64,000 bases of DNA, taken from positions 1 through 64,000 of the forward strand of contig NZ_SNWX01000008.1 of assembly GCF_004362045.1 (NCBI RefSeq), read 5' to 3'. Position numbers and translations under genes: made by a program. The notes under the pieces were generated by a model, which was given only the letters and a program-made list of their open reading frames with translations, had not been told where the DNA came from and searched no databases. This DNA is from Halanaerobium saccharolyticum (GTDB lineage Bacteria > Bacillota > Halanaerobiia > Halanaerobiales > Halanaerobiaceae). Shown one piece after another: positions 1-64,000 of the stretch; the first letter of the stretch is position 1; each line of letters starts with the position of its first letter.

Positions 1-175
1 TCAAGTTATATTGATGTTAATTTTAAATTTTGAATTACCATTAATGTTAATATGTGCCATTTGGGTTACCCACACTAAATAGCGAAGAGCCAAATAATTA
101 AAGGAAGAATTTAATATTTAAAGAATAATATTTATAGACATTGTTCTTAAATTGCTATTAGAGAAAGGAGAAAAT
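1..175. other. AT-rich leader upstream of pfkB
   Basis: This stretch carries no convincing coding frame. It has loose repeats of a TGATGTTAAT-like word near 12-52 and a short perfect palindrome TGGGTTACCCA near 62-72, which could be a regulator site. No known riboswitch fold was recognised. The end of it (163-169) holds the AAAGGAG ribosome binding site of pfkB. Confidence 0.4.
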
Positions 176-1114
176 ATGAAAAATATAGTTACCTTTACTT
201 TAAATCCGACTATTGATAAAAATTCGAGTGTTGATCATGTTAAGGCAGAAGATAAACTTTACTGTGATAAACCAATTTTTGAACCAGGTGGTGGCGGAAT
301 TAATGTTTCCAGAGCTATCAAAAAACTCGGAGGAAGCTCCTTATTACTCTATACTTCTGGTGGTTTTACCGGTAAAAAACTGGATAAACTGCTGGCAGAA
401 GAAGATCTTAATAAAAAAGCGATAGAAATTAAAGCAGAAACCAGAGAAAATCTAATTATTACTGAAAAGACATCAAGTCTGCAGTATAGGTTTGGGATGC
501 CAGGTCCTGAGATCAATGATCAGGAATATAAAAAAATATTTAAGGTGTTGAATGGATTAGAACCTTTTCCTGATTATCTGGTTATTAGCGGCAGTATTCC
601 TGAGGGTGTAAGTGATGATATTTATGCAGAAATGGCAGAGCTAGCTAAAAAGAAAAAGGCGAAAGTAATAGTCGATGTATCGGGACCTCCTTTAAAATCA
701 GTGATCAAAGAAGGGGTCTTTTTAATTAAACCAAATCTGGGTGAATTTCAGGATTTTGTTGGGAGAGAACTAAAAAATGAAGAGGAAATAAAAGAGGAAG
801 CTCTAAAACTGGTTGAGAATAAGTCATGCCAGGCGATTGTAATTTCAATTGGAGCCGGTGGAGCTCTGCTGGTTACAGATCAGAAAGCAGAATTTATGCG
901 ACCTCCGACTGTTCCCATTAAAAGTAAGGTAGGAGCAGGAGATAGTATGGTAGCAGGATTAGTATTGAGTCTGGCCAGAGGAGATAGTCTAAAAAACTCT
1001 TTTCACTATGGGCTGGCAGCTGGTTCTGCAGCAGTAATGACCCCAGGAACTGAATTATGTACTAAAGAAGATACTAATAGACTATTTAAAAAAATGGTCA
1101 AAAATAGGTTGTAA
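176..1114 (+). CDS. pfkB: PfkB-type 6-phosphofructokinase (ribokinase family)
   Basis: This predicted cytoplasmic kinase of 312 residues probably phosphorylates fructose 6-phosphate in glycolysis. It has the PfkB-family signature GGGGIN at residues 38-43, the NxxE-like VKPNLGEF/IKPNLGEF block and the C-terminal GAGDS motif at 253-257 whose Asp256 is the expected catalytic base. The close match to the E. coli PfkB pattern (FEPGGGGIN, RxxL, GAGDSMV) favours 6-phosphofructokinase 2 over 1-phosphofructokinase or tagatose kinase, which cannot be fully excluded. The ATG at 176 sits behind a good AAAGGAG site; an upstream TTG at 152 in the same frame lacks one. The pirin gene follows after 15 bp, probably in one operon. 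Confidence 0.9.
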   Translation: MKNIVTFTLNPTIDKNSSVDHVKAEDKLYCDKPIFEPGGGGINVSRAIKKLGGSSLLLYTSGGFTGKKLDKLLAEEDLNKKAIEIKAETRENLIITEKTSSLQYRFGMPGPEINDQEYKKIFKVLNGLEPFPDYLVISGSIPEGVSDDIYAEMAELAKKKKAKVIVDVSGPPLKSVIKEGVFLIKPNLGEFQDFVGRELKNEEEIKEEALKLVENKSCQAIVISIGAGGALLVTDQKAEFMRPPTVPIKSKVGAGDSMVAGLVLSLARGDSLKNSFHYGLAAGSAAVMTPGTELCTKEDTNRLFKKMVKNRL

Positions 1115-1129
1115 GAAGGAGGAAAATTA

Positions 1130-1858
1130 ATGAATGCAAAAAAAGTTTCAGCGGTAAAAAAAGCTGAAGGTTCAGGAGCGGAAGTAAAAAGACTTTTTCC
1201 AAATAGAAATCACAATGGTTTTCATGATCCCTTTGTCCTGCTTGATGAATTTTTTGTGGAGCCTCCAAATGAATTTGCCCCCCATGAACACCGCGGTTTT
1301 GAAGCAATAACCTATATGCTGGAAGGCCATTTTACCCATGAGGATAATCTGGACAATAAAGCAACTGTTGGTCCGGGTGGAATCCAGGCCTTTAATGCAG
1401 GTAAAGGAATTACTCATTCCGAAAAACCTGGAAAAGAAGGGTTAAGCAGAGGTATTCAGCTCTGGGTAAACCTGCCGCAGAACAAGAAAAAATCAGAACC
1501 AAGTTATCAGTTTATCGAAGCTGATAAAATTAATGAAAAAGAAAATGATAATTTAATTATTAGAGAAATTGCAGATGATAATTCTGAATTGATTTTAAAT
1601 ACCAAAATCACATATTTAGATATTAAAGCGAAAAATGATACGAGTTTTCATCATAATCTAGACTCTGGTGAGGTTTCAGTAATCTACTTAATTAAAGGTA
1701 AGATAGAGGGAGAATACGGTTTAGAGGCGGGAGAAGGATTGCTTGTAGAGGCTGGAGAAAATATTTCTCTGACTCTAAAAAAAGACAGCCGTCTAATTTT
1801 CTTAAGAGCTAAAGCCCATAATCAGGAGATTAAACTGAGGGGTTCTTTTGTAGAATAG
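1130..1858 (+). CDS. Pirin-family bicupin protein (first copy)
   Basis: This cytoplasmic protein of 242 residues has the pirin double-cupin layout. The metal ligands are visible as HxH at residues 52/54 and H96/E98, matching the pirin pattern of two His, one His and one Glu. Pirins bind Fe or similar metals; some have quercetin dioxygenase activity and others are redox-sensing cofactors, so the reaction cannot be assigned. An AAGGAGG site precedes the ATG, and the gene lies 15 bp behind pfkB and before a terminator at 1931. A second, more divergent pirin is encoded at 61208-62095. Confidence 0.9.
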   Translation: MNAKKVSAVKKAEGSGAEVKRLFPNRNHNGFHDPFVLLDEFFVEPPNEFAPHEHRGFEAITYMLEGHFTHEDNLDNKATVGPGGIQAFNAGKGITHSEKPGKEGLSRGIQLWVNLPQNKKKSEPSYQFIEADKINEKENDNLIIREIADDNSELILNTKITYLDIKAKNDTSFHHNLDSGEVSVIYLIKGKIEGEYGLEAGEGLLVEAGENISLTLKKDSRLIFLRAKAHNQEIKLRGSFVE

Positions 1859-1930
1859 TGAATAAGAAATATCAGAACTTAAAAAAGATAAAATATTGAG
1901 CTGATGATTAATAATTGCTTTTTAAATATA

Positions 1931-1961
1931 GAACAGCCTCTAAAAGGGGGCTGTTTTTTTA
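1931..1961 (+). terminator. Rho-independent terminator after pirin
   Basis: An ACAGCC stem pairs with GGCTGT around a small loop and is followed by seven T residues. It closes the pfkB-pirin transcript. Confidence 0.8.
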
Positions 1962-2090
1962 TGCATATTTAACCTTAAGTCTTCAATATGGAAAATTAAG
2001 TTTTAATTATTGCCCAGGATGTTATATACTTAATTAGCATTTGTTAAAAAGTCCAAAAATAGTGTTAGAAGTAAGGAGGCAGATTTAGAA

Positions 2091-3137
2091 ATGAATGAAG
2101 ATCTAAATAACAATGATAATTTTAACAAAAACTCAGATAAAAACGATTTAAAAGAGCAGCTAAATGATATTAAAGCATTTATGCAGAAATATCTGGGGGG
2201 AATCAATATCTGGATAATTGTAATTGCAGTTATCACTCTCTGGGCTGCTCAGGGATTACACACAATTGATGAACCAGAAGTCGGTCTGGTTAAAAGGTTT
2301 GGTAAACATGTGAGGACAGTAGGACCAGGGCTCCATTATCATATTCCTGCTCCAGTGGAAACGGTAATTCCAGTTGATGTAAAATCGGTCCGGAAAATAG
2401 AAGTGGGATATGAAACAATATCACCTCCCCCAAATCCCAAATACAGATCCAATAAAGAAGAGGCACTGATGCTGACAGCTGATAATAATATTGTACATAT
2501 CGAATTTGCAGTACAGTATAAAATACAAAATGCTGAAAACTATGCCTTTAATGTCATCAATGCGAGGACTTTATTAAAGGAAATGGCTGAGGCAGTAATG
2601 AGAGAAGAGGTAGCTAAAACTAATTTTGAAGATATAATAACAACTTCTAGAGGGGAGATAGCACAGAGTGTTCACACTGGTCTGCAAAAGCTTGTAAACA
2701 GCTATGATACAGGAATGATGGTGGAAAATGTAAAATTGCAGGATGCTAATCCCCCTCAACCGGTGACTGCAGCTTTTGATGATGTAAATAGTGCTAAAGA
2801 AAATAAGGAAAATTATATTAATCAGGCTACAGCCTATGCCAATGAAGTTATACCTCAGGCAGAGGGAAAAGCTTCTCATGTAGTAAATAAAGCAGAAGCA
2901 TATAAACAGGAAAAAGTTGCTCGTGCCGAAGGTGATGTGGCTAAGTTTAAAAATGTTTTAACTGAGTATAAAATGGGTAGTAAAGATGTTACCAGAACAA
3001 GGCTTTATATTGAAGCAATGGAAGAGATTTTACCAAATACAGAAAAAATTATACTTCCTAAAAATGAAGAAGGCAATTCTGTTTTAAAATTACTTGATTT
3101 AAATAAATTGCGAAATGCCGGAGGTGAGAGTAAATGA
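2091..3137 (+). CDS. hflK: HflK-like SPFH/band-7 membrane protein
   Basis: The 348-residue protein has a hydrophilic Asn/Asp/Lys-rich N-terminus, one membrane segment at about residues 39-57, an SPFH (prohibitin) domain with the VGLVKRFG block and an Ala/Glu-rich helical region near 230-290. HflK with HflC forms a membrane ring that restrains the FtsH protease in well-studied bacteria; that role is inferred here. AAGGAGG at 2072-2078 precedes the ATG. The stop codon overlaps the hflC start (ATGA), implying translational coupling and a heteromeric complex. Confidence 0.92.
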   Translation: MNEDLNNNDNFNKNSDKNDLKEQLNDIKAFMQKYLGGINIWIIVIAVITLWAAQGLHTIDEPEVGLVKRFGKHVRTVGPGLHYHIPAPVETVIPVDVKSVRKIEVGYETISPPPNPKYRSNKEEALMLTADNNIVHIEFAVQYKIQNAENYAFNVINARTLLKEMAEAVMREEVAKTNFEDIITTSRGEIAQSVHTGLQKLVNSYDTGMMVENVKLQDANPPQPVTAAFDDVNSAKENKENYINQATAYANEVIPQAEGKASHVVNKAEAYKQEKVARAEGDVAKFKNVLTEYKMGSKDVTRTRLYIEAMEEILPNTEKIILPKNEEGNSVLKLLDLNKLRNAGGESK

Positions 3138-3991
3138 AAAAATTACTAACATTTTTAATGATAATTTTAGTTATCGTGCTGGCTTATAACTTATTTACTT
3201 TTACTGTTGATGAAACGAAAACGGCAGTTGTTAAACAATTTGGTGAGGTAGTAAAGATTTCTAAAGAGCCAGGGCTGCATTTTAAGATGCCCTTTGTGCA
3301 AAATATTATCTATCTTGAAGATAGAATTTTATCTTATGATATTGAACCACGAAAACTGATTACCTCTGATAAAAAACATCTGCTGGTTAATAACTATGCA
3401 CTCTGGAAGATTGATGACCCACTGGAATTTGTCCAGTCTATGAGTGGACAGCGTACACTTGCTCAAACCAGGATTGATGATATTGTTTATTCCAATCTCC
3501 GCAACAAACTGGCTTCAGAGACTTTTAATAATATAGTTTCCGAAAAAAGAATTGGTTATCTCAACTCAATAACTGAAAAGAGCAGGAAACAGTTAAAAGA
3601 TTATGGAATTCATTTAATAGATGTCAAAATTAAAAGAGCTGATTTACCTGAAGCTAACGAAGAAGCTGTTTACGAAAGAATGTCTTCAGAAAGAAAACAG
3701 AGAGCTAAACAAATAAGAGCTCAGGGTCAAAGAGAAGCTGAAATTATTAAAGCTGAGGCTGATAAAGAAGCTGAAATAATCGGTGCTCTGGCAGAAAAGA
3801 AAGCTCAGGAACTCAGGGGGCAGGGTGATGCTAAAGCACTGCAGGTTTATAGTGATGTCTACAGTCAGGATACGGAATTTTATAAATTCTGGCGCAGTCT
3901 GCAGTCCTATAAGAACTCTCTCAAAGAAAAAACGACTATCATTCTTTCCGAAGATATGGAATATCTAAAATATCTTAATCCTGCAAATTAA
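3134..3991 (+). CDS. hflC: HflC-like SPFH/band-7 membrane protein
   Basis: This 285-residue partner of HflK has an N-terminal membrane anchor (about residues 4-22), an SPFH domain (FTVDETKTAVVKQFGEV block) and a long charged Ala/Glu/Arg coiled coil near residues 180-235, followed by the conserved FYxFxRSLxxY segment. It overlaps hflK by 4 bp and is followed directly by a terminator, so hflK-hflC is a two-gene operon. No ftsH is in the window. Confidence 0.92.
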   Translation: MKKLLTFLMIILVIVLAYNLFTFTVDETKTAVVKQFGEVVKISKEPGLHFKMPFVQNIIYLEDRILSYDIEPRKLITSDKKHLLVNNYALWKIDDPLEFVQSMSGQRTLAQTRIDDIVYSNLRNKLASETFNNIVSEKRIGYLNSITEKSRKQLKDYGIHLIDVKIKRADLPEANEEAVYERMSSERKQRAKQIRAQGQREAEIIKAEADKEAEIIGALAEKKAQELRGQGDAKALQVYSDVYSQDTEFYKFWRSLQSYKNSLKEKTTIILSEDMEYLKYLNPAN

Positions 3992-4019
3992 ATAAGAATA
4001 AGTAATTTTCTATTTTATC

Positions 4020-4049
4020 GGCCCTTCTCTTTTTGAGGAGGGCTTTTAA
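4020..4049 (+). terminator. Terminator after hflC
   Basis: GCCCTTCTC pairs with GAGGAGGGC (one G-U) and is followed by TTTT. Near-identical hairpins recur after the genes ending at 12454 and 15689. Confidence 0.8.
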
Positions 4050-4063
4050 ATTATATTTAAAAA

Positions 4064-4072
4064 TGTTATGAT
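4064..4072 (+). promoter_or_regulatory. Extended -10 promoter for ilvE
   Basis: The sequence TGTTATGAT fits TGnTATAAT with one mismatch and lies 34 bp before the ilvE start codon. No good -35 is seen, as is normal for extended -10 promoters. Confidence 0.5.
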
Positions 4073-4105
4073 TAGGATAATATATTTAGTAGGGAGGAGC
4101 TAAAA

Positions 4106-5131
4106 ATGAGCAAGAAAAACTTGGACTGGGAAAACCTTGGTTTTGAATATTATGAGACAGAGAAGAGGTACATAGCAAATTATACAAATGGTGAGTGGGG
4201 TAAGGGAAAACTAATTTCGGATCCCAATGTAGTGATCAATGAGAGTGCAGCTGTCTTACAGTACTGTCAGCAGGTATTTGAAGGCTTAAAGGCTTATACC
4301 ACTAAAGATGGCAGTGTAGTAACCTTTAGACCGGATTTAAATGCAGAGCGGATGTTGGATTCAGCAGCGGGATTACAGATGCCGCCCTTTCCTAAAGAAA
4401 GATTTTTGGAAGCAGTTGATCAGGTAGTTGAAGCAAATCTGGACTGGGTGCCACCCTATGGAACAGGAGCTTCCCTTTATCTGCGGCCATTTATTTTTGG
4501 ATCTAAAGATGTGATTGCTATTAAACCGGCAGAAGAGTTTCAGTTTAGACTTTATGCAACTCCAGTTGGACCTTATTTTAAAGGCGGGGTAAATCCTCTT
4601 ACTCTTAGAGTCAGTAAATATGATCGAGCAGCTCCTCGCGGTACAGGCCATCTTAAAACCGGGCTAAATTATGCAATGAGTTTAAATACTACTGTAGAAG
4701 CTCACCAGGAGGGATATGATGAAAATCTATTTTTAGATGCTGCAACCAGAACCTATGTTGAAGAAAGTGGAGGAGCCAATATTATTTTCATTACCGAAGA
4801 TAATGAGCTGGTGACACCAAAATCAAGCTCAATTTTACCTTCAATAACTAAAAGATCTATTCTCTATCTGGCTGAAAATCATCTTGGTTTAAAAGTTACC
4901 GAAAGACCGGTAAAACTGGAGGAAGTAAAAAACTTTGCAGAGGCAGGTCTCTGTGGTACAGCAGCCGTAATTTCTCCTGTGGGTAAGATAGTTAAGGGAG
5001 AGGAAGAGATTGTTTTTCCCAGTGGAATGGATGATATGGGCCCAACAATTAAAAAATTATATGAGACTCTGACTCAGATGCAGCTGGGAGTTATTGATGC
5101 TCCAGAAGGCTGGATCAGAAAAATAAAATAA
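4106..5131 (+). CDS. ilvE: Branched-chain amino acid aminotransferase
   Basis: This 341-residue fold-type IV PLP enzyme transfers the amino group between glutamate and the branched-chain keto acids, the last step of Leu/Ile/Val synthesis or the first of their breakdown. Lys184 in GHLKTGLNYA is the expected PLP Schiff-base lysine. The EGLKAY and FRPxLNAxRM blocks are typical of the eukaryote-like/BCAT II branch. GGAGG precedes the ATG. The gene stands alone between terminators, without other ilv or leu genes nearby. Confidence 0.93.
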   Translation: MSKKNLDWENLGFEYYETEKRYIANYTNGEWGKGKLISDPNVVINESAAVLQYCQQVFEGLKAYTTKDGSVVTFRPDLNAERMLDSAAGLQMPPFPKERFLEAVDQVVEANLDWVPPYGTGASLYLRPFIFGSKDVIAIKPAEEFQFRLYATPVGPYFKGGVNPLTLRVSKYDRAAPRGTGHLKTGLNYAMSLNTTVEAHQEGYDENLFLDAATRTYVEESGGANIIFITEDNELVTPKSSSILPSITKRSILYLAENHLGLKVTERPVKLEEVKNFAEAGLCGTAAVISPVGKIVKGEEEIVFPSGMDDMGPTIKKLYETLTQMQLGVIDAPEGWIRKIK

Positions 5132-5157
5132 TGAATTAAAAATATTTTTTATAAGTT

Positions 5158-5196
5158 AAAACCCTTCTCAAAATTACAGTGAGAAGGGTTTGCTTT
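5158..5196. terminator. Bidirectional terminator between ilvE and the xylanase gene
   Basis: AAACCCTTCTCA pairs with TGAGAAGGGTTT. A-rich and T-rich flanks on both sides allow termination of both convergent genes. Confidence 0.75.
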
Positions 5197-5243
5197 ATCA
5201 TCTTTAGTTAAAACAGTTGATTAATTCAATTATCCAGGATAAA

Positions 5244-6470
5244 TTAACTTAAGTTTAAAATAATTTTTGCTTGATCTTTTTCTAAGTTAAAACTAGCTTC
5301 TTTATTTTTTGTTTTTAAAGTATATTCTCCCAGAGTACCTTCAAATTCAATTTCGCCGGCAGCATCAGTTTTTAGATTTTTGTTTTCGGTCCACCATTTA
5401 TCTTTAATTAATTTTTTGAGCTCATTAAAGGCCGGTTTTGCCGAATAATCTTCTCTCAGCAAACCGGAAGGTGCATTTAACCACTGACCATCAATTAAAT
5501 CCCACCAGGTAATACCTTTTACCAGCGGATGAGAATATAATGTCTTATAAAACTCCACCACATTTTCTGCCTGTCTTTTTTCTCCAGCTGGAGTAGAAGG
5601 CCAGTTTTCAACCTGATAATCATTTAAATCAACATAATGAGCAGGCATCAGTTCACCTGAAACCATTGTAACCTCACTGAACTGGATTGGAATCCCAAAA
5701 CGGCTGAACCTTTCTAACACAGACTGAGTTTTTTCAAGCCCCCAGTATCCCTGATGCATGTGGGACTGGATACCAATATTATCAATTTCAACTCCTGCTT
5801 CCAGACAGCCTTCAATCAAAATTTCATAAGCAGCTGTAGTGTTAAAATCATTGAGGATAAAAGTAGCTTTTGGAGCTTCCTTCTGAGCGGCAGCGAATAA
5901 TTCTTTGATTACATTAATCCGCCCTTTAGCCTGAGCAACTCGAGTTAAACCATTATCATATTTATCAAAATTGGGCATGATTACAACTTCATTGATCACA
6001 TCCCACATATCAACCAGATCTTTAAAGTCATTGATATCTCTTTTTAGACGCTTAAGCTGTGCTTCCCAGATTTCCTGATTGCTTAAGTCTAAAAGCCAGT
6101 CAGGTGCAAGGGTATGCCAGCTTAACGGATGACCTTTAACAGTTAAGTTATTATCCTGACAAAATTGGGCTGCATTTTTTAGCTCTCGGGTTCTCGGTTT
6201 TCCTCTTTCGGGTTCAAACTGGCCCCAGTAAAAAGGAAGAGTGGTGAAATTAAATATATCCAAAAACTTTTCTATGTATTTTTCAGTATTCGCTTCTGCT
6301 TCAGAATCAAGCTGATTATTAGCATAGGGTACAAATTCAAAACCATTACAGCCAAAAAGAAATTGATGGTCTGTCTGTGAAATTTCTACTGCTTCATTTT
6401 TAAGAGATTTTTCCTGTCCGTCTAAAATTTTAACTTTTAATTTTTGTTGTCGGTGATCCAGATTATTCAT
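5244..6470 (-). CDS. Intracellular GH10 endo-1,4-beta-xylanase
   Basis: The 408-residue protein has the family 10 barrel: the GHPLSWH segment, acid/base Glu161 in WDVINEV, nucleophile Glu266 in QFSEVT, and the WWDLIDG/GLLREDYSAKPA C-terminal blocks. There is no signal peptide, so it likely trims imported xylo-oligosaccharides in the cytoplasm. The last 60 residues form a small beta-rich tail of unknown role. A GAGGGGG site precedes the ATG. A 19-bp palindrome lies 22 bp upstream of the start and is a likely operator. Confidence 0.92.
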   Translation of the reverse strand: MNNLDHRQQKLKVKILDGQEKSLKNEAVEISQTDHQFLFGCNGFEFVPYANNQLDSEAEANTEKYIEKFLDIFNFTTLPFYWGQFEPERGKPRTRELKNAAQFCQDNNLTVKGHPLSWHTLAPDWLLDLSNQEIWEAQLKRLKRDINDFKDLVDMWDVINEVVIMPNFDKYDNGLTRVAQAKGRINVIKELFAAAQKEAPKATFILNDFNTTAAYEILIEGCLEAGVEIDNIGIQSHMHQGYWGLEKTQSVLERFSRFGIPIQFSEVTMVSGELMPAHYVDLNDYQVENWPSTPAGEKRQAENVVEFYKTLYSHPLVKGITWWDLIDGQWLNAPSGLLREDYSAKPAFNELKKLIKDKWWTENKNLKTDAAGEIEFEGTLGEYTLKTKNKEASFNLEKDQAKIILNLS

Positions 6471-6491
6471 TAAATTTCCCCCTCGAGAATA

Positions 6492-6510
6492 TAATTTAAG
6501 TCTTAAATTA
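6492..6510. promoter_or_regulatory. 19-bp palindrome upstream of the xylanase gene
   Basis: TAATTTAAG and CTTAAATTA are perfect inverted arms around a central T. The site lies between the xylanase start (6470, minus strand) and its TATAAT-containing upstream region, where a repressor would act. The binding protein is unknown. Confidence 0.55.
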
Positions 6511-6631
6511 ACTCTTAATTTATTATAACATAAATTGAGATGAGGAAACAGATGAATGTTAGATAATTACTATTAATCAATAAGGAGCTTATATTATACT
6601 TAAACAAATATCATGAGGAGGTATAAATATT

Positions 6632-7189
6632 ATGAAGAGAAATATTTCTATTCTATTAGCTTCACTGCTGATTTTGACTGCTTTAATGCCGGCATCACTG
6701 GTAGGTGCTCAGGAAAATTCTAACTTTGATCAAATTATCCAGAAGATTTCGGATAACCAGAATCTTAACCCGCAGGAAAAAGATGAGTTATTTGATAAAA
6801 TAATTAAACTTCACTATGAGGAGGGAGTTAATCTTAATGAAATTACTCAGATATTAGACTCCAGTGTTACTTATGATCAGCTGGATAATGAATTTGAAAA
6901 TTTAAATGATCTCTATGATGATAATGATGACAAAGATAATGATGACAAAGATAATGATAACGACAGAGATGATGACAACGATAGAGATGATGACAAAGAT
7001 GAGATGCATGATGACAATAGAGATGATGATGACGATGAAATGCATGATCAAGATAACAAAGATGATGATAATATAGATGATCAAGATAACAAAGATGATG
7101 ATAATATAGATGATCAGGATGACAAAGACGATAATAATGATGATGATAATGATGACGACAACGAAGATAATGAGCGTGATGATGATTAA
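6632..7189 (+). CDS. Secreted Asp-rich repeat protein
   Basis: The 185-residue protein begins with a clear signal peptide (cleavage predicted near residue 26, after VGA). Residues 27-90 form a helical domain, and the remaining half is almost only Asp, Asn, Lys, Glu and Arg. The tail contains an 11-residue unit (DQDNKDDDNID) repeated, encoded by a perfect 33-nt duplication at 7046-7111. No family was recognised. Binding of calcium or other cations, or water retention at the surface of a halophile, is speculation. A GAGGAGG site precedes the ATG and a terminator follows. Confidence 0.8.
   Translation: MKRNISILLASLLILTALMPASLVGAQENSNFDQIIQKISDNQNLNPQEKDELFDKIIKLHYEEGVNLNEITQILDSSVTYDQLDNEFENLNDLYDDNDDKDNDDKDNDNDRDDDNDRDDDKDEMHDDNRDDDDDEMHDQDNKDDDNIDDQDNKDDDNIDDQDDKDDNNDDDNDDDNEDNERDDD
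7046..7111 (+). repeat. 33-nt tandem duplication in the Asp-rich gene
   Basis: Two perfect 33-nt copies (7046-7078 and 7079-7111) begin GATCAAGATAAC and are followed by a degenerate third copy. They keep the reading frame, so unit number can change protein length. Confidence 0.85.
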
Positions 7190-7213
7190 TTAACTTTAAT
7201 TTAATTCAGTAAA

Positions 7214-7256
7214 AATACCTCAGCCTTTTTTTAAAAATGCTGGGGCATTTCTTTTT
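7214..7256 (+). terminator. Terminator after the Asp-rich gene
   Basis: ATACCTCAGC pairs with GCTGGGGCAT (two G-U pairs), followed by TTTCTTTTT. Confidence 0.7.
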
Positions 7257-7356
7257 AAAAATTATTTGTTAAATGTTTAGTAATTAACTGAATTAAGATA
7301 AAACTCCTGATATTATTTTGAACGAATGATTAAAAATAGAATGAGGAGTTTTGCTG

Positions 7357-8601
7357 ATGAATAAATCGTTAAAAAAATCATATCTAATCTTTATCTGGCA
7401 TGGTTTCTTTTTAACCCTGACGATGTCGATGATAGATTTTAATACAGTTTTTCCTTCCCTGGTTTCAACTCTAATTGACTCTAAAATAATTTTTGGCCTT
7501 TTATATTCAATTATGCTTGGTGCACCTCGAATTTTTAATATTATTTTCAGCCATTATATGAATGCCTATGATTACCGCAAGAAATTTCTGCTGATTGGAA
7601 TTTACCTGAGGGCTTTTTCATTTTTGGGAATGGCTGCTTTTACCTATTATTTCGGCAGCAGTTCACCTAATATAGTTATTATTTCTTTCTTTTTCTGGGT
7701 GCTTGTTTTTTCAATCAGCGGTGGTTTTGCCAGCATATCCTATGGAGATATTATTGCCAAAACCGTTGGTAGAGAGGAGAGAGGTAAACTCTATGCCAGC
7801 AAACAATTTGCCGCCAGCCTGGCAGCTTTTATGGGAGGAATGGTAGTCCAGAACATATTTTCAGGTGATAAATTTGGCTTTCCTCTAAACTATTCTATAA
7901 CCTTATTTATTGGTTTTGTCGGCTTATTAATTGCAGCTTTTGCTTTTTGGATGATCAAGGAGCCTCCATCTGTCAATAAAGATGAGGATCTACTGTCACT
8001 TAAGGAATACATTAAAAAGGTGCCCGCTATTTTAAAAAAGGATAAGGATTTTGCCTCTTTTATTATCATCGAAAATATGGCGAGCTTCAGCCTGATGCTG
8101 CTGCCTTTTTATATAGTTTATGCTCAGGACAGCTTTGGTATTGGAACTGATTACATCGGCAGATATCTTTTATTCCAGATTGCAGGGACTATAGTTTCCA
8201 ATCTGCTCTGGGGCTACATCTCTGACAAATTAAATTCGCAGGCGGTAGTCCGAATCTGTATTTTGGGAGGAGCTGTAATCCCTATTATTGCTCTGCTGCT
8301 CAGCAATTTTGGACCTGAAACTTATTCAATGATTTTCTTTTTAATTGGATTTTTAATCAGCGGCCGCAAGGTTGGGTTTGAGCCATATCTCTTAGAAATT
8401 GCACCAGATGACAGAAGAACAGTCTATTTGGGAATCAGGGGAACTTTAAACTTTTTAGTTGTCCTGCTGCCTTTAATGGGAGGAATATTTATTGACTTTT
8501 TTGGCTATTTATTCACATTTATCCTTGTTTCTGTAGTAATGTCTGCAGCTTATTACCTCCTCAGGCGGAAGAGCATCAGGCAGGAGATAAGGTGCCGGTA
8601 G
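7357..8601 (+). CDS. MFS transporter
   Basis: This integral membrane protein of 414 residues has about 12 hydrophobic segments, with an N-terminal half ending in a charged cytoplasmic loop (residues 200-230) and a C-terminal half. The substrate cannot be inferred. The ATG at 7357 is chosen because GAGGAG at 7343-7348 is 8 nt away; a TTG at 7351 is also in frame. The last few residues (after LLRRKSIRQE) overlap the broken solute-binding protein gene, and the natural C-terminus may have been lost in the same rearrangement. Confidence 0.85.
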   Translation: MNKSLKKSYLIFIWHGFFLTLTMSMIDFNTVFPSLVSTLIDSKIIFGLLYSIMLGAPRIFNIIFSHYMNAYDYRKKFLLIGIYLRAFSFLGMAAFTYYFGSSSPNIVIISFFFWVLVFSISGGFASISYGDIIAKTVGREERGKLYASKQFAASLAAFMGGMVVQNIFSGDKFGFPLNYSITLFIGFVGLLIAAFAFWMIKEPPSVNKDEDLLSLKEYIKKVPAILKKDKDFASFIIIENMASFSLMLLPFYIVYAQDSFGIGTDYIGRYLLFQIAGTIVSNLLWGYISDKLNSQAVVRICILGGAVIPIIALLLSNFGPETYSMIFFLIGFLISGRKVGFEPYLLEIAPDDRRTVYLGIRGTLNFLVVLLPLMGGIFIDFFGYLFTFILVSVVMSAAYYLLRRKSIRQEIRCR

Positions 8602-9485
8602 TAATTCAGTCTGCAACTCCAGTTGTCTATCCAATCATCATGAAGCTTTTGAAATCAAAAGATCTGATGGATAAAATTGAAATTAAGGAATTAAAAATGT
8701 GGGATAAGGCTGAAAAACACATGAGCTGGCTGATGAACGGGAAGGCAGATATTACTTTTTCAGCAGTTGTAGCAGCAGCCAAATTGTACCTCAACGGCAT
8801 CGATTTGAAAATGAAGTCGGTCAATGTCTGGGACAACTTTTATCTTCTAACCAGAGGCTATCAGACTGAGACTTTTGGGGATTTAAAGGGACACACCATC
8901 CATGTACCGCTGGCTAAGGGAACTCCTCCTTTTGGAGTTACTAAATATTTAATGAAGAAAAAGGGATATAATCCTGATGATTTTGATTTTGCCTTTGGAC
9001 AGCCTTTCGGCCGGCCGGAGGAATTGAAGGCTGACTTTGTGCGGGGGAAAATTGATACTGTGCTCCTGAGAGAGCCGGAGGCAAGTTTTGCCCTCAACGA
9101 AGCCGAAGATGCTGTAGTTTCTATAGCCTATAAGGATCTCTGGCAGGAAATTCATCCAGATGCTGGGAAACTGCCAAATGCCGGGCTGGTATTTAAAGGA
9201 GAATTTGCTGATCAGCACCCAGCGATAGTAGAGCTCTTTATGAGAGAAATTGAAAAGGCAATTAAAGAAATTAATGATGATCCTAAAAAATCAGTTGAGG
9301 AAAGCTTTGACATAATGGGGTAGACTCCGGAAGCTGTAGAAAAGTTTTTAGAGCGGGTTGACTTTGATTTTAAATCAGGACTTAAAGACTCGGAGCAGAT
9401 TATTTACTATCTTAAAGTACTGGCTGAAGAAGGTTCATTTAAAGCAAAGGGTGAGCTTTCAGATTTAAAAGAGATGTTTAGATAA
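8592..9485 (+). pseudogene. Broken ABC transporter solute-binding protein (NitT/TauT-like)
   Basis: The frame encodes a type 2 periplasmic binding protein fold (QSATPVVYPIIMK, ADITFSAV, then DLKGHTIHVPLAKGTPP and EPEASFAL blocks). Two defects are seen. First, no signal peptide or ribosome site precedes the GTG at 8592, which overlaps the MFS gene; the upstream frame is not leader-like. Second, a TAG at 9321-9323 interrupts it, yet the same frame continues with TPEAVEKFLERVDF and ends at a TAA at 9483. One CAG-to-TAG change would explain the stop. No permease or ATPase genes are nearby. If translated it would make an untargeted 243-residue fragment. Confidence 0.8.
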
Positions 9486-9524
9486 AATTATCTAGCTGAA
9501 GTTTAACAATATATAATAATTTTT

Positions 9525-9564
9525 GTCCCCTGTGGCCTCTTGTGCTCTGCAGGGGAGTTTTATT
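9525..9564 (+). terminator. Terminator after the broken SBP gene
   Basis: TCCCCTG pairs with CAGGGGA across a 17-nt loop and is followed by GTTTTATT. Confidence 0.6.
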
Positions 9565-9705
9565 AAAGGAAAAATCAATTTAGTGTATAATACTAATAAT
9601 AGTGATGTTAAAAATAATGAAAAGGCTTTTCAGCACAAAGAGACTTTTGTGGTCAATTTTGTTTACTAAAAATTATTTATATTTTAACTAATGAGGGGTG
9701 CTGTA

Positions 9706-10197
9706 ATGAAAGATTCAATGGAAAAATTATATAAAAAATCAATTGAAGTTTTAGATGAAAGAGGAGTAACTATTGAGGATATTGCAGAGCTGGTAAAGAA
9801 ACTGCAGGAGCCTTATAGCCCGGACATTAGTCTGGAAGAATGCATAGAAAATGTGGATCATGTTTTAAAAAAGAGAGAGGTGGCACATGCTATTTTAACC
9901 GGAGTGGCCATTGATCAGCTGGCAGAACAGAAAAAGCTGCCGGAGCCGATACAGAGTATTATCGATACTGATGAAGGACTTTACGGAATTGATGAGATTC
10001 TGCCGCTTTCAATTGTCAACCTCTACGGGACAATCGGCCTGACAAGTTACGGCTATCTTGATAAGGCAAAATCAGGAATAATAAAAGAGCTGGATACCAA
10101 AAAGGACGGGAAAGTTAATACTTTTTTAGATGATTTAGTAGCAGGTATTGCTTCCGCAGCAGCCAGCCGCTATGCTCACGGAGAGGGAACCGAATAA
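9706..10197 (+). CDS. YutG/PgpA-like phosphatidylglycerophosphatase A family protein
   Basis: The 163-residue protein matches the Firmicute YutG branch of the PgpA family, with the long conserved run around ECIENVDHVLKKREV, the DEGLYGIDEI block and the NTFLDDLVAGI block. PgpA enzymes dephosphorylate phosphatidylglycerophosphate, but YutG members are soluble and their substrate is less certain. The ATG at 9706 lies 5 nt after GAGGGGTG; an in-frame ATG at 9691 has no ribosome site. Confidence 0.85.
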   Translation: MKDSMEKLYKKSIEVLDERGVTIEDIAELVKKLQEPYSPDISLEECIENVDHVLKKREVAHAILTGVAIDQLAEQKKLPEPIQSIIDTDEGLYGIDEILPLSIVNLYGTIGLTSYGYLDKAKSGIIKELDTKKDGKVNTFLDDLVAGIASAAASRYAHGEGTE

Positions 10198-10240
10198 TAA
10201 TTTGAGGCTTTTTTAATAAAATAAAATGGGAGGTTTTATA

Positions 10241-11059
10241 ATGCACAACACTGAATTTATTGAGACCTTTGATGATCAGAAACTATTTTTACGTCGGGAT
10301 CTGGTTGATGATCCTCAGGCTGTAGTAATCATTGTTCACGGTTTAAATGAGCATCAGGGGAGATATGATTATTTTGCCGGCAGGTTGAATGGAGAGGGCT
10401 TTTCAGTTTACCGCTTTGATAATCGCGGCCACGGCAGATCCGATGGAGCCCAGTCCTATATTGAAGACTTTAATACCTATTTAGATGATGCGGACACGGT
10501 TTATGAGCTGGTCAAAAAGGAAAATCCTGAACTGCCAATCTTTATGCTCGGCCACAGCATGGGCGGATTTATTGCAGCCGGCTATGGGGTTAAATATCCC
10601 GATAAGCTGAATGGTCAGATCTTAAGTGCTGCAGCGACCAATGAACTTGAGGCCTTCAAAGAATTAGAAGAGCTGAGCCTGGAGGATAATCCAGAGATGA
10701 AGCTCCCCAATGAGCTGGGTAAATTTGTTTCCAGATCAGATTATGTAGTTGATGACTACGAAAAGGACCCCTATGTTTCTGAATTTACTACTTTAAAACT
10801 AATGAAGGTTGTCTTTATAGATCAAGGAATACCCTGGTTGGTTGATAATCTTAAACAGTACGAGTATCCGGTTTTAATTCTACACGGTGAGGGAGATAAG
10901 ATAGTTGATCCGAGCTGTTCCAAAAAATTCTATGATTTAATTGCTGCTGAGGATAAGAGCCTAAAGACTTATCCTGAACTCTACCACGAGATACTTAATT
11001 CAGAAGAAAAGGAAACAGTGATCAATGATATTTTAAACTGGCTGGAGGAGAGAGTTTAA
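10241..11059 (+). CDS. Alpha/beta hydrolase, monoacylglycerol lipase-like
   Basis: The 272-residue enzyme has the serine aminopeptidase S33/Hydrolase_4 pattern: oxyanion HGLNEHQGRYD, the FDNRGHGRSDG strand, nucleophile Ser106 in GHSMGG, an Asp in HGEGDKIVDP and a C-terminal His in LYHEIL. It has no signal peptide and probably hydrolyses lysophospholipids or monoacylglycerols in the cytoplasm. GGGAGG precedes the ATG at 10241. It follows the PgpA-like gene by 43 bp, which hints at a shared lipid theme. Confidence 0.88.
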   Translation: MHNTEFIETFDDQKLFLRRDLVDDPQAVVIIVHGLNEHQGRYDYFAGRLNGEGFSVYRFDNRGHGRSDGAQSYIEDFNTYLDDADTVYELVKKENPELPIFMLGHSMGGFIAAGYGVKYPDKLNGQILSAAATNELEAFKELEELSLEDNPEMKLPNELGKFVSRSDYVVDDYEKDPYVSEFTTLKLMKVVFIDQGIPWLVDNLKQYEYPVLILHGEGDKIVDPSCSKKFYDLIAAEDKSLKTYPELYHEILNSEEKETVINDILNWLEERV

Positions 11060-11086
11060 ACCATTATTATACGAGGAGATGAGCTA

Positions 11087-12046
11087 ATGAAAACTAAAAA
11101 GTGGGTGCTGATGGTATTGATTCTTGTTGTAATCTTAGGGACAGTATCTATGGGTTTAATGGCTGAGGACGAACTTGCTATTCTTCCAATATATGAAGGT
11201 AGTGAACTCATTTATGATGACCAATTTGGATTTGAAGAACTTCCAGTTATTTTGGGCGAAGATACTGTTGATAGAGTTGAAGGCTATATTCGGAGATTAT
11301 GGTTAAAAGCACCTGAGGGGAGATCTCCTTATGAGATTATTAGAAATTATGAGGCAGCTGTTGAAAATATAAATGGTAAGATTCTTTTTAAGTCAAGAGA
11401 TCCTCAGACAATAAAAATAGGAGATATTTATTTTTCTGAATATTTCAGTACCGTCAGACAGGATAGAGGGCTGGCAACTCATGTCTTTACTCACAGCTAT
11501 TTTCCTGAAAAATTGAGCGAATATCTGGTTTCCAGGGCGACAGTTAATCAGGTGGATAATTATATTATTGTTGCAGCCGGTAAGGGCCACATGGCAGCCA
11601 GCCAGGAAGAGGATACTTATTTTGAAATAGTTATTGTAGAGTTAGAAGCTATGGAAATGGATATGGTTACAATGGAGTATTTAGAAAGTGGAATTGAAGC
11701 AGAGGGACGAGTTGCTGTTTATGATATCTTATTTGATACAGGAGAAGCGAGAATAAAGGCAGAATCTGAAGAAGCACTGGCTGTAATTGCTGACTTCTTA
11801 TTAGAAAACAGCGGCAAGAAATATCTGGTAGTTGGTCATACAGATTATATAGGCAGTTATGAGATGAATCTAAATTTATCTGAGGCCAGAGCCGAGGCTG
11901 TTGTCGAAAAGCTGGTAAATCAATATAATATAAGTGGAGATCAGTTAATTTCTGCAGGGGTTGGACCAGCTGCACCAGTAATGAGCAACCGGACTGAAAA
12001 TGGAAGAGCAAAGAATCGGCGGGTAGAAATTGTTGAGCTTGACTAA
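11087..12046 (+). CDS. OmpA-family C-terminal domain protein, exported
   Basis: The 319-residue protein has an N-terminal signal peptide or anchor (residues 1-27), a mixed alpha/beta middle region of about 190 residues resembling the DUF4892 regions that accompany OmpA domains (tentative), and a C-terminal OmpA peptidoglycan-binding domain with DILFDTGEA, VGHTDxxGS, NLSEARAEAV and NRRVEI motifs. It probably links an outer envelope to peptidoglycan, one of the signs of a diderm organism. GAGGAGATGAG precedes the ATG. A DUF6438-like gene follows 18 bp later. Confidence 0.85.
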   Translation: MKTKKWVLMVLILVVILGTVSMGLMAEDELAILPIYEGSELIYDDQFGFEELPVILGEDTVDRVEGYIRRLWLKAPEGRSPYEIIRNYEAAVENINGKILFKSRDPQTIKIGDIYFSEYFSTVRQDRGLATHVFTHSYFPEKLSEYLVSRATVNQVDNYIIVAAGKGHMAASQEEDTYFEIVIVELEAMEMDMVTMEYLESGIEAEGRVAVYDILFDTGEARIKAESEEALAVIADFLLENSGKKYLVVGHTDYIGSYEMNLNLSEARAEAVVEKLVNQYNISGDQLISAGVGPAAPVMSNRTENGRAKNRRVEIVELD

Positions 12047-12064
12047 ATTAAAAAGGAGCTTAAA

Positions 12065-12454
12065 ATGTTTAGAAGAATATTTTTAGCCAGAACCCCCTGT
12101 TTTGGACACTGTCCGGTTTATAAGCTGGAGATTTATCCAAACGGTCAAGTCAATTATTTAGGAAAATATTTTGTAAAAATGGAGGGCTTTAAGAGCTGGC
12201 AGATTGAAGCTCAGGCAGTAAAAAAGTTAAATGATTTAATCGAAAAATATGATTATTTTAAAATAAAAGAACAGATGGCTACTATTATTACTACTGATTC
12301 TCCGGGCTGTATAACTGAGATTATAATGGAAGACGGCAGAAAGAGGAAAATAAAGAATGACTACGGCTGTAATCAGTGGCCGCCAAAACTTAAGGCCTTT
12401 GAAAATCAGATTGATCAGATAGTTAATTCTGCTGAATATGTTGAAGAAGAATAG
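12065..12454 (+). CDS. DUF6438-like small protein
   Basis: The 129-residue protein starts with the motif RTPCFGHCPVYKLEIYPNG, in which two Cys flank a Gly-His and precede P-x-Y. This matches the uncharacterised DUF6438 pattern. Two more Cys occur near residues 83 and 104. There is no signal peptide. It appears co-transcribed with the OmpA-family gene, and a strong terminator follows. The function is unknown. Confidence 0.7.
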   Translation: MFRRIFLARTPCFGHCPVYKLEIYPNGQVNYLGKYFVKMEGFKSWQIEAQAVKKLNDLIEKYDYFKIKEQMATIITTDSPGCITEIIMEDGRKRKIKNDYGCNQWPPKLKAFENQIDQIVNSAEYVEEE

Positions 12455-12469
12455 AAGCTGATACCTGAA

Positions 12470-12506
12470 TAAAGCTCTTCTCTTAGTGAGGAGGGCTTTA
12501 TATTTT
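12470..12506 (+). terminator. Terminator after the DUF6438-like gene
   Basis: AAAGCTCTTCTC pairs with GAGGAGGGCTTT, followed by ATATTTTT. The same stem family is found at 4020 and 15698. Confidence 0.8.
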
Positions 12507-12657
12507 TACTGAGATCATGTATAGCCAGATAAAGGCAGCATTAGTGGAGCGGTTATTGATTTAAAAAAATATAAGAGATAGAGCTGAATGCGGGAAATCA
12601 CTGCTTTTTAACGAAGATTTTATTAAGCAATAAAAATCAAATAAGGAGATGAAAAAG

Positions 12658-13872
12658 ATGGATAAAATAATTGAAAGATTTAAAAGATATATAGCAGTAG
12701 ATACAAGATCTGATTCTGATTCAGAAACTGTTCCGAGCACTAAAGGTCAGCTGGAGCTGGGCAGAATTTTGGTGGAGGAATTGAATGAATTAGGATTAGA
12801 AAATGTAGTCCAGGATGACAAGGGATATATTTATGCAGAGCTGCCTGCAAATACAGCTGAAGGAGTTCCAGTTATTGGCTTTATAGCCCACTTAGATACC
12901 AGTCCGGATTTGGATGGTCAGGTTACTAATCCCCAGCTAGTAGATTATCAGGGTGGAGAGATTAAATTAAATGATCAGTACAGCCTGACTGAAGCCGAGT
13001 TTCCAGCCTTAAAAGAATTAAAAGGTAAAACTCTAATCACCACAGATGGAACTACCCTTCTGGGTGCTGATGATAAAGCAGGGATAGCTGAAATTCTAAC
13101 TGCACTCGATTATTTAATCTCAAATCCAGAGATCAAGCACGGCACAATTAAGGTCGGCTTTACACCTGATGAAGAAATTGGCAGAGGAGCAGATCACTTT
13201 GATGTCGAGGCTTTTGGAGCTGATTTTGCCTATACACTGGATGGAGGTCCACTGGGAGAACTGGAATATGAAAACTTTAATGCTGCTTCTGTTGACTTAA
13301 AAATTCAAGGTAAAAATGTTCATCCAGGTACAGCTAAGAACGTTATGGTCAATTCTATTAAAATAGCGATGGAATTAGATGCGATGCTGCCGACTGCAGA
13401 AGCACCTGAACATACAGAAGGTTATGAGGGCTTTTATCACTTAACTGATATCGAGGGAAGTGTTGATTATACTACTTTAAGTTATATTATTAGAGATTTT
13501 TCCCAAGAGGGGTTTGAAAATAAGAAGGCCTTGATACATCAGGTTGTGGATTTTTTAAACAATAAATATGGGAATGTAATTGAAGTAAAGATAGAAGACA
13601 GCTATTACAATATGAAAGAAAAGGTAGAGCCTCATTTTGAGATAATTGAGCTTGCTAAAAAATCAATGGAGGACTTGGAAATAACACCGAATATTAAACC
13701 TATCAGAGGTGGAACAGATGGAGCCAGACTCTCCTACATGGGACTGCCAACTCCCAACTTATTTGCTGGAGGCTATAACTTTCACGGCAGGTTTGAATTT
13801 ATTACGGTGGAAAATATGAAGAGGGCTGCCGAATTAATAGTTAAAATTGCAGAAAATGCAGCTCAGAAATAA
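12658..13872 (+). CDS. pepT: Peptidase T (aminotripeptidase)
   Basis: This cytoplasmic M20B zinc peptidase of 404 residues removes the N-terminal residue of tripeptides. Ligands are in place: H78 and D80 in AHLDTSPD, D138/D139 in LGADDKAG, E172/E173 in DEEIGRG, D in YTLDGG and a late His in NFHGRFE. The ATG at 12658 is preferred because AAGGAG at 12643-12648 sits 9 nt upstream; the ATG at 12649 abuts the site. A GNAT gene follows after 42 bp. Confidence 0.95.
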   Translation: MDKIIERFKRYIAVDTRSDSDSETVPSTKGQLELGRILVEELNELGLENVVQDDKGYIYAELPANTAEGVPVIGFIAHLDTSPDLDGQVTNPQLVDYQGGEIKLNDQYSLTEAEFPALKELKGKTLITTDGTTLLGADDKAGIAEILTALDYLISNPEIKHGTIKVGFTPDEEIGRGADHFDVEAFGADFAYTLDGGPLGELEYENFNAASVDLKIQGKNVHPGTAKNVMVNSIKIAMELDAMLPTAEAPEHTEGYEGFYHLTDIEGSVDYTTLSYIIRDFSQEGFENKKALIHQVVDFLNNKYGNVIEVKIEDSYYNMKEKVEPHFEIIELAKKSMEDLEITPNIKPIRGGTDGARLSYMGLPTPNLFAGGYNFHGRFEFITVENMKRAAELIVKIAENAAQK

Positions 13873-13914
13873 AAATTTTTTCAAAATAGCTTGGATAAAT
13901 TTATGGAGGTTATT

Positions 13915-14412
13915 ATGCAGTTTAAAAAAGTTGAAAAAAATGATTTGAGTTCTATAAAAAGACTTTCAAAATTAGCAGCGGGAATTGTTAAAAAACATTT
14001 TGACCCGATTATTGGTCCTGAGCAGAATGATTATATGATAGAAAAGTTTCAGTCGGCGGAGTCAATAATTGAGCAGTTAGCAGAGGGATATCAGTATTAT
14101 TTTGTCCAGGATAATCAGGGTGAAGATTTAGGTTTTCTGGCATTTTATCCGAAGGAAGAGGAAATGTATTTGAGTAAATTTTACCTTAAAGCAGAAGCCC
14201 GGGGCAAAGGTTTATCCAGAAAAATGCTTGATTTTGTAATAAAAGCCGCTAAAAAGGAGAATCTTGATTATATAAGCTTAAATGTAAATAAAAATAATGA
14301 TGCTATAAAGGCCTACCAAAAACTTGGTTTTGAAAAAATAGGTGAGCAGAAAAAAGATATCGGCAGCGGCTTTTATATGGATGACTATGTTTTTCAATAT
14401 AAGATTGATTGA
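13915..14412 (+). CDS. GNAT family N-acetyltransferase
   Basis: The 165-residue protein has the GNAT core: the LSKFYLKAEARGKGLSRKML segment holds motif A (R/Q-x-x-G-x-G/A), and the NKNNDAIKAYQKLGFE block is motif B. It resembles small-molecule or ribosomal-protein acetyltransferases, but the substrate is unknown. GGAGG at 13905-13909 selects the ATG at 13915; an in-frame TTG at 13891 lacks a ribosome site. It may be co-transcribed with pepT. Confidence 0.85.
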   Translation: MQFKKVEKNDLSSIKRLSKLAAGIVKKHFDPIIGPEQNDYMIEKFQSAESIIEQLAEGYQYYFVQDNQGEDLGFLAFYPKEEEMYLSKFYLKAEARGKGLSRKMLDFVIKAAKKENLDYISLNVNKNNDAIKAYQKLGFEKIGEQKKDIGSGFYMDDYVFQYKID

Positions 14413-14732
14413 GAGAAAGTAAATCAACTAGCAAATTTAATTATTTTTAAATTAGATGATTTTTTACAAATAAAAAAGAACAACTTCTGATGGACTGGAT
14501 GTTTAATTCACAGTCCATTTTTTATATTAATAGTTTACAAATTAAGTAAAAAAATTAGTTAATTTTAAGAAAATGAAGGAATTAGTCAAAATATATAGAA
14601 TTATATGGCATATTGTAATACAAGGAGATGATTTAAGGAGATTAAATTAGGCTAAAGGAAATATAAAATAGTAATTTTGTTTTCAGAAGAGAAAAACTTT
14701 TTACTAAATCAGCTTTAAGAAGGGAGTTTATA
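14413..14732. other. Intergenic region with terminator and leader
   Basis: Apart from the terminator at 14489-14524 no gene or named RNA was recognised. The downstream part has two AAGGAG-like sites (14622-14640) not followed by a usable frame, and may be the untranslated leader of the propeller gene starting at 14733. Confidence 0.5.
14489..14524 (+). terminator. Terminator after the pepT-GNAT pair
   Basis: ATGGACT pairs with AGTCCAT across a 15-nt loop and is followed by TTTTTTAT. Confidence 0.75.
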
Positions 14733-15689
14733 ATGAAAAAGTTAACAGTTTTTATGATTTTATTTATTCTGGCTTCTTTATTTTTATTATCAACAACATC
14801 TTTTGCACAAAAATTTACCATTGATAAAAAAATTGAATTAGACCAATTACCACAGTTAAAAACATATGAAGAGGTTATTTTATTTCAATCATCTCGTAAT
14901 GGTAATGTAGATATATATGCCTATCTTTTAAATAAAGAATCAAAGCCTGTTATGACCCATGTTGCCAGTAAATTTATTCAGTTAACTGATGATCAATATG
15001 TAGATTCCAGTCCCTGTTTATCCCCTGACGGCAGCCAGATTGCTTATGTTTCTGAACGTAATGGTAGCTACCAGGTTATAGTGATGAATGCAGATGGTTC
15101 AAATCCAATAATTTTAACAGAAGGGAATTATCCGGTCTGGTCCCCGGATGGTGAAAAACTGGCCTTTGCTGATACTGATTCAGGGAGTTTAAGGAGAGTT
15201 AATAAAGACGGCTCAAATTTATATGTATATTTGTCTTTTTCTGGAAACAGTTATATAAAAGATCTCTCCTGGTCACTAAATGGACAAAAAATAGCTTTTG
15301 AAGGTTTTAATGCGAGCAATAGTGGGCAAATCTGGACCATAAATGCAGAAAATGACGCATCATCAACAAAATTAACTGAAGAAGCAACTTTTGACCCAGC
15401 CTGGTCACCTGACAGCAGTAAAATAGCCTTTGTGAAAAATGTGAGTGGAAATAAAGAGATATTTATCATGGATGCAGACGGTACTAATCAGCTCAGATTA
15501 ACAAATAATCCGAGTGATGATTTAGATCCCTGCTGGACAGAAGATAATAGAATAGTATTTTCTTCTGATCGTACGGGAAGTGGTGATCTTTATATCATGG
15601 ATAGTAACGGTTCAAATCAGACAAGACTAACTCAAAATTCTGGTTTTGATCGCAGTCCTGATTGGGGGAAAATAAGTTTTAAAAATTGA
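14733..15689 (+). CDS. Exported TolB-like beta-propeller protein (PD40 repeats)
   Basis: The 318-residue protein has a signal peptide (residues 1-25, ending SFAQ) and at least five PD40/WD40-like TolB repeats, recognised by recurring SPDGxxIAF and IMDADGSNxxRLT segments. TolB propellers act in the periplasm within the Tol-Pal envelope system, but free PD40 proteins are common and this one has no tol neighbours. An AAGGGAG site precedes the ATG and a terminator follows. Confidence 0.85.
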   Translation: MKKLTVFMILFILASLFLLSTTSFAQKFTIDKKIELDQLPQLKTYEEVILFQSSRNGNVDIYAYLLNKESKPVMTHVASKFIQLTDDQYVDSSPCLSPDGSQIAYVSERNGSYQVIVMNADGSNPIILTEGNYPVWSPDGEKLAFADTDSGSLRRVNKDGSNLYVYLSFSGNSYIKDLSWSLNGQKIAFEGFNASNSGQIWTINAENDASSTKLTEEATFDPAWSPDSSKIAFVKNVSGNKEIFIMDADGTNQLRLTNNPSDDLDPCWTEDNRIVFSSDRTGSGDLYIMDSNGSNQTRLTQNSGFDRSPDWGKISFKN

Positions 15690-15697
15690 TATTGGTT

Positions 15698-15737
15698 AGC
15701 AGCTCTTCTCTTATTGAGGAGGGCTTTTATTTTTTAG
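15698..15737 (+). terminator. Terminator after the propeller gene
   Basis: AGCTCTTCTC pairs with GAGGAGGGCT, followed by TTTATTTTTT. It belongs to the repeated terminator family in this window. Confidence 0.8.
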
Positions 15738-15827
15738 GAGATTAAAATATTATAATAAAGTAATAAAAGGATAATCTCTAACAGCTTCAAGTTGTTAATA
15801 AAATTTAATCTGTTTTTAAGTTTTGAC

Positions 15828-15836
15828 TGTTATAAT
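15828..15836 (+). promoter_or_regulatory. Extended -10 promoter of the RelQ-type synthetase
   Basis: TGTTATAAT is a perfect TGnTATAAT box, 49 bp before the GTG start. Confidence 0.6.
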
Positions 15837-15884
15837 TTAACTAAGGTAAAATAAGATTTTTAATTAAATTTAGGAGTGGATTAA

Positions 15885-16547
15885 GTGGAATCTAATATCA
15901 ATAAAGAACAGCTGATGAATATAGCAGATCAGTACGGCTTTAAAGAATGGCGGGAGCTGATTTTTATGCATGAATCAGCAATCGAAGAAGTTAATACTAA
16001 GCTGAAGATCTTAAATAATGAATTTAAAATAATTCATGATCACAACCCAATTGAACATATTAAAACCAGGGTTAAAAAACCTGACAGTATTATAGAAAAG
16101 CTGGAGCGCAAGGGTTATGAGGTTAATCTTGAAAATGCTAAAACTAAAATTAATGATATAGCCGGAATCAGGATTATCTGTTCTTTTACAGATGATATCT
16201 ATAAGATTTTGGAAATGATTAAAGCTCAGGATGATATCGAAATTTTAAAGGTTAAAGATTATATTAAAAATCCGAAAGAAAATGGCTACCGGAGCCTGCA
16301 TCTATTAATTCAGCTGCCGATATTTTTAAGCAGTCAGGCCCGGATGACTAAGGTTGAAATTCAGATTAGAACAATTGCCATGGATTTTTGGGCCAGCCTT
16401 GAACATAAGATTTATTATAAGTATAAAAATGATGCTCCAGATGAGATTCCGGAGAAACTAAAGCAATCTGCCGAAATGATCAAAAAGCTCGATCAGCAGA
16501 TGCTGGATATAAAAAAAGAGCTAGACCAGTATTCAAAAGAGCAATAA
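15885..16547 (+). CDS. relQ: Small alarmone synthetase, RelQ/YjbM type
   Basis: The 220-residue protein is a stand-alone RelA/SpoT nucleotidyltransferase domain that makes (p)ppGpp from ATP and GDP/GTP. The N-terminal helices, DIAGIRI, KENGYRSLHL and EIQIRTIAMDFWASLEHKI blocks follow the RelQ (YjbM/SAS1) pattern, including the C-terminal helix used for tetramer formation. It lacks HD, TGS and ACT domains. The start is GTG with AGGAG 8 nt before it. A second synthetase lies at 60543 and an HD hydrolase at 58328. Confidence 0.9.
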   Translation: MESNINKEQLMNIADQYGFKEWRELIFMHESAIEEVNTKLKILNNEFKIIHDHNPIEHIKTRVKKPDSIIEKLERKGYEVNLENAKTKINDIAGIRIICSFTDDIYKILEMIKAQDDIEILKVKDYIKNPKENGYRSLHLLIQLPIFLSSQARMTKVEIQIRTIAMDFWASLEHKIYYKYKNDAPDEIPEKLKQSAEMIKKLDQQMLDIKKELDQYSKEQ

Positions 16548-16576
16548 TAAAAAATTATTACTCTAAAATTAAGCTC

Positions 16577-17432
16577 TTATGTAATTGATAGTTCTGGAAA
16601 TTTAATATCTCCTAAATCACAGTTGATATTTCTAACAAAAAAAGGATCTCCTTTATATTCCTGCATCTTGTAGTCTAAATCAGAAAAATGGGGAGTAAAA
16701 GCAAATTCAATTTTTTTGACATTTTTAAATGGTAAAAATTTAATTAACTGATTAAAACTCGGCTCTTTAAGAGAAAAGATGCCAATAATTTTTAAAGTAG
16801 CTCCATTTTGCCTGGCAATAACCATTGTTTTTAACTCGGGAATCTCATAGAGGCAATCTTTAAGATAGCCTAAATGAATATGAAAAATATTTACACTGGC
16901 TGTATTTAAACAATCAAATTTTTTCGAAAAATTTATATGATTATATACATAATTCCAGACAGCCTGCTCATCATACTTTAGTTTTTGAGGTTTAAGATCA
17001 TTATTTAAGTCACATTCACAGACTGGTAATTTATCATAAGCACGTCTAAAGCCAAACTTGGGATAAAAATCTAATACATTATCATCTGCTGATAAAAATA
17101 TAGGGATTCTCTGATATTTATCTATGATATACTCCATTAAGATTCTTGAATAACCATTACCTCGATATTCTTTTTTGGTTGCGACAGCCCCGATTGATAA
17201 AGCCTGGTACTGCTGTTGATTAAAAATTATTTGCTGCTTAAAAACACAGATATTTGATACAATTTCATTATTTTTTAAAATTGCATAATTTTCATAGTTA
17301 TCATCCCACAAATTTAAGTCATACCAGAACTGAAAATCAAAAAAAAATATTTTTTAAGAGTTTATTCAAAAGAGCCTGATATTTTTTATCATCACTATTA
17401 TTAAATACAATATTATTATTTATTTTTTTCAT
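16577..17432 (-). pseudogene. GNAT acetyltransferase with a homopolymer frameshift
   Basis: The main frame (TTG at 17311 to stop at 16577) gives 244 residues of a GNAT protein with motif A in EYRGNGYSRILM and a C-terminal SCP2-like half. The real start is probably the ATG at 17432, behind TTAGGAG. From there the frame reads about 31 residues into a run of nine A/T pairs (17339-17347) and hits a stop. With one base fewer in the run it joins the downstream frame through the FQFWYDLNLWDDNY segment typical of this family. It could be a phase-variable gene, a dead gene or a sequencing error. Confidence 0.75.
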
Positions 17433-17499
17433 TGTAAAATTTCTCCTAACTTAAATAATAATTATTTTAAGAAACTCCTAATTTAGAGGCAGCTTTAGC

Positions 17500-19293
17500 C
17501 TACTGAGATTTATAAATAGCTCTTCCTTTTGCAGGAATATCTATTTCCAGATAATTTTTACCTTCCTCAGCTTCTTGTATCTCAAGTTCTGCTCCAATTT
17601 TCTTTTCATCAGAGGAGTAGACACAGATAAATTTTTCGCCGGGAAGATGAATTTCACTGTCAATTAAAACTTTTGCTTTTTGGGCTATTTCTAATTCACA
17701 GTTTACTGCTAATAAAAATTCATCCTGACTGAAGATCCTTGACCAGGCAATAATTTCTCTGCATCTTGTCTGATCTGCCTGGGGAAGGTGAAAATTGTTA
17801 GTTTTTAAGTCTGATATTTCCCTTAAATACTGTCTGCCCAATCTGAGATTGATATACTCATTTCTAAGTTCAGCCAGTTTTTTCATTTCCTGATATACAG
17901 GATGCTCTCTGTTAAAAAAGCTTTTGTTTCTGGTTCTAAATGCACCAAATTCTCCTCCAAACATTGATTCTCTAACATATTTGTCATGGTCGCCACTGCC
18001 GTCAAATCCCTGTTCAGTTCCATAATAGATGCAGGGAATTCCAGCGGTGAAAAAGTTTAAGAAGATAGCATTTTTAAGCAGAGAAGCTGTTTTTTTATCT
18101 GCTGTAAAACGCTCTTTATGCTTAGGCTTATATACCATATCATGGTCATCAAACATTGTAATAACTCTTTTATGATACCACTGGTTTTCACCTTCACTTA
18201 AAACCTGAGAATTTGTAAAAATTGAGAAATAGTTTTCGGCTGAAGAATATCCCTTGGCTACATTTTCAAGGGTTTCCGGGATTTTGTTGATGCCGAGAGC
18301 TGCATCAAGACCTGTGTTTTCACAGATGGACTTTGCAAATTCCATGCCACCTGTAATTTCTCCTAATATATAAAAATCTTTTTTTCCGAGAGTTTGAGTA
18401 AATTCTTTAATTTCTGTGACAAAAAAACGTACAGCACCAGGATCCAGGTGTTTTACTGTGTCCAGTCTAAAACCATCTAAGTCTGCATATGCTATCCAGT
18501 ATTTATAGCATTCTGTTAAAGTCTTTAAGGCTTCTGAGGGCTTATAATCATCTACCCTGCCAGAACCGGTATTAATGTTTTTTAAAGAAAAAAAGTCTCC
18601 CTCCCTAAATTCGGGGTCACTGTCCCAGTCTCTAATATAACCTTTTTTGCTGAAGGTAGCTAAATTAAAAATTTCTTCAGGCCAGACTCCTCCTTCAGGC
18701 CAGACAGTGCTGTAGTCAGGATTATTTGGATCAATAGCTGCTTTTCCATTTTTATCTCTGAATGCTTTAACAGGATATTCTTCCCCGTTATAGAAGGGAT
18801 CTTCTGCATCATAAGCAAAGACATCAGCTGTGTGGTTGATTATCACATCAAGGATAATATAGATTCCTTTTTTATGTGCCTCATCAACCAGATTCTTGAG
18901 CTCATCTTTGGTGCCAAAATGGGGATCAATCTGTAAAAAGTTCTGGGTTCCATAGCCGTGATAATTGTTTGAGTAAACAGGCTGTTTAAGGACCGGGCTG
19001 ATCCAGAGCACACTTATTCCCAATTCTTTGAGATAGTCCAGCTTATCTGTTATCCCTTTTAAGGTGCCTCCAATCCATTTTTCTCCGCTGTCAAGCCACT
19101 TCTGCCTGGCTGCCTCAGTTTTTAAGGCATTTTCATAATCATTTTTTTGATCATAGAGGGGATATTCTTTTTCAGATGCAAATCTATCTACAAGCAGAAA
19201 ATAAAAGATCTGTTCATCCCAGGCTTCCGGAGACTTCTGATATTTTCTTTTTTCAGTAATTTCTTTTAAATTAAAATCCTCTATACTTTTCAT
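17500..19293 (-). CDS. Intracellular GH13 alpha-amylase family enzyme
   Basis: The 597-residue glycosidase has all four GH13 blocks: DVIINH (149-154), GFRLDTVKH with nucleophile Asp278, ILGEITG with acid/base Glu312, and FDDHD with the transition-state Asp385. There is no signal peptide. An N-terminal segment before the barrel and a C-terminal beta domain are present. It probably acts on imported maltodextrins or a related alpha-glucan; cyclodextrinase or oligo-1,6-glucosidase activity cannot be told apart. GGAGG precedes the ATG. The GNAT gene follows in the same direction. Confidence 0.9.
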   Translation of the reverse strand: MKSIEDFNLKEITEKRKYQKSPEAWDEQIFYFLLVDRFASEKEYPLYDQKNDYENALKTEAARQKWLDSGEKWIGGTLKGITDKLDYLKELGISVLWISPVLKQPVYSNNYHGYGTQNFLQIDPHFGTKDELKNLVDEAHKKGIYIILDVIINHTADVFAYDAEDPFYNGEEYPVKAFRDKNGKAAIDPNNPDYSTVWPEGGVWPEEIFNLATFSKKGYIRDWDSDPEFREGDFFSLKNINTGSGRVDDYKPSEALKTLTECYKYWIAYADLDGFRLDTVKHLDPGAVRFFVTEIKEFTQTLGKKDFYILGEITGGMEFAKSICENTGLDAALGINKIPETLENVAKGYSSAENYFSIFTNSQVLSEGENQWYHKRVITMFDDHDMVYKPKHKERFTADKKTASLLKNAIFLNFFTAGIPCIYYGTEQGFDGSGDHDKYVRESMFGGEFGAFRTRNKSFFNREHPVYQEMKKLAELRNEYINLRLGRQYLREISDLKTNNFHLPQADQTRCREIIAWSRIFSQDEFLLAVNCELEIAQKAKVLIDSEIHLPGEKFICVYSSDEKKIGAELEIQEAEEGKNYLEIDIPAKGRAIYKSQ

Positions 19294-19463
19294 AAGCTGC
19301 CTCCTTATGTTTTAGGCATTATCTATTATTTATATTCTGCAAAATTATTACTTTTCCTTTAATAAACTGCTGGAATAGAGCTAAAAAAGGAATAGATTTC
19401 TTTTTGAAGAATAAGATATTAGTAGAGATTTTATTAAAATAACAGAAAAGAGAGGTGCTAAAA

Positions 19464-20171
19464 ATGGAAGATAAAAAGGATAAATTTATTGAAATGTTTA
19501 ATGAACTATATGAACATCTAAAAGAGGTCAATAACTGGGACACATCTTTTTACAGTCTGCTCCATCAAGGCCGCAATAATGATTATATAATTAGAAAGTA
19601 CAGAGATGAACTTGATACCGTAAGGGAGGTTAGAAACTCAATTGCCCACAACAATGAATATTATTTTTTACCCAGCAGCTCGTTATACACTTTATTAGAA
19701 GAGATTTTAGAAAAAGTGATAGATTCGCCTAAAATCAGTGATTTTATTGATGATAATTTGATGGTAATTAAGGAAGATACCTCAATCATTAAAACAATTC
19801 AGGATATGAAAAAACATGATTATGATCAAATTCCGGTAGTAGATCAAAAGGGGAAGTACATTGAATTGCTGACCACAAATACAATTATTAGATGGATGGG
19901 AGATTTAAAGTCAGCTCAGAGCGCTAAGCTGATTATTGAGGATGTTCAGATCAAAGAAGTTCTAAATTATGCAGAAGAAGATGAAGTCTGCGAATTTATT
20001 TCGAAAAACAGCAAACTGGATACTTTAATTGATAAGCATGAGTCAATAATTAAAGCTGGAAATAAAATTGATGCTTTTTTGATAACTGAAAACGGGAGCA
20101 AAGAAGAAGTGCTGCAGGGAATTATTACCGACTGGGAGATACCGGAAATTTATAATAAGTTGAGTATTTAA
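19464..20171 (+). CDS. HEPN-like domain plus paired CBS domains
   Basis: The 235-residue protein has an all-helical N-terminal part (residues 1-85) with R57-N-S-I-A-H62, the Rx4H signature of HEPN RNases and HEPN-like domains. Two CBS motifs follow (about 88-150 and 158-230), for example QDMKKHDYDQIPVVDQKGKYIELLT split over the first. CBS pairs bind adenosine nucleotides and often gate an attached domain. A nucleotide-gated RNase is inferred and untested. The start at 19464 follows AGAGGTG. There is no partner antitoxin nearby. Confidence 0.75.
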   Translation: MEDKKDKFIEMFNELYEHLKEVNNWDTSFYSLLHQGRNNDYIIRKYRDELDTVREVRNSIAHNNEYYFLPSSSLYTLLEEILEKVIDSPKISDFIDDNLMVIKEDTSIIKTIQDMKKHDYDQIPVVDQKGKYIELLTTNTIIRWMGDLKSAQSAKLIIEDVQIKEVLNYAEEDEVCEFISKNSKLDTLIDKHESIIKAGNKIDAFLITENGSKEEVLQGIITDWEIPEIYNKLSI

Positions 20172-20184
20172 GGGGAACAGACAG

Positions 20185-20262
20185 TTGTCAAATGATGGCA
20201 TTAGTGATGGCATTGATGATGCTATAAAGGATGGCATTGAGTTGGCATCGGCAATTCTCTAG
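20185..20262 (+). CDS. Possible 25-residue peptide in a period-12 repeat
   Basis: A TTG at 20185 opens a frame of 25 codons ending at TAG 20260-20262. It encodes a repetitive amphipathic peptide with four Asp-Gly-Ile or Asp-Ala-Ile steps and a Leu-rich end. AAGGGG lies 9 nt upstream. The coding sense may simply reflect the underlying 12-nt repeat, so this is weakly supported. Confidence 0.25.
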   Translation: MSNDGISDGIDDAIKDGIELASAIL

Positions 20263-20316
20263 AACCAGAACTAGCTCTAGAACTAGCTCTAGAACTAACT
20301 CCAGTTCCAAAACTAG
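20194..20316. repeat. Period-12 tandem repeats
   Basis: Units of GATGGCATTGAT type fill 20194-20253 (five imperfect copies). They are followed by CTCTAGAACTAG-type units at 20257-20316, two of them separated from a perfect copy at 20275-20286 by single changes. The two families share the same 12-nt period. Confidence 0.75.
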
Positions 20317-20321
20317 ATCAA

Positions 20322-20350
20322 TAAAACGTTTTACTTACTAAATCGTTTTA
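20322..20350. promoter_or_regulatory. Tandem LacI-type operators for the GH3 gene
   Basis: TAAAACGTTTTA (20322-20333) is a perfect palindrome with a central CG, as in LacI/GalR-family operators. TAAATCGTTTTA (20339-20350) is a second copy with one mismatch, 17 bp away on the same face after about 1.6 turns. They lie 83-111 bp before the GH3 start codon. The cognate repressor is not in this window. Confidence 0.65.
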
Positions 20351-20432
20351 TGTTACAATAACATAGTACTTTATAAATTTTAGCATAAAACTATATGCAA
20401 TAATTATGATATTAAAAGTAAGGAGAGTTCAA

Positions 20433-23180
20433 ATGAAAAAAGTTAAACTTGATATGAAAAAATATGCAGCACTTTCTAGACAGGCAGCAGCAGAAGGCTG
20501 TGTACTGTTGAGAAATGAAGATCAGGCACTTCCAATTAAAACGGGAGAGAAAGTGTCTGTTTTTGGTAGAATTCAATTTGACTATTATAAAAGCGGTACC
20601 GGTTCTGGTGGACTGGTTAATACTGAATATGTAGTTGGCATTTTAGATGCTTTAAAGGCGAATGATGAGCTTGCTCTTAACCAGGAACTGATGGCTACAT
20701 ATGAAGAATGGCTGGAGGATAACCCCTTTGATCACGGTGAGGGCTGGGCGCAGGAACCCTGGTCTCAGAAAGAGATGCCGGTCAGTGATGAACTGGCGAA
20801 AAAGTCAGCTGCAGAATCTGATCTCGCAGTCATTATTTTAGGTCGGACAGCAGGAGAAGATAGAGATAACTCTGCCACTAAAGGAAGTTACTATCTGACA
20901 GATACTGAAGAAGAGATGCTGGCAGAGGTAACCAAAGCCTTTGATCGAGTCGCAGTAGTCTTAAATGTAGGTAACATAATTGATATGAAATGGGTGGGTA
21001 AATATCAGCCCGAGGCAGTTCTTTATGCCTGGCATGGAGGAATGGAAGGTGGAAATGGTACTGTAGATGTACTGACTGGAAAGGTAAATCCTTCCGGAAA
21101 GCTCAGTGATACCATTGCTTATGATCTTGAAGATTATCCTTCCATGGATGATTTCGGTAATAAGGATACTTTATTATATAAAGAAGATATTTATGTAGGT
21201 TACAGATATTTTGAAACAGCAGCCAAAGACAGGGTTATCTACCCCTTTGGTTATGGACTGTCCTACACAGAATTTAATCAAGATATTATTTCTTTCGCTG
21301 AAAAGGAAGATCTGTTTTCTATAGAAGTTGAAGTAAGAAACACTGGTGATAGATCAGGAAAAGAAGTAGTTCAGATCTATGCCAGTAAACCTTTAGGCAA
21401 GCTGGGGAAAGCAGCTAGAACTTTAGAAGCCTTTGCTAAAACCAATTTACTGGAGCCGGGTGAAAGTCAGAAATTAAGCTTGAGCTTTCCTAAAAAGCAG
21501 CTGGCCTCCTATGATGACAGCGGCATAACCGGCCATAAATCTTCCTATGTTTTAGAAGCAGGTGAGTATAAAATTTATGCTGGCGGTGATGTGCGCAATA
21601 CTGAACTGGCCGGCAGCTTTGAAATTAAAACACTTCAGGTTATAGAAGAACTTGAGGAAGCATGTGCACCGGTAGAATCTTTTGAACGTTTAAAGGTTGA
21701 GCCAGATGGAAAAATTTCAAAAGAAGAGGTACCACAGAGAACTGTAGATTTGAATGCCCGGATAGCTGCTGATCGCCCTCAGGCAATTTCCTATACAGGT
21801 GATCAGGGAATAAAGCTCAAAGATGTTTATCAGAATCAGGCTTCCCTGGAAGATTTTATAGCTCAGCTGAGTGACGAGGATCTGGCCTGTCTGATGCGGG
21901 GTGAAGGAATGAATTCTCCGAGAGTAACTCCCGGTACTGCTGCCGCTTTTGGTGGAGTAAGTGAGAACCTTGTTGACTTTGGAATTCCTGCTGCCTCTGC
22001 TGCTGATGGACCTTCCGGAATTAGAATGGACTGTGGTACAACTGCTTTCAGTCTGCCAAACGGAACATCTTTAGCCTGTACTTTTAATTTAGATTTAGTA
22101 GGTGAACTATTTGATCTGATGGGGCAGGAGCTTCTGGCAAATCAAATTGAAACCCTCTTAGGACCTGGAATGAATATTCATCGGACACCTTTGAACGGTC
22201 GTAACTTTGAATACTTTTCCGAAGACCCACTTCTGACCGGTAAAATGGCAGCAGTTCAGCTTAAAGCCATGAATAAGTATCAGGTCACAGGAACAGTAAA
22301 ACATTATGTTGCTAATAATCAGGAAGCTCATCGACACGATGTAAATGCTGTTGTATCCGAAAGAGCCTTAAGAGAAATTTATCTAAAAGGCTTTGAAATT
22401 GCAGTTAAAGAGGGTGAAGCAGCATCCATTATGTCTACCTATGGTGGCTTAAATGGAATCTGGACAGCCGGAAACTATGATCTCCTGACTACGATTTTAA
22501 GAGACGAATGGGGCTTTGAGGGGATTGTAATGACTGACTGGTGGGCCAGAATCAATGAAGAAGGCGAAAAAGCCAGAAAAGGAAATACTATTCCTATGGT
22601 TCGAGCCCAGAATGATTTATACATGGTTAATGAGAATCCTGTAGAAAATAGTGCTGATGATAATACTTTAGCAGGCCTGAAAGAAGGAAAAATCACCAGA
22701 GGAGAGCTACAGCGTAATGTAGCTAATATCCTGAACTTTATAATGGATTCAGCTGTGATGGAAAGATATCTTAGTGGTCCAGGTGAAGAATCAGCTGCAG
22801 CAGAGAGTAATGATGAGCCAGGAAATGTGATGGAATATTATGATCTGGCTGAGGTAGAGGCTATTGATCTTTCAGATGTAGATACTGCAAAAGGGGAATC
22901 AGTGGTCTTTGGTATAATTAGAGATGAAAAAGGAATTTATAAGCTGAATCTTGAAATGAAAGCCAGTGGAGGAGAACATGCTCAGATTCCTGTTTCCTTA
23001 TTTCTAAATAACAAATTAGACTCGACAATTACTTTAAATGGTACTGGAGAATGGAAGACAGTAGAAAAAGAGATAAATCTCTGGAGTAAAAACAATTACC
23101 TTAAACTCTATTTTGCTCAAAGTGGAATGGAACTTGGAAAAATGAAGATTAAATTTGAAAAAAAAGTTGAGTCAGATTAA
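20433..23180 (+). CDS. GH3 beta-glucosidase with inverted domain order
   Basis: The 915-residue glycosidase has the GH3 C-terminal (alpha/beta sandwich) domain first, with VLLRNED and GRTAGEDRDNS blocks, then a fibronectin III-like domain (about 310-400), then the catalytic barrel with KHYVANNQE and nucleophile Asp702 in VMTDWW. A 95-residue beta-rich tail resembling a carbohydrate-binding module ends it. This permuted order is known in a subgroup of GH3 beta-glucosidases. No signal peptide is present, so it acts on imported oligosaccharides. AAGGAGAG precedes ATG 20433. LacI-type operators lie upstream. Confidence 0.92.
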   Translation: MKKVKLDMKKYAALSRQAAAEGCVLLRNEDQALPIKTGEKVSVFGRIQFDYYKSGTGSGGLVNTEYVVGILDALKANDELALNQELMATYEEWLEDNPFDHGEGWAQEPWSQKEMPVSDELAKKSAAESDLAVIILGRTAGEDRDNSATKGSYYLTDTEEEMLAEVTKAFDRVAVVLNVGNIIDMKWVGKYQPEAVLYAWHGGMEGGNGTVDVLTGKVNPSGKLSDTIAYDLEDYPSMDDFGNKDTLLYKEDIYVGYRYFETAAKDRVIYPFGYGLSYTEFNQDIISFAEKEDLFSIEVEVRNTGDRSGKEVVQIYASKPLGKLGKAARTLEAFAKTNLLEPGESQKLSLSFPKKQLASYDDSGITGHKSSYVLEAGEYKIYAGGDVRNTELAGSFEIKTLQVIEELEEACAPVESFERLKVEPDGKISKEEVPQRTVDLNARIAADRPQAISYTGDQGIKLKDVYQNQASLEDFIAQLSDEDLACLMRGEGMNSPRVTPGTAAAFGGVSENLVDFGIPAASAADGPSGIRMDCGTTAFSLPNGTSLACTFNLDLVGELFDLMGQELLANQIETLLGPGMNIHRTPLNGRNFEYFSEDPLLTGKMAAVQLKAMNKYQVTGTVKHYVANNQEAHRHDVNAVVSERALREIYLKGFEIAVKEGEAASIMSTYGGLNGIWTAGNYDLLTTILRDEWGFEGIVMTDWWARINEEGEKARKGNTIPMVRAQNDLYMVNENPVENSADDNTLAGLKEGKITRGELQRNVANILNFIMDSAVMERYLSGPGEESAAAESNDEPGNVMEYYDLAEVEAIDLSDVDTAKGESVVFGIIRDEKGIYKLNLEMKASGGEHAQIPVSLFLNNKLDSTITLNGTGEWKTVEKEINLWSKNNYLKLYFAQSGMELGKMKIKFEKKVESD

Positions 23181-23291
23181 CTCAGGCTTATTCAGGTAAA
23201 AAGTTTGATATTTATTCTGGTAAAAAAAGTTTTTTGGCGTATAATTTCAGATAGATTAGAGCTAAAAATTATTTTATTAAATTCATTTATG

Positions 23292-23300
23292 TGATATAAT
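23292..23300 (+). promoter_or_regulatory. Extended -10 promoter for DUF3307-SatD
   Basis: TGATATAAT is a perfect TGnTATAAT box. It would give a leader of about 180 nt before the DUF3307 gene. Confidence 0.6.
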
Positions 23301-23448
23301 TAATGTGAAATTAATATTAAAAATAAAGCGCAAGTAAAGGACTGATGAATATACTGATCATGTTAAAGTGGGAAACAAAAGGGCTTTTGAGAGAGAAGTA
23401 ATTAAAAAAGTTTGACTAATAAATATTAGTTTAAATGCCGACTTTATA

Positions 23449-23467
23449 AAAATATTAGATAAAATAC
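23449..23467. repeat. 19-bp direct repeat, left copy
   Basis: The 19-mer starting AAAATATTAGAT is repeated exactly at 25527-25545. The two copies bracket the DUF3307 and SatD genes. Confidence 0.8.
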
Positions 23468-23485
23468 TGGCACAGGAGGTTGCTT

Positions 23486-24250
23486 ATGCTTTATTCTTTA
23501 TTAATACTGGCTCATATTCTGGCAGATTTCACTTTTCAAAGTAATAATACAAGTAGAGATAAAAGAAAGTCAAATTTTGCTTTATTAAAACATGGAATAA
23601 TAGTATTTGTGATCTCCTATATTTTAACAATTTATTATTTTAGTTTATCTCATTTTCTTATGATATTATTACTATCTCTGCTGCATGTAGTTATTGATTA
23701 TACTAAGAACAGGCTAATTGACAAACTTGGGACCTTTAATTTGGAAATCTTTATTCTTGATCAGCTGCTTCACTTTTTAGTTATTTTTATAATAATTCCT
23801 CTTTTTAATCCTGCTCCTAACCTGGCACTGCTAGCTTTTTTCAAAAATATAACTAATATCTATTCATCTTTAGGATCTTTAACAGAAGCAAAAATGAGTT
23901 TTTTGCTAATTACTCTATCAGTAATAATTTTTAATTTTAAAGCTGCAACTATTCTGGTCAGAAAAACACTGAGCAAATACAAAAGTAATATAAGTCGCGA
24001 GGGTGATAAAGGAGAGGCAATTGGAAATTTAGAAAGAGTACTAATTATTATCTTTATGTTTTTTGAATATTATTCACTAATTGGTTTAATGTTTACCGCC
24101 AAATCACTGATCAGATTTAAAGAAATAGAAGTGAAAGCAGAAAAAAATTCTTCTTTTGTAGAATACTATTTAATAGGCTCCTTTATCAGTATTTTGATTG
24201 CAATTTCTACTGGTAGTTTGATTAAAATATTTTCATTTTTATGGAATTAG
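23486..24250 (+). CDS. DUF3307 membrane protein
   Basis: The 254-residue integral membrane protein has about seven hydrophobic segments and the DUF3307 N-terminal signature (HILADFTFQSN, then HVVIDYTKN). DUF3307 genes often sit next to SatD genes, as here, where SatD follows 12 bp later. The function is unknown. AGGAGG at 23474-23479 selects the ATG at 23486 over a TTG at 23480. Confidence 0.85.
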   Translation: MLYSLLILAHILADFTFQSNNTSRDKRKSNFALLKHGIIVFVISYILTIYYFSLSHFLMILLLSLLHVVIDYTKNRLIDKLGTFNLEIFILDQLLHFLVIFIIIPLFNPAPNLALLAFFKNITNIYSSLGSLTEAKMSFLLITLSVIIFNFKAATILVRKTLSKYKSNISREGDKGEAIGNLERVLIIIFMFFEYYSLIGLMFTAKSLIRFKEIEVKAEKNSSFVEYYLIGSFISILIAISTGSLIKIFSFLWN

Positions 24251-24262
24251 GAGGTAGGCCCG

Positions 24263-25525
24263 ATGAGTAAGGATTCAATTGTTGTAATTGGAGATATTAT
24301 TGATTCTAAAAAAATAGATAATCGAAAAAAGGTACAAAATGAACTAATTGAATTGTTAGCTAAGTTAAATCATGACTACCAGGATTATATAGAGGCACCT
24401 TTTAAAATTACTCTGGGAGATGAATTTTATGGTGTACTCAATAATTTTTCCCCAGTAATTAATATTCTTCAGATATTGGAAGTTGAATTTAGAGAAATTG
24501 ATTTTAGATTTGGTATTGGCCAGGGAGAATTTAATAATTATAATCAGGGAACTGCCTATGAAAATGCTCTTAAAGCAGTGAAAATTGCAAAAGATAAAAA
24601 ATTTAAGATCCACTTAATTTGTGTTAATAATGATAAGTATTTTCAAATAATAAATTTGATTTTACATTTATATTTCAGCATTTTTAATAAATTTACCTTC
24701 AATCAAAAATATATAATTTACAATCTAAGTAGAGGTAAAAAGCAGAAAGAAATTGCAGCTGATTTAGATAGCTCTCAGTCAAGTGTCAGTCAATCACTAA
24801 CAAATATTAACTGGAAACTCTTAGTTAAGTCTGTTTATTTTTTTAAAGAATTAACAGGTAATCGTAGAAAAATAGAAATCAATTTAAGAAGAGAGTATTT
24901 AGCATTAATAGGAGCTTATCCTCGCAAACTAAATGAGGGAAATAGGTTTAAAAATACATTAACAGAAATTAATGAGGATTATAGTGATCTAATTAGATCT
25001 AAATTCGTTTCAACTACCCTGTCTGATGAAGCTGAAGACCACTTTGAGTTTCAGGCGTTATTAAAAAAAGAAATTAAGAATTATCAAAAATTACTGTATT
25101 TACTGGTAGATCTATTTTATGAAATAGATGAATTATATGTGGGGCTTGGTTCAGGTAATATATCTACAGAGATTAAAGATCAGGCTTTAGGGATGGATGG
25201 CCCAGCTTTTTATAAAGCAAGAGAGGCCCTAAAAAAATCTTTTGTAGAAGGAATATCTTTAAATTTAATTGCAGATGAAAATTTAGCAGATACCAGTTTT
25301 TCAATAATTTTATCTCTGCTCATTGAATTCATCAAAAAATGGACAGCTCAGCAAAAAAAAGTTGTAGATTATAGAATAACAGGTTTAAGTCAAAATGAAA
25401 CCAAAGAAAAAATGGGGTTGTCAGCCCGTTCAACCATAGGAGGACACCTACTTAGAGCCGGGTGGAAGGAATATGATTATCTTGTAAAAAAGCTGGCTGA
25501 TTTATTAGCTAAAAATCCGCATTAA
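24263..25525 (+). CDS. SatD-family protein with two tandem SatD units
   Basis: The 420-residue protein is about twice the usual SatD length. Unit 1 (about 1-205) has the VIGDIIDSK start, a TLGDEFYG motif, GIGQGE and a C-terminal sigma-r4-like HTH (KEIAADLDSSQSSVSQSL). Unit 2 (about 210-420) repeats the plan with a degenerate start (LIGAYPRK), no GDEF (TTLSDEAEDHFEF), a full GLGSGNI...GMDGPAFYKARE block and a second HTH (SQNETKEKMGLSARSTI). Each half lacks something the other keeps. SatD was named from an acid-tolerance locus in Streptococcus; its biochemistry is unknown. AGGAGGT precedes the ATG. Confidence 0.85.
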   Translation: MSKDSIVVIGDIIDSKKIDNRKKVQNELIELLAKLNHDYQDYIEAPFKITLGDEFYGVLNNFSPVINILQILEVEFREIDFRFGIGQGEFNNYNQGTAYENALKAVKIAKDKKFKIHLICVNNDKYFQIINLILHLYFSIFNKFTFNQKYIIYNLSRGKKQKEIAADLDSSQSSVSQSLTNINWKLLVKSVYFFKELTGNRRKIEINLRREYLALIGAYPRKLNEGNRFKNTLTEINEDYSDLIRSKFVSTTLSDEAEDHFEFQALLKKEIKNYQKLLYLLVDLFYEIDELYVGLGSGNISTEIKDQALGMDGPAFYKAREALKKSFVEGISLNLIADENLADTSFSIILSLLIEFIKKWTAQQKKVVDYRITGLSQNETKEKMGLSARSTIGGHLLRAGWKEYDYLVKKLADLLAKNPH

Positions 25526-25526
25526 C

Positions 25527-25545
25527 AAAATATTAGATAAAATAC
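25527..25545. repeat. 19-bp direct repeat, right copy
   Basis: This is an exact copy of 23449-23467, starting 1 bp after the SatD stop codon. Confidence 0.8.
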
Positions 25546-25661
25546 CGACAATGACTGTATTGGCTTAAAAATCTTAAAGAAAGGGCTGAGAGGTATGCTG
25601 ATTCAGGCAACAGCTAAATTAAGATAGGAGTTACATTGGTAGGTTAAACTATTCCTGCAAA

Positions 25662-26354
25662 ATGACAGAAAGATATACAGTTAGATTTAATTTTAATCAG
25701 AAAGAAATTTATCAGTCTGAAATATCAAAAAAAATTAGCGATATACCGACCAAAGAAGATAATGAATTCTTTTATCCTAATGAGCGTTTAAAAGAAAAAT
25801 TAACCGAATATTATGGCGAAGATGATATTATTCAAAAACTCTATAACTGGCAGGATTACCATCTGCATGAATTTTTTGTCTATAGTAAAGAAAAAGATAA
25901 TTCAAAGTGCTGGAACCAGTCTGAATATCACCGGGAAGGTTATAAGGCTATTTTAAACCTTGCAGCAGATCAGAAAAATTTTGAATACAATAAATACGAG
26001 TTAAATTATGAGCAGGAGGATTTTAAGATGGCTCTTGAAAATGAAGTTAAACTTAAAGATGTTCTTCCTGCCAGAATTAAATATATTTATGATTATGGTG
26101 ATTTCTGGCATCACTACATCAAAACTGAAGAAATTATAGATGATTATAAGTCAAATAAGCCGACACTTCTGGAAGATGAAGGAACAGCTCCTCCGGAAGA
26201 TGTAGGAGGAGTAGGTGGTTTTAGTGAATTCATGCAAATTATTTCAAATCCAGATGATGAAGATTACGAGCCTATGCTGGAGTGGGCTGAAAGCCAGCGG
26301 TTTAAAGAATATGATCCGGAAGAGATAAAGTCTGACCTTGAACGTTATTATTAA
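25662..26354 (+). CDS. Plasmid pRiA4b ORF-3-like protein
   Basis: The 230-residue protein has the PF07929 pattern: a YDYGDFWHHYI strand, the APPEDVGGVGGFSEFM block and the WAESQRFKEYDPEE tail. Despite the family's old link to IS1096 TnpR, most members are chromosomal and uncharacterised. The ATG at 25662 has no nearby ribosome site; an ATT at 25635, 4 nt after AGGAG and in frame, is an alternative start. It leads a run of five same-strand small genes. Confidence 0.82.
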   Translation: MTERYTVRFNFNQKEIYQSEISKKISDIPTKEDNEFFYPNERLKEKLTEYYGEDDIIQKLYNWQDYHLHEFFVYSKEKDNSKCWNQSEYHREGYKAILNLAADQKNFEYNKYELNYEQEDFKMALENEVKLKDVLPARIKYIYDYGDFWHHYIKTEEIIDDYKSNKPTLLEDEGTAPPEDVGGVGGFSEFMQIISNPDDEDYEPMLEWAESQRFKEYDPEEIKSDLERYY

Positions 26355-26386
26355 TATTTACAAAATAATTTGGAGGGTTAAGTTTT

Positions 26387-27040
26387 ATGAAAGGTAAATG
26401 TAAAATTTGTGCAAATGAATATACTCAATCAGGAATGTCCAGACATTTAAAATCATGTCTAAATAAAAATTATGAAAAGATAATTGAAAAAGAACAGTCT
26501 CAGAAAAGTTTATATTATCATATTTATATTAAAGGCACCTATAGATCAGATTACTGGCTGCAGCTGCAGGTCAAGGCAGATGCTAAATTAAGTGATCTCG
26601 ATAGCTTTTTACGTGATATCTGGCTGGAATGCTGTAATCATCTGAGTGAATTTGAAATTAATGAGCAGCGATTTACATCCAGTGGATTTAATATGAGTAA
26701 TAAAATTAAAGATGTTCTAAGAGAAAAAAGTAAATTTTCATACACCTATGATTTTGGTTCTTACACTAAATTGGATTTGAATATAGTGAATGTATTTAAA
26801 GCAGGGGAAAGGGAAGGGAAAATAAATGTATTGGCAAGAAATAAGCAGCCTGAGATTAAATGCAGTCACTGTGATAACCCAGCTGAATTTATTTGCCCTC
26901 AATGTAAATATACTGCTGGTGGTTGGTACTGCAGTGACTGCCTTGACAAACATGAAAAGAATGATTGTATGATGAACGAATTTGAATTTTTACCGGTTGT
27001 TAATTCTCCTCGAGTTGGAGTTTGTGCATATTCTGGTTAA
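26387..27040 (+). CDS. pRiA4b ORF-3-like core flanked by zinc fingers
   Basis: The 217-residue protein starts with a C2HC-like finger (CKICANEYTQSGMSRHLKSC, residues 4-23). It continues with a pRiA4b ORF-3-like domain (YHIYIKGTYRSDYWLQL onward) and ends with a Cys/His-rich treble-clef-like cluster (CSHCDN, CPQC, CSDCLDKH) around residues 161-194. The zinc-finger framing suggests nucleic-acid or protein binding. GGAGGG precedes the ATG. Confidence 0.8.
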   Translation: MKGKCKICANEYTQSGMSRHLKSCLNKNYEKIIEKEQSQKSLYYHIYIKGTYRSDYWLQLQVKADAKLSDLDSFLRDIWLECCNHLSEFEINEQRFTSSGFNMSNKIKDVLREKSKFSYTYDFGSYTKLDLNIVNVFKAGEREGKINVLARNKQPEIKCSHCDNPAEFICPQCKYTAGGWYCSDCLDKHEKNDCMMNEFEFLPVVNSPRVGVCAYSG

Positions 27041-27078
27041 ATATTATTTCTCAAGTCTTTTGCAAAGGAGTAAAAAAG

Positions 27079-27417
27079 ATGTATGATTTCAGCAAAAAAA
27101 CTAAAAAAGAAATTAGGCGGCTGGCAGGTCTTGCACATGAGAGAGAACTAGAAAAAGCTTTAGCTGATCTGAATTTAAAATTTAAGCAGTGGGAAAAGAA
27201 AGAACTGGATCCTTTTGAATTAGATGATGAGATACACAAATTTCATAATAAGATATCTAGAGAAATCTTCAAAAAATATAACAGCTCTGATATGAAGGAT
27301 CATTATGTTGCTATCGCTATTGCCAATGGTATTATTGATAAAGATGAGGTTGCTCCAGAAGCCTATCATGAACTTGAATTTTTAATCGAGAGAATAAAAG
27401 ACAGTGATTACTTTTAA
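27079..27417 (+). CDS. Conserved small helical protein, function unknown
   Basis: The 112-residue acidic and basic protein is predicted all helical, with KKEIRRLAGLAHEREL near the start and an acidic Glu-Leu-Glu end. It has no Cys cluster or signal peptide. AAAGGAG precedes the ATG at 27079. It sits between the zinc-finger gene and the UPF0158 gene in one operon. Confidence 0.7.
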   Translation: MYDFSKKTKKEIRRLAGLAHERELEKALADLNLKFKQWEKKELDPFELDDEIHKFHNKISREIFKKYNSSDMKDHYVAIAIANGIIDKDEVAPEAYHELEFLIERIKDSDYF

Positions 27418-27430
27418 GGGGAATTAAAAA

Positions 27431-27898
27431 ATGACACTTAAAGTTGATTTAAAAGATGTTTTAGAAGCATTAGAACTTAGAACTATAGAGAGCAATTATT
27501 TTTATTATAAAAAAACTGGTGAAGTTTTCATGATTATGGATGATGAATTAAGAGCTGGAGAGGAAGAGCCTGACCTTGATAAATTTCCAGAATGGCAGCG
27601 GGAGAATATTAAAGCTGCAGTTAATATTATCTCAACTGATGACTATCTAAGACTTCCCGATGACTATGAAATTGATGACTATAGCATTATGGAAGATTTT
27701 TGCTATTCCATCGAAGATGAAGAACTAAGAGAGGAACTTCTTTATGCTATTCGAGGAAATGGTGCCTTTAGAATGTTTAAAGATAAGATTTATCAATATG
27801 ATCTAGAAGATCAGTGGTATGATTTTAAAGATAAGAGATATAGGAAAATAGCAATTGAGTGGTGTGAAGAAAATAATATTGAGTATCGAGAAAATTAG
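27431..27898 (+). CDS. UPF0158 family protein
   Basis: The 155-residue acidic protein shows the UPF0158 signature (LRLPDDYEIDDYSIMEDF, then GNGAFRMFKD and the WYDFKDKRYRKIAIEW end). The function is unknown. It starts 14 bp after the previous gene behind AGGGGA. Confidence 0.82.
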   Translation: MTLKVDLKDVLEALELRTIESNYFYYKKTGEVFMIMDDELRAGEEEPDLDKFPEWQRENIKAAVNIISTDDYLRLPDDYEIDDYSIMEDFCYSIEDEELREELLYAIRGNGAFRMFKDKIYQYDLEDQWYDFKDKRYRKIAIEWCEENNIEYREN

Positions 27899-27925
27899 AC
27901 CTAAAAATAGTTAGGAGGGACATCA

Positions 27926-28270
27926 ATGGCTTTAAACGAATTGTTAAAAAAACGAGTTGAAAAAACTCTGGACAAATTTTGTGATGAACGTATACCAGAG
28001 AGAGTAAAAGATCAGATTAAGCTGGATTATAATATAAGAGGCAAATATGTTACTTTAATTGAAAAGCGTCCACATTATAAAGATCCAGACGAGTGGGTTG
28101 AAATGAAGATTGCTCAGTTTAGATATAATAAAGATAATAATAAGTGGTCTTTATACTGGTGGAGGCACACCGGAAAATGGTATGAATATGATAATATTGA
28201 GCCGACCAGTGATTTTCAGAAACTTGTGGAGGAAGTAGATGAGGATCCAACTCATATTTTTTGGGGCTAG
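27926..28270 (+). CDS. DUF3024 family protein
   Basis: The 114-residue protein matches DUF3024, with VEKTLDKFCDERIP at the start, IAQFRYNKDNNKWSLYWW in the middle and DPTHIFWG at the end. The function is unknown. AGGAGGG precedes the ATG. It is the last gene of the operon starting at 25662. Confidence 0.85.
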   Translation: MALNELLKKRVEKTLDKFCDERIPERVKDQIKLDYNIRGKYVTLIEKRPHYKDPDEWVEMKIAQFRYNKDNNKWSLYWWRHTGKWYEYDNIEPTSDFQKLVEEVDEDPTHIFWG

Positions 28271-28423
28271 ACTTCTTCTATTTATCTAATTTACACAGCT
28301 AAAAAATTAACCCTATTTAAGGTGAAAAACTGAAAAATGGTATAAGTTATAATCAACTTAAATATAAAAACAGAAGGGGATCGAAAAACGAGAAAATCAA
28401 TATTCAACCAGAGGACTGATAGT

Positions 28424-28660
28424 ATGCTGACAATAAAATGTGCCAAATGTAAAACAAAACTCTTCAAATACAAAAAAATTGGACAGGGAAGAGTTCTCTG
28501 CTGCTGGAAATCTAAAATAACAAGGCTTTACGACGGAGAGGTAAAAGGGAAAAACTTTGTCTGCGAAAATTGCGGTAATATAATAGCAGAAATCAAGGAT
28601 GACCATCTTGATATGAATAGTGATGCTTTCACTTATACCGGCACAAAAATTAAAAGATAA
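28424..28660 (+). CDS. Small zinc-ribbon protein
   Basis: The 78-residue protein has two CxxC knuckles (CAKC near residue 6 and CENC near 48), typical of a Com-like or general zinc ribbon. A TATAAT box at 28348-28353 could be its promoter; the ribosome site (AGAGGA) is weak. It is basic, so nucleic-acid binding is possible. Confidence 0.65.
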   Translation: MLTIKCAKCKTKLFKYKKIGQGRVLCCWKSKITRLYDGEVKGKNFVCENCGNIIAEIKDDHLDMNSDAFTYTGTKIKR

Positions 28661-28827
28661 TTATAGTATTTGTTTTTAAATTCAATAGTTTAAAAACTCG
28701 GCTGTGATTTGCATCATCTTTAGTATCTAAATCTTTTATATATGGTTTAACATCTAAAAGATTTAAATTTAGATGCTGAAGCTGAAAGTTCAGAAATAGA
28801 ACAAGAGACAGAAAATTTGTAATAAGA

Positions 28828-28853
28828 CTAAATAAATTATATAATTTATTTAG
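28828..28853. promoter_or_regulatory. 26-bp perfect palindrome upstream of aldolase
   Basis: CTAAATAAATTAT is followed directly by its exact reverse complement, ending 34 bp before the aldolase start codon. It could be an operator or, less likely given the AT content, an RNA hairpin. Confidence 0.6.
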
Positions 28854-28887
28854 AAACAGGTTAATAAATGAAATGGGGTAGATATTT

Positions 28888-29772
28888 ATGAATAAAAAGC
28901 AAATTGAACTTATGAAAAATGGCAAAGGTTTTATTGCAGCTATGGATCAGAGTGGTGGAAGTACACCAGGAGCATTGGAAGATTACGGTATAACAGAGTC
29001 AGAATATGAGACAGAAGCAGAAATGTTTGAGCTTGTCCATGCAATGAGAACCAGAGTTATTACCAGTCCTTCTTTTAGTTCTGAACACATTTTGGGTGCA
29101 ATTTTGTTTAAGCATACGATGAATAATAAAATGGAAGGTAAATATACTGCTGATTATCTCTGGGAGGAAAAAGGAATTCTGCCAATACTCAAAGTGGATC
29201 AGGGCACAGAAAATAAAGAAAATGGAGTCCAGCTAATGAAGCCCATGACTAAACTGGATGACCTGCTTGCAGAGGCAGAAAAGTATAATATCTTTGGAAC
29301 CAAAATGAGATCAATTATTCACAGTGCCAATCCAGATGGTATTAAAGATATTGTGGCTCAGCAGTTTGAATATGCTAAAAAAATCTATGATGAAGGATTT
29401 ACACCTATTTTAGAACCAGAAGTAAATATAAACAGTAAAGATAAATTAGAATCCGAAATAATATTAAAAGAAGAAATTCTAAAACTGCTTCAGGGCTTAG
29501 ACGATGAGCAGTATATATTTAAACTCTCACTTCCAAGTCAGGCAGATTTCTATCAGGAAATTATTGAACATCCCAATGTAGTAAGGGTGGTCGCTTTATC
29601 TGGAGGTTACAGTCAGGAAGTTGCTGTAAATAAGCTTTCGGAAAACCATAATATGATTGCAAGTTTTTCGCGGGCACTGCTTCAGAATCTAGAGATTGAT
29701 CAATCAGAGGAAGAATTTGATAAAGAACTGAAAAATGCTGTAGTTAAGATTTATAATGCTTCCCTGACATAA
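28888..29772 (+). CDS. fda: Class I fructose-1,6-bisphosphate aldolase
   Basis: The 294-residue cytoplasmic enzyme cleaves fructose 1,6-bisphosphate into two triose phosphates. It matches the small bacterial class I type of Staphylococcus. Lys212 in FKLSLP is the expected Schiff-base lysine, and the [12 protein letters not shown] and EPEVNI blocks are conserved. With pfkB at 176 it gives two consecutive glycolytic steps in the window. A 26-bp palindrome and a weak GGGGT site lie upstream. Confidence 0.93.
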
Positions 29773-29837
29773 GATATTTATAGAACTAACATTAATTTTT
29801 AAAATGGATGAAAGTGAAAAGCATTTATTTAAATATA

Positions 29838-29864
29838 AATCCCGGCACTTATAATGCCGGGATT
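29838..29864 (+). terminator. Hairpin after aldolase
   Basis: AATCCCGGCA pairs perfectly with TGCCGGGATT around a 7-nt loop. The T-tract after it is poor (AATTATAT), so termination efficiency is uncertain. Confidence 0.65.
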
Positions 29865-29928
29865 AATTATATAATTATATTGCAGGAAAAAAAATTACAG
29901 GATTGATAAGTAGTAAAATAAAGGATCA

Positions 29929-31440
29929 GTGGGATTGGTATTAATTCCAGGTCCAGGCCTTAATCCCAAACATTTAAAATATGGGGAAGAAAATTTAATT
30001 TTAGAAGGATCGATAGACCACAGAGGTAAGGAAGTAAAGTCAGTTTCTGCTCAAAAAATTAAAGATGGTCTGGCCCGGTTTAAAGAGGAGAAGATAACTT
30101 TAGGCCATCAAATATCAGGTAATTTAAATTATCACCGACGAATATTAACAGCCTATTACAATACTGCAGTCAGCAGTGTTCATCAAAATTTTATAAATTC
30201 TATCGAAACTTCTCTTAAGGAGAGGGATATAGAGGCTGAACTTTATCTGCTTAAATCTGATGGAGGAACTGCTGCTTTAGAAAACTCACGAAAAATTCCA
30301 ATTGAAACAGTTAACTCCGGTCCTGCAGCCAGTATTATGGGCAGCCTGCTTTTAAATCAAAGTTCTGAAACAGGAATTGCCCTGGATATTGAAGGAATAG
30401 TAGAATATAATCCTGAAATTGTGACAGACAGAGAGATTAAAAGGGCTCATATCTGTGTACCAGATGTTGACAGTGTGGCCTCTGAACCTCATAAAATTTC
30501 TGCAGGAGGAGCTGTCAAAGCGGCAGACCTAGTTTTAGAAGGAATTGTTGATAAAGGTTTTGCGCTTGTTCGACCACCGGGCCACCACGCCCACAGGGTT
30601 GTTCATGACCCCAATGTGCTTCATATTTCTCTGCATCAGGATGGCGGAACTCTCTTTCCCGGCTCAGGTTTTGTCAATGAATTTGGAGGACCGACAGCCT
30701 ATGCCAGAACTTTAAATATACCACTACCTCCAGGAACATTTGATCAGGGTCTGCTCTATGTGATTAATGATTTTGTATTACCAGTTTTAAATGATTTTCA
30801 GCCTGATTTAGTTATTAATGCAGCAGGACAGGACAATCATTACTTTGATCCCCTGACCAATATGAATATTTCAGCCAGGGGTTATGCAGAAATGAATGAG
30901 CTATTGGATCCAGATCTATCTATACTGCAGGGAGGTTATTCAATAGAAAGTGCACTTCCCTATATCAATGTTGGTTTAATACTGGCTGTGGCCGGACTTG
31001 ATTACAGTTTTGTAGAGGAACCTGATTATGATCCAGACCTTTTAAAAGAAGATCCGAGTCTGACCTCTGAGATAAAGGAGACTGTGGCTCAGTTAAAGAA
31101 GATCTGGGAAAGTAGAGAAAGCAGAGATCTAAAAGAAGTCTATGGTGATTTTTCTAAATTTTACAGCAGAGAAAAAAACATCTTTTATGACACAGCAGGG
31201 ATCAATGAAAGCCAGACCGAAAAAGTTAGAGTTTGTCCTGACTGTCAGGGCTATCCAATTATTGAATCAAAGGCAGCTAAAAGTCGGTTTAGCAGCAGTC
31301 AGGTTATGGCTGTTTCTATTCCTAAACTGGTCTGTGATCACTGTCATCAGGAAGCCAGAGAAAAATATGAAGGATTAAAAAAGGAGCACGATCACGTTTA
31401 TCTGCAGGATTTAAAAGAAGATGAGTATCTCAGTAGCTAG
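29929..31440 (+). pseudogene. Chimera of a hydantoinase fragment and a gutted histone-deacetylase-like gene
   Basis: One open frame of 503 codons joins two families. Residues 1-153 resemble the middle of a hydantoinase/oxoprolinase A subunit (SDGG, ETVNSGPAASIMG, ALDIEG). From about 158 on it is an HDAC/acetoin-utilisation-type protein (CVPDVDSV, LVRPPGHHAHRVVH, AGQDNHYFDP, LQGGYSIE) with a CxxC-CxxC zinc tail. Between His226 and Asp227 (30606/30607) about 45 residues with the DxDxHHGxGT metal and catalytic segment are missing, and the N-termini of both parents are absent. The GTG has no ribosome site. It is probably non-functional. Confidence 0.8.
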
Positions 31441-31450
31441 ACTGAGCTTG

Positions 31451-31459
31451 TGTTATAAT
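31451..31459 (+). promoter_or_regulatory. Extended -10 promoter for the Nudix operon
   Basis: TGTTATAAT is a perfect TGnTATAAT box 42 bp before the Nudix start codon. Confidence 0.6.
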
Positions 31460-31500
31460 CACTTTAAAGCAGAAAGAATAAAATTGGAGGACTAGATTTA

Positions 31501-32052
31501 ATGAATTATTATCAGAAAATATTAGATAAGTTAAAAGAATATCAAGCCCAAAGTATATCTGAAAAGAAATCGAAAAAGAAAATTATACACTTTATTCTCA
31601 ACAATCAGAAAAACATTGGTAGAGAAAATTCTGCAGGCCATCTAACTGCTTCAGCCTGGATAGTAAATAATGAACGGAATAAAGTTTTGTTACACCAGCA
31701 TCTTTCTTTAAATAAGTGGATTCAGCTCGGAGGCCATCTTGAAGCAGACGAAACTGTTAAGGAAGCTGCCTTAAGAGAGGCCAGAGAGGAATCAGGTTTA
31801 GAATCTCTTTCATTTTTGTATAATAATATTTTTGATATTGATCATCATCTAATACCCGCAAATAATAATCAGGCTGAGCATTTTCATTATGATATTAGAT
31901 ATCTATTAGAGGCAGATAGTAAAGAAGAATTAGAAAAAAGCAGGGAGTCTGTCAATCTAAAGTGGCTTCAGTTAAATGAGGTCGAAAAATATGTTAGTGA
32001 GGAATCTGTTCTGAGAATGCTAAGGAAAACTAAAGAATATAAGGAGGGTTAA
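31501..32052 (+). CDS. Nudix hydrolase
   Basis: The 183-residue cytoplasmic hydrolase cleaves nucleoside diphosphates linked to another moiety. The full Nudix box GX5EX7REUXEEXGU spans G78 to L100. Substrate is not predictable; the FHYDIRYLLEA block resembles sugar-nucleotide or NADH-type relatives. GGAGG precedes the ATG. The MTH1187 gene starts 2 bp after the stop, and together they begin a long co-oriented run. Confidence 0.9.
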   Translation: MNYYQKILDKLKEYQAQSISEKKSKKKIIHFILNNQKNIGRENSAGHLTASAWIVNNERNKVLLHQHLSLNKWIQLGGHLEADETVKEAALREAREESGLESLSFLYNNIFDIDHHLIPANNNQAEHFHYDIRYLLEADSKEELEKSRESVNLKWLQLNEVEKYVSEESVLRMLRKTKEYKEG

Positions 32053-32054
32053 TA

Positions 32055-32357
32055 ATGGTTATTGCAGAATTAACAGTTGTCCCCCTGGGTACAGAAAGTA
32101 CAAGTTTAAGCAGTTATGTTGCTGGATGTCATGAGGTTTTAAAAAATCAGAATAAGGTTAAATATAAACTGACTCCAATGGGAACCATCCTGGAGGGAGA
32201 ACTTGATGATATTTTTGAAATTACAAAGAAAATGCACGAAGTTCCTTTTGAGAGTGGTGCTTTTAGAGTTACAACTAATCTAAAAATAGATGATCGACGT
32301 GATAAAGAAGCAGCAATGGATAAAAAAATTAATTCAGTTAAAGAGAAACTTAAATAA
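32055..32357 (+). CDS. MTH1187/UPF0045 thiamine-binding protein
   Basis: The 100-residue ferredoxin-fold protein matches the MTH1187 family (PLGTESTSLSSYV, KYKLTPMGT, VPFESGAFRVTTN...). Family members bind thiamine or its pyrimidine part and occur in multimers. AAGGAGGG overlaps the end of the Nudix gene, suggesting coupling. Confidence 0.9.
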   Translation: MVIAELTVVPLGTESTSLSSYVAGCHEVLKNQNKVKYKLTPMGTILEGELDDIFEITKKMHEVPFESGAFRVTTNLKIDDRRDKEAAMDKKINSVKEKLK

Positions 32358-32378
32358 ATGTAGATTAAGGAGATGAAA

Positions 32379-33470
32379 ATGGAAATAAATAAAATAGGAG
32401 AAGTCAGAAGCAAATATAAAGAACCTGTTGGCCCTGATGAGATGAGAAAAAGTAAAAGTATTATTGAAATTGAAGCAGAATATATAGATGGACTTGATCA
32501 GATAGAAGATTACGAATATCTGCAGATTGTTTTTTATTTTCACAAATCAGAAGGATATGATCTAATCAGTAAAAGGAGAAAAGGGCCGGAGAGAGGACTA
32601 TTTACATCCAGAAGTCCCCGCAGACCCAGTCCGATTGGAATTACTACAGTCGAATTACTGAAAAGAGAGGGCTCTAAGCTTCATGTTTATGGGCTTGATG
32701 CAATAGATGGAACTCCTGTTATTGATATCAAACCATATGCCTCATTTATGGATCAACCTACACTTTCATTACAAAAAGAAACACCTCGCTATCGAATTAA
32801 TAAATTGCTTAAATATCAAAATAGGCAAGACCTACTGCTTAAAGCAGGTGAACTGCATGGACATTACTGTCCTTATCTTGCTCTGGGTGTGCTCGCTTCA
32901 GCAGATGTACTCAAACGCTTTGATGCAGAAAATGATGGAATGGAAGATCTGCTTGCAGTAGTGGAAACTAACAGCTGTTTTAGTGATGGAATTCAATATA
33001 CTGCCGGTACCACCTTTGGTAATAATGCTCTTATTTATCGCGATTTTGGGAAAACTGCGGTGACATTTATTAACCGAAAGGAAGAGGACAAAAATCTTAG
33101 ATATTATCTCAAAGATTCTGATTTTATCAGCAGAGAATATCCAGATGCAGCTAAATTATTTAAAAAAGTTATTGCAGAAAGAAAAGGTAGCAAAAAAGAA
33201 CAGGAAAAAATGAAGGAACTCTGGCAGAAGATAGCTTTTGAGATAATCGAAGAAGATGTTGATAGATACTTTAAGATTGAAGAAGATGTTGATATTGAAG
33301 TACCAGATTATGCCTCTATTTTTGCTGACCAGCACTGCAGCAAGTGTGGAGAAAAATTAATGGCTGCCAAAGCTGTTAAAAAAAATAATGAAGTGTTCTG
33401 TAGAGACTGTGCTGAAAGCTGTTATTATCAGCTTGATGGCAGTGGTATAGTTAAAGTAGAAAAGGAGTAA
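32379..33470 (+). CDS. TrmO (TsaA-like) tRNA methyltransferase fused to FmdE-like domain
   Basis: Residues 1-135 are a TsaA/TrmO domain (IGEVRSKYKEP, FYFHKS, FTSRSPRRPSPIG, VIDIKPY), which N6-methylates t6A37 in tRNAs reading ACY. Residues 150-363 are an FmdE-like domain (GHYCPYLALGV, ETNSCFSDGIQ, TFGNNAL), known from formylmethanofuran dehydrogenase operons and, outside methanogens, of unknown role. A C-terminal ribbon (CSKCGEKL...CRDC) may bind zinc. AAGGAG selects the ATG at 32379 rather than 32373. Why the two are fused is unclear; shared metal or SAM chemistry is a guess. Confidence 0.85.
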   Translation: MEINKIGEVRSKYKEPVGPDEMRKSKSIIEIEAEYIDGLDQIEDYEYLQIVFYFHKSEGYDLISKRRKGPERGLFTSRSPRRPSPIGITTVELLKREGSKLHVYGLDAIDGTPVIDIKPYASFMDQPTLSLQKETPRYRINKLLKYQNRQDLLLKAGELHGHYCPYLALGVLASADVLKRFDAENDGMEDLLAVVETNSCFSDGIQYTAGTTFGNNALIYRDFGKTAVTFINRKEEDKNLRYYLKDSDFISREYPDAAKLFKKVIAERKGSKKEQEKMKELWQKIAFEIIEEDVDRYFKIEEDVDIEVPDYASIFADQHCSKCGEKLMAAKAVKKNNEVFCRDCAESCYYQLDGSGIVKVEKE

Positions 33471-33480
33471 TTATTAATCC

Positions 33481-34014
33481 ATGAATAAAAATAGTCTTTT
33501 AGCAATCGGCTGGGATGTAGGAGGCTGGATGGGAAATAACCACGGCTTTTCTATTATCCACTGGAATAAAAAAGAAAATGATTTTAAGTGGCTTGGAAAA
33601 TCAGTTGAGTTAAAGATACCTGCTGCTTCAATTTTTTCTTTAGATTATATCATTGAAAAAGTAACAGAGGGAGATAATTTAGATCTTTGTGACTATGAGA
33701 TAGTTATCGGAGTTGATGCTCCACTTAGATTTCCAAAAAAGTTTAAAGAATTTATAAACGGCAGTGCTGAAGAATTTAGAAGGCCGGAAAAGGAAATATA
33801 TAATCCCCTGGCTTATAGAGAAACTGATGTCCATATTTATGAAACCCTGGGCAAAAAGCCGCTTTCAGCAGTTTTTGACCGGCTGGGTACTAATTGTACT
33901 GCAGCTATGGTCCATTTAAAAAAGTGGATTGAGGAATACGATTTTTCCCTGCAGCCGATTAAGGATAAAGGAAATAATCGAGATATCATTAGGGTGTTGA
34001 AATGGAGAAAATAA
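33481..34014 (+). pseudogene. DUF429-family protein, C-terminally truncated
   Basis: The 177-residue frame has DUF429 hallmarks (GWDVGGWMG, VIGVDAPLRFP, AYRETDxxIYE, PLSAVFDRLG). Family members are usually well over 200 residues and continue with a V-x-E-V-Y-P block, which is absent. After NRDII the sequence runs straight into the ribosome site and start of the next gene (ATG 34002), as if a deletion ended there. The remnant may be translated but is probably inactive. Confidence 0.65.
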
Positions 34015-34733
34015 AATTTAAAAATCAGGAAATTGAATTTGAAATTATTCGCAGCAGCAGAAAAACAATCGGGATAATAGTTAATGCAGATCAGGAATTG
34101 ATTGTTAGGTCTCCTAAAAGAACTTCAATCAGAAATATAAAAAATTTACTTAAAGAAAAAGAAAACTGGATTTTAGAAAAACTTGCTAAAATGTCAGAGA
34201 TTAAAGCTTCTCCTAAAGATAAAGAATTTATCAGTGGAGAAACCCTTTATTTTCTGGGCAAAGAATATAAGTTAATACCCATTGCTGAAGCTAATATTAA
34301 GAGTCTGGAGATTGAATTAGTAGAGGAGACGTTGATAATTAGATTTCCGGTTGAACTTGAAGATAATAAGGAAAAAAGGAAAACAGAAATTAGAGGGAAG
34401 TTGATCAGCTGGTACCGCAGTCAGGCTAAAACAAAAATAAATGAACTGATTAATATTCATAAAAAGTACTTAGATGTTGAACCTAATAAGATAGTCATCA
34501 AAAAACAGAAAAAACGCTGGGGCAGCTGTAGCGGCAAGAAAAATCTTAATTTCAACTGGAAAATTATAATGGCACCTCAAAAAGTGATCGAGTACTTAGT
34601 GGTACATGAACTGGTGCATTTAATTCATCCCAATCATTCAAAAGACTTCTGGCAGACTGTAGCTGAAACTATTCCTGATTATGAAGAGAAAAAAGAATGG
34701 TTAAGAATTAATGGAAGATTGCTTACTATTTAA
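34002..34733 (+). CDS. YgjP-like M48-type metallopeptidase (DUF45)
   Basis: The 243-residue protein has the YgjP/DUF45 fold with RWGSCSGKKNLNFNW and the zinc motif HELVH at residues 202-206, followed by HSKDFW. It is cytoplasmic; family members are linked to SprT-type proteases, but substrates are unknown. It overlaps the truncated DUF429 frame by 13 bp. Confidence 0.9.
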   Translation: MEKIKFKNQEIEFEIIRSSRKTIGIIVNADQELIVRSPKRTSIRNIKNLLKEKENWILEKLAKMSEIKASPKDKEFISGETLYFLGKEYKLIPIAEANIKSLEIELVEETLIIRFPVELEDNKEKRKTEIRGKLISWYRSQAKTKINELINIHKKYLDVEPNKIVIKKQKKRWGSCSGKKNLNFNWKIIMAPQKVIEYLVVHELVHLIHPNHSKDFWQTVAETIPDYEEKKEWLRINGRLLTI

Positions 34734-34749
34734 TAGGGAAGGTGATCAA

Positions 34750-35157
34750 ATGTATATAGTAAGTTCCTGTCTGGCAGGAATTAACTGTCGTTATGATGGC
34801 AAAAACAATCTAAATAATAAAGTAGCAGAGTTAGTTAAAGCAGGTAAAGCTATTCCAGTCTGTCCTGAAGTTTTAGGAGGACTTGATACTCCCAGAGATC
34901 CCTCGGAAATTATTGTTGATCAGCAGGGACACAAAAGAGTTGTGACTGAAAGTGGTAAAGGTGTGACAGCTGAATTTCAACTGGGAGCAGAAAAAACTTT
35001 AAAAATTGCCAGAATCTTGGAAGCTGAAAAGGCTATTTTACAGCAGAGGAGTCCTTCCTGTGGCTGTGGAAAGATCTATGATGGAACTTTTAGCGGTAAT
35101 TTAATTAAAGGTAATGGTCTAACGGCAGAGTTATTGATTGAAAATGGAGATGTTTGA
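34750..35157 (+). CDS. DUF523 family protein
   Basis: The 135-residue protein matches DUF523: SSCLAGINCRYDG at the start, CPEVLGGLDTPR and the C-terminal QRSPSCGCGKIYDG. The several conserved Cys suggest a metal or Fe-S site. The ATG at 34750 follows AAGGTGATC; an earlier in-frame ATG at 34711 lies inside the YgjP gene. The function is unknown. Confidence 0.88.
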   Translation: MYIVSSCLAGINCRYDGKNNLNNKVAELVKAGKAIPVCPEVLGGLDTPRDPSEIIVDQQGHKRVVTESGKGVTAEFQLGAEKTLKIARILEAEKAILQQRSPSCGCGKIYDGTFSGNLIKGNGLTAELLIENGDV

Positions 35158-35187
35158 GTTAATATTAATATAGTGAGGTGATTTTAG

Positions 35188-36018
35188 ATGAAAACTATTT
35201 TAGTTACTGGTGCAACTGATGGAATTGGTAGAGAAACAGCAAAAGAGTTAGCTGAAAAGGGCCACAGGATTATCATCCACGGCCGCAGTGAAAACAAAGC
35301 CTGGAAGGTTAAAGAAGAGCTAAATAAAATTAATTCTGAGGTTGAGCACAAAATAGCTATTGCTGATCTGGAGTCCCAGCAGCAGGTTTTAGATTTAAGT
35401 ACTCAACTGAAAGAAGAAGAGGATAAAATTGATGTTTTGATTAATAATGCAGGGATATATCAAAATCAGCTTGAATTTAGTGAAGATAAGATCGAAAAAA
35501 CTATAGCAGTTAATTATCATTCCCATTTTGTCTTAACCCTACTTTTATTACCTTTATTAGAAAAGTCAGATGATCCACGGATAATTAATTTTTCCTCTAT
35601 GGTTCATGCTCATAATTTAGATACAGATAAAATCTGGGACCCTATTAATTTCAACGGCAGTCAGGCTTATTCTGATTCTAAACTGGCAATGATTTTATTT
35701 ACCTTTAAGTTAGATAGAATAGTAAATGGAATCACAGTTAACTGCCTTCATCCAGGAGTTATCAATACTAAGCTGCTGCGTCAGGGCTGGGGAGCAGGTG
35801 GTTCTTCTGTAGAAAAAGGAGCAGTAACTCCGGTATATTTGGCACTTTCTGATGAGGTAAAAGGAGAAAGTGGTGGCTATTTTGTCAATAAGAATAAAAA
35901 GAAACCAACAGAAGCAGCTTTTAAGCAGGAACTGCAGGACCAATTATGGAATAAAAGTATTGAGATGATAAAATATCAGGAAATTTTAAATAAGATTCCT
36001 GATCAATTTTTGAATTAA
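35188..36018 (+). CDS. SDR oxidoreductase, retinol dehydrogenase-like
   Basis: The 276-residue short-chain dehydrogenase has the TGATDGIG nucleotide loop, NNAG, catalytic Ser in NFSSMVH and YSDSK (Tyr/Lys). The layout resembles the RDH/WWOX-like classical SDRs; the HGRSE segment after beta-2 suggests NADP(H). The substrate is unknown. AGTGAGGTGA precedes the ATG. Confidence 0.88.
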   Translation: MKTILVTGATDGIGRETAKELAEKGHRIIIHGRSENKAWKVKEELNKINSEVEHKIAIADLESQQQVLDLSTQLKEEEDKIDVLINNAGIYQNQLEFSEDKIEKTIAVNYHSHFVLTLLLLPLLEKSDDPRIINFSSMVHAHNLDTDKIWDPINFNGSQAYSDSKLAMILFTFKLDRIVNGITVNCLHPGVINTKLLRQGWGAGGSSVEKGAVTPVYLALSDEVKGESGGYFVNKNKKKPTEAAFKQELQDQLWNKSIEMIKYQEILNKIPDQFLN

Positions 36019-36050
36019 ATAAATAATTATATAAAAAAAGAGGTGAAGTC

Positions 36051-36443
36051 ATGTTTTATCTACTATTATTAGTTACTTTCCTGGTTGCTCTTTTGGTCTG
36101 CTATATAGTCAGCAGATTATTTAATGACTCAATTTATAAGATTTTAAATTTAATTGTACCTGAGGCGATAAATGAAGCCTGGCTTAAATATATTAAGTTT
36201 GCCATCTATGTAGTTGGTATTTCCGGTGGAGTCAGGATTGGGGATTTAGAAAGATATATTACTTCAAGATATAATAATCGGGAAGTACTTCAATTAACTA
36301 CAGAGCGCTGGACATTAGAAATCTACCGTACTTTAATTGGGTCACTGCAGAGTATTGCCACAGTCTTACTGATCTTTTTTGTTTTCACTTTAATCGCTTA
36401 TGTTATTTTAAAAATCTTTTCTTCAAAAAATGAGAGTAAATAA
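36051..36443 (+). CDS. Small membrane protein, function unknown
   Basis: The 130-residue protein has membrane segments near residues 3-24, 45-60 and 95-120. Between the second and third is a soluble part with an RYITSRYNNREVLQLTTERWTLE-like stretch (split here by description). No family was recognised. AGAGGTGA precedes the ATG. It lies between the SDR and kptA genes. Confidence 0.7.
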   Translation: MFYLLLLVTFLVALLVCYIVSRLFNDSIYKILNLIVPEAINEAWLKYIKFAIYVVGISGGVRIGDLERYITSRYNNREVLQLTTERWTLEIYRTLIGSLQSIATVLLIFFVFTLIAYVILKIFSSKNESK

Positions 36444-36472
36444 TAATATTAATTAAATTCGGGTGAAATCAA

Positions 36473-37024
36473 ATGAATAAAATTAAACTTTCAAAAACAG
36501 TTTCCTATATCTTACGCCATCATCCTGAATCTTTTGATTTAAAACTTGCTGCAGATGCTACAGTTAAAACAGATGATCTTTTAGCTGCTCTGCAGAAGAA
36601 ATTTAAGGATATCTCTAAAGCTGATCTGGTGGAACTGGTAGAAAATGATGCTAAAGGTCGTTTCAGCTTTTTAGATGAGCAGGAAAGAATAAGAGCCAAT
36701 TACGGGCACAGTATTGAAGGAGTCAATCCAGATTATGAGGCTGTAAAGCCACCTGAGTATCTCTATCACGGAACAACACCTGAAGTTAAAAACAAAATTT
36801 TAGCTTCAGGGATCAAGCCAATGGGCAGAAATTATGTCCACTTAAGTGTTGGTGTCAAAGAGGCAAAAAAAGTGGCCCGAAGGAGAACAAATCAGCCGGT
36901 GATTTTTAATATAGAAGCTCTGAGAGCTTTTCACGAAGGACAGAATTTTTATAAAACTGCAGAAGATATTTATCTGACAGATCAGCTTTCTGCAGACTAT
37001 TTATCATTATTAAATAACAAATAG
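36473..37024 (+). CDS. kptA: RNA 2'-phosphotransferase (Tpt1/KptA)
   Basis: The 183-residue enzyme removes an internal 2'-phosphate from RNA using NAD+, giving ADP-ribose 1'',2''-cyclic phosphate. It has the KptA blocks LSKTVSYILRHHPE, GRFSF, YHGT, NYVHLS and PVIFNIEA. In bacteria the natural substrate is uncertain. GGGTGAAATC precedes the ATG. No tRNA ligase is nearby. Confidence 0.93.
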   Translation: MNKIKLSKTVSYILRHHPESFDLKLAADATVKTDDLLAALQKKFKDISKADLVELVENDAKGRFSFLDEQERIRANYGHSIEGVNPDYEAVKPPEYLYHGTTPEVKNKILASGIKPMGRNYVHLSVGVKEAKKVARRRTNQPVIFNIEALRAFHEGQNFYKTAEDIYLTDQLSADYLSLLNNK

Positions 37025-37067
37025 AACTTATAATACAATTAATTATCCAGCAAAGGAAGTGTAGTCT

Positions 37068-37277
37068 TTGATTTATTTACTTTTAGCAGTCTTATGCAGT
37101 TCTTCAATAGCTTTAATTTTTAAATTTAGTGAATCAAATGATTTATACAGATATATAATTACCTCAGCCAATTATTTTGCTGCTGCCGGTTATCTCTTTT
37201 TTGGAGAAAAATTAAAATCTAAAGAATGGGCTTCAATTCTAATGACAGTTATTGCATTAATTTTAATTAATATCTGA
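37068..37277 (+). pseudogene. EamA/DMT transporter remnant with internal deletion
   Basis: The 69-residue frame joins a typical first-helix start (IYLLLAVLCSSSIALIFKFSES, described in part) and ASANY-type second helix to the last helix of an EamA domain (GYLFFGEKLKSKEWAS then a Leu/Ile helix). Members have about 280-300 residues and ten helices; the middle seems deleted near 37182. The start is TTG behind AAAGGAAG. It might still be expressed as a two-helix peptide. Confidence 0.6.
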
Positions 37278-37324
37278 TGGTAAACAGTTTTAAAAATATA
37301 TAATATATAAGTTGAGGTTAAAAT

Positions 37325-37825
37325 ATGGAGAATTTTAAAAAGAGAACTTTTAGTAGTTTTAAAGAATTTATAAATGAACTAAAATTTATATTTAAAAATA
37401 GAGATAGAATTACAAAATTAGAAGAGGGAGAGATAATTGAGGTTGAGTTCAGGCAGAGATTGATGATGGCGGTGACTGAGGTTAACGGCTGCCGCTACTG
37501 CTCCTATTATCATTCAAGACTCGCTTTAAAGGCAGGTATCAGTAATCAGGAACTGAATTCTCTGCTCATGGGAGATCTAAATGACTGTCCTGAATCAGAA
37601 GTATTAGCTTTAGTCTATGCCCAGCACTGGACAGAAAAGAAAGGACAACCTGACCAAAAGATGAAGGATAAAGTTAAGGCTGAATATGGAGAACAGAAAT
37701 TTGAAATAATAAATCTGGCGGTTAGAATGATTAATTTCGGTAATCTATCGGGTAACAGCTTTGATTATTTTCTTTATAAATTAAGCTTTGGTTTGCTCGG
37801 TCAGAGTAAATCTGACAATAATTAA
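37325..37825 (+). CDS. Carboxymuconolactone decarboxylase/AhpD-like protein
   Basis: The 166-residue helical protein has the AhpD-type redox site C56-x-x-C59-x-x-x-H63 (CRYCSYYH). AhpD-like proteins reduce peroxiredoxins or lipoyl groups, while others in the family are decarboxylases; the CxxC favours a thiol role. The substrate is unknown. GTTGAGG precedes the ATG. Confidence 0.85.
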   Translation: MENFKKRTFSSFKEFINELKFIFKNRDRITKLEEGEIIEVEFRQRLMMAVTEVNGCRYCSYYHSRLALKAGISNQELNSLLMGDLNDCPESEVLALVYAQHWTEKKGQPDQKMKDKVKAEYGEQKFEIINLAVRMINFGNLSGNSFDYFLYKLSFGLLGQSKSDNN

Positions 37826-37855
37826 ATGATTAAAGGTTAGGAGTTATGATAATAA

Positions 37856-38162
37856 ATGGAAGAAATTTTTGAAAGAAGAAGTATTAGAAAATATACATCT
37901 CAAAAAGTTGATAATCTAACAATTGATGCGGTATTGAGAAATATAGAAATTATTGGTGAAGCAGCTAATAAGTTATCTGAAAAAGTATATCAGATTAAAA
38001 CCGGATATTGCAATTGCGAGTGGACCTCCAATTTATCTTTCGCATTTAGATCATAAAATGGCAACAGAGGCAGCAGAAAACATAGTTTTTTTAAGCAGTA
38101 AGGTTGAGACTTTAATAATTGATAACCATCATTCAGGCCAGATAAAATCTTTCAAATTTTGA
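37856..38162 (+). pseudogene. Mosaic of nitroreductase, HepT-like and MBL-fold fragments
   Basis: Three gene pieces lie head to tail in about 300 bp. From 37856 the frame reads the start of a nitroreductase (EEIFERRSIRKYT). At about 37928 it switches in frame to a HepT/DUF86 piece (AVLRNIEIIGEAANKL). Near 37991, in the next frame, comes a metallo-beta-lactamase-fold piece (PDIAIASGPPIYLSHLDHK, ending at TGA 38160-38162). None keeps a catalytic site. AGGAG upstream and the ATG look like the original nitroreductase signals. Confidence 0.7.
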
Positions 38163-38173
38163 AAGATTTTATC
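38141..38173. repeat. 33-bp near-perfect palindrome
   Basis: GATAAAATCTTTCAAA (38141-38156) and its exact reverse complement (38158-38173) flank a single T. It covers the end of the MBL fragment and lies 50 bp from the antiporter stop codon. Confidence 0.8.
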
Positions 38174-38221
38174 AGTATTTTAGCGCTAAATAAAGATAAA
38201 AAATATTATCAGAGCAAAGAA

Positions 38222-39571
38222 TTATTTTCTCTCCTCGAAATAGCTTGTTAAAAGATTAGATAAAGGCATCAGCAGTGGAAAAAAGGCAAAGGTAAAATAT
38301 TCTATTGTACTGACTCCTAAGACGGCTGTCATCATTAAGGCATTAACATTCCAGGGGATTAAGGGTGAAAAAATAAGGCCGGAATCTCCAAGTGCTCTTG
38401 CCATTACTTTTCTTTCTATATTCATCTGATCATAGTTTTTACCCAGCATTTTTGCCGGTAAAAATACCCCCAGAAATTGATTGCAGCCTAAGCCAGCAGC
38501 AAGAATACCGGAAATAATAGTAACAGAAATCAGATGCATTTTTTTCTTGATCAGGTGCAGAAATGGTTTTAAGAGGCTGTTTAAAACACCCATTTTTTCT
38601 AAAAGTCCACCTAAAAGCACAGCAAAAATTATTAAAGAAATAAGCTCCAGCATACTCGTTAAACCACCACGAGCCAGAATATTATCTATAAAATCTATTC
38701 CTGTTCTATTACTGAAACCTCTAAACATAATATTTAAAAGTTCTGACCAGCCTCTTTCTGTAAAATAGATCCCTATTAATAATGAAAAAAGAATATTTAA
38801 AGCAATATTGATGATAGTGGGTACTTTTAAGACTGCCAGTACAATTATTAATATTGGTGGTAAAAGCAGCCAGAAAGAGATCTGAAAGTGTTCGTTCAGC
38901 ATTTGACTTAATAATTCTAAATCACCTATATTTGTAGTACTGGAAAAATTACTTAAACCAAGAAAGAGAAAGCCTAAAGCAGTAAGTAAATATGGTATAA
39001 TAGCTGTTTTAAACATATGGTAAATCATATCCATCAGGTTTGCTTCAGAACTGTGAGCTGTGATAATTGCAATAGAAGAGACCGGTGACATTCTGTCTCC
39101 CACATAGGAGCCGGAAATGATTGCTCCTGCAGCTAAAGGCAGACTAAGACCCATTGTTTGAGCGATACTGATTAAAGCAAGTCCAATTGTACTTGCAGTT
39201 CCGACAGCAGTTCCAACTGCCATTGAAACCAGAGATGTTGAAATAAATGAAAGAATAAAAAAGTATTGAGGACTAATTGTCTGCAGTCCATAAAAGATCA
39301 CTGTTGGTACTGTACCTACAGCTATCCAGAGACCGATCATCATACCAAGTAAAAATAAGATTAGAATAACATTACCTATATTTCTAAAACTCGAAAAGAG
39401 CATTTCTTCAATTTCCTGCCACTTATATCCCCATATTAGAGCTAAAGATATAATTATCATTATTTCAAAAAATAGAGCAATCTGTATTGGTGCTTCCCAG
39501 AATAATACAGAGAGCAGGATTAAGAAGACCATTGTAATCACAGGTATTATTGCCTGTTTAAAACTCAACAT
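38222..39571 (-). CDS. NhaC-family Na+/H+ antiporter
   Basis: The 449-residue integral membrane protein has about 11-12 hydrophobic segments and the NhaC-type signatures GTAVGTASTIGLALI and SGSYVGDRMSPVSSIAI. Members exchange Na+ for H+, or malate for lactate in the MleN branch. A role in Na+ export fits a halophile but is inferred. GGGGGAATT precedes the ATG. Transcription is divergent from the ATP-grasp operon across 267 bp. Confidence 0.9.
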   Translation of the reverse strand: MLSFKQAIIPVITMVFLILLSVLFWEAPIQIALFFEIMIIISLALIWGYKWQEIEEMLFSSFRNIGNVILILFLLGMMIGLWIAVGTVPTVIFYGLQTISPQYFFILSFISTSLVSMAVGTAVGTASTIGLALISIAQTMGLSLPLAAGAIISGSYVGDRMSPVSSIAIITAHSSEANLMDMIYHMFKTAIIPYLLTALGFLFLGLSNFSSTTNIGDLELLSQMLNEHFQISFWLLLPPILIIVLAVLKVPTIINIALNILFSLLIGIYFTERGWSELLNIMFRGFSNRTGIDFIDNILARGGLTSMLELISLIIFAVLLGGLLEKMGVLNSLLKPFLHLIKKKMHLISVTIISGILAAGLGCNQFLGVFLPAKMLGKNYDQMNIERKVMARALGDSGLIFSPLIPWNVNALMMTAVLGVSTIEYFTFAFFPLLMPLSNLLTSYFEERK

Positions 39572-39732
39572 TTTAATTCCCCCAAAATTATCTATTTATA
39601 TCTTACTATATCAATATTACTATATAATTAATTCTGAACATATGTCAAACTTTTATTTGCTTATTTTCTTGAAATTAATTTACCAAATTATTTCACACTA
39701 TGCTTTAAACACCTTATATAATATTCAAAAAG

Positions 39733-39761
39733 TTTACAAATTAATATTCTAATGATAAACT
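39733..39761 (+). promoter_or_regulatory. Sigma-A-type promoter of the ATP-grasp operon
   Basis: TTTACA (39733-39738) and TAAACT (39756-39761) are separated by 17 bp, 78 bp before the start codon. Confidence 0.6.
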
Positions 39762-39838
39762 TATGTATATATTATTAAGAATAATTATGAATTTGAAAAT
39801 GAGAAGTAGAGTAGAAGAGTAAAGAAAGGAATGATTTT

Positions 39839-40999
39839 ATGAATTTTATATTTTTATCACCTTATTTTCCAAACAATTTCTATAATTTTTGTGTGGAACT
39901 TAATAAGGCTGGTGTCAATGTACTTGGTGTTGGTGATTTAGCATATGAGGAATTGAGAACTGAACTTAAGGATTCACTAACAGAATATTACAGAGTTGAT
40001 GATATGGAGGACTATTCTCAGCTGCTTAAAGCCTGTGGATATTTCACCCATAAATATGGAAAAATTGATCGCATTGAATCTCATAACGAACACTGGTTGG
40101 AAACTGATGCACGCTTAAGAACTGATTTTAATGTTGAAGGTTTAAAAATCGATGAAATTGAACCTATGAAATATAAATCAAAGATGAAAGAGGTCTTTAA
40201 TCAGGCTGGTTTAAACACAGCCCGCGGTAAGGTTATTGATAATCTGGAAGAAGCAGAAGAATTTATTGCAGAAGTTGATTATCCTGTTGTTGTTAAACCA
40301 GATAATGGAGTTGGAGCAGTTGATACCTATAAAATCAACAACCATGAGCAGTTAGTAGATTTTATTGAAAGTAAATTAGACCTTGATTATATAATGGAAG
40401 AATATATTGAGGGTAAAATCTACACCTTTGATGGTCTGACAGATGGAGAGGGAAATATTGTTTTCTCATCCTCAATGACTTACAAAGGTGGAATAATGGA
40501 AACTGTTAATGAAGGACTTGATATGTATTACTATATACCAAGAGAGCTGCCAGAAGATATAGTAGAAGTCGGAATGAAAACAGCTGAAGCATTTGAGCTT
40601 AAAGAAAGATTTTTTCACTTTGAATATTTTAAGCTTGATGATGGAAGAATTGTTGCTCTGGAAGTCAATGTGAGGCCTCCCGGAGGCTTGACCCTTGATA
40701 TGTTTAATTATGCTAATGATATAAATATCTATAGAGGTTATGCTAAATTGATTGCTCACGGCAGTTTTGATCAGGATATAAGCAGAAAATACAACTGTTT
40801 TTATGTCGGCCGCAAAAACTTTATCAATTATAAGCATTCTCTAAAAGATATTATATATAATTATGGTGAATATATAGTTTTACATGAAGCTATTTCTCCT
40901 ATCTTAGCTCCAGCAATTGGAGATTATGGTATAATTTTAAGAACTGAGAAGCTTGAGCAGGGTAAAGAAGCTGTTCAATATGCGGTAGAAAAAGTATAA
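39839..40999 (+). CDS. ATP-grasp ligase of unknown substrate
   Basis: The 386-residue enzyme has a pre-ATP-grasp Rossmann-like part (1-108), then the ATP-grasp core: K153 in VVVKPDNGVGA, the hinge EEYIEGKIYTFDG and metal ligands E275/N277 in ALEVNVRPPGG. Such enzymes join a carboxylate to an amine or thiol through an acyl phosphate. The acceptor is unknown. AAAGGAA precedes the ATG. Two esterase genes follow (gaps of 30 and 71 bp), so the ligated product may be an ester or peptide processed by them. I did not recognise a named pathway. Confidence 0.85.
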   Translation: MNFIFLSPYFPNNFYNFCVELNKAGVNVLGVGDLAYEELRTELKDSLTEYYRVDDMEDYSQLLKACGYFTHKYGKIDRIESHNEHWLETDARLRTDFNVEGLKIDEIEPMKYKSKMKEVFNQAGLNTARGKVIDNLEEAEEFIAEVDYPVVVKPDNGVGAVDTYKINNHEQLVDFIESKLDLDYIMEEYIEGKIYTFDGLTDGEGNIVFSSSMTYKGGIMETVNEGLDMYYYIPRELPEDIVEVGMKTAEAFELKERFFHFEYFKLDDGRIVALEVNVRPPGGLTLDMFNYANDINIYRGYAKLIAHGSFDQDISRKYNCFYVGRKNFINYKHSLKDIIYNYGEYIVLHEAISPILAPAIGDYGIILRTEKLEQGKEAVQYAVEKV

Positions 41000-41029
41000 T
41001 GATAGTTAAAGAAGAAAGTAGGTAATATT

Positions 41030-41779
41030 ATGAAAGTAGAATACAGAAATTTTTATAGTTCAAATTTAAATAGAGAAATGCCTTTTAAAATTTATGGACA
41101 TGCAGGTAAACCAATGCTTGTCTTTCCTTCATCTGGAGGCAGTTTTCATGAATATGAAGACTTTGGTATGATTGATGCCATCTGGCCCTTTATAGAAAAT
41201 GTTGAGATAACAGTCTATGCAGCCAGCAGTGTTGATTCTAATTCCTGGCTTGATTTTAATCTGCATTCACATGATAAAGCAGTAATCCATAACAACTATG
41301 ATCGGTATATTGTTGATGAGCTGCTGCCTTTTATCAAATATCACTCTGACTGGCAGGGTGGATTAATTAGCAGTGGTTGCAGTATGGGTGCCTATCATGC
41401 AGTTAATTTTTACTTTAAGCATCCAGATGTTTTTGATACAGCTGTGGCATTAAGTGGTATTTATGATGCCAGATTTTTTACTGGAGGCTATATGGATACA
41501 GAAATCTATTTGAATTCTCCGGTTGATTACGTAAAAGAACTGGAAGATGAATGGTATTTAAACCACTATCGGAACAACAAGCTGATTATCTGTGCCGGTC
41601 AGGGCAGGTGGGAAGAAGATACTTTAAGAGATACCAGACTATTGGACACAGTTCTGGCAGAAAAAAATATTCCTGCCTGGTTTGACTACTGGGGTTATGA
41701 TGTTGATCATGACTGGACAGGCTGGAGAGAGCAGATGCCTTACTTTTTGGGGAAACTTAAAGAGAGTGGTATTATTTAA
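41030..41779 (+). CDS. Esterase-D-like alpha/beta hydrolase
   Basis: The 249-residue hydrolase has FPSSGGSFHEYED, nucleophile Ser118 in GCSMGAYHA and a candidate catalytic His near 223 in DVDHDWTGW. It is a PHB-depolymerase/esterase-D-type fold without a signal peptide. It sits 30 bp behind the ATP-grasp gene behind AAGTAGG and is probably part of the same pathway. The substrate is unknown. Confidence 0.85.
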   Translation: MKVEYRNFYSSNLNREMPFKIYGHAGKPMLVFPSSGGSFHEYEDFGMIDAIWPFIENVEITVYAASSVDSNSWLDFNLHSHDKAVIHNNYDRYIVDELLPFIKYHSDWQGGLISSGCSMGAYHAVNFYFKHPDVFDTAVALSGIYDARFFTGGYMDTEIYLNSPVDYVKELEDEWYLNHYRNNKLIICAGQGRWEEDTLRDTRLLDTVLAEKNIPAWFDYWGYDVDHDWTGWREQMPYFLGKLKESGII

Positions 41780-41850
41780 CTTAATCTAAATTAATAGGGT
41801 TATTAAATGCTGAAAAAATAGTTGATAATTGCTGACAGAGGAGTTTATGA

Positions 41851-42894
41851 ATGCTAAAAGAAAAGATAGATATTAAAATCATAAAAGACTTTTATTCTGA
41901 GGTATTAAAAAACAAAAGAAAGATTAGAATTTATTTACCTCCTTCTTATTCGACTGAAAAGAATAAGTATTATCCAGTTTTATATGTCCACGATGGCCAG
42001 AATGTTTTTGAAGGCAAAAAATCTTATTCAGGCGAATCCTGGAATCTCCATCAGGTGACAGAACAGTTAATCAGAGAAAATTTGATAGAAGAAATCATAA
42101 TTGTGGCTGTGGATAATATGGAAGAAGAGAGATTAAGTGAATATGCTCATCAGGATGGATTTTTTAAGGGTGAAAAAATTAAAGGGCGCGGTTTTGATTA
42201 CGAAAAGTTTTTAATCAGAGAATTGATGCCTTTTATAGCAGAAGAATATAGAATTAAAGAAGGGTCAGAAAACACAGGTTTAATGGGGTCTTCAATGGGA
42301 GGTCTGGTTACTTTTAATATAGGTTTAAGAAGATCAGATTTGTTCTCAAAACTGGCAGTAATGTCACCTTCTCTCTGGTGGGGAAAGAGTTCTCCCCTGG
42401 AAAAAATTAATTCCTATGATTATCAAAGCTTAAACTCCCAAATCTGGCTGGATACCGGTGAGGCTGAGGGTAAGTTTATGTCTTTTACAGAAGATGTAAT
42501 TTATGAACTAAAGTATTTAAAAAATAATTTAAAACTGGATTTAATCTATTATCAGGTTCCTGAGGCTATTCACAGCGAAACAGCCTGGGCGGCTCGAGTC
42601 CACTGCCCCTTACTTTATTTTTATGGTGACACTGGAGAAGTTAAAGAAATTGAATTAATTGGCAGTGAAAAAATAACTCTTAAGGGTGTAAAAGAAAGAA
42701 TTAATCCTGTACTTACTTTTGACAGTGCTTTTAAAATGACAGCTTTAGAAGGAGAATTTAGATCACTTAAACCAGAAATTTTGAAAATTAATGAAAACGG
42801 TGTTTTAACTCCCAGAAAAACGGGATCAGCAGAAATCGAATTTATTGTTTTTGGTTATAAGGCTTCTAAAAATATTAAAATAGTAAATAAATAA
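41851..42894 (+). CDS. Esterase-D-like hydrolase with C-terminal Ig-like tail
   Basis: The 347-residue protein has an esterase (PF00756-type) domain: RIYLPPSYS, LYVHDGQNVF, Ser148 in GSSMGG and a catalytic His near 236 in AIHSETAW. Residues 270-347 form a beta-rich segment resembling bacterial Ig-like (Big_2) domains, with LKINENGVLTPRKTGSAEI as the signature. Big domains usually occur in exported proteins, yet there is no signal peptide here. GAGGAG precedes the ATG. It ends the ATP-grasp operon before a strong terminator. Confidence 0.85.
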   Translation: MLKEKIDIKIIKDFYSEVLKNKRKIRIYLPPSYSTEKNKYYPVLYVHDGQNVFEGKKSYSGESWNLHQVTEQLIRENLIEEIIIVAVDNMEEERLSEYAHQDGFFKGEKIKGRGFDYEKFLIRELMPFIAEEYRIKEGSENTGLMGSSMGGLVTFNIGLRRSDLFSKLAVMSPSLWWGKSSPLEKINSYDYQSLNSQIWLDTGEAEGKFMSFTEDVIYELKYLKNNLKLDLIYYQVPEAIHSETAWAARVHCPLLYFYGDTGEVKEIELIGSEKITLKGVKERINPVLTFDSAFKMTALEGEFRSLKPEILKINENGVLTPRKTGSAEIEFIVFGYKASKNIKIVNK

Positions 42895-42910
42895 AACCGG
42901 ATAGATGATA

Positions 42911-42973
42911 TGTCCCCCTTTCTAATAGGCAGATTAAATTATAAAAATCTGTTCTATCAGAAAGGGGTTTTTA
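42911..42973. terminator. Bidirectional terminator after the esterase operon
   Basis: CCCCTTTCTAATAG pairs with CTATCAGAAAGGGG (one bulge), enclosing a smaller AGATT/AATCT stem. TTTTT follows on the plus strand. It also serves the convergent nitroreductase gene. Confidence 0.75.
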
Positions 42974-42989
42974 ATGCTAGAAAAATTTA

Positions 42990-43811
42990 TTAATTCCAGC
43001 TAATATCTGCTTCTTTTCTGGGAACTGTTCTAGAATATTTGACATCAGGATAGCCTATAACCAGCGCAGTTACTATTTCCTTAGTTTCTTTAATATTTAG
43101 AAATTCTCTAACTTCTTCTTTGTCTTTTGCTCCTCTTAAAGTGAAACCACTAAATAATACTCCTAAATCTAACGCATTAGCCATTAATTCCATATTTGAA
43201 GAAGCTAAAGAACCATTGACAGTAGAATTTGCTGAAACCACAATTACAAGTGGAGCCTCAAAAAATAAGCGATCATTATGTACAGATTCGTTTTGATATT
43301 CTTGATACATTTGTGTCCATATTTCAGCATATTTCTTAAACTGCATTGTTTCCGGTCCTAAATTACTAAGTATTGATTTACCTTTTTCATTTAGATTTTT
43401 TAATATCAGTTCTCTAAATTCACTAATTTTATCTTTAACTACTGTAAAAGAAACATCCTGTTGATTGCTTCCAGTTGGAGTAAAACGGCCTGCTTCTATA
43501 ATTTTCATAATTTTATTATTTTCTACTTTCTTTTTTTTGAATTGCCGAATAGTTCTTCTAAATTTAATGAAATTCAGAAGATTATCTGCGGGAATCGAAA
43601 ATTTTTCTTCATTATATTCTTTTACTTCATCCATATTATATTCAGTAGTTGATACTGCATTTATAGGGCAAATGGCAATACAATGACCGCAGTTGATACA
43701 AATCTTATTTTTTATTTTAGCTTTTCCCTCGACCATTAGGATATCATTTACTAAGCAATCATCAAGACACTTACCACAACCAATACATTTTTCTTTATCT
43801 ACTTTCATCAT
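42990..43811 (-). CDS. Ferredoxin-nitroreductase fusion
   Basis: The 273-residue protein starts with two 4Fe-4S motifs (CIGCGKCLDDC at 9-19 and CINCGHCIAICP at 38-49). An FMN nitroreductase domain follows (FRRTIRQFK at 83-91, RFTPTGSNQQD, NMELMANALDLG). The fusion passes electrons from ferredoxin-type clusters to FMN to reduce an unknown nitro, quinone or enoate compound. AGGAG lies 11 nt before the ATG. A TetR-type operator stands between it and the divergent headless TetR gene. Confidence 0.9.
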   Translation of the reverse strand: MMKVDKEKCIGCGKCLDDCLVNDILMVEGKAKIKNKICINCGHCIAICPINAVSTTEYNMDEVKEYNEEKFSIPADNLLNFIKFRRTIRQFKKKKVENNKIMKIIEAGRFTPTGSNQQDVSFTVVKDKISEFRELILKNLNEKGKSILSNLGPETMQFKKYAEIWTQMYQEYQNESVHNDRLFFEAPLVIVVSANSTVNGSLASSNMELMANALDLGVLFSGFTLRGAKDKEEVREFLNIKETKEIVTALVIGYPDVKYSRTVPRKEADISWN

Positions 43812-43853
43812 TTAAAAAATCACTCCTATTATATATTATTATTTTAGAAAAAT

Positions 43854-43871
43854 ATTACACATTTGTGTAAT
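43854..43871. promoter_or_regulatory. TetR-type operator
   Basis: ATTACACA and TGTGTAAT are perfect inverted arms around TT. The site overlaps the -35 of the rightward promoter and lies 43 bp upstream of the nitroreductase start, so one repressor could control both directions. Confidence 0.7.
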
Positions 43872-43891
43872 CAAGTGTTTTTTAGTATACT
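43863..43891 (+). promoter_or_regulatory. Sigma-A-type promoter of the TetR remnant
   Basis: TTGTGT (43863-43868) and TATACT (43886-43891) are separated by exactly 17 bp. Confidence 0.65.
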
Positions 43892-43915
43892 AATATTGAT
43901 AGATTTTGTCAACTT

Positions 43916-44299
43916 AGAAATAAAGAAGAAGTTTTGGAATCTTATATCAATCAAATAATAGAAAATCATATTCAAAGATATCTACAGATGAATGATTATT
44001 CGGAGATTACCATTGCAGAAGTATATTTTAAGTTGTGGGCTAAACACTTAGATTTTGTACTTTTACTAAAGAAGAATGATTTATTGATTTTATTAAAAGG
44101 ATTTGAAAAATATATAGAGGAACTTGATAAAGCTTTTTCGGCATTTAGCTGCTTAGGTCTTAGTAAACATTCTGCTGAATATGCTCCTAAGTTTTATGCT
44201 GGTGCTCTGTGGAGTACTTTAGATAAATGGATTGAAAAAGGGATGGAAGAATCTCCAACAGAACTTGGAGAATTATTTGGTGAATTAATTGGTTGGTAG
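43916..44299 (+). pseudogene. TetR/AcrR regulator lacking its DNA-binding domain
   Basis: The open frame (TTG 43934, 121 residues) is the ligand-binding half of a TetR protein. The upstream codons 43919-43933 read N-K-E-E-V, the segment that normally follows the recognition helix in TetR proteins, yet no helix-turn-helix is encoded before them. The promoter and operator lie immediately upstream, so about 45-50 residues appear cleanly deleted. Without a DNA-binding domain it cannot repress, and the ferredoxin-nitroreductase gene may be constitutive. Confidence 0.75.
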
Positions 44300-44323
44300 A
44301 TTGAAATCACTAAACAATAAGGC

Positions 44324-44375
44324 AATAAAAGGCATGTCTGTTATTTTTCATAGCAATACATGCCTTTTATTTTTA
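44324..44375. terminator. Bidirectional terminator between tetR remnant and Fe-S gene
   Basis: AATAAAAGGCATGT pairs with ACATGCCTTTTATT across a 20-nt loop, with A- and T-rich flanks. Confidence 0.75.
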
Positions 44376-44411
44376 AGTTTAAATTTAAGTCTTGATCTGA
44401 ACAGTTAATAA

Positions 44412-45662
44412 TTAAGCTAATTTTTTAATTATCTTTTCTAAATATCTTGATTTCATTTGTTTGCTGGCCATTGCCTGTTTAATAGGTGGCAACTTTAAGA
44501 TGGCAGAAACAACAGCCGCCATAGCCCGGTGGCTGCCGAAGGCCTGATTCTCAAAAATAAGATTGGCCAGTTTACCTCTTTCAATTGCCATCATAACTGT
44601 CCGATGAATTGAATTAACAGGTGTTATAATTTCCTGCTCTCGCCGCTGAAGGCTGAGAGAACTATTAGGACAGGATCTAACACAGACACCACAGCCCAGG
44701 CAAACATCCTCATCGATCACTACTTTCTCATCCTCTCTGGAAATTGCATCGATCGGACAGGCTTCAATACATTTGCCGCAGTCAATACAGCTTTTATAAT
44801 TAATCTGAGGCAGATAATGAGTGGTCTGAACCGGATGTAAGTTTCCAAACTTTTTTGCAGCCAGCAGAGCTTCACAGCAGCAGCCGCAGCAGTTGCAGAT
44901 AAAGGTAGGACTCTCCCTTACGTTTTCTCCACACTGTACTAGTCCGTGCTCATAGGCCTGATGGAGAAGATCTAAACATTCGGAACTGTCAACCCGGTGT
45001 GCATGATCATGTCTGATTAAAGAATCAGCAGTATTATTAAAAGTCATACAGATATCAAGTGGAGCATCACAGGCTTTGTCCAGATGGTGCATTTTATGTC
45101 TGCAGTAACAGGTACTGATTCCTATATCATCAGCACTTTCTATGATATGACTTGCTTTTTCAAAATCCAGAATATGAACCATATTATCTTTCGATAGTAC
45201 TTCTTCATTAACATAGATCCTTCCAAGTTTGGTCTCACTGGCTAAAAACAGATCCTTAATAAAATCTTCTTCAACATTTAAATATTGATGATATAATTCT
45301 GCCAGCAGTTCCTGATTAATATCCTGCCTGGTTCTCATCATTGAAAATTCGAAAAAACCTGCCATTGGAGGTGGCAGTACATATTTTTTGACTCCCTGAT
45401 CCTTAGAATCAAGAAGGATTGCTCTTCCGGCAAGTTCATCCAGAATATTTTCTGTTTTTACTTTGTCCATCTTTAAAATCTTAGCTGCTTTATCAACCGT
45501 AAAAGGTTTGATTGGCAGTTGGGCAACTATTTTAGCTTCTTTTTCACTGAAAAGTATTGATAAGATTTTGTATAAAGTTTCAGATGGTGGTGCTCCCTGT
45601 GGAAATTGATTCAATCTTTCTTCAAGACTTTTATATGCTGATTTCGCTGTTTTGTGTGACAA
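44412..45662 (-). CDS. Multi-cluster 4Fe-4S protein with N-terminal helical domain
   Basis: The 416-residue protein starts with a winged-helix-like helical region (about 25-100). It continues with a Cys/His region (CYCRHKMHHLDKAC, then CNCCGCCC near 270) and two ferredoxin motifs (CIDCGKCIEACP near 303 and CLGCGVCVRSCP near 332), ending in a helical tail. There is no signal peptide. Similar Fe-S proteins are seen in anaerobes without a defined role. The HTH-like start suggests a redox-responsive sensor, but that is inference. The start is TTG behind AGAGGTGAT. Confidence 0.8.
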   Translation of the reverse strand: MSHKTAKSAYKSLEERLNQFPQGAPPSETLYKILSILFSEKEAKIVAQLPIKPFTVDKAAKILKMDKVKTENILDELAGRAILLDSKDQGVKKYVLPPPMAGFFEFSMMRTRQDINQELLAELYHQYLNVEEDFIKDLFLASETKLGRIYVNEEVLSKDNMVHILDFEKASHIIESADDIGISTCYCRHKMHHLDKACDAPLDICMTFNNTADSLIRHDHAHRVDSSECLDLLHQAYEHGLVQCGENVRESPTFICNCCGCCCEALLAAKKFGNLHPVQTTHYLPQINYKSCIDCGKCIEACPIDAISREDEKVVIDEDVCLGCGVCVRSCPNSSLSLQRREQEIITPVNSIHRTVMMAIERGKLANLIFENQAFGSHRAMAAVVSAILKLPPIKQAMASKQMKSRYLEKIIKKLA

Positions 45663-45724
45663 ATTATCACCTCTTCCTTTTTATATAATTAGACAATGGT
45701 GAAATATTTCCTTTAAATTTATAA

Positions 45725-46852
45725 GTGATTTTTGAATATGAAAAGATTTTCTCAAACTTATATGAAATTATTTTTGTATTAACAATGGGTATCGCAACAG
45801 CAGTTGCCTTTGCCACTGGGGGAAGTACTATCAAATCAGCAATTGGAACACCTTATCTGGCAAATACTATTGCTATAGCAGTTGTTATATTTCTGCTGAC
45901 AATTTTTGGGGCTAAACTGGTACGCGAATTTGCCACTTATATAGGAATTGCAATTATTATTGGAGTAATATCTACAGTAGTAAATTTTGTTTTTGGAGGA
46001 GTAAAGAGAATTATTTCCTGGTGGACAAATGATAATACTGGCCGCAGTCATTCAATAATTGCTTCAATTATTTTTGTACTGATTACCTGGTCTATTGCCC
46101 GTTTTGGTTTAATTCCTTTAGTTGCCAGAGGATATGGTTTTTTAGGTTATTTAGGAATACCGATGCTGATCTTACCAGTTTTTTATAAGCTGATTAAAAG
46201 AAAATTAGGTGGCTCAGTCACAGCTATAAGCATGGGTCCCCAAAGAGCAGAATCTGCTTTGAAAGAGGCGGCAAGGGGAGCAGATAATGTTTTCTTATTA
46301 ACTGATAATAATTTTGCAGGTGCTGATACAATTGCAACTTCAGGTGTTCTGGCTGCAGCCGCAGGAAAATTGGTTGATTTTGATTTAATTATTGCCGGTG
46401 AGATGAGTGTTGATGGTGATACTGCTCAAGTTGGTCCTCAAACTGCAGAGTTTTTAGATATCAATCATGCGGCTTATGTAAGTGATATAACTTCAGTCTC
46501 CGAAAATGCGATTACTGTTACTACTTCTCTCTGGGAAGCTAATTATAAGAAAGTTTTTAATTATCCGCTGCTGCTTACAGTAACTAAGGATCTTAATGAT
46601 CCTCGACTGCCCTCATTTAAAGATAAGATGAGAGCCAGAAAAATTGAAGTGAAAAAATTTGATCTTGAAGCAATAAAAGATCAGCTTCAGCTCAAAGAGG
46701 TTGGATTTAAGGGTTCTCCAACCTGGGTTGAAAATATTGTTGTACCTCAAAAAATTGAAAGAAAAGTTAAAGTATATAATAAAGATGAGACAGAAAAGGC
46801 TATTGCTGATTTAAAAGAAATACTAAAAGCTAAAAATTTGATGGAGGCTTAA
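45725..46852 (+). pseudogene. Chimera of a YkvI-like membrane protein and EtfB
   Basis: The frame of 375 codons begins with about 155 residues of membrane segments resembling a YkvI-type transporter that lacks its own start. It then continues in frame into the C-terminal three quarters of electron transfer flavoprotein beta (GGSVTAISMGP, ADTIATS, DGDTAQVGPQTAE, PLLLTVTKDLNDPR). EtfB's first 55 or so residues are missing. The junction lies near 46190-46210. The GTG start has no ribosome site. A stub of etfA follows, so the ETF is certainly non-functional here. Confidence 0.75.
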
Positions 46853-46854
46853 TC

Positions 46855-46890
46855 ATGGCAGAAAAAAATAAATTATTAATAATTGCATAA
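46855..46890 (+). pseudogene. etfA stub (11 codons)
   Basis: ATG at 46855 follows GGAGG in the end of the etfB piece and reads MAEKNKLLIIA before a TAA. The alpha subunit of ETF commonly starts this way and follows etfB, so this is the residue of a deleted etfA gene. Confidence 0.6.
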
Positions 46891-46937
46891 TATACTAAAT
46901 GCAGGAAAAAGCATTTAAATAAAGAATTTAAGTGACT

Positions 46938-46970
46938 GAGCCGGGAATTTTTCCCCGGCTATTTTTTTAT
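46938..46970 (+). terminator. Terminator after the etf remnant
   Basis: AGCCGGG pairs with CCCGGCT around an 8-nt loop and is followed by ATTTTTTT. It is probably the original terminator of the lost etf operon. Confidence 0.85.
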
Positions 46971-46983
46971 CTTATTACTTATG

Positions 46984-46992
46984 TGATATAAT
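46984..46992 (+). promoter_or_regulatory. Extended -10 promoter for the DUF2007-like gene
   Basis: TGATATAAT is a perfect TGnTATAAT box, 106 bp before the start codon. Confidence 0.55.
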
Positions 46993-47097
46993 TATATATG
47001 ATTTTAGGAACTTAACTATAAAGTATGAATATCGAATCAGTAATTCCTTTATCTGTCCAGGAACAAAAATCAGAAAGTAAAGTGAGGAGCCTGTCCT

Positions 47098-47460
47098 ATG
47101 GCTGATTTCAGATTAAAACATCTAATTACTACCGGAGTTAGAGAAGCAGAAATGATAGAATCTCTGCTTAAAGATAATAATATTGAAGTAATTGTTCGTC
47201 ATGATGAATTTGGTGATTACAGCATGCTCTATATGGGTTTTTCTGCTTTTAATATAGAATTATATGTAGCAGAAGAAGATTATGCGCAGGCTCAAGACCT
47301 TGTGTCTTCTCTAAATATAAAAGCTGAGCAGAAAGAAGATGAGTCAAATAGAACCGAAAACGATCAAAATGAGAAGTCTTTTTCCCATTATCTGGCCCTG
47401 ACTGCTAAGATAATTATCATCATTTATCTTTTATTTAACCTGGCTGCTTTAATTTTTTAG
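47098..47460 (+). CDS. DUF2007-like protein with a C-terminal membrane anchor
   Basis: The 120-residue protein has an N-terminal ferredoxin-like DUF2007 domain (EAEMIESLLKDNNIEVIV, ELYVAEEDYAQA; residues 10-75), a polar linker and one membrane segment (about 98-119). DUF2007 resembles PII-like signalling folds, but no ligand is known. GTGAGGAG precedes the ATG. Confidence 0.75.
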   Translation: MADFRLKHLITTGVREAEMIESLLKDNNIEVIVRHDEFGDYSMLYMGFSAFNIELYVAEEDYAQAQDLVSSLNIKAEQKEDESNRTENDQNEKSFSHYLALTAKIIIIIYLLFNLAALIF

Positions 47461-47566
47461 ATTTAGAGGTTATAATTTAATTGAAATGTGTTTAAGATAG
47501 AGACTGTTAATTAAGTACCGGTATTTTCAACTCTAGAAATCAATTAAAAGAAGTGGGAGGGATAGT

Positions 47567-48325
47567 TTGAAGAAAAAAATTGAAAACTTGATTCATAATT
47601 ACATTGCTGAATATCAAAAAAAAGATGAAATCAAAAGTGAGTGGAAAGATCCAGTAATTAAATATGCAGCTGCAGATGATCCAATGTTTAAAGAATTAAA
47701 AGACGCAGTTTCAGAAAGTCACCTTATGCCTGAGGATATATTACCTGGAGCTCAAACAGTTATAGCTTATTTTATTCCTTTTACCAATAAAATATCTAAT
47801 TCCAATATTGAAGATAAATACAGCTCTCCTCAGTGGGCAAAAGCATATGTTGAAACAAATCAGCTAATAGCAGAATTAAATCAGCAGTTAAAAAATAAAT
47901 TGTCAGAAAAAGGGTATCAAGCAAGTCTGATTGCTGCAACAAATAATTTTGATAAAGAAAGGCTGCTCAGTGACTGGTCACACCGACATGCTGCTTATAT
48001 AGCTGGCCTGGGAACTTTTGGTATCAATAATATGCTGATCACGGAAAAGGGATGTGCCGGTCGGATTGGAACTTTAATTACTAACTTAAAAGTAGAAGCA
48101 TCAGAGCGAACTGAGAAAGAAAGATGCTTTAATAAAGCCGGTTTTAACTGCAGTAAATGTGTGGACCGCTGTGTTAATGGTGCTCTGCAGGAAAATTCAT
48201 TTGATCGTCATCTGTGTTATGATCTGCTTTTAGAAAATGATAAACTGCATCTGGAATCAGAATTAACGGATGTCTGTGGTAAATGTTCTGTTGATTTACC
48301 ATGTTCTTTTACTTCTCCAGTTTAA
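47567..48325 (+). CDS. Epoxyqueuosine reductase-like iron-sulfur protein
   Basis: The 252-residue protein resembles the QueG/CobB-like Fe-S family used in cobamide-dependent reductions: IAYFIPF, WSHRHAAYIAGLGTFGINNMLIT, then Cys groups in CFNKAGFNCSKCVDRC and CGKCSVDLPC. QueG proper is longer (about 310-380 residues) with two ferredoxin clusters, so a true queuosine role is doubtful. The start is TTG behind GGGAGG. An SDR gene follows 33 bp later. Confidence 0.75.
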   Translation: MKKKIENLIHNYIAEYQKKDEIKSEWKDPVIKYAAADDPMFKELKDAVSESHLMPEDILPGAQTVIAYFIPFTNKISNSNIEDKYSSPQWAKAYVETNQLIAELNQQLKNKLSEKGYQASLIAATNNFDKERLLSDWSHRHAAYIAGLGTFGINNMLITEKGCAGRIGTLITNLKVEASERTEKERCFNKAGFNCSKCVDRCVNGALQENSFDRHLCYDLLLENDKLHLESELTDVCGKCSVDLPCSFTSPV

Positions 48326-48358
48326 GATTATTAAAATTCAATCGGAAGGGATGAAATT

Positions 48359-49150
48359 ATGAATTTAAATATCAAAGGTAATTCGGCAATAGTAACTGCT
48401 TCCAGCAGTGGGCTGGGTAAAGCGGCTGCAGCTGCTCTCGTTAAAGAGGATGTTAATGTGGTTATTAACGGCAGAGATCAGCAGAAATTGGACACAGCTT
48501 TAAAGGAACTAAACGAATTAGAAGGAGGAAGAGTTATTTCCTCTCAGGGTGATATAACTAAAAAAGAAGATATTGAAAACCTGGTTAAAACCGCAGTTGA
48601 TAATTTTGGTAGACTTGATCATTTAGTAACTTCCGCCGGTGGACCTCCTGCAAAATCATTTGTGGAAACCACAGAAAGTGACTGGTATGACTCTTATGAT
48701 TTGCTGGTGATGAGTGTAGTCAGAATAGTTAAAGAATCTCTTTCTTATTTAAAAGCAGATGGAGGAGGGACGATTGTTAATATAACTTCAATTAGTGTTA
48801 AGGAAGCAATTGATAATCTGGTCCTTTCTAATTCTGTTAGAATGACTGTTATTGGTTTAATGAAAACACTAGCGAAGGAGTTAGCTCCAGAAATTAGAGC
48901 TAACGCCGTTCTACCTGGCGCTCATGAGACAGCTAGAATTGAGGATTTAATCAACTCACAGGTAGAAAATGGAGATTTTGAAAGCTATCAGCAGGGTTTA
49001 GCAGCTAAAAGTAAAAGTGTACCCTTAGAAAGAATAGGTACACCTGAAAAACTTGGTGATTTAATTGCTTTTTTATCATCACCAAAGTCTAATTATATCA
49101 ATGGAAGTTCTATTGTTGTTGATGGAGGAGCAGCCAGTTCTAATTTATAA
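48359..49150 (+). CDS. Atypical SDR lacking the Tyr-x-x-x-Lys pair
   Basis: The 263-residue protein has the SDR Rossmann core (TASSSGLGKA, SAGGPPA, ITSIS and the C-terminal GSSIVVDGG), but where YxxxK should stand it reads NLVLSNSVRM. Members of this branch with the active Tyr replaced are annotated as 3-oxoacyl-ACP reductase-like, yet the chemistry is unclear. AAGGGATG precedes the ATG. Its 3' end overlaps the convergent CoA-binding gene by 6 bp. Confidence 0.82.
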   Translation: MNLNIKGNSAIVTASSSGLGKAAAAALVKEDVNVVINGRDQQKLDTALKELNELEGGRVISSQGDITKKEDIENLVKTAVDNFGRLDHLVTSAGGPPAKSFVETTESDWYDSYDLLVMSVVRIVKESLSYLKADGGGTIVNITSISVKEAIDNLVLSNSVRMTVIGLMKTLAKELAPEIRANAVLPGAHETARIEDLINSQVENGDFESYQQGLAAKSKSVPLERIGTPEKLGDLIAFLSSPKSNYINGSSIVVDGGAASSNL

Positions 49151-49519
49151 ACTGGCATAAATACAGTCTTCAACTAATTCAATGTCATTTTTGGCTGCAA
49201 AGTCTCTAATTTCCTGACTTCTGGTTCCAGGCTGCAGCCAGACGTATTTGATTCCCAGTTTATTAATTTCTTCCATAACTTTAATTCCGATTTTTGGATT
49301 TACTACTAGATCGACAACATCAATCTGTTTATCTATAGAACTGAGATTATCATAACATTTTAGACCGGCGACTTCTTCAAATTTAGGATTAATAGGGAAG
49401 ACATTATAGTCATTTTCTTTTAGTTTTTTAGGAATTTTATAGCCAAATCTGTTTTCTTTAGTTGTAGCACCAATAACTGCCCAATTTTTTAATTTCATAG
49501 TTTTTTCTTTTAAACTCAT
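49145..49519 (-). CDS. CoA-binding (YccU-like) protein
   Basis: The 124-residue Rossmann-type protein matches PF13380: AVIGATTKENRFGYKI, NPKFEEV, VVNPKIG and WLQPGTRSQE. It binds CoA in known homologues; the role is undefined. AAGGAGATGAT precedes ATG 49519. It overlaps the SDR gene end-to-end. Confidence 0.88.
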   Translation of the reverse strand: MSLKEKTMKLKNWAVIGATTKENRFGYKIPKKLKENDYNVFPINPKFEEVAGLKCYDNLSSIDKQIDVVDLVVNPKIGIKVMEEINKLGIKYVWLQPGTRSQEIRDFAAKNDIELVEDCIYASL

Positions 49520-49608
49520 AATATCATCTCCTTAGAAAATAATTTTAACTATTTATTCAAGTTTATCAAAATAACATTCAAAAAGTCAATAAAAGAAAGG
49601 AGCCTGTT

Positions 49609-49929
49609 ATGACAAAAAAACTAAAAGTTTCAATAATTACTGGTGCTTTGCTTGGAATTATCTGTATTATCGGTGGAGGAATAAGAATGGGTTATAGTGG
49701 CAGTGGACTATATTTATTTGCTCTCTGGTATAACCGGTTAATAATGGGTATTTTGATTGGATTAACTAAAATGAAACCGGGAGTTAATGGCTTAATTAGA
49801 GGTGGTTTTTTTGGTTTTATTGTCTCGCTTGCTTTTTATCTGTCCACAGGAATGACTGATTTAATTTCATTTTTAGCAGGGATTATCTATGGGGTTATAA
49901 TTGTAGCAGCAGCCAGAAAATTTGAATAA
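49609..49929 (+). CDS. Small membrane protein, function unknown
   Basis: The 106-residue protein has about four hydrophobic segments (residues 7-27, 33-52, 63-82, 84-101). No family was recognised. AAAGGAG precedes the ATG and a terminator follows directly. Confidence 0.7.
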   Translation: MTKKLKVSIITGALLGIICIIGGGIRMGYSGSGLYLFALWYNRLIMGILIGLTKMKPGVNGLIRGGFFGFIVSLAFYLSTGMTDLISFLAGIIYGVIIVAAARKFE

Positions 49930-49931
49930 GC

Positions 49932-49977
49932 AAATAAAAAACGCAGCAGAAACAAACTTAAAATGCGTTTTTTGCTT
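49932..49977 (+). terminator. Terminator before ktrA
   Basis: AAAAAACGCA pairs with TGCGTTTTTT across an 18-nt loop, with T-rich sequence after it. Confidence 0.75.
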
Positions 49978-50026
49978 TAAGTATTATTTATATACTGAAA
50001 TGTGTTTTTTCCTGAGCGGCAATTTA

Positions 50027-50035
50027 TGGTATAAT
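50027..50035 (+). promoter_or_regulatory. Extended -10 promoter of ktrA
   Basis: TGGTATAAT is a perfect TGnTATAAT box 39 bp before the ATT start. Confidence 0.6.
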
Positions 50036-50073
50036 ATATTTAAAGTTTGGGGTTTTGATAGGGGTGATTTTAA

Positions 50074-50742
50074 ATTAAAAGTTTTATAATTATTGGATTG
50101 GGTAATTTTGGTGCTACAATAGCACGTAATTTAGCTCAGCATGATTTTGAAGTAATGGGTATAGATATTTCACAAAAAAAAGTTGATAATCTTAAAGGAG
50201 ATATCACTAAGGTTGTTGCTGGAGATGCTTCTGACAAAAATGTTTTAAAGTCACTAGAGGTTGGACATTTTGATGTTGGCATTGTCACAATGAGAGATGA
50301 AGTTTTGGCTAATATACTATGTACTATCCAATTGAAGGAATTGGGAGTTAGTGAGGTTATTGCAAGGGCCAGCAGTGATGTACACGGTAAAATACTGGAA
50401 GAATTAGGTGCTGATAAAATAGTTTTTCCAGAAAGAGGTATTGGCCAGATGATCAGCCAGTTTTTTGTTTCGGGAAGTACTGATATATTAGAGTATGTTA
50501 ATTTTACAGCAGAAAGCAGTTTAATGACTTCTGATCATAGTTTAATTGAGATTCCTGTTCCAGATTTTATGGTAGGTAAAAACTTGAAAGAATTAAAACT
50601 TAGAACCAGGTATGGGGTAACTGTGATTGCAGTTAGAAATGATGAAATACAGTATGATCCTGATGCAAATACAAAATTTAACGATGGTGATACGCTTTTA
50701 GTGTTTGGAAAAAATGAAAATTTAAACAAATTAACTGAATAA
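50074..50742 (+). CDS. ktrA: KtrA/TrkA regulatory subunit (RCK) with an AUU start
   Basis: The 222-residue cytosolic protein gates a Ktr/Trk K+ channel by nucleotide binding. It has an RCK_N Rossmann core (IIIGLGNFG, acidic end of beta-2 in GIDIS, VTMRDE) and an RCK_C domain. The frame opens after a TAA at 50071-50073. The first usable codon for the essential strand KSFIIIGLG is ATT at 50074, 5 nt after GGGGTGAT. The first ATG/GTG/TTG, TTG 50098, would cut off that strand. No KtrB gene is nearby. Confidence 0.85.
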   Translation: MKSFIIIGLGNFGATIARNLAQHDFEVMGIDISQKKVDNLKGDITKVVAGDASDKNVLKSLEVGHFDVGIVTMRDEVLANILCTIQLKELGVSEVIARASSDVHGKILEELGADKIVFPERGIGQMISQFFVSGSTDILEYVNFTAESSLMTSDHSLIEIPVPDFMVGKNLKELKLRTRYGVTVIAVRNDEIQYDPDANTKFNDGDTLLVFGKNENLNKLTE

Positions 50743-50766
50743 ATAATATTTTTTAGGGTGATAATA

Positions 50767-51294
50767 ATTAAAGTAATAGATTTTAAAAAGTATTTAAAAG
50801 AATACGATCAGACTACAGGACTTTATCCAGAAGAATTAATGAAAATTGGCGAAAAATATCATGATAAAGGGTATTTAACTAAAAAAGAATTATATCAATT
50901 AGCACATTTAAATTCTACCCGCAGTTCTTATCATGTAAAAAAAAATCCGGCCAGCAGAGTGGAAAAAGTAACTGAGGCAGCCTACCAGTTGAACGATGAT
51001 TTTTGTCGACTCGCCTTATATACAAGTTTAATGGGGATAGGAACCCCAACTGCTTCTGCTATTTTAACTGCTCTGGATTCTGAAAAACACTGTGTGATTG
51101 ATACCAGAGTCTGGGCCACCCTTTATAATCTTGACTATTTTGAAAAAGAAAAGGAAAGTTTTAAACCTGAAGACTACCTTAAAATAATGGGGATAGTTAG
51201 AGAAATGGCAGCTGAATCAGTGTTTTCGCCCGCAGAAATTGGCTATGCGTTATTTGCTTATGATGCAGCTAATCGGGAAAGAAACTTACACTAA
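50767..51294 (+). CDS. HhH-containing protein with probable AUU start
   Basis: The 175-residue protein resembles HhH-GPD-type helical proteins: the SLMGIGTPTASAILTAL block is a helix-hairpin-helix, followed by VIDTRVWATLY. It lacks an obvious catalytic Lys/Asp pair of DNA glycosylases, so the role is unknown. The GTG at 50758 is itself inside AGGGTGAT and has no ribosome site; ATT at 50767 lies 4 nt after it and mimics the ktrA start. It starts 24 bp after ktrA. Confidence 0.7.
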   Translation: MKVIDFKKYLKEYDQTTGLYPEELMKIGEKYHDKGYLTKKELYQLAHLNSTRSSYHVKKNPASRVEKVTEAAYQLNDDFCRLALYTSLMGIGTPTASAILTALDSEKHCVIDTRVWATLYNLDYFEKEKESFKPEDYLKIMGIVREMAAESVFSPAEIGYALFAYDAANRERNLH

Positions 51295-51385
51295 TATTTT
51301 ATAATACTATCAGTTATCAAATCAAAAATGTTTGATTCAAAACAATTAAATTTGACGTAACGAAAATAAGTATTAGGGGGATTTT

Positions 51386-52531
51386 ATGAATAAAGCAATG
51401 CTCTGCACCATAAAAAGAGATCAAGAAGAGAAAAAGATACTGATCATTAAAAATAAAATAAATACTGAAAAACATGATTTAAAAGTTGATTATCAGCGGG
51501 AAGATACTGATCCTGATGTGCAGCATCTTATTAGTTCTCAGGTAGGTCAAAAATTAAAAATTGATTTTTTAGAAGGCGCAGAAAGCTGGAAGTTAGTGAG
51601 CAAAAAGATGTTTATTTCTAATTTTGATTATGCCTATGATTTATCAAGTTTAAAGGAATTTATTGATTCCTTAATTTTATTTAAAGCTAATGATAGAGAG
51701 ATTGATCAGGAAATAATAATTATGTTAAAAAATGATATTTTTTCTACAGCAGCTTTCTGGGAAAATGATAATATAGATCAGGACTTAACTTCAGAACTGA
51801 TATTGAAATACTGGGAGTTAGAACCTATTGAGTCTTATCCTGAAAATGATTATTATAAAACTCTACTGCAGTTTGCTGATGGAGAAATTGAGAATATTGA
51901 TCAAAAAACTGCTAATTTCTGGTTTGATATTCCAGCAGATATTAGAACAAAGGTAAATGAGTTGATTAAAAAAGGGGAAATAAAATTTAATAATTATTTA
52001 ATTTATCTGCAGACAAGAGATAATTATATTTTAAATAATTTACTGCTTGACTTTATTAAGGATGCAGCAGATGAAAGTCAGGAGAGCATTAATAATTTAT
52101 TTGAAAAATTTCACTATCAACTAATCGATGAGTTAACAAAAAAGGCCTTAGAAAAGAATCAAAAAATTGAACTGGACCCAATTATTCCTCAGCCTGAATC
52201 TAAAAGATCAGAATTAGAATTAAATCCTGACCTAGAGATGAAAGATTATTCTCTGCTTGAAATATTTGATCATTATTCAATTGAAATAGACTTTGAAAGT
52301 CTTAAATTATTCTCTGAAGATTCAATTGTCTCATTATCGGATTATCTAAAAAGTCTGGCTTCACATCTAAATTATCTAAATGAAATGAGAGAAAAGTTAA
52401 AATGTGACAGCTGTGGACAGAGGCTGGATTATGATCTTGATTATTCGCAAAAAATTGCCGCTTATAAGGTGAAAGCTGCTCGCTGTAATAATCTAGAGTG
52501 TGAAAAATTTGATCAAGAAATAAATTTTTGA
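51386..52531 (+). CDS. Uncharacterised protein with C-terminal zinc ribbon
   Basis: The 381-residue acidic protein was not recognised. Its N-terminal 80 residues are mixed, the middle is mainly helical and the end has CDSCGQRLDYD and CNNLECEK, a likely zinc ribbon. There is no signal peptide. GGGGGATT precedes the ATG. It abuts the CDGSH gene, suggesting a two-gene unit. Confidence 0.7.
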   Translation: MNKAMLCTIKRDQEEKKILIIKNKINTEKHDLKVDYQREDTDPDVQHLISSQVGQKLKIDFLEGAESWKLVSKKMFISNFDYAYDLSSLKEFIDSLILFKANDREIDQEIIIMLKNDIFSTAAFWENDNIDQDLTSELILKYWELEPIESYPENDYYKTLLQFADGEIENIDQKTANFWFDIPADIRTKVNELIKKGEIKFNNYLIYLQTRDNYILNNLLLDFIKDAADESQESINNLFEKFHYQLIDELTKKALEKNQKIELDPIIPQPESKRSELELNPDLEMKDYSLLEIFDHYSIEIDFESLKLFSEDSIVSLSDYLKSLASHLNYLNEMREKLKCDSCGQRLDYDLDYSQKIAAYKVKAARCNNLECEKFDQEINF

Positions 52532-52554
52532 ATTTTAGATTTGAGGTGTTTACA

Positions 52555-53232
52555 ATTATTGATAAAGATAAGATGAAAATAAAAATAATTAAAAATGGAC
52601 CCTACTGTGTCTTTGGTTTTGTACCATTAACTGAAAAGATAATTACTCCAGTGGATAAACATTATGAATATCGAGGGGGTCGTAAACTACCGCAAAAAGA
52701 CACCTATTCGCTCTGCCGCTGTGGAAAAACTAAAACACCACCTTTCTGTGATGGCTATCATGAGCGGATAGATTTTGATGGTGAAGAAACTGCATCTAAA
52801 TTGCAATATGATACAAGAGCAGATCTCCTATCAGGCAGAAAAATTGATTTAATGGATGATCATCGCTGTGCTTTTCTTCGTTTTTGTCATACTGAAAAAG
52901 GTAAGACCTGGGATTTGATTGAGCGATCTGACAAGCTGGAAGAAAGAAAACTGGCAATTAAATCAGCCGAAGAATGTCTGGCAGGAAGATTAACTGCAGT
53001 TTCTAAAGAAGGTTTAAAACTGGAAAAAGATTTTAAGCCAGCAGTAGAAATTCTGCAGGACCCTGAAAAAAATGTTAGTTCTGCTATCATTGTCAAAGGC
53101 AAAATAGAAATTGAAGGAGCAGATGGAGAAAAATATGAGCCCAGAAATACTTTAGCTCTCTGCAGATGTGGTGAGTCAGATAATAAACCATTCTGTGACT
53201 GCAGTCATGTGCATACTGGTTTTAAAGAATAA
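52555..53232 (+). CDS. Double CDGSH iron-sulfur protein
   Basis: The 225-residue protein has two CDGSH-type 2Fe-2S motifs, LCRCGKTKTPPFCDGYH (near 57-73) and LCRCGESDNKPFCDCSH (near 202-218), with a DUF1271-like middle (CAFLRFCH). It probably transfers electrons or Fe-S clusters. A TTG at 52528 has no ribosome site and the ATG at 52573 has a poor one. ATT at 52555, 6 nt after GAGGTG, fits best and would be a third AUU start. The start is uncertain. Confidence 0.8.
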   Translation: MIDKDKMKIKIIKNGPYCVFGFVPLTEKIITPVDKHYEYRGGRKLPQKDTYSLCRCGKTKTPPFCDGYHERIDFDGEETASKLQYDTRADLLSGRKIDLMDDHRCAFLRFCHTEKGKTWDLIERSDKLEERKLAIKSAEECLAGRLTAVSKEGLKLEKDFKPAVEILQDPEKNVSSAIIVKGKIEIEGADGEKYEPRNTLALCRCGESDNKPFCDCSHVHTGFKE

Positions 53233-53266
53233 TTTAAAACATAAGAAATAATTGAGGAGGATCAGA

Positions 53267-54376
53267 ATGAGCCTAAAAATTATGCATACAGGTGATGTAC
53301 ACCTGGGAATGAAATTCAATCAATATCCCCAGATCAGTAATGATCTGGAAGAGGCCCGCTATCAGGCTTTAGAAAATATAATTATAGAAGGAAATCAGAG
53401 AAATGTTAATTTGTTGGCTATTGCAGGTGACCTTTTTGATAAAGCCAATATCAAAAGTGTTAATATCAAAAAAACTATAGATATTCTGGATAAATTTGCA
53501 GGTGATGCAGTTCTGATTTTACCCGGAAACCATGATTACAGTGATGGTATTACAGCTCTCTGGGATCAATTTAAAAAAGATATTAAAGGGAGAATGCTGA
53601 TTTTAGACCAGGAAAGGATTTATGATCTTAATGATTTTGGGATTTCAGCTGCTGTTTATCCTGCCCCCTGTGATAGCAAACTCTCCAGCGAAAATAAGCT
53701 GGGGTGGATTAAAAGTTTAAATGAACGGCCGGATTCAAATTATCATCTGGCCTTAGCTCACGGGGCTCTGGCAGGCTTTTCTCCTGATTTAAATGATGAT
53801 TATTTTAAAATGACAAAAGAAGAATTACTTGATTTAAATATGGATCTCTGGCTGCTGGGACATTCTCACCTACCCTATCCTGAAATGAAAAATGTAAAAA
53901 TGCAAAAAATATTTAATAATGGAACCCCAGAACCAGATGGAATGGACTGCAGTCATCCTGGATATGCCTGGTATATAGAATTAGATGAAAAAAAACAGGT
54001 TCAGGCGGAGCAGATTAGAACCGGCAATTATCATTTTTCTGATTTAGAAAAGAAAATAAGTTCTCAGGCTGAACTAAAAAATCTAGTTAATCAGATCCTG
54101 GATTCTGAGCCAGAAAATAAAATTCTGCGCTTAAAGCTTAAAGGAAAGCTTTCCCGGGAGGACTTTGCAGTTAAAGATAGATATCTGACTAAATTGAGGG
54201 ACAACTGTTTTTATGCAAAAATTGATCAGAGTGCTTTAAATATCAAAATAGATCAGGATTTAATTACAGAAGAATTTGTTGAAAATTCATTTCCTCATCA
54301 GCTTTTGAGTGAGCTTGGAGATAATAGTCAGGCACAACAGCTGGCCTATAAAATGCTAAAGGAGGTACAGCAGTGA
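53267..54376 (+). CDS. SbcD/YhaO-like DNA exonuclease (metallophosphatase)
   Basis: The 369-residue nuclease has the five Mre11-type motifs: GDVHLG (D10, H12), AGDLFD, LPGNHDY, LALAHG and LLGHSHLP. With the SbcC-like ATPase it forms a Mre11-Rad50-type end-processing complex. AGGAGG selects ATG 53267. The ATPase gene overlaps by 4 bp, indicating coupling. Confidence 0.9.
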   Translation: MSLKIMHTGDVHLGMKFNQYPQISNDLEEARYQALENIIIEGNQRNVNLLAIAGDLFDKANIKSVNIKKTIDILDKFAGDAVLILPGNHDYSDGITALWDQFKKDIKGRMLILDQERIYDLNDFGISAAVYPAPCDSKLSSENKLGWIKSLNERPDSNYHLALAHGALAGFSPDLNDDYFKMTKEELLDLNMDLWLLGHSHLPYPEMKNVKMQKIFNNGTPEPDGMDCSHPGYAWYIELDEKKQVQAEQIRTGNYHFSDLEKKISSQAELKNLVNQILDSEPENKILRLKLKGKLSREDFAVKDRYLTKLRDNCFYAKIDQSALNIKIDQDLITEEFVENSFPHQLLSELGDNSQAQQLAYKMLKEVQQ

Positions 54377-56802
54377 AAATAAAAAGTTTTGCAGCTGAGA
54401 TTTTTGCAGGTATCAATGATAGAAGCTATCAATTTGATGATGGCTTAAATATACTGCTGGGTGATAATGAGGCTGGAAAAAGTACAGTAATCAATGCTAT
54501 TTATGCCTCCTTATTTATCGGTCCTCAGATTAAATTAAATACAACTGAGGGAAAAGAATTTAAAGAGAGATTTCTGCCCTATCCAGATGGAGATTATGCT
54601 GAGGCAGAAGTTGAATTTGAAGTGGATAGTTCAGAGTATAAATTTTATAAAAAATGGAGCAACAGTAATTATAGGGGGTTTTTAGAATTAGCTGATGGCC
54701 GCAGAATAGAAAACCCAGCAAAAATTGCAGAATATAAAAAAGATATTTTCCCGTATGGTAAAAGCACCTATCAGAATATAGTTTTTAGCAGTCAGCAGGA
54801 TATTAAGTCAACTTTAAAAAGAATTAATGCAGAAGAAAATCCAGAATTGATTGATACAATTAATTCCTTCCTGCGCAGAGCGGTAATGGAATTGGATGGT
54901 GTTTCTATTGATCAATTTCGCAGTAAAATAGATAATGAACTGGAAGCACTGACAAAAAAATGGAATCTTGAAACAGATGCTGTAAGTAACAGTGATCGGG
55001 ATATTAACAATCCTTATAAAGTTGGAACCGGAGAAATTTATGACAGTTATATTGCTAAAGAAAAACTGAGAAGAAAAATTAAGGAAAGTAAAATTAACGA
55101 AAGAAGGTTTGAAGAGCTGGGTCTGGAAATCAAAAAATTAAAGAAAGAAGAAACAGATTTAGTTAAAAAAATTAAAGAGCTTTCGGAAATAGAAGCGGAA
55201 ATCAATCAGCGGGCAGCAGTTGAGATAGAAGCAGAAAACATACTGGATAAGATTAAAAAAATCAGTAAAACAGCTCAAAAATGGCCGCAGTTTAAAGCTG
55301 AAATAGCAGAACTGGCAGAAAAAAGAAGTAAAGCAGAAAACAAATTAAGAGAATTAGAAGCAGAAAAGAAAAGGGCCAAAAAGCTGCAGTTAAAAAATGA
55401 AATAAAAGATAGGGTTGAGCAGATTAAAGCAGCAGAAAACAGATTGCAGGAACTGCAGAAATTAAAATCTGAGGCCAGGGTGTCTCAGGACCAGGTCGAA
55501 AAAATGGAAACATACAAAAATAAAATAGCAGAGACAAAAGCCAGTCTTAAAGCAGCAAGATTAAAAGCTAAATTGAACTTTTCTGCATCAGATCAAATTA
55601 GAGTATTAACTGGAGTTGAAGGGGAAGAAAGAATTTCTGAAGGAGAGATTATCGAAGCGGATGGATATTTGAGAATCAAAACTGATCAGATCGATATAGA
55701 AATTGAATCTGCAGAAATTGATTTTGACAGCCTCAGGGAAGAATATATTTTAAACCAGAAAAAGTTTGAGAAATTAAAGACAGAAATTCAGGTTGAAAGT
55801 CTGGAGCAGGCAAGAGAAAAGTTAAATAAAATTACCGAAATTAAAAGTAAAATTGATGTTACAAAAAACAGGATTAACGAACTTTTAGCTTCAGATAAGT
55901 TAGAAGCCCTGGAAAGCGAATTAACTAAACTTGAACAAATAGAAACTGCAAGAGAGATTGAGTCTTTAAATCCTGAAATTGAAGATTTAAAAACTGAAAT
56001 CTCTGAATTAAATACAGAAATTAAAATTAGAGAAAATAGAATAAATGAATGGCAGGAAGAATATCAGTCGCTGACTGAACTGGAATCTATTTTAGCAGCT
56101 AAAAAAGAGAGAAAAGAAGAGTTAAAGGAAAATTTAGATGAACTGGCCTCTTTACCTGCTGAATACAGCTGTGCCAGTGAATTTATTAATGATCTAAAGG
56201 CAAAAAGAGCAAAAAGAGAAGAGTTAAATCAGAGTCTGAGAGATAAATTAGAGCAGCATCAGGAATTAGAAAATTTATTACCCACAGCTTCTACCAGAGA
56301 GATGGAGTCTGAACTTAAGGACCTGCAAAATAAATTTGAAAGTTTAAAAAGTAAAGCTAAAAACTTACTTGAAATAAAAAAAGTTTTTGAAAGAAAATTA
56401 GAGGAGATGGATCAGGACTCATTTAAGCCTTTAATAAATTCTTTCAGCAGGAATCTGCAGCAGTTAACAGCAGGTAAATATGAGGCAGGTAAAATTGATG
56501 CCAATTTTTCGGTTAGACTAAAATCAAAACAGAAACAGGAACTGCCTGGCAAATTTGAATTACTCTCCTATGGTACTTATGATGCAGCTGCTCTTGCCTT
56601 AAGATTTGCTATTTTTGATAATCTTTTTAGTAATCATGGTGGTTTTATAATTTTAGATGACTGCCTGGTAAATTTTGATCCAGAGCGGAGAAAAAATGCA
56701 GTCGAACTAATCAAAGAATATCAAAAGAAATATCAGATTATTTATACTACCTGTGATCCGGAGCGAGCAGCTGAATTTGAGGCAAATATAATACAGATTT
56801 AA
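54373..56802 (+). CDS. SbcC/YhaN-like coiled-coil ATPase
   Basis: The 809-residue Rad50-type ATPase has Walker A GDNEAGKST (30-38), long Glu/Lys-rich coiled coils (about 210-340 and 470-650), a middle globular segment and the Walker B region FIILDDCLVNFD near 755. There is no CxxC zinc hook, and length matches YhaN rather than the 1000-residue SbcC. It starts with GTG behind GGAGG within the SbcD gene. DNA repair is the likely role. Confidence 0.9.
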   Translation: MKIKSFAAEIFAGINDRSYQFDDGLNILLGDNEAGKSTVINAIYASLFIGPQIKLNTTEGKEFKERFLPYPDGDYAEAEVEFEVDSSEYKFYKKWSNSNYRGFLELADGRRIENPAKIAEYKKDIFPYGKSTYQNIVFSSQQDIKSTLKRINAEENPELIDTINSFLRRAVMELDGVSIDQFRSKIDNELEALTKKWNLETDAVSNSDRDINNPYKVGTGEIYDSYIAKEKLRRKIKESKINERRFEELGLEIKKLKKEETDLVKKIKELSEIEAEINQRAAVEIEAENILDKIKKISKTAQKWPQFKAEIAELAEKRSKAENKLRELEAEKKRAKKLQLKNEIKDRVEQIKAAENRLQELQKLKSEARVSQDQVEKMETYKNKIAETKASLKAARLKAKLNFSASDQIRVLTGVEGEERISEGEIIEADGYLRIKTDQIDIEIESAEIDFDSLREEYILNQKKFEKLKTEIQVESLEQAREKLNKITEIKSKIDVTKNRINELLASDKLEALESELTKLEQIETAREIESLNPEIEDLKTEISELNTEIKIRENRINEWQEEYQSLTELESILAAKKERKEELKENLDELASLPAEYSCASEFINDLKAKRAKREELNQSLRDKLEQHQELENLLPTASTREMESELKDLQNKFESLKSKAKNLLEIKKVFERKLEEMDQDSFKPLINSFSRNLQQLTAGKYEAGKIDANFSVRLKSKQKQELPGKFELLSYGTYDAAALALRFAIFDNLFSNHGGFIILDDCLVNFDPERRKNAVELIKEYQKKYQIIYTTCDPERAAEFEANIIQI

Positions 56803-56982
56803 GCAGCTCTAATCTGTGATCGTATAAAAAAAGAATTTGACAGATATAATTCTGCCAGAGACTTTCCTGTGCCCTTTAAAATTTCTTTAGGCTGGGCAAC
56901 TGCAGAAGAGAAGAATATAAAGTTAACCGAAATTTATAATCAGGCTGATAAAAATATGTATAAAAATAAGGGTAGAAAGTAA
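56803..56982 (+). pseudogene. C-terminal remnant of a GGDEF (diguanylate cyclase) gene
   Basis: Directly after the SbcC stop, an open frame of 59 codons reads the end of a GGDEF domain: FPVPFKISLGWATAEE followed by YNQADKNMYKNKGRK and a stop. It has no start and lacks the GGDEF site itself. It is short and easily missed. A deletion apparently fused it to the end of the SbcC gene. Confidence 0.75.
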
Positions 56983-56984
56983 AA

Positions 56985-57080
56985 ATAAAAGTAAAAAGGC
57001 AAAAAAAATACAAGGTTCTGACGAATCTTCGTCGATCTCCTGTTTACAGTTTGTCTTTTTACTTTTCTTATTCTTTCCTT
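56985..57080 (+). other. Large hairpin, probable terminator or RNA structure
   Basis: GTAAAAAGGCAAA (from 56991) pairs with TTTGTCTTTTTAC (ending 57062), and flanking AAAGTAAAA/TTTTCTT extends the stem. An inner stem TGACGAA/TTCGTCG lies inside. Terminator function after the SbcC unit is plausible. Confidence 0.55.
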
Positions 57081-57082
57081 TT

Positions 57083-57563
57083 ATTTTAGATTTAGTCCTC
57101 CATTACTATCTTTGATTTGCTCAAAGATTATTATTAAAGAAGCTTATTCCTTAATAATTTCTTTTTACTTACCATTAATAGTAACTTCTTTGGAATTGAT
57201 CTTAAATTAACTCTCATCAATCTGATCAATTGAACTCTCATTTGACTTCTTCTAAATTTAAAATAAACTTAATTGAATAAGAATTTCAAAACACTACTTG
57301 TAAACATTTAATCTTAGGACTTCCTCAGAACCTTGTATATATAGTATAGTCCTAAAACTGAGAAATATCAAGGTTGAAAAATGTCGATTAAAGAAAATTA
57401 AGTTTTAATATCTTCCATTTTTAAACAAATACTAAATATATCATTAGTTTTCAGAAAATAGTCTCTATTATAAATATAATTTAAGAAACTCATATTATTT
57501 ACACTGAAACAAATAAATGTTAAACTTAAATAATCTGGAATAACACAATTGGGAGGAATAAAA
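57083..57563. other. Gene-free AT-rich region with alternating inverted repeats
   Basis: No gene was recognised in about 480 bp. Between 57315 and 57375 three short segments and their complements are interleaved (AGGAC/GTCCT, CTCAG/CTGAG, AACCTTG/CAAGGTT), which would form mutually exclusive stems. The racemase gene lies downstream, so this may be its regulated leader or another deletion scar. Confidence 0.45.
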
Positions 57564-58262
57564 ATGAAAAAAATTGGTTTAATTGGTGGAATGAGCTGGG
57601 AATCTACAGTTGATTATTATAAAATATTGAATAGAGAAGTTAAGAAAAGACTGGGTGAGCCTCATTCAGCAGAGATAATTATGTATTCGGTTGATTTTGC
57701 AGAAATAGAAAAACACCAGTCTGCAGGTGAATGGGGTAAACTAAGTGAAAAAATGATTTCAATTGCGCAAAAATTAGAAGCTGCTGGAGCAGAGATGATT
57801 TTAATTGGCGCCAATACTATGCATCAAATGGCACCTAGAGTACAGGCAGATATTACTATCCCCCTGCTGCATATTGCAGATGCAGCTGCAGAAAAAATCG
57901 AGGCTGAAGCTTATAAGAAAGTTGGACTGCTGGGGACTAAATATACTATGGAAGGCGATTTTTATAAAAATAGAATTGAAGAAAAGTATGATCTAGAGGT
58001 CATAATTCCTGAGTCAGAAGCCAGAGATTATATTCACCAGGTTATTTACCAGGAACTTATTTCTGGAATATTAAAAGATGAGTCAAGAGAGCAGTTTAAA
58101 AAAATAATTGAATCTTTAAAAGAAAAAGGGGCAGAGGGAATTATTTTAGGTTGTACTGAAATTCCGTTATTAATTAAAGATCAAGACAGCAGTCTTCCAC
58201 TTTTCAATACAACTGAATTACATGCAAAAAAAGCAGTTCAATTTGCTTTAAAGGAATTTTAA
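57564..58262 (+). CDS. Aspartate/glutamate racemase-family protein (YgeA-like)
   Basis: The 232-residue racemase has GGMSWEST at the start and LGCTEIPLL as the second catalytic Cys. At the first catalytic position the block reads ANTMH, with Thr or Asn instead of Cys, as in YgeA-type broad-specificity amino acid racemases. It makes D-amino acids without a cofactor. GGGAGG selects ATG 57564. Confidence 0.85.
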   Translation: MKKIGLIGGMSWESTVDYYKILNREVKKRLGEPHSAEIIMYSVDFAEIEKHQSAGEWGKLSEKMISIAQKLEAAGAEMILIGANTMHQMAPRVQADITIPLLHIADAAAEKIEAEAYKKVGLLGTKYTMEGDFYKNRIEEKYDLEVIIPESEARDYIHQVIYQELISGILKDESREQFKKIIESLKEKGAEGIILGCTEIPLLIKDQDSSLPLFNTTELHAKKAVQFALKEF

Positions 58263-58327
58263 TCTAAATAGGGTTAAATTATTTTAGAATAATGAAATGA
58301 TAAATTTTTAATTAAGAGGTGAGATTA

Positions 58328-58885
58328 ATGTTTGCTAATAAATTAGTAGCAAGAGCAATGGAATATGCCGCTAAAGCCCATCGCGGTGGCTATCGAAAAG
58401 GGGGAGATGTTCCCTATATTGTACACCCTTTTGAGGTGGCAATGATTTTAAAGGAAAATGCTTTTGAAGATAAAATTATAGCTGCTGGACTGCTTCATGA
58501 CCTCTTAGAAGATACAGAAGTAACGAGATCTGCTTTGAAAGAAGAATTTAATCAGGAAATTCTTGAGCTTGTTATATCAGCTTCTGAGAAATTACCGGGT
58601 AGAGAAGAAAGAAGCTGGGACTTAAGAAAAAAACAGACAATTAATTATCTTCAAAAAGAGGCAGCTTTTATTAATAAGGCTATTTGCTGTGCTGATAAAC
58701 TCAGCAATGCCCGCAGTATTTTAAGAGATTTGGGAAAGGAATCAGCAGGTTTCTGGCAGAGATTTAGTGCTCCCAAAAAGAAACAGCAGTGGTACTATGA
58801 GTCTCTGGTCGTAAGCTTAAAAGAACTGGAAGGTTTAAAAATGTATGGTGAATTTAAAGAAGTAGTTGCTGAAATATTTAAGTAA
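58328..58885 (+). CDS. SpoT/Mesh1-like HD-domain alarmone hydrolase
   Basis: The 185-residue protein is a stand-alone HD domain with YAAKAHRGG...YIVHPFEVA, LLHDLLEDT and a late DKLSNARS block, the SpoT hydrolase layout. It probably removes the 3'-pyrophosphate of (p)ppGpp. It sits 1.7 kb upstream of the alarmone synthetase at 60543. AAGAGGTGAG selects ATG 58328. Confidence 0.85.
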   Translation: MFANKLVARAMEYAAKAHRGGYRKGGDVPYIVHPFEVAMILKENAFEDKIIAAGLLHDLLEDTEVTRSALKEEFNQEILELVISASEKLPGREERSWDLRKKQTINYLQKEAAFINKAICCADKLSNARSILRDLGKESAGFWQRFSAPKKKQQWYYESLVVSLKELEGLKMYGEFKEVVAEIFK

Positions 58886-58901
58886 ATTTTAAAAAAACAT
58901 G

Positions 58902-58966
58902 AAAAACCCGCTTATTTCCTCAACTTTTAGAAATAAATTGAAGAGCAATAGCGGGTTTTGTTTTTA
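58902..58966. terminator. Bidirectional terminator after the HD gene
   Basis: AAAAACCCGCT pairs with AGCGGGTTTTG around a large loop that contains its own TTATTTC/GAAATAA stem. TTTTT follows on the plus strand. Confidence 0.7.
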
Positions 58967-58971
58967 AATTA

Positions 58972-59169
58972 TTACAGATAGAGAATATAAACCAATAATC
59001 CATGAGTGGACGCCAGAATAACTGTTATATAAGCAAATATTTTATGAAGTTTCAAATTTAGTCTGGGATTTAAATTAAAAACCTTTCTAAAAAATCTAAT
59101 CCCCAGTAAAAAGGTTATTAACAGTGAAGTCAGGGCACTAATGCCCAGTGGTATTATCCATTGGCTCAT
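58972..59169 (-). CDS. Small membrane protein, possibly b-type-cytochrome-like
   Basis: The 65-residue protein has two hydrophobic segments (7-26 and 44-64) with a basic loop between them. The KLHKIFAYITVILASTHG part has His residues in a helix as in small cytochrome b561-like or ferric-reductase-like proteins; this is tentative. GGAGGAGG precedes the ATG. It follows the small exported protein by 44 bp in the same direction. Confidence 0.65.
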   Translation of the reverse strand: MSQWIIPLGISALTSLLITFLLGIRFFRKVFNLNPRLNLKLHKIFAYITVILASTHGLLVYILYL

Positions 59170-59213
59170 TTTGACCTCCTCCAGTAAAGTTAGAACTATA
59201 TTTATTGTATAAT

Positions 59214-59558
59214 TTATTCAACAGTTATTTCCTTTTCTCTGCTGCCAAATTTACTGCATTCAGCAGTTAAAGTAATAGTATCTCCTGATTTAGCTCCCGG
59301 AATCATATAATGTAAATATTGAACATCCTGATCTGTCTGGGTAATAAAGCTGTGTTCAATATTTTGATCATCATTTAAACGGACTGTAACATTGTTTACA
59401 TAATGATCACTTATATTGTTAGAATTATGAGTGATAGTGACTTCCAGCATGTTATTTTCAGTGTTGAAAGACATTTCTACTTCTCCGGGTGGATGTGCAG
59501 AAATACTAAGAGTTAAACTAAGAATCAGAACAACAGCTAATAGCAAAACTTTTTTCAT
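59214..59558 (-). CDS. Exported desulfoferrodoxin/SoxZ-like beta-sandwich protein
   Basis: The 114-residue protein has a signal peptide (1-21, ending SISA) and an all-beta domain with AHPPGEVEMSF, HNSNNISDHYVNNVTVRLN and ECSKFGSREKEI. The HY-V-N pattern resembles the desulfoferrodoxin/SoxZ-like fold, but a full Fe site (four His and one Cys) is not evident. It is probably a periplasmic partner of the small membrane protein at 58972. GAAAGGGG precedes the ATG. Confidence 0.65.
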   Translation of the reverse strand: MKKVLLLAVVLILSLTLSISAHPPGEVEMSFNTENNMLEVTITHNSNNISDHYVNNVTVRLNDDQNIEHSFITQTDQDVQYLHYMIPGAKSGDTITLTAECSKFGSREKEITVE

Positions 59559-59814
59559 AATTATAACCCCTTTCTAATTTAAATATTGGCTGTAATAATA
59601 TAATTAAACATAAAAACTATAATTCCTGCTTATATAAAATTATTATAAGTTGAATTTTACCTATTTTGTTTAAAGCTTAAATTTTTAATTGACTGCCTAA
59701 ATTCTATTTTATAAAAAGGATTTTTAGTCTAAATACTGAACTATAATTAAAGTACTAGTTTAGAAATGTATTTCCAAAAGAGGTATAATAATGCTAAAGG
59801 AAGGTGAAATGTAA

Positions 59815-60483
59815 GTGTGGAATAGAAGTGAACTCAAAGAAAAGGCAAAGGGGAAATTAAAAGGTTTTTACTGGCAGGCATTTTTAGTTAGTTTTATCCT
59901 TGTTATAACAGGTGGCAGCCACAATAAACTTGATTGGGGTGGATCTGGTAGTACTACTTCTGGAACTTCGGGAGCAGGAGAATTTGCATTAGAGGTCGCT
60001 CTAATTGCTGTTCTGGGAGTATTAATTTTATTTGCTTTACGTATTTTTTTAGGATATGTTCTGGAAGTAGGAGGTAGAAAATATTTTATTGAATTAAGCA
60101 GGGGGAGTTCTGAGATTTCATATCTGCTAAAATATTTTGATAAAAAATATTATAAAAATATTATTATTGCCCTCTTGATCAGGGGAATCTATATTTTCTT
60201 ATGGACTCTACTTTTAATTATTCCCGGGATAATTAAAATGTATCAATATCGCTTTGTCCCTTATATTATAGCTGAAAATCCGGAGATAGATCATAACGAA
60301 GCTTTAAGTCTCAGTCGAGAAATAACTGACGGAGAAAAAATGGATATTTTTATACTTGATCTTTCTTTTTTAGGCTGGTTTTTCTTAGGGGCCCTTTTTT
60401 TCGGAATAGGAATCTTATTTGTACAGCCCTATTATGATGCTGTTAATGCAGAACTTTATCAAAAGTTAAAAGTGAGAGTCTAA
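59815..60483 (+). CDS. DUF975 membrane protein
   Basis: The 222-residue protein has the DUF975 layout: ELKEKAKGKLKG at the start, four to five membrane segments, LLIIPGIIKMYQYRFVPYI and ENPEIDHNEALSLSREI. The function is unknown. The start is GTG, with AAAGGAAGGTG upstream. A second alarmone synthetase gene follows 60 bp later. Confidence 0.82.
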   Translation: MWNRSELKEKAKGKLKGFYWQAFLVSFILVITGGSHNKLDWGGSGSTTSGTSGAGEFALEVALIAVLGVLILFALRIFLGYVLEVGGRKYFIELSRGSSEISYLLKYFDKKYYKNIIIALLIRGIYIFLWTLLLIIPGIIKMYQYRFVPYIIAENPEIDHNEALSLSREITDGEKMDIFILDLSFLGWFFLGALFFGIGILFVQPYYDAVNAELYQKLKVRV

Positions 60484-60542
60484 AAGTTTCATTATCAATT
60501 GACAGGATTGTTTTATACTGCAGTTAATTGGGGGAAATTATT

Positions 60543-61178
60543 ATGGCCAATAGAAAAAAAGTGAATCAGGCAGTTAAACAGTTTCAAAAACAGAGACACA
60601 ATTATGTAAATCTGAGGGCAGAAGTTGAAGTAATTTTAAGAGAAGCCTTAAATGAAAATGATATTGTTTTTCACAGTATAGAAAGTAGAGTAAAGTCTGT
60701 TGAAAGTTTTAGGGAAAAAGCAGAGCGAGATAAATATAGTGATCCAATAAATGAAATTACTGATTTAACAGGAATTAGAATAATTACTCTTTTTGAGAAG
60801 GAAATCCATCAAATCAGTGATATTATCAAAGAATTATTTGAAATTGATTATGCCCGCAGTGAAGATAAATCTGATCTGCTTGATGCAGATAAAATGGGTT
60901 ATAAATCTATTCATTATATTGCAGAACTCAGCCGGGATAAAATTACTACAACTGAACTTGAAAGTTTTGCAGGACTTAAATTTGAAATTCAAATTAGGAG
61001 TATACTTCAACATGCCTGGGCAGAAATTGAGCATGATCGCAATTATAAATTCAAAGGAGAACTGCCCAAACATCTACAGCGTCGTTTTTATGCTCTGGCT
61101 GGTATGCTGGAAATTGCTGACCGGGAATTTAATATTCTTTCGGAAGAAGTAGAAAAGTTTCGTCAGGGTGAAGAATAA
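60543..61178 (+). CDS. Small alarmone synthetase, second copy
   Basis: The 211-residue RelA/SpoT synthetase domain has ESRVKSVESFREKA, ITDLTGIRI, MGYKSIHYIAEL and FEIQIRSILQHAWAEIEHD. It is more divergent than RelQ at 15885 and could be any small synthetase subgroup, including toxic ones. The HD hydrolase at 58328 would counter it. GGGGGAA selects ATG 60543. Confidence 0.85.
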   Translation: MANRKKVNQAVKQFQKQRHNYVNLRAEVEVILREALNENDIVFHSIESRVKSVESFREKAERDKYSDPINEITDLTGIRIITLFEKEIHQISDIIKELFEIDYARSEDKSDLLDADKMGYKSIHYIAELSRDKITTTELESFAGLKFEIQIRSILQHAWAEIEHDRNYKFKGELPKHLQRRFYALAGMLEIADREFNILSEEVEKFRQGEE

Positions 61179-61207
61179 TATAATTTTAGTTTACAGGAGG
61201 TTTTTAA

Positions 61208-62095
61208 ATGTATAGAAAAGTTAAGAAATATTTTGAAGGTAGAGAAACTCAGGATGGTGCTGGTGTGAAATTAAGACGATGTTTTGGTTATCATCAGATA
61301 CCTGATTTTGATCCTTTTTTGATGATGGATTTTTTTGATTCTACAAATCCTGAGGATTACAGAAAGGGTTTTCCCTGGCATCCACATCGCGGTATTGAAA
61401 CTGTTACCTATTTAATAAAAGGAGAAATTAATCATTGTGATAGTATAGGAAATCAGGGTGTAATTAAAGATGGGCAGTGTCAGTGGATGACTGCTGGATC
61501 TGGTATACTGCATCAAGAATTACCGCAGCCTTCTCCAGAGATGCTGGGAGTACAGGTCTGGTTAAACCTTGCAGCAGATAATAAAATGACCGAACCTCAA
61601 TATGGAGATATTACAGCAGATATGATTCCGGTTTATGAAGATCAGGATAAAAAAGTACATATTATTGCTGGAGAGTTTGCTGGCTTAAGTGGTGAGATTC
61701 AGAGAACTGATACTAAACCAACTTTTTTTGATGTTGAGTTAAATTCTGAATCTGAATTTATTTTTGAACTACCTGCAGAATTTAATGCTTATGCATTTTT
61801 AATTCGTGGTCAGGCAAACTTTGATCCAGAAAATGAGGAATTTAAGAACTATCCTCAGGGAGTACTGTATAAAAAAGGTAAAAAAATTAGAGTTAATACA
61901 GATAAAAACTCGGCTCGTTTTCTTTTTCTAGCCGGCAAAAAGATAGAAGAACCAGTAGCCTGGGGTGGACCAATTGTTATGAATACTAAAGAAGAACTGG
62001 AAGCTGCATCCCGGGAACTTGATAATGGAACTTTTATCAAAAACAAAAAAGAAAAGAACATTGATCAAGTAAATGAATTCTATCAAGAAGATTAA
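61208..62095 (+). CDS. Pirin-family bicupin protein (second copy)
   Basis: The 295-residue pirin has the metal signature HPHRGIET (HxH) and a later HQE (H101/E103-like). It has the two-cupin layout with a longer C-terminal half than the copy at 1130. It is cytoplasmic and of unknown reaction. AGGAGG precedes the ATG. An SDR gene follows 15 bp later. Confidence 0.9.
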   Translation: MYRKVKKYFEGRETQDGAGVKLRRCFGYHQIPDFDPFLMMDFFDSTNPEDYRKGFPWHPHRGIETVTYLIKGEINHCDSIGNQGVIKDGQCQWMTAGSGILHQELPQPSPEMLGVQVWLNLAADNKMTEPQYGDITADMIPVYEDQDKKVHIIAGEFAGLSGEIQRTDTKPTFFDVELNSESEFIFELPAEFNAYAFLIRGQANFDPENEEFKNYPQGVLYKKGKKIRVNTDKNSARFLFLAGKKIEEPVAWGGPIVMNTKEELEAASRELDNGTFIKNKKEKNIDQVNEFYQED

Positions 62096-62110
62096 GTTAG
62101 GAGGCTAATT

Positions 62111-62935
62111 GTGAATGGAAAAGTTGTTTTAATAACAGGTGCTTCCAGTGGTATTGGCCGTTCAACAGCAGAAAAATTTTTAAATAAGGGATATATAGTT
62201 TATGGAGCTGCGCGAACTGAAAAAAAACTTAAATATTTGAGTGAGTATCCCGATGGACACTATCAAATTATGGATATTACTGAAGCAGAGATGAGAAAAA
62301 AATGTGTGCAGAAAATTTTAGATATAGAAGGAAAAATTGATATTTTAATTAACAATGCTGGCTATGGTGCCTATGGAGCGATAGAAGAAGTAGCACTGGA
62401 AGAAGCAAAAAGACAGTTTGAAGTAAACCTGTTTGGATTATCTGAATTGACTAAGTTAGTAATCCCGGGAATGCGAGAAAATCAGACAGGAAAAATTATC
62501 AACATATCCTCAATTGCTGGGAAAATATGGACTCCACTTGGCGGCTGGTATCATGCCAGCAAATTTGCTCTGGAAGGTTTAAGTGATTGCCTTAGAAATG
62601 AATTAAGAGAATTTGGAATTGATGTTATTTTAATTGAGCCGGGAGCAATTGAGACTAACTGGGCCGAAACAGCCGGAGAAAATCTACTTAAAACTTCGGG
62701 AGAAGGTATTTATCAAAAACAGGCTCAGCGGAAGGCCTCAAAATATAAAAATATGTATGGAGAAGGTGGACTGGCTGCTCAACCAGAGGTTGTTGCTTCG
62801 GCAATTATCAGGGCAGCAGAAAGCTCTAATCCTAAAGCAAGATATGCAGTACCAGCCCATGCAAAATTAATCTTATTTTTCCGCTGGCTGCTGCCGGACA
62901 GGATTTACGATTTTTTTACCAATAAATTTTTTTGA
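62111..62935 (+). CDS. Classical SDR oxidoreductase
   Basis: The 274-residue enzyme has TGASSGIG, NNAG, INISSIAG (Ser) and YHASK (Tyr/Lys), so the active site is complete. AARTE after beta-2 suggests NADP(H). The substrate is unknown. A C-terminal hydrophobic segment (LILFFRWLLP) could associate with membranes. The start is GTG behind TAGGAGG. It is probably co-transcribed with the pirin gene. Confidence 0.88.
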   Translation: MNGKVVLITGASSGIGRSTAEKFLNKGYIVYGAARTEKKLKYLSEYPDGHYQIMDITEAEMRKKCVQKILDIEGKIDILINNAGYGAYGAIEEVALEEAKRQFEVNLFGLSELTKLVIPGMRENQTGKIINISSIAGKIWTPLGGWYHASKFALEGLSDCLRNELREFGIDVILIEPGAIETNWAETAGENLLKTSGEGIYQKQAQRKASKYKNMYGEGGLAAQPEVVASAIIRAAESSNPKARYAVPAHAKLILFFRWLLPDRIYDFFTNKFF

Positions 62936-62950
62936 TAAATCATTCATAAG

Positions 62951-62959
62951 TGATATAAT
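62951..62959 (+). promoter_or_regulatory. Extended -10 promoter of the TraB-family gene
   Basis: TGATATAAT is a perfect TGnTATAAT box, 37 bp before the start codon. Confidence 0.6.
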
Positions 62960-62995
62960 AAATAAATGAGAGAATATATAGAAGGAGCTGTTTTT

Positions 62996-64000
62996 ATGGG
63001 TGAAGACAATATTCAGAGACTTGAATACGAAGGTAAAGAGATAATTTTAATTCCAACTGCACATATTTCCAAAAAAAGTGCAGAACAGGTTAAAGAGGTT
63101 ATTGAAAACGAAGAACCTGATAGTGTTTGTGTTGAGCTGGATGAACAGAGATTCAGTTCTATAAATGACGAAGATAGATGGAGTGAAATGGACATTTTCC
63201 AGGTGATAAAAGAAAAGAAATCCTTATTATTACTGGTTAATTTAATCATCAGTTCTTTTCAGAGTCGGATGGCCGAAAAATTGGGGATCAGTGCCGGTCA
63301 GGAAATGCGGCAGGGGATTGAGTCTGCCAAAGAAGTAGAGGCTGAACTGGTACTTGCTGATAGAAATATTCAGATTACTTTTAAGAGAGTCTGGAGAGGT
63401 CTTGGACTCTGGGAGAAGCTTAAATTGATTTTCCAGATTATTTCTATGCTATTTGTTGATGAAGAGATAACTGAAGAAGAGATGGACGAACTGAAAAATG
63501 GTGATGCCCTAAATATGATGCTGGAGCAGATGGGTAAATCTTTTCCAGGGATTAAAAAGTATTTACTTGATGAGAGGGATCAATATTTAGCAAATAAGAT
63601 TAAAAATGCTCCGGGTGATAAAATTGTGGCAGTTTTAGGAGCAGCCCATGTACCCGGTGTAAAAAAAGAAATTTATAAAGAACAGGATCTAAGTAAAATC
63701 ACTGTCCTGCCTCCTAAAGCCAAATGGGGTAAGATTTTTTCCTGGGGAATTCCGGCAGTTATTTTAGTAATTATTATTGTCAGCTTTATTAATAATATAA
63801 GTGCAGGAATTGAAGTTACCAAAGCCTGGATTATCTGGAATGGTTCCTTATCAGCTTTAGGGGTGCTTTTAGGTAGGGGACATATTTTAACTATTTTAAC
63901 TGCATTTATTGTGGCTCCTATAAGTTCTTTAAATCCTGCTCTGGCGGCAGGGTGGTTTGCCGGACTTGCAGAAGCTTATCTTAAAAAACCAAAGGTTAAG
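62996..64000 (+). CDS. TraB-family membrane protein (partial, runs off the end)
   Basis: The visible 335 codons encode a TraB/PrgY-type protein: ILIPTAHISKKS, VELDEQRF, a helical middle, VAVLGAAHVPGV and, from about 245, hydrophobic segments. The family includes a pheromone-shutdown protein and a probable protease fold; the substrate is unknown. GAAGGAG precedes the ATG. The C-terminus lies beyond the window, so the total length is unknown. Confidence 0.85.
   Translation, partial: MGEDNIQRLEYEGKEIILIPTAHISKKSAEQVKEVIENEEPDSVCVELDEQRFSSINDEDRWSEMDIFQVIKEKKSLLLLVNLIISSFQSRMAEKLGISAGQEMRQGIESAKEVEAELVLADRNIQITFKRVWRGLGLWEKLKLIFQIISMLFVDEEITEEEMDELKNGDALNMMLEQMGKSFPGIKKYLLDERDQYLANKIKNAPGDKIVAVLGAAHVPGVKKEIYKEQDLSKITVLPPKAKWGKIFSWGIPAVILVIIIVSFINNISAGIEVTKAWIIWNGSLSALGVLLGRGHILTILTAFIVAPISSLNPALAAGWFAGLAEAYLKKPKVK

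Follow-up and report, generated by a model that had tools for sequence, protein, structure and literature searches.

Can an open reading frame that runs uninterrupted through pieces of two enzymes, and that lacks the catalytic metal site of one of them, be a working protein, or is it what remains of two dying genes? This question is raised by a locus within the 64,000-nucleotide stretch of Halanaerobium saccharolyticum DNA analysed here (the window). The frame opens within a hydantoinase/oxoprolinase-like gene (HyuA), terminates in a histone-deacetylase-like (HDAC) gene and contains no internal stops:

29929..31440, + strand: fused HyuA-HDAC ORF, 503 codons with a GTG start, from the reading frame and Pfam
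29929..30390, + strand: HyuA-derived part, about residues 1-154, from alignment to the hyuA gene of genome G008 (locus L031, 8113-8683)
30391..31437, + strand: HDAC-derived part, residues 155-503
29920..29925, + strand: AAAGGA, read directly from the sequence, a possible ribosome-binding site

The putative ribosome-binding site lies 3 nt from the GTG at 29929 and 9 nt from an in-frame TTG at 29935. In Pfam, Hydantoinase_A matches residues 71-195 (E 8e-15), a partial match (profile positions 1-129 of 291) that overruns the true junction, and Hist_deacetyl has its best stretch at residues 225-341 (E 1.3e-34); Hydant_A_N has no match in the fused ORF. The original prediction of one chimeric HyuA-HDAC frame of 503 codons is thus confirmed by the ORF, Pfam and the alignment to G008. 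The fused ORF is the sole copy in its own genome (3.36 Mb, 79 contigs), where no second, intact copy of the pair was found. In a protein search, 42 of 61 related genomes gave a match, and the window genome alone matched the whole query in one piece; in the others the segments match separately or belong to one of the two genes.

The intact form of these genes is found in a member of the same genus. In G008 (L031), a 582-aa HyuA with Hydant_A_N and Hydantoinase_A (7873-9621) overlaps by four bases a 446-aa HDAC with Hist_deacetyl (9618-10958). The gene order and families are those of the fused ORF, whose retained HDAC segments are 81-82% identical in protein to G008. For a broader comparison, the best 80 of at least 546 relatives (named loci L043-L122) were fetched with the HDAC alignment. 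Compared with the intact operon in L031 and these named loci, the window copy is without the N-termini of both HyuA and HDAC, 34 internal codons of HyuA, all HyuA beyond the junction and the zinc-site core. On alignment, both the core D[TS]DxHHxDG[TS] and AGQD are present in all 80 named HDACs, including five GS variants that evade a simple core-motif pattern.

DNA alignment to L031 resolves these differences into four lesions, namely a 5' loss, a HyuA deletion, a fusing deletion and an HDAC deletion. At the 5' end, homology starts only at codon 81 of intact hyuA (L031 8113), so that about the first 80 codons are gone; at the other end of the HyuA part, everything past ALDI is missing. The other three are internal:

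30093..30094, + strand: junction J1, a 34-codon (102 nt) deletion within the HyuA part, FKEEK|ITLGH, residues 55/56
30382..30397, + strand: junction J2, a 1094-nt deletion joining hyuA to HDAC at about residue 154
30603..30607, + strand: junction J3, a deletion of 138 nt (46 codons) in the zinc-site core, residues 226/227 (His226/Asp227)

J1 is placed by neighbouring HSPs to L031 8113-8258 and 8375-8683. At J2, which shifts from the hyuA frame into the HDAC frame, two HSPs overlap by 16 nt at an imperfect repeat, GATAT-G-AGG. J3 removes GARGF ... DTDAHHADGT ... FYH, and its pattern had no match in viral contigs. All three junctions are in frame, and the fused ORF contains neither a stop nor a small frameshift. 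Only two deletions had been predicted, and these correspond to the fusing and core deletions; the loss of 34 codons within HyuA and the truncated 5' end had been missed. For the core deletion, the predicted absence of the metal site between His226 and Asp227 is evident in both Pfam and the G008 alignment, and the proposed CAT-G microhomology is present as a 5-nt HSP overlap, TCATG, at 30603-30607. The DxDxHH segment is lost as predicted, with an exact size of 46 codons in place of about 45 residues.

These lesions bear on whether a product could be active. The HDAC-derived part retains PPGHH219-220, AGQD302, GGY337 and the C-terminal CxxC pairs. By analogy with bacterial HDAC homologues, DxDxH and AGxD presumably supply the zinc ligands and the His pair and Tyr are catalytic. 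Measured against a classical zinc-dependent deacylase (HDAC), the fused ORF has H219, H220, D302 and Y337 and has lost DTDAHH; PDB matches of the intact HDAC protein to HDAC6 and bacterial amidohydrolases span the deleted segment. Measured against a HyuA hydantoinase/oxoprolinase, it has no Hydant_A_N and a partial Hydantoinase_A, and the missing N-terminus includes GGTHTD, which we take to be a nucleotide motif. Any product would be expected to be inactive as either HDAC or HyuA, since it would lack two of the three expected zinc ligands as well as the nucleotide-site motif at the HyuA N-terminus. Intact orthologues in relatives, and a window copy without parts needed for their function, are what is expected of a pseudogene.

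The pair is absent or nearly absent from most of the genus. Across 38 genomes of the order, eight carry a full-length HDAC that aligns over nearly the whole query, two a truncated one (the window genome, G000, and G015), three only a distant relative (32-39% identity) and 25 none, the last including G033, whose HyuA match lies at the edge of a contig. Among the 12 genomes of the genus there are two intact copies (G008 and G011), the window copy and nine without an orthologue found; two of these nine are only 75 and 83% complete, and G010, with a 33% relative only, is counted among them. The genes around the locus allow the site to be compared with G003, the closest relative found by flanking DNA (89-94% identity in four matches, and 79% over the NUDIX and thiamine-binding genes):

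28888..29772, + strand: upstream neighbour, presumably aldolase-like, 93% identical in G003 and the same anchor in G008
29838..29864, no strand assigned: hairpin of 12 pairs between the aldolase-like gene and the fused ORF, also in G003
31501..32052, + strand: NUDIX gene, downstream neighbour

In G003 the aldolase-like gene and hairpin are followed by 116 nt and then the NUDIX gene. Within the 116 nt, 19 of 20 positions match the HDAC 3' end at the expected place and read KEDEYFKR-stop. In a shuffle test, 0 of 1000 shuffles reached its score of 35, with the best at 34, which is marginal alone; the position is what persuades, and the segment is probably a trace of the HDAC 3' end, the only part of the pair separating these two neighbours. 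A protein search of L123-L127 (G003, G005, G009, G004 and G002) for remnants of the pair gave nothing better than E 0.3. Near-total loss in G003, and no orthologue in eight further members of the genus, point to dispensability.

A second fusion is found in G015, from a different family of the order (L034 6254-7114, minus strand), where the start of hyuA is missing and HyuA is joined in frame to the last ~133 HDAC residues. Like the window copy, it unites a 5'-truncated HyuA with a C-terminal part of HDAC in frame; it differs in its breakpoints, in the family that carries it and in how little of HDAC is left. Judged by its sequence, G015 shows that the HyuA-HDAC operon can apparently decay more than once.

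How genes erode in this genus can be gauged from a control gene that is intact in the window:

35188..36018, + strand: short-chain dehydrogenase (SDR) gene

The window, G008 and G002 have the complete SDR gene; internal deletions are found in G003 (one; L123 4434-5067), in G004 (two; L126 9249-9675) and in both G005 copies (one each; L124 16063-16195 and 18787-19420). From alignment coordinates, these deletions measure 317, 165, 152, 318 and 593 nt. Two of the five are in frame, and frame-indifferent deletion is therefore a usual decay route in the genus. Pooling the five SDR junctions with that of G015 and the window's three, which were chosen for their open frame, gives six of nine in frame against three expected.

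Codon evolution was modelled with our own script on a fixed topology from a FastTree run (494 shared codons, nine sequences), with dS near or above 1 being imprecise. Relaxed selection on the window branch was not detected in this model, with a dN/dS of 0.076 against a background of 0.070 (2 delta lnL 0.08; dS ~0.65) and a likelihood profile that excludes values above about 0.135. Violations of invariant columns likewise show no clear excess, with 8 of 180 in the window, 4 of 176 in G008 and 8 of 180 in each of the intact G011 and G017. For dating, the window branch was modelled as a constrained stretch that ends in a neutral one. The best neutral length was the lowest value tried, 0.0002 per site, with an upper bound of about 0.025 substitutions per site (2 delta lnL 2.41 at 0.020 and 4.26 at 0.027). 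The simulated probability of zero stops is 0.28-0.18 at 0.02-0.03 substitutions per site, or about 0.2 at the bound. Four flanking genes have a window-to-G003 dS of 0.23-0.57; the NUDIX (2.09) and thiamine-binding (1.04) values lie far from these four and were left out of the dating. Given the neutral bound of ~0.025, the collapse, if neutral, therefore postdates the split from G003, and G003 would therefore have lost its own copy separately. This dating would not hold for a chimera under selection. The retained codons fit decay younger than ~0.025 neutral substitutions per site and continued selection alike.

The locus is well explained as a young deletion-fused operon remnant, and we put the probability that it is a very recent deletion-fused pseudogene of the HyuA-HDAC operon at roughly 0.86. 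We infer an ancestral pair with the four-base overlap of hyuA and HDAC seen in G008, and a succession of losses from it that would have taken the 5' end, 102 nt within hyuA, 1094 nt from hyuA into HDAC, fusing the two, and 138 nt of the HDAC active-site core. Because short repeats (≤16 nt, imperfect) lie at the junctions, slippage or microhomology-mediated deletion may have produced them. The original prediction called the single frame unexpected for random decay, and this claim keeps little of its force. Three in-frame junctions would have a chance of 1/27, but the long frame was the reason for choosing this case, SDR erosion left two of five junctions in frame, and zero stops would be no surprise for decay as recent as neutrality demands in the codon model. 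The open frame would then reflect chance together with that choice. Against decay stand the absent dN/dS rise, the lack of stops and the in-frame joining at all three junctions and in G015; the unraised dN/dS and open frame would be expected of a selected chimera too.

Such a chimera, for instance a binding or regulatory protein that kept the HDAC fold and CxxC pairs and discarded catalysis, would also account for the AAAGGA upstream of usable start codons, and G015 likewise joins an N-terminal part of HyuA to a C-terminal part of HDAC in frame. However, the closest relative has only the probable 20-nt trace at this site, G015 has breakpoints not common to the window and has lost its own 5' end, and, if the decay model holds, the low dN/dS was established before the deletions and hence says little about the chimera. 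The codon data do not separate the two readings; decay is favoured because catalytic parts are lost, relatives have lost the genes and orthologues of the chimera are lacking, which makes a functional chimera kept by selection unlikely. Very unlikely is the more specific idea of a newborn non-catalytic protein, its frame kept by selection, with G015 as a parallel fusion pointing to a recurrent advantage of this combination; G015 is the sole observation that keeps it alive. If true, a selected chimera would give a rare view of a new protein at its birth. An artefact of assembly or sequencing that collapsed an intact operon might be suspected in a draft genome of 79 contigs, but assemblers do not usually err by making four separate lesions whose overlaps are ≤16 nt, the locus is internal to a contig of 106,922 bases, the genome has no second intact copy, and similar SDR deletions occur in three other assemblies, making this explanation highly improbable. 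Distant orthologues with the same missing core, which the original prediction held would mark a true non-catalytic family, were looked for and found in none of the 80 named relatives, a result that also weighs against the selected chimera. No named locus has a core gap of more than 3 residues, and the eight full-length copies in the order cover almost all of the HDAC query. A conserved non-catalytic HDAC-like family is rejected within the collections searched and is barely credible.

Read as decay, the locus offers a snapshot of gene death by internal deletion, with the operon intact in G008, half-collapsed in the window and nearly vanished in G003, all in the same aldolase-like neighbourhood. 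It also urges caution, as two Pfam domains in one long open frame can belong to a remnant. A literature search found no report of this HyuA-HDAC fusion. In work on Rickettsia that describes deletion-eroded pseudogenes (PMC2374718), these are, as in the window, gene remnants that vary among species; the window differs in belonging to another order, in having all junctions in frame and in fusing two genes.

The surroundings of the locus and of the intact pair provide further observations. The NUDIX gene (31501-32052) has a dS of 2.1 to its positional counterpart in G003, against 0.2-0.6 in most neighbours, and transfer may have replaced it in one lineage. In anaerobes from Clostridia to Deltaproteobacteria, HyuA and a classical HDAC stand together as a tightly conserved pair of genes, with HyuA ≤530 bases upstream of HDAC in 73 of the 80 named loci. 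HyuA is unmatched in L057, L085, L089, L094, L106, L110 and L113, and the fetched DNA of L057, L089, L094 and L106 starts ≤360 bases from HDAC. None of the papers found in a literature search on the pair mentions hydantoinase, and the joint function of the two genes looks uncharacterised. An ORF family that we take from its sequence to be EpmA-like (EF-P lysine ligase) occurs in 15 of 86 loci with the pair, in L085 just downstream of HDAC (3241-4164). Genes that are presumably mutS-, mutL-, miaA- and miaB-like lie near the pair in other loci, and a gene we assume to be nicotinate phosphoribosyltransferase-like lies directly upstream of hyuA in G031 (L035), G033 (L038) and G028 (L039).

Follow-up and report, generated by a model that had tools for sequence, protein, structure and literature searches.

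A recurrent ATP-grasp ligase and PF00756 esterase gene unit in Halanaerobium saccharolyticum and other bacteria, with a possible role in a small-molecule pathway

What might an ATP-grasp enzyme and two esterases, transcribed together in a salt-loving bacterium, be making or taking apart? The genes in question lie in a stretch of 64,000 nucleotides from Halanaerobium saccharolyticum (the whole of the DNA analysed, referred to below as the window), where the operon spans positions 39733–42973 from promoter to terminator. All three are on the + strand: ATPg (386 aa, 39839–40999) is followed by EstA (249 aa, 41030–41779) and EstB (347 aa, 41851–42894), with intergenic gaps of 30 and 71 bp. The gene upstream, for an NhaC-type antiporter, and the gene downstream, for a nitroreductase, are both on the opposite strand, therefore the operon holds exactly three genes. 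Pfam matches above cut-off for these ORFs agree with the original prediction that an ATP-grasp enzyme and two esterases share one operon, and purifying selection on each of the genes is strong (dN 0.07–0.20 versus dS 0.9–1.75). Annotation is generic: ATPg is only an 'ATP-grasp domain-containing protein' and the hydrolases are 'alpha/beta hydrolase-fold protein'.

A single promoter and a single terminator had been predicted to enclose the enzymes, and both elements hold up, the former by a footprint in 10 relatives and the latter by its folding (–24.7 kcal/mol, z –4.63). The putative promoter, TTTACA-N17-TAAACT with a TG-extended –10 (TGATAAACT), occupies 39733–39761 on the + strand. As a bare pattern it is not above chance, with 25 sites found by a consensus scan versus 30 expected. 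In the alignment of 11 upstream regions (the window and 10 relatives), however, there is no variation in TTTACA, in its spacing or in most of TGATAAAAT, which leaves an invariant –35, a near-invariant –10 and a fixed spacing. Because of this conserved block, and despite the uninformative consensus scan, we consider the promoter very likely to be real. Just downstream of the –10, the palindrome ATTATT-AAG-AATAAT (39771–39785, no strand) may tentatively be taken as a candidate operator for a regulator; it is AT-rich, and a TTATTAATAATTAT-like stretch is present in most of the aligned relatives. The intrinsic terminator (42915–42973, + strand) is strong and consists of a long hairpin (42915–42967) and TTTTT. 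No Rfam riboswitch or leader element was found at the operon; a mir-29 match (E 0.032, below the gathering score) is the terminator hairpin read on the other strand, and an RNA leader was rejected.

The grouping is not peculiar to Halanaerobium. When 84,980 species genomes were scanned with an ATPg profile, at least 570 stretches with relatives came back; the best 80 were examined and, together with four distant Bacillota loci, form a set of 84. In this set, where the 80 are the closest relatives rather than a random sample and many are MAG contigs, 62 loci contain EstA as well as ATPg, and the two are nearly always direct neighbours with the same orientation. The loci come from about ten phyla, including Bacillota, Thermodesulfobacteriota, Chloroflexota, Pseudomonadota, Bacteroidota, Myxococcota, Deinococcota and candidate phyla, so that the neighbourhood search proposed with the original prediction did return co-occurrence. 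Gene order is variable (ATPg-EstA, EstA-ATPg, EstB-EstA-ATPg, ATPg-ATPg-EstA and ATPg-EstA-ATPg were all seen), and the adjacency of ATPg and EstA has therefore re-formed or been kept by selection. The EstA frame is broken in several loci (L020, L062, L086), possibly through assembly errors.

Co-occurrence across whole genomes, a statistic obtained for Bacillota only, points the same way. Among 398 evenly drawn Bacillota genomes, 13 contain ATPg and 10 contain EstA; each of the 10 EstA genomes also has ATPg (hypergeometric P 1.2e–17), and in all 10 the genes adjoin. Even where ATPg has no adjoining EstA, EstA is found elsewhere in 17 of 23 genomes, several of which carry it in a second locus of the form ATPg2-EstA or EstB-EstA-ATPg2. 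The other 6 of the 23 have ATPg with no detectable EstA; some of these are incomplete MAGs and two carry EstB instead. No fourth conserved family emerged when neighbouring genes of 80 aa or more within 8 kb were clustered, and the co-directional neighbours of ATPg vary from locus to locus. ATPg and EstA are thus a near-obligate unit, their partnership is selected and the module is well supported, while EstB, as a third member, is recurrent yet optional.

Confinement of the trio to one genome, which the original prediction had counted against itself, was not what we observed: EstB stands next to ATPg or EstA, in varying order, in about seven lineages. It does so in all complete Halanaerobiaceae loci, in Lachnospiraceae-type genomes (EstB-EstA-ATPg2), in an Erysipelotrichaceae MAG (ATPg-EstA-EstB) and in Tetragenococcus, where it is convergent with its neighbour, ATPg or EstA. 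Two deltaproteobacterial (Geobacteraceae-type) MAGs have ATPg-EstB and no EstA in the genome. By a rough estimate from 33 compared genomes, fewer than 0.1 cases of such adjacency are expected by chance versus eight seen. Most ATPg-EstA pairs nevertheless lack EstB alongside. Another arrangement was noticed in Acidaminobacter (ATPg2-EstB) and Tyzzerella (EstB-ATPg2-EstB), where a second ATPg paralogue is paired with EstB and not with EstA (L239, 382–2743, and L240, 5635–8775); a single genome would then hold two pairs of ligase and esterase.

The history of the unit was assessed on a FastTree phylogeny of ATPg, which shows 20 changes of phylum label versus a minimum of 9 and versus 46 in shuffles. 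On this tree the phyla are mixed beyond vertical descent, with the labels still clustered. Distances of ATPg and EstA co-vary strongly (Mantel r 0.88, reached in 0 of 2000 permutations), partly as a reflection of shared species history. Distribution is patchy even within the host's own genus, as two near-complete genomes of that genus (G205, G209) have no ATPg. The unit is rare on plasmids, and the sole phage-labelled occurrences are three unannotated faecal 'phage' contigs of 5–8 kb. A role in phage or mobile-element defence was rejected, since no match to PADLOC-DB was obtained at E 0.01 and no relative was found in viral contigs.

Which reaction the ligase catalyses is narrowed by its relatives. 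ATPg belongs to Pfam ATP-grasp_4 (2e–12, above cut-off), and several generic ATP-grasp models passed as well, yet it reaches no NCBIfam cut-off, including those for carbamoyl phosphate synthetase (CPS), D-Ala ligase, PurK, BacD and cyanophycin synthetase. The scores are far off: 34 bits of 1027 for CPSaseII and 30.6 of 245.65 for D_ala_D_alaTIGR, by which we reject both CPS and D-Ala-D-Ala ligase. The clear identity with a known enzyme of this kind that the original prediction had named as its other weak point was accordingly not seen. Closest in structure is RizA, the L-amino acid ligase of rhizocticin biosynthesis in Bacillus subtilis. It is the best solved relative of a profile of 47 ATPg homologues (6e–26, with CPS next at 6e–14), and its structure 4wd3 is the nearest to the AlphaFold model of ATPg (pLDDT 93.5), with TM 0.74 and 19% identity. 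The model matches the ATP-grasp fold over its full length in 4wd3, 3vot and 3wnz (TM 0.73–0.78), and the dipeptide ligases BL00235 (3vot) and BacD/YwfE (3wnz, 3vmm) are the next-best full-length matches; their identity to ATPg is 14–16%, and BacD model NF053745 gives 25.8 bits against a cut-off of 850.

Residues K113, K153, E187, E262, E275, N277 and R279 are invariant in the 47 homologues. Those assigned to ATP, Mg and the acyl phosphate, including the substrate-phosphate Arg, align with RizA, but N277 is Ala there. By fold model and catalytic residues ATPg would thus be L-amino acid ligase-like; the cut-off of the named family is missed, so it cannot be filed as such. RizA is not known to have PF00756 esterases as partners. 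The two enzymes also differ on the substrate side. Variants of RizA at T81, K83 and S84 changed its activity and specificity (PMC9321006). These positions align to N83, H or Y at 85 and W86 of ATPg, where E84 and W86 are invariant in the family, and the resulting motif N83-E84-x-W86 is nearly fixed across phyla and differs from that of RizA. Because this pocket motif is nearly fixed, one substrate is probably common to the ATPg family across phyla.

Both partner proteins belong to the Esterase family PF00756 with scores well above its cut-off of 22 bits (EstA 45.4 bits, 1e–11; EstB 105.6 bits, 5e–30). The EstA model (pLDDT 95.5) has a fold of the feruloyl-esterase, S-formylglutathione-hydrolase and Ag85 kind, with best matches at TM of about 0.75 and 17–18% identity. 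It shares the fold and triad layout of CE1 feruloyl esterases and of S-formylglutathione hydrolase/esterase D (5vol, 7xrt, 3ls2), from which it differs by this low identity and in that no signal peptide or carbohydrate-binding domain is apparent. Among 36 homologues S118 and H227 are invariant and E195 is kept in at least 90%, and by position S118-E195-H227 is the presumed triad. In EstB the corresponding roles may be assigned, also by position, to S148, E206 and H241, which are invariant in 8 sequences; its motifs include DGQN and G-S-S-M-G, the latter with the putative nucleophile, and it matches feruloyl esterase sequences.

Named families are again missed by both. Against TIGR02821 (cut-off 281.7 bits) EstA scores 16.2 bits and EstB 19.9 bits; against PRK10439 (cut-off 222 bits) the values are 17.4 and 40.4. 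EstB shares PF00756 with enterochelin- and bacillibactin-type esterases (Fes, IroE, BES 2qm0) and matches 2qm0 and PRK10439 weakly, but siderophore genes are not conserved beside the ATPg and esterase loci. The Ig-like tail ascribed to EstB survives in part: a Big-like match (PF22359, E 3e–4) is present at the C-terminus, but it scores 21.4 bits versus a cut-off of 27, covers only the 28 residues 303–330 and is conserved in Halanaerobiaceae orthologues alone. It is a local ornament.

How might the enzymes work together? ATPg could activate an amino-acid-like substrate by turning its carboxylate into an acyl phosphate and then, by analogy with RizA and BacD, condense it with an amine to a dipeptide or amide. 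EstA, joined by EstB in some lineages, would act on an ester of the same pathway: an O-acyl or ester group would be cleaved off the precursor or the product, or else transferred. The hydrolase step could be deprotecting, product-releasing or an acyl transfer. In genomes with two ATPg genes, either in tandem or as ATPg1-EstA with ATPg2-EstB, a second ligation might give a tripeptide-like product. None of the three N-termini resembles a signal peptide by eye. Taken together, we lean slightly towards a complete, stand-alone cytosolic module for one small-molecule pathway, with amide formation by a RizA-like ligase and processing of an ester by the hydrolases. Substrate and order of reactions are suggested here by analogy, and trimming of the ligase product by the esterases, as originally proposed, is one possible order among several. 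It should be noted that ATP-grasp enzymes also form esters, thioesters or carbamates and that PF00756 holds acyltransferases and depolymerases besides esterases, so that the families of ATPg, EstA and EstB are compatible with more than one chemistry.

A conjugation-release cycle, in which the ligase attaches an amino acid to a xenobiotic or toxic metabolite as a cap, or keeps the compound in store as a conjugate, and the esterases free it, would make the unit a matter of detoxification or storage and not of biosynthesis. Such a cycle needs little beyond a ligase and hydrolases, which is what the unit contains, with no exporter, regulator or further biosynthetic gene conserved alongside, and the absences within a genus are as expected of an accessory trait. 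We consider it unlikely all the same, as the near-obligate pairing of ligase and hydrolase, together with a ligase pocket that stays fixed from phylum to phylum, points to a single defined substrate and not to broad detoxification, and amides are not usually released by esterases. Doubtful to a similar degree is the possibility that both esterases work as acyltransferases, in the manner of mycolyltransferase Ag85 or homoserine acetyltransferase, so that an acyl group is attached to the ligase product or shifted on it. Ag85 and the PS1/Cmt1 mycolyltransferases are indeed among the fold and profile neighbours; the best matches, however, namely feruloyl esterase 5vol and the S-formylglutathione hydrolases, are hydrolytic enzymes, and no acyl donor enzyme is linked.

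Graspetide clusters also place an ATP-grasp enzyme next to an alpha/beta hydrolase (PMC8939145), and maturation of a RiPP, with ATPg cyclising a ribosomal precursor peptide and the hydrolases processing it, would fit that layout. This is very improbable here: apart from chance-like ORFs of 33–36 aa the operon gaps contain no additional ORF of at least 20 aa, so no plausible precursor is found, clustering of neighbours of 80 aa or more shows only the three families, the ligase is RizA/BacD-like rather than akin to graspetide ATP-grasp enzymes, and neither a transporter nor a leader peptidase is present. That unrelated metabolic genes are co-transcribed by chance in Halanaerobium, a thought prompted by three families that are all large and separately known, is hardly credible and for ATPg and EstA is refuted by adjacency across phyla, co-occurrence (P about 1e–17) and the presence of EstA in trans when it is not adjacent.

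The wider form of the amide-pathway reading goes further. It is an even call whether the unit represents an undescribed, horizontally mobile, cross-phylum pathway, with EstB optional and an ester step included, that yields one specific amide or peptide derived from an amino acid in at least several hundred bacterial species. The ligase-esterase pathway appears to be undescribed: no account of the ATPg-EstA pair was found in open-licence literature, outside of which the survey of ATP-grasp amidoligases by Iyer et al. (2009) could contain it. A two- or three-gene unit with a near-fixed ligase pocket has been kept in about ten phyla, yet its annotation is generic. A shared product, if there is one, would be a widespread and unrecognised bacterial metabolite, and since the unit is small and its enzymes are intact, this product is directly testable in one laboratory host.

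Several neighbouring genes, named mostly by eye, could hint at an amine substrate. An agmatine deiminase-like gene (L041) and an N-carbamoylputrescine amidase-like gene (L037 and L041) lie upstream of ATPg-EstB, an ArgS-like gene follows the unit in L039 and L040, and the antiporter beside the window operon is of the ArcD/NhaC type. These occurrences are too sporadic among loci, and a reading in terms of arginine, agmatine or polyamines was set aside.

More distant ATP-grasp genes were met in other surroundings. On a Massilia plasmid (L141, 5878–9179) an ATPg relative of 35% identity lies behind genes for an aminotransferase and a methyltransferase and has no adjoining EstA; the ligase is related, but the small biosynthetic cluster around it is a different one. 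In genome G421 (L248, 6053–10857) two diverged ATP-grasp genes, scoring 123 and 42 bits with the ATPg profile, lie close together among genes that by eye encode a transporter, a TetR-type regulator and a reductase, possibly another ATP-grasp biosynthetic cluster.

Two further genes of the window deserve mention. At 36473–37024 (+ strand) a bacterial KptA/Tpt1-type RNA 2'-phosphotransferase is encoded (PF01885, 8e–39). At 45725–46852 (+ strand) a truncated piece of a membrane protein, which by eye is YkvI-like, shares a single ORF with an electron transfer flavoprotein domain (PF01012), whereas the counterparts in four relatives are two separate ORFs of about 366–373 aa and about 272–276 aa. 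The fusion appears to have arisen by internal deletions in the window copy, as a real event or an assembly error.
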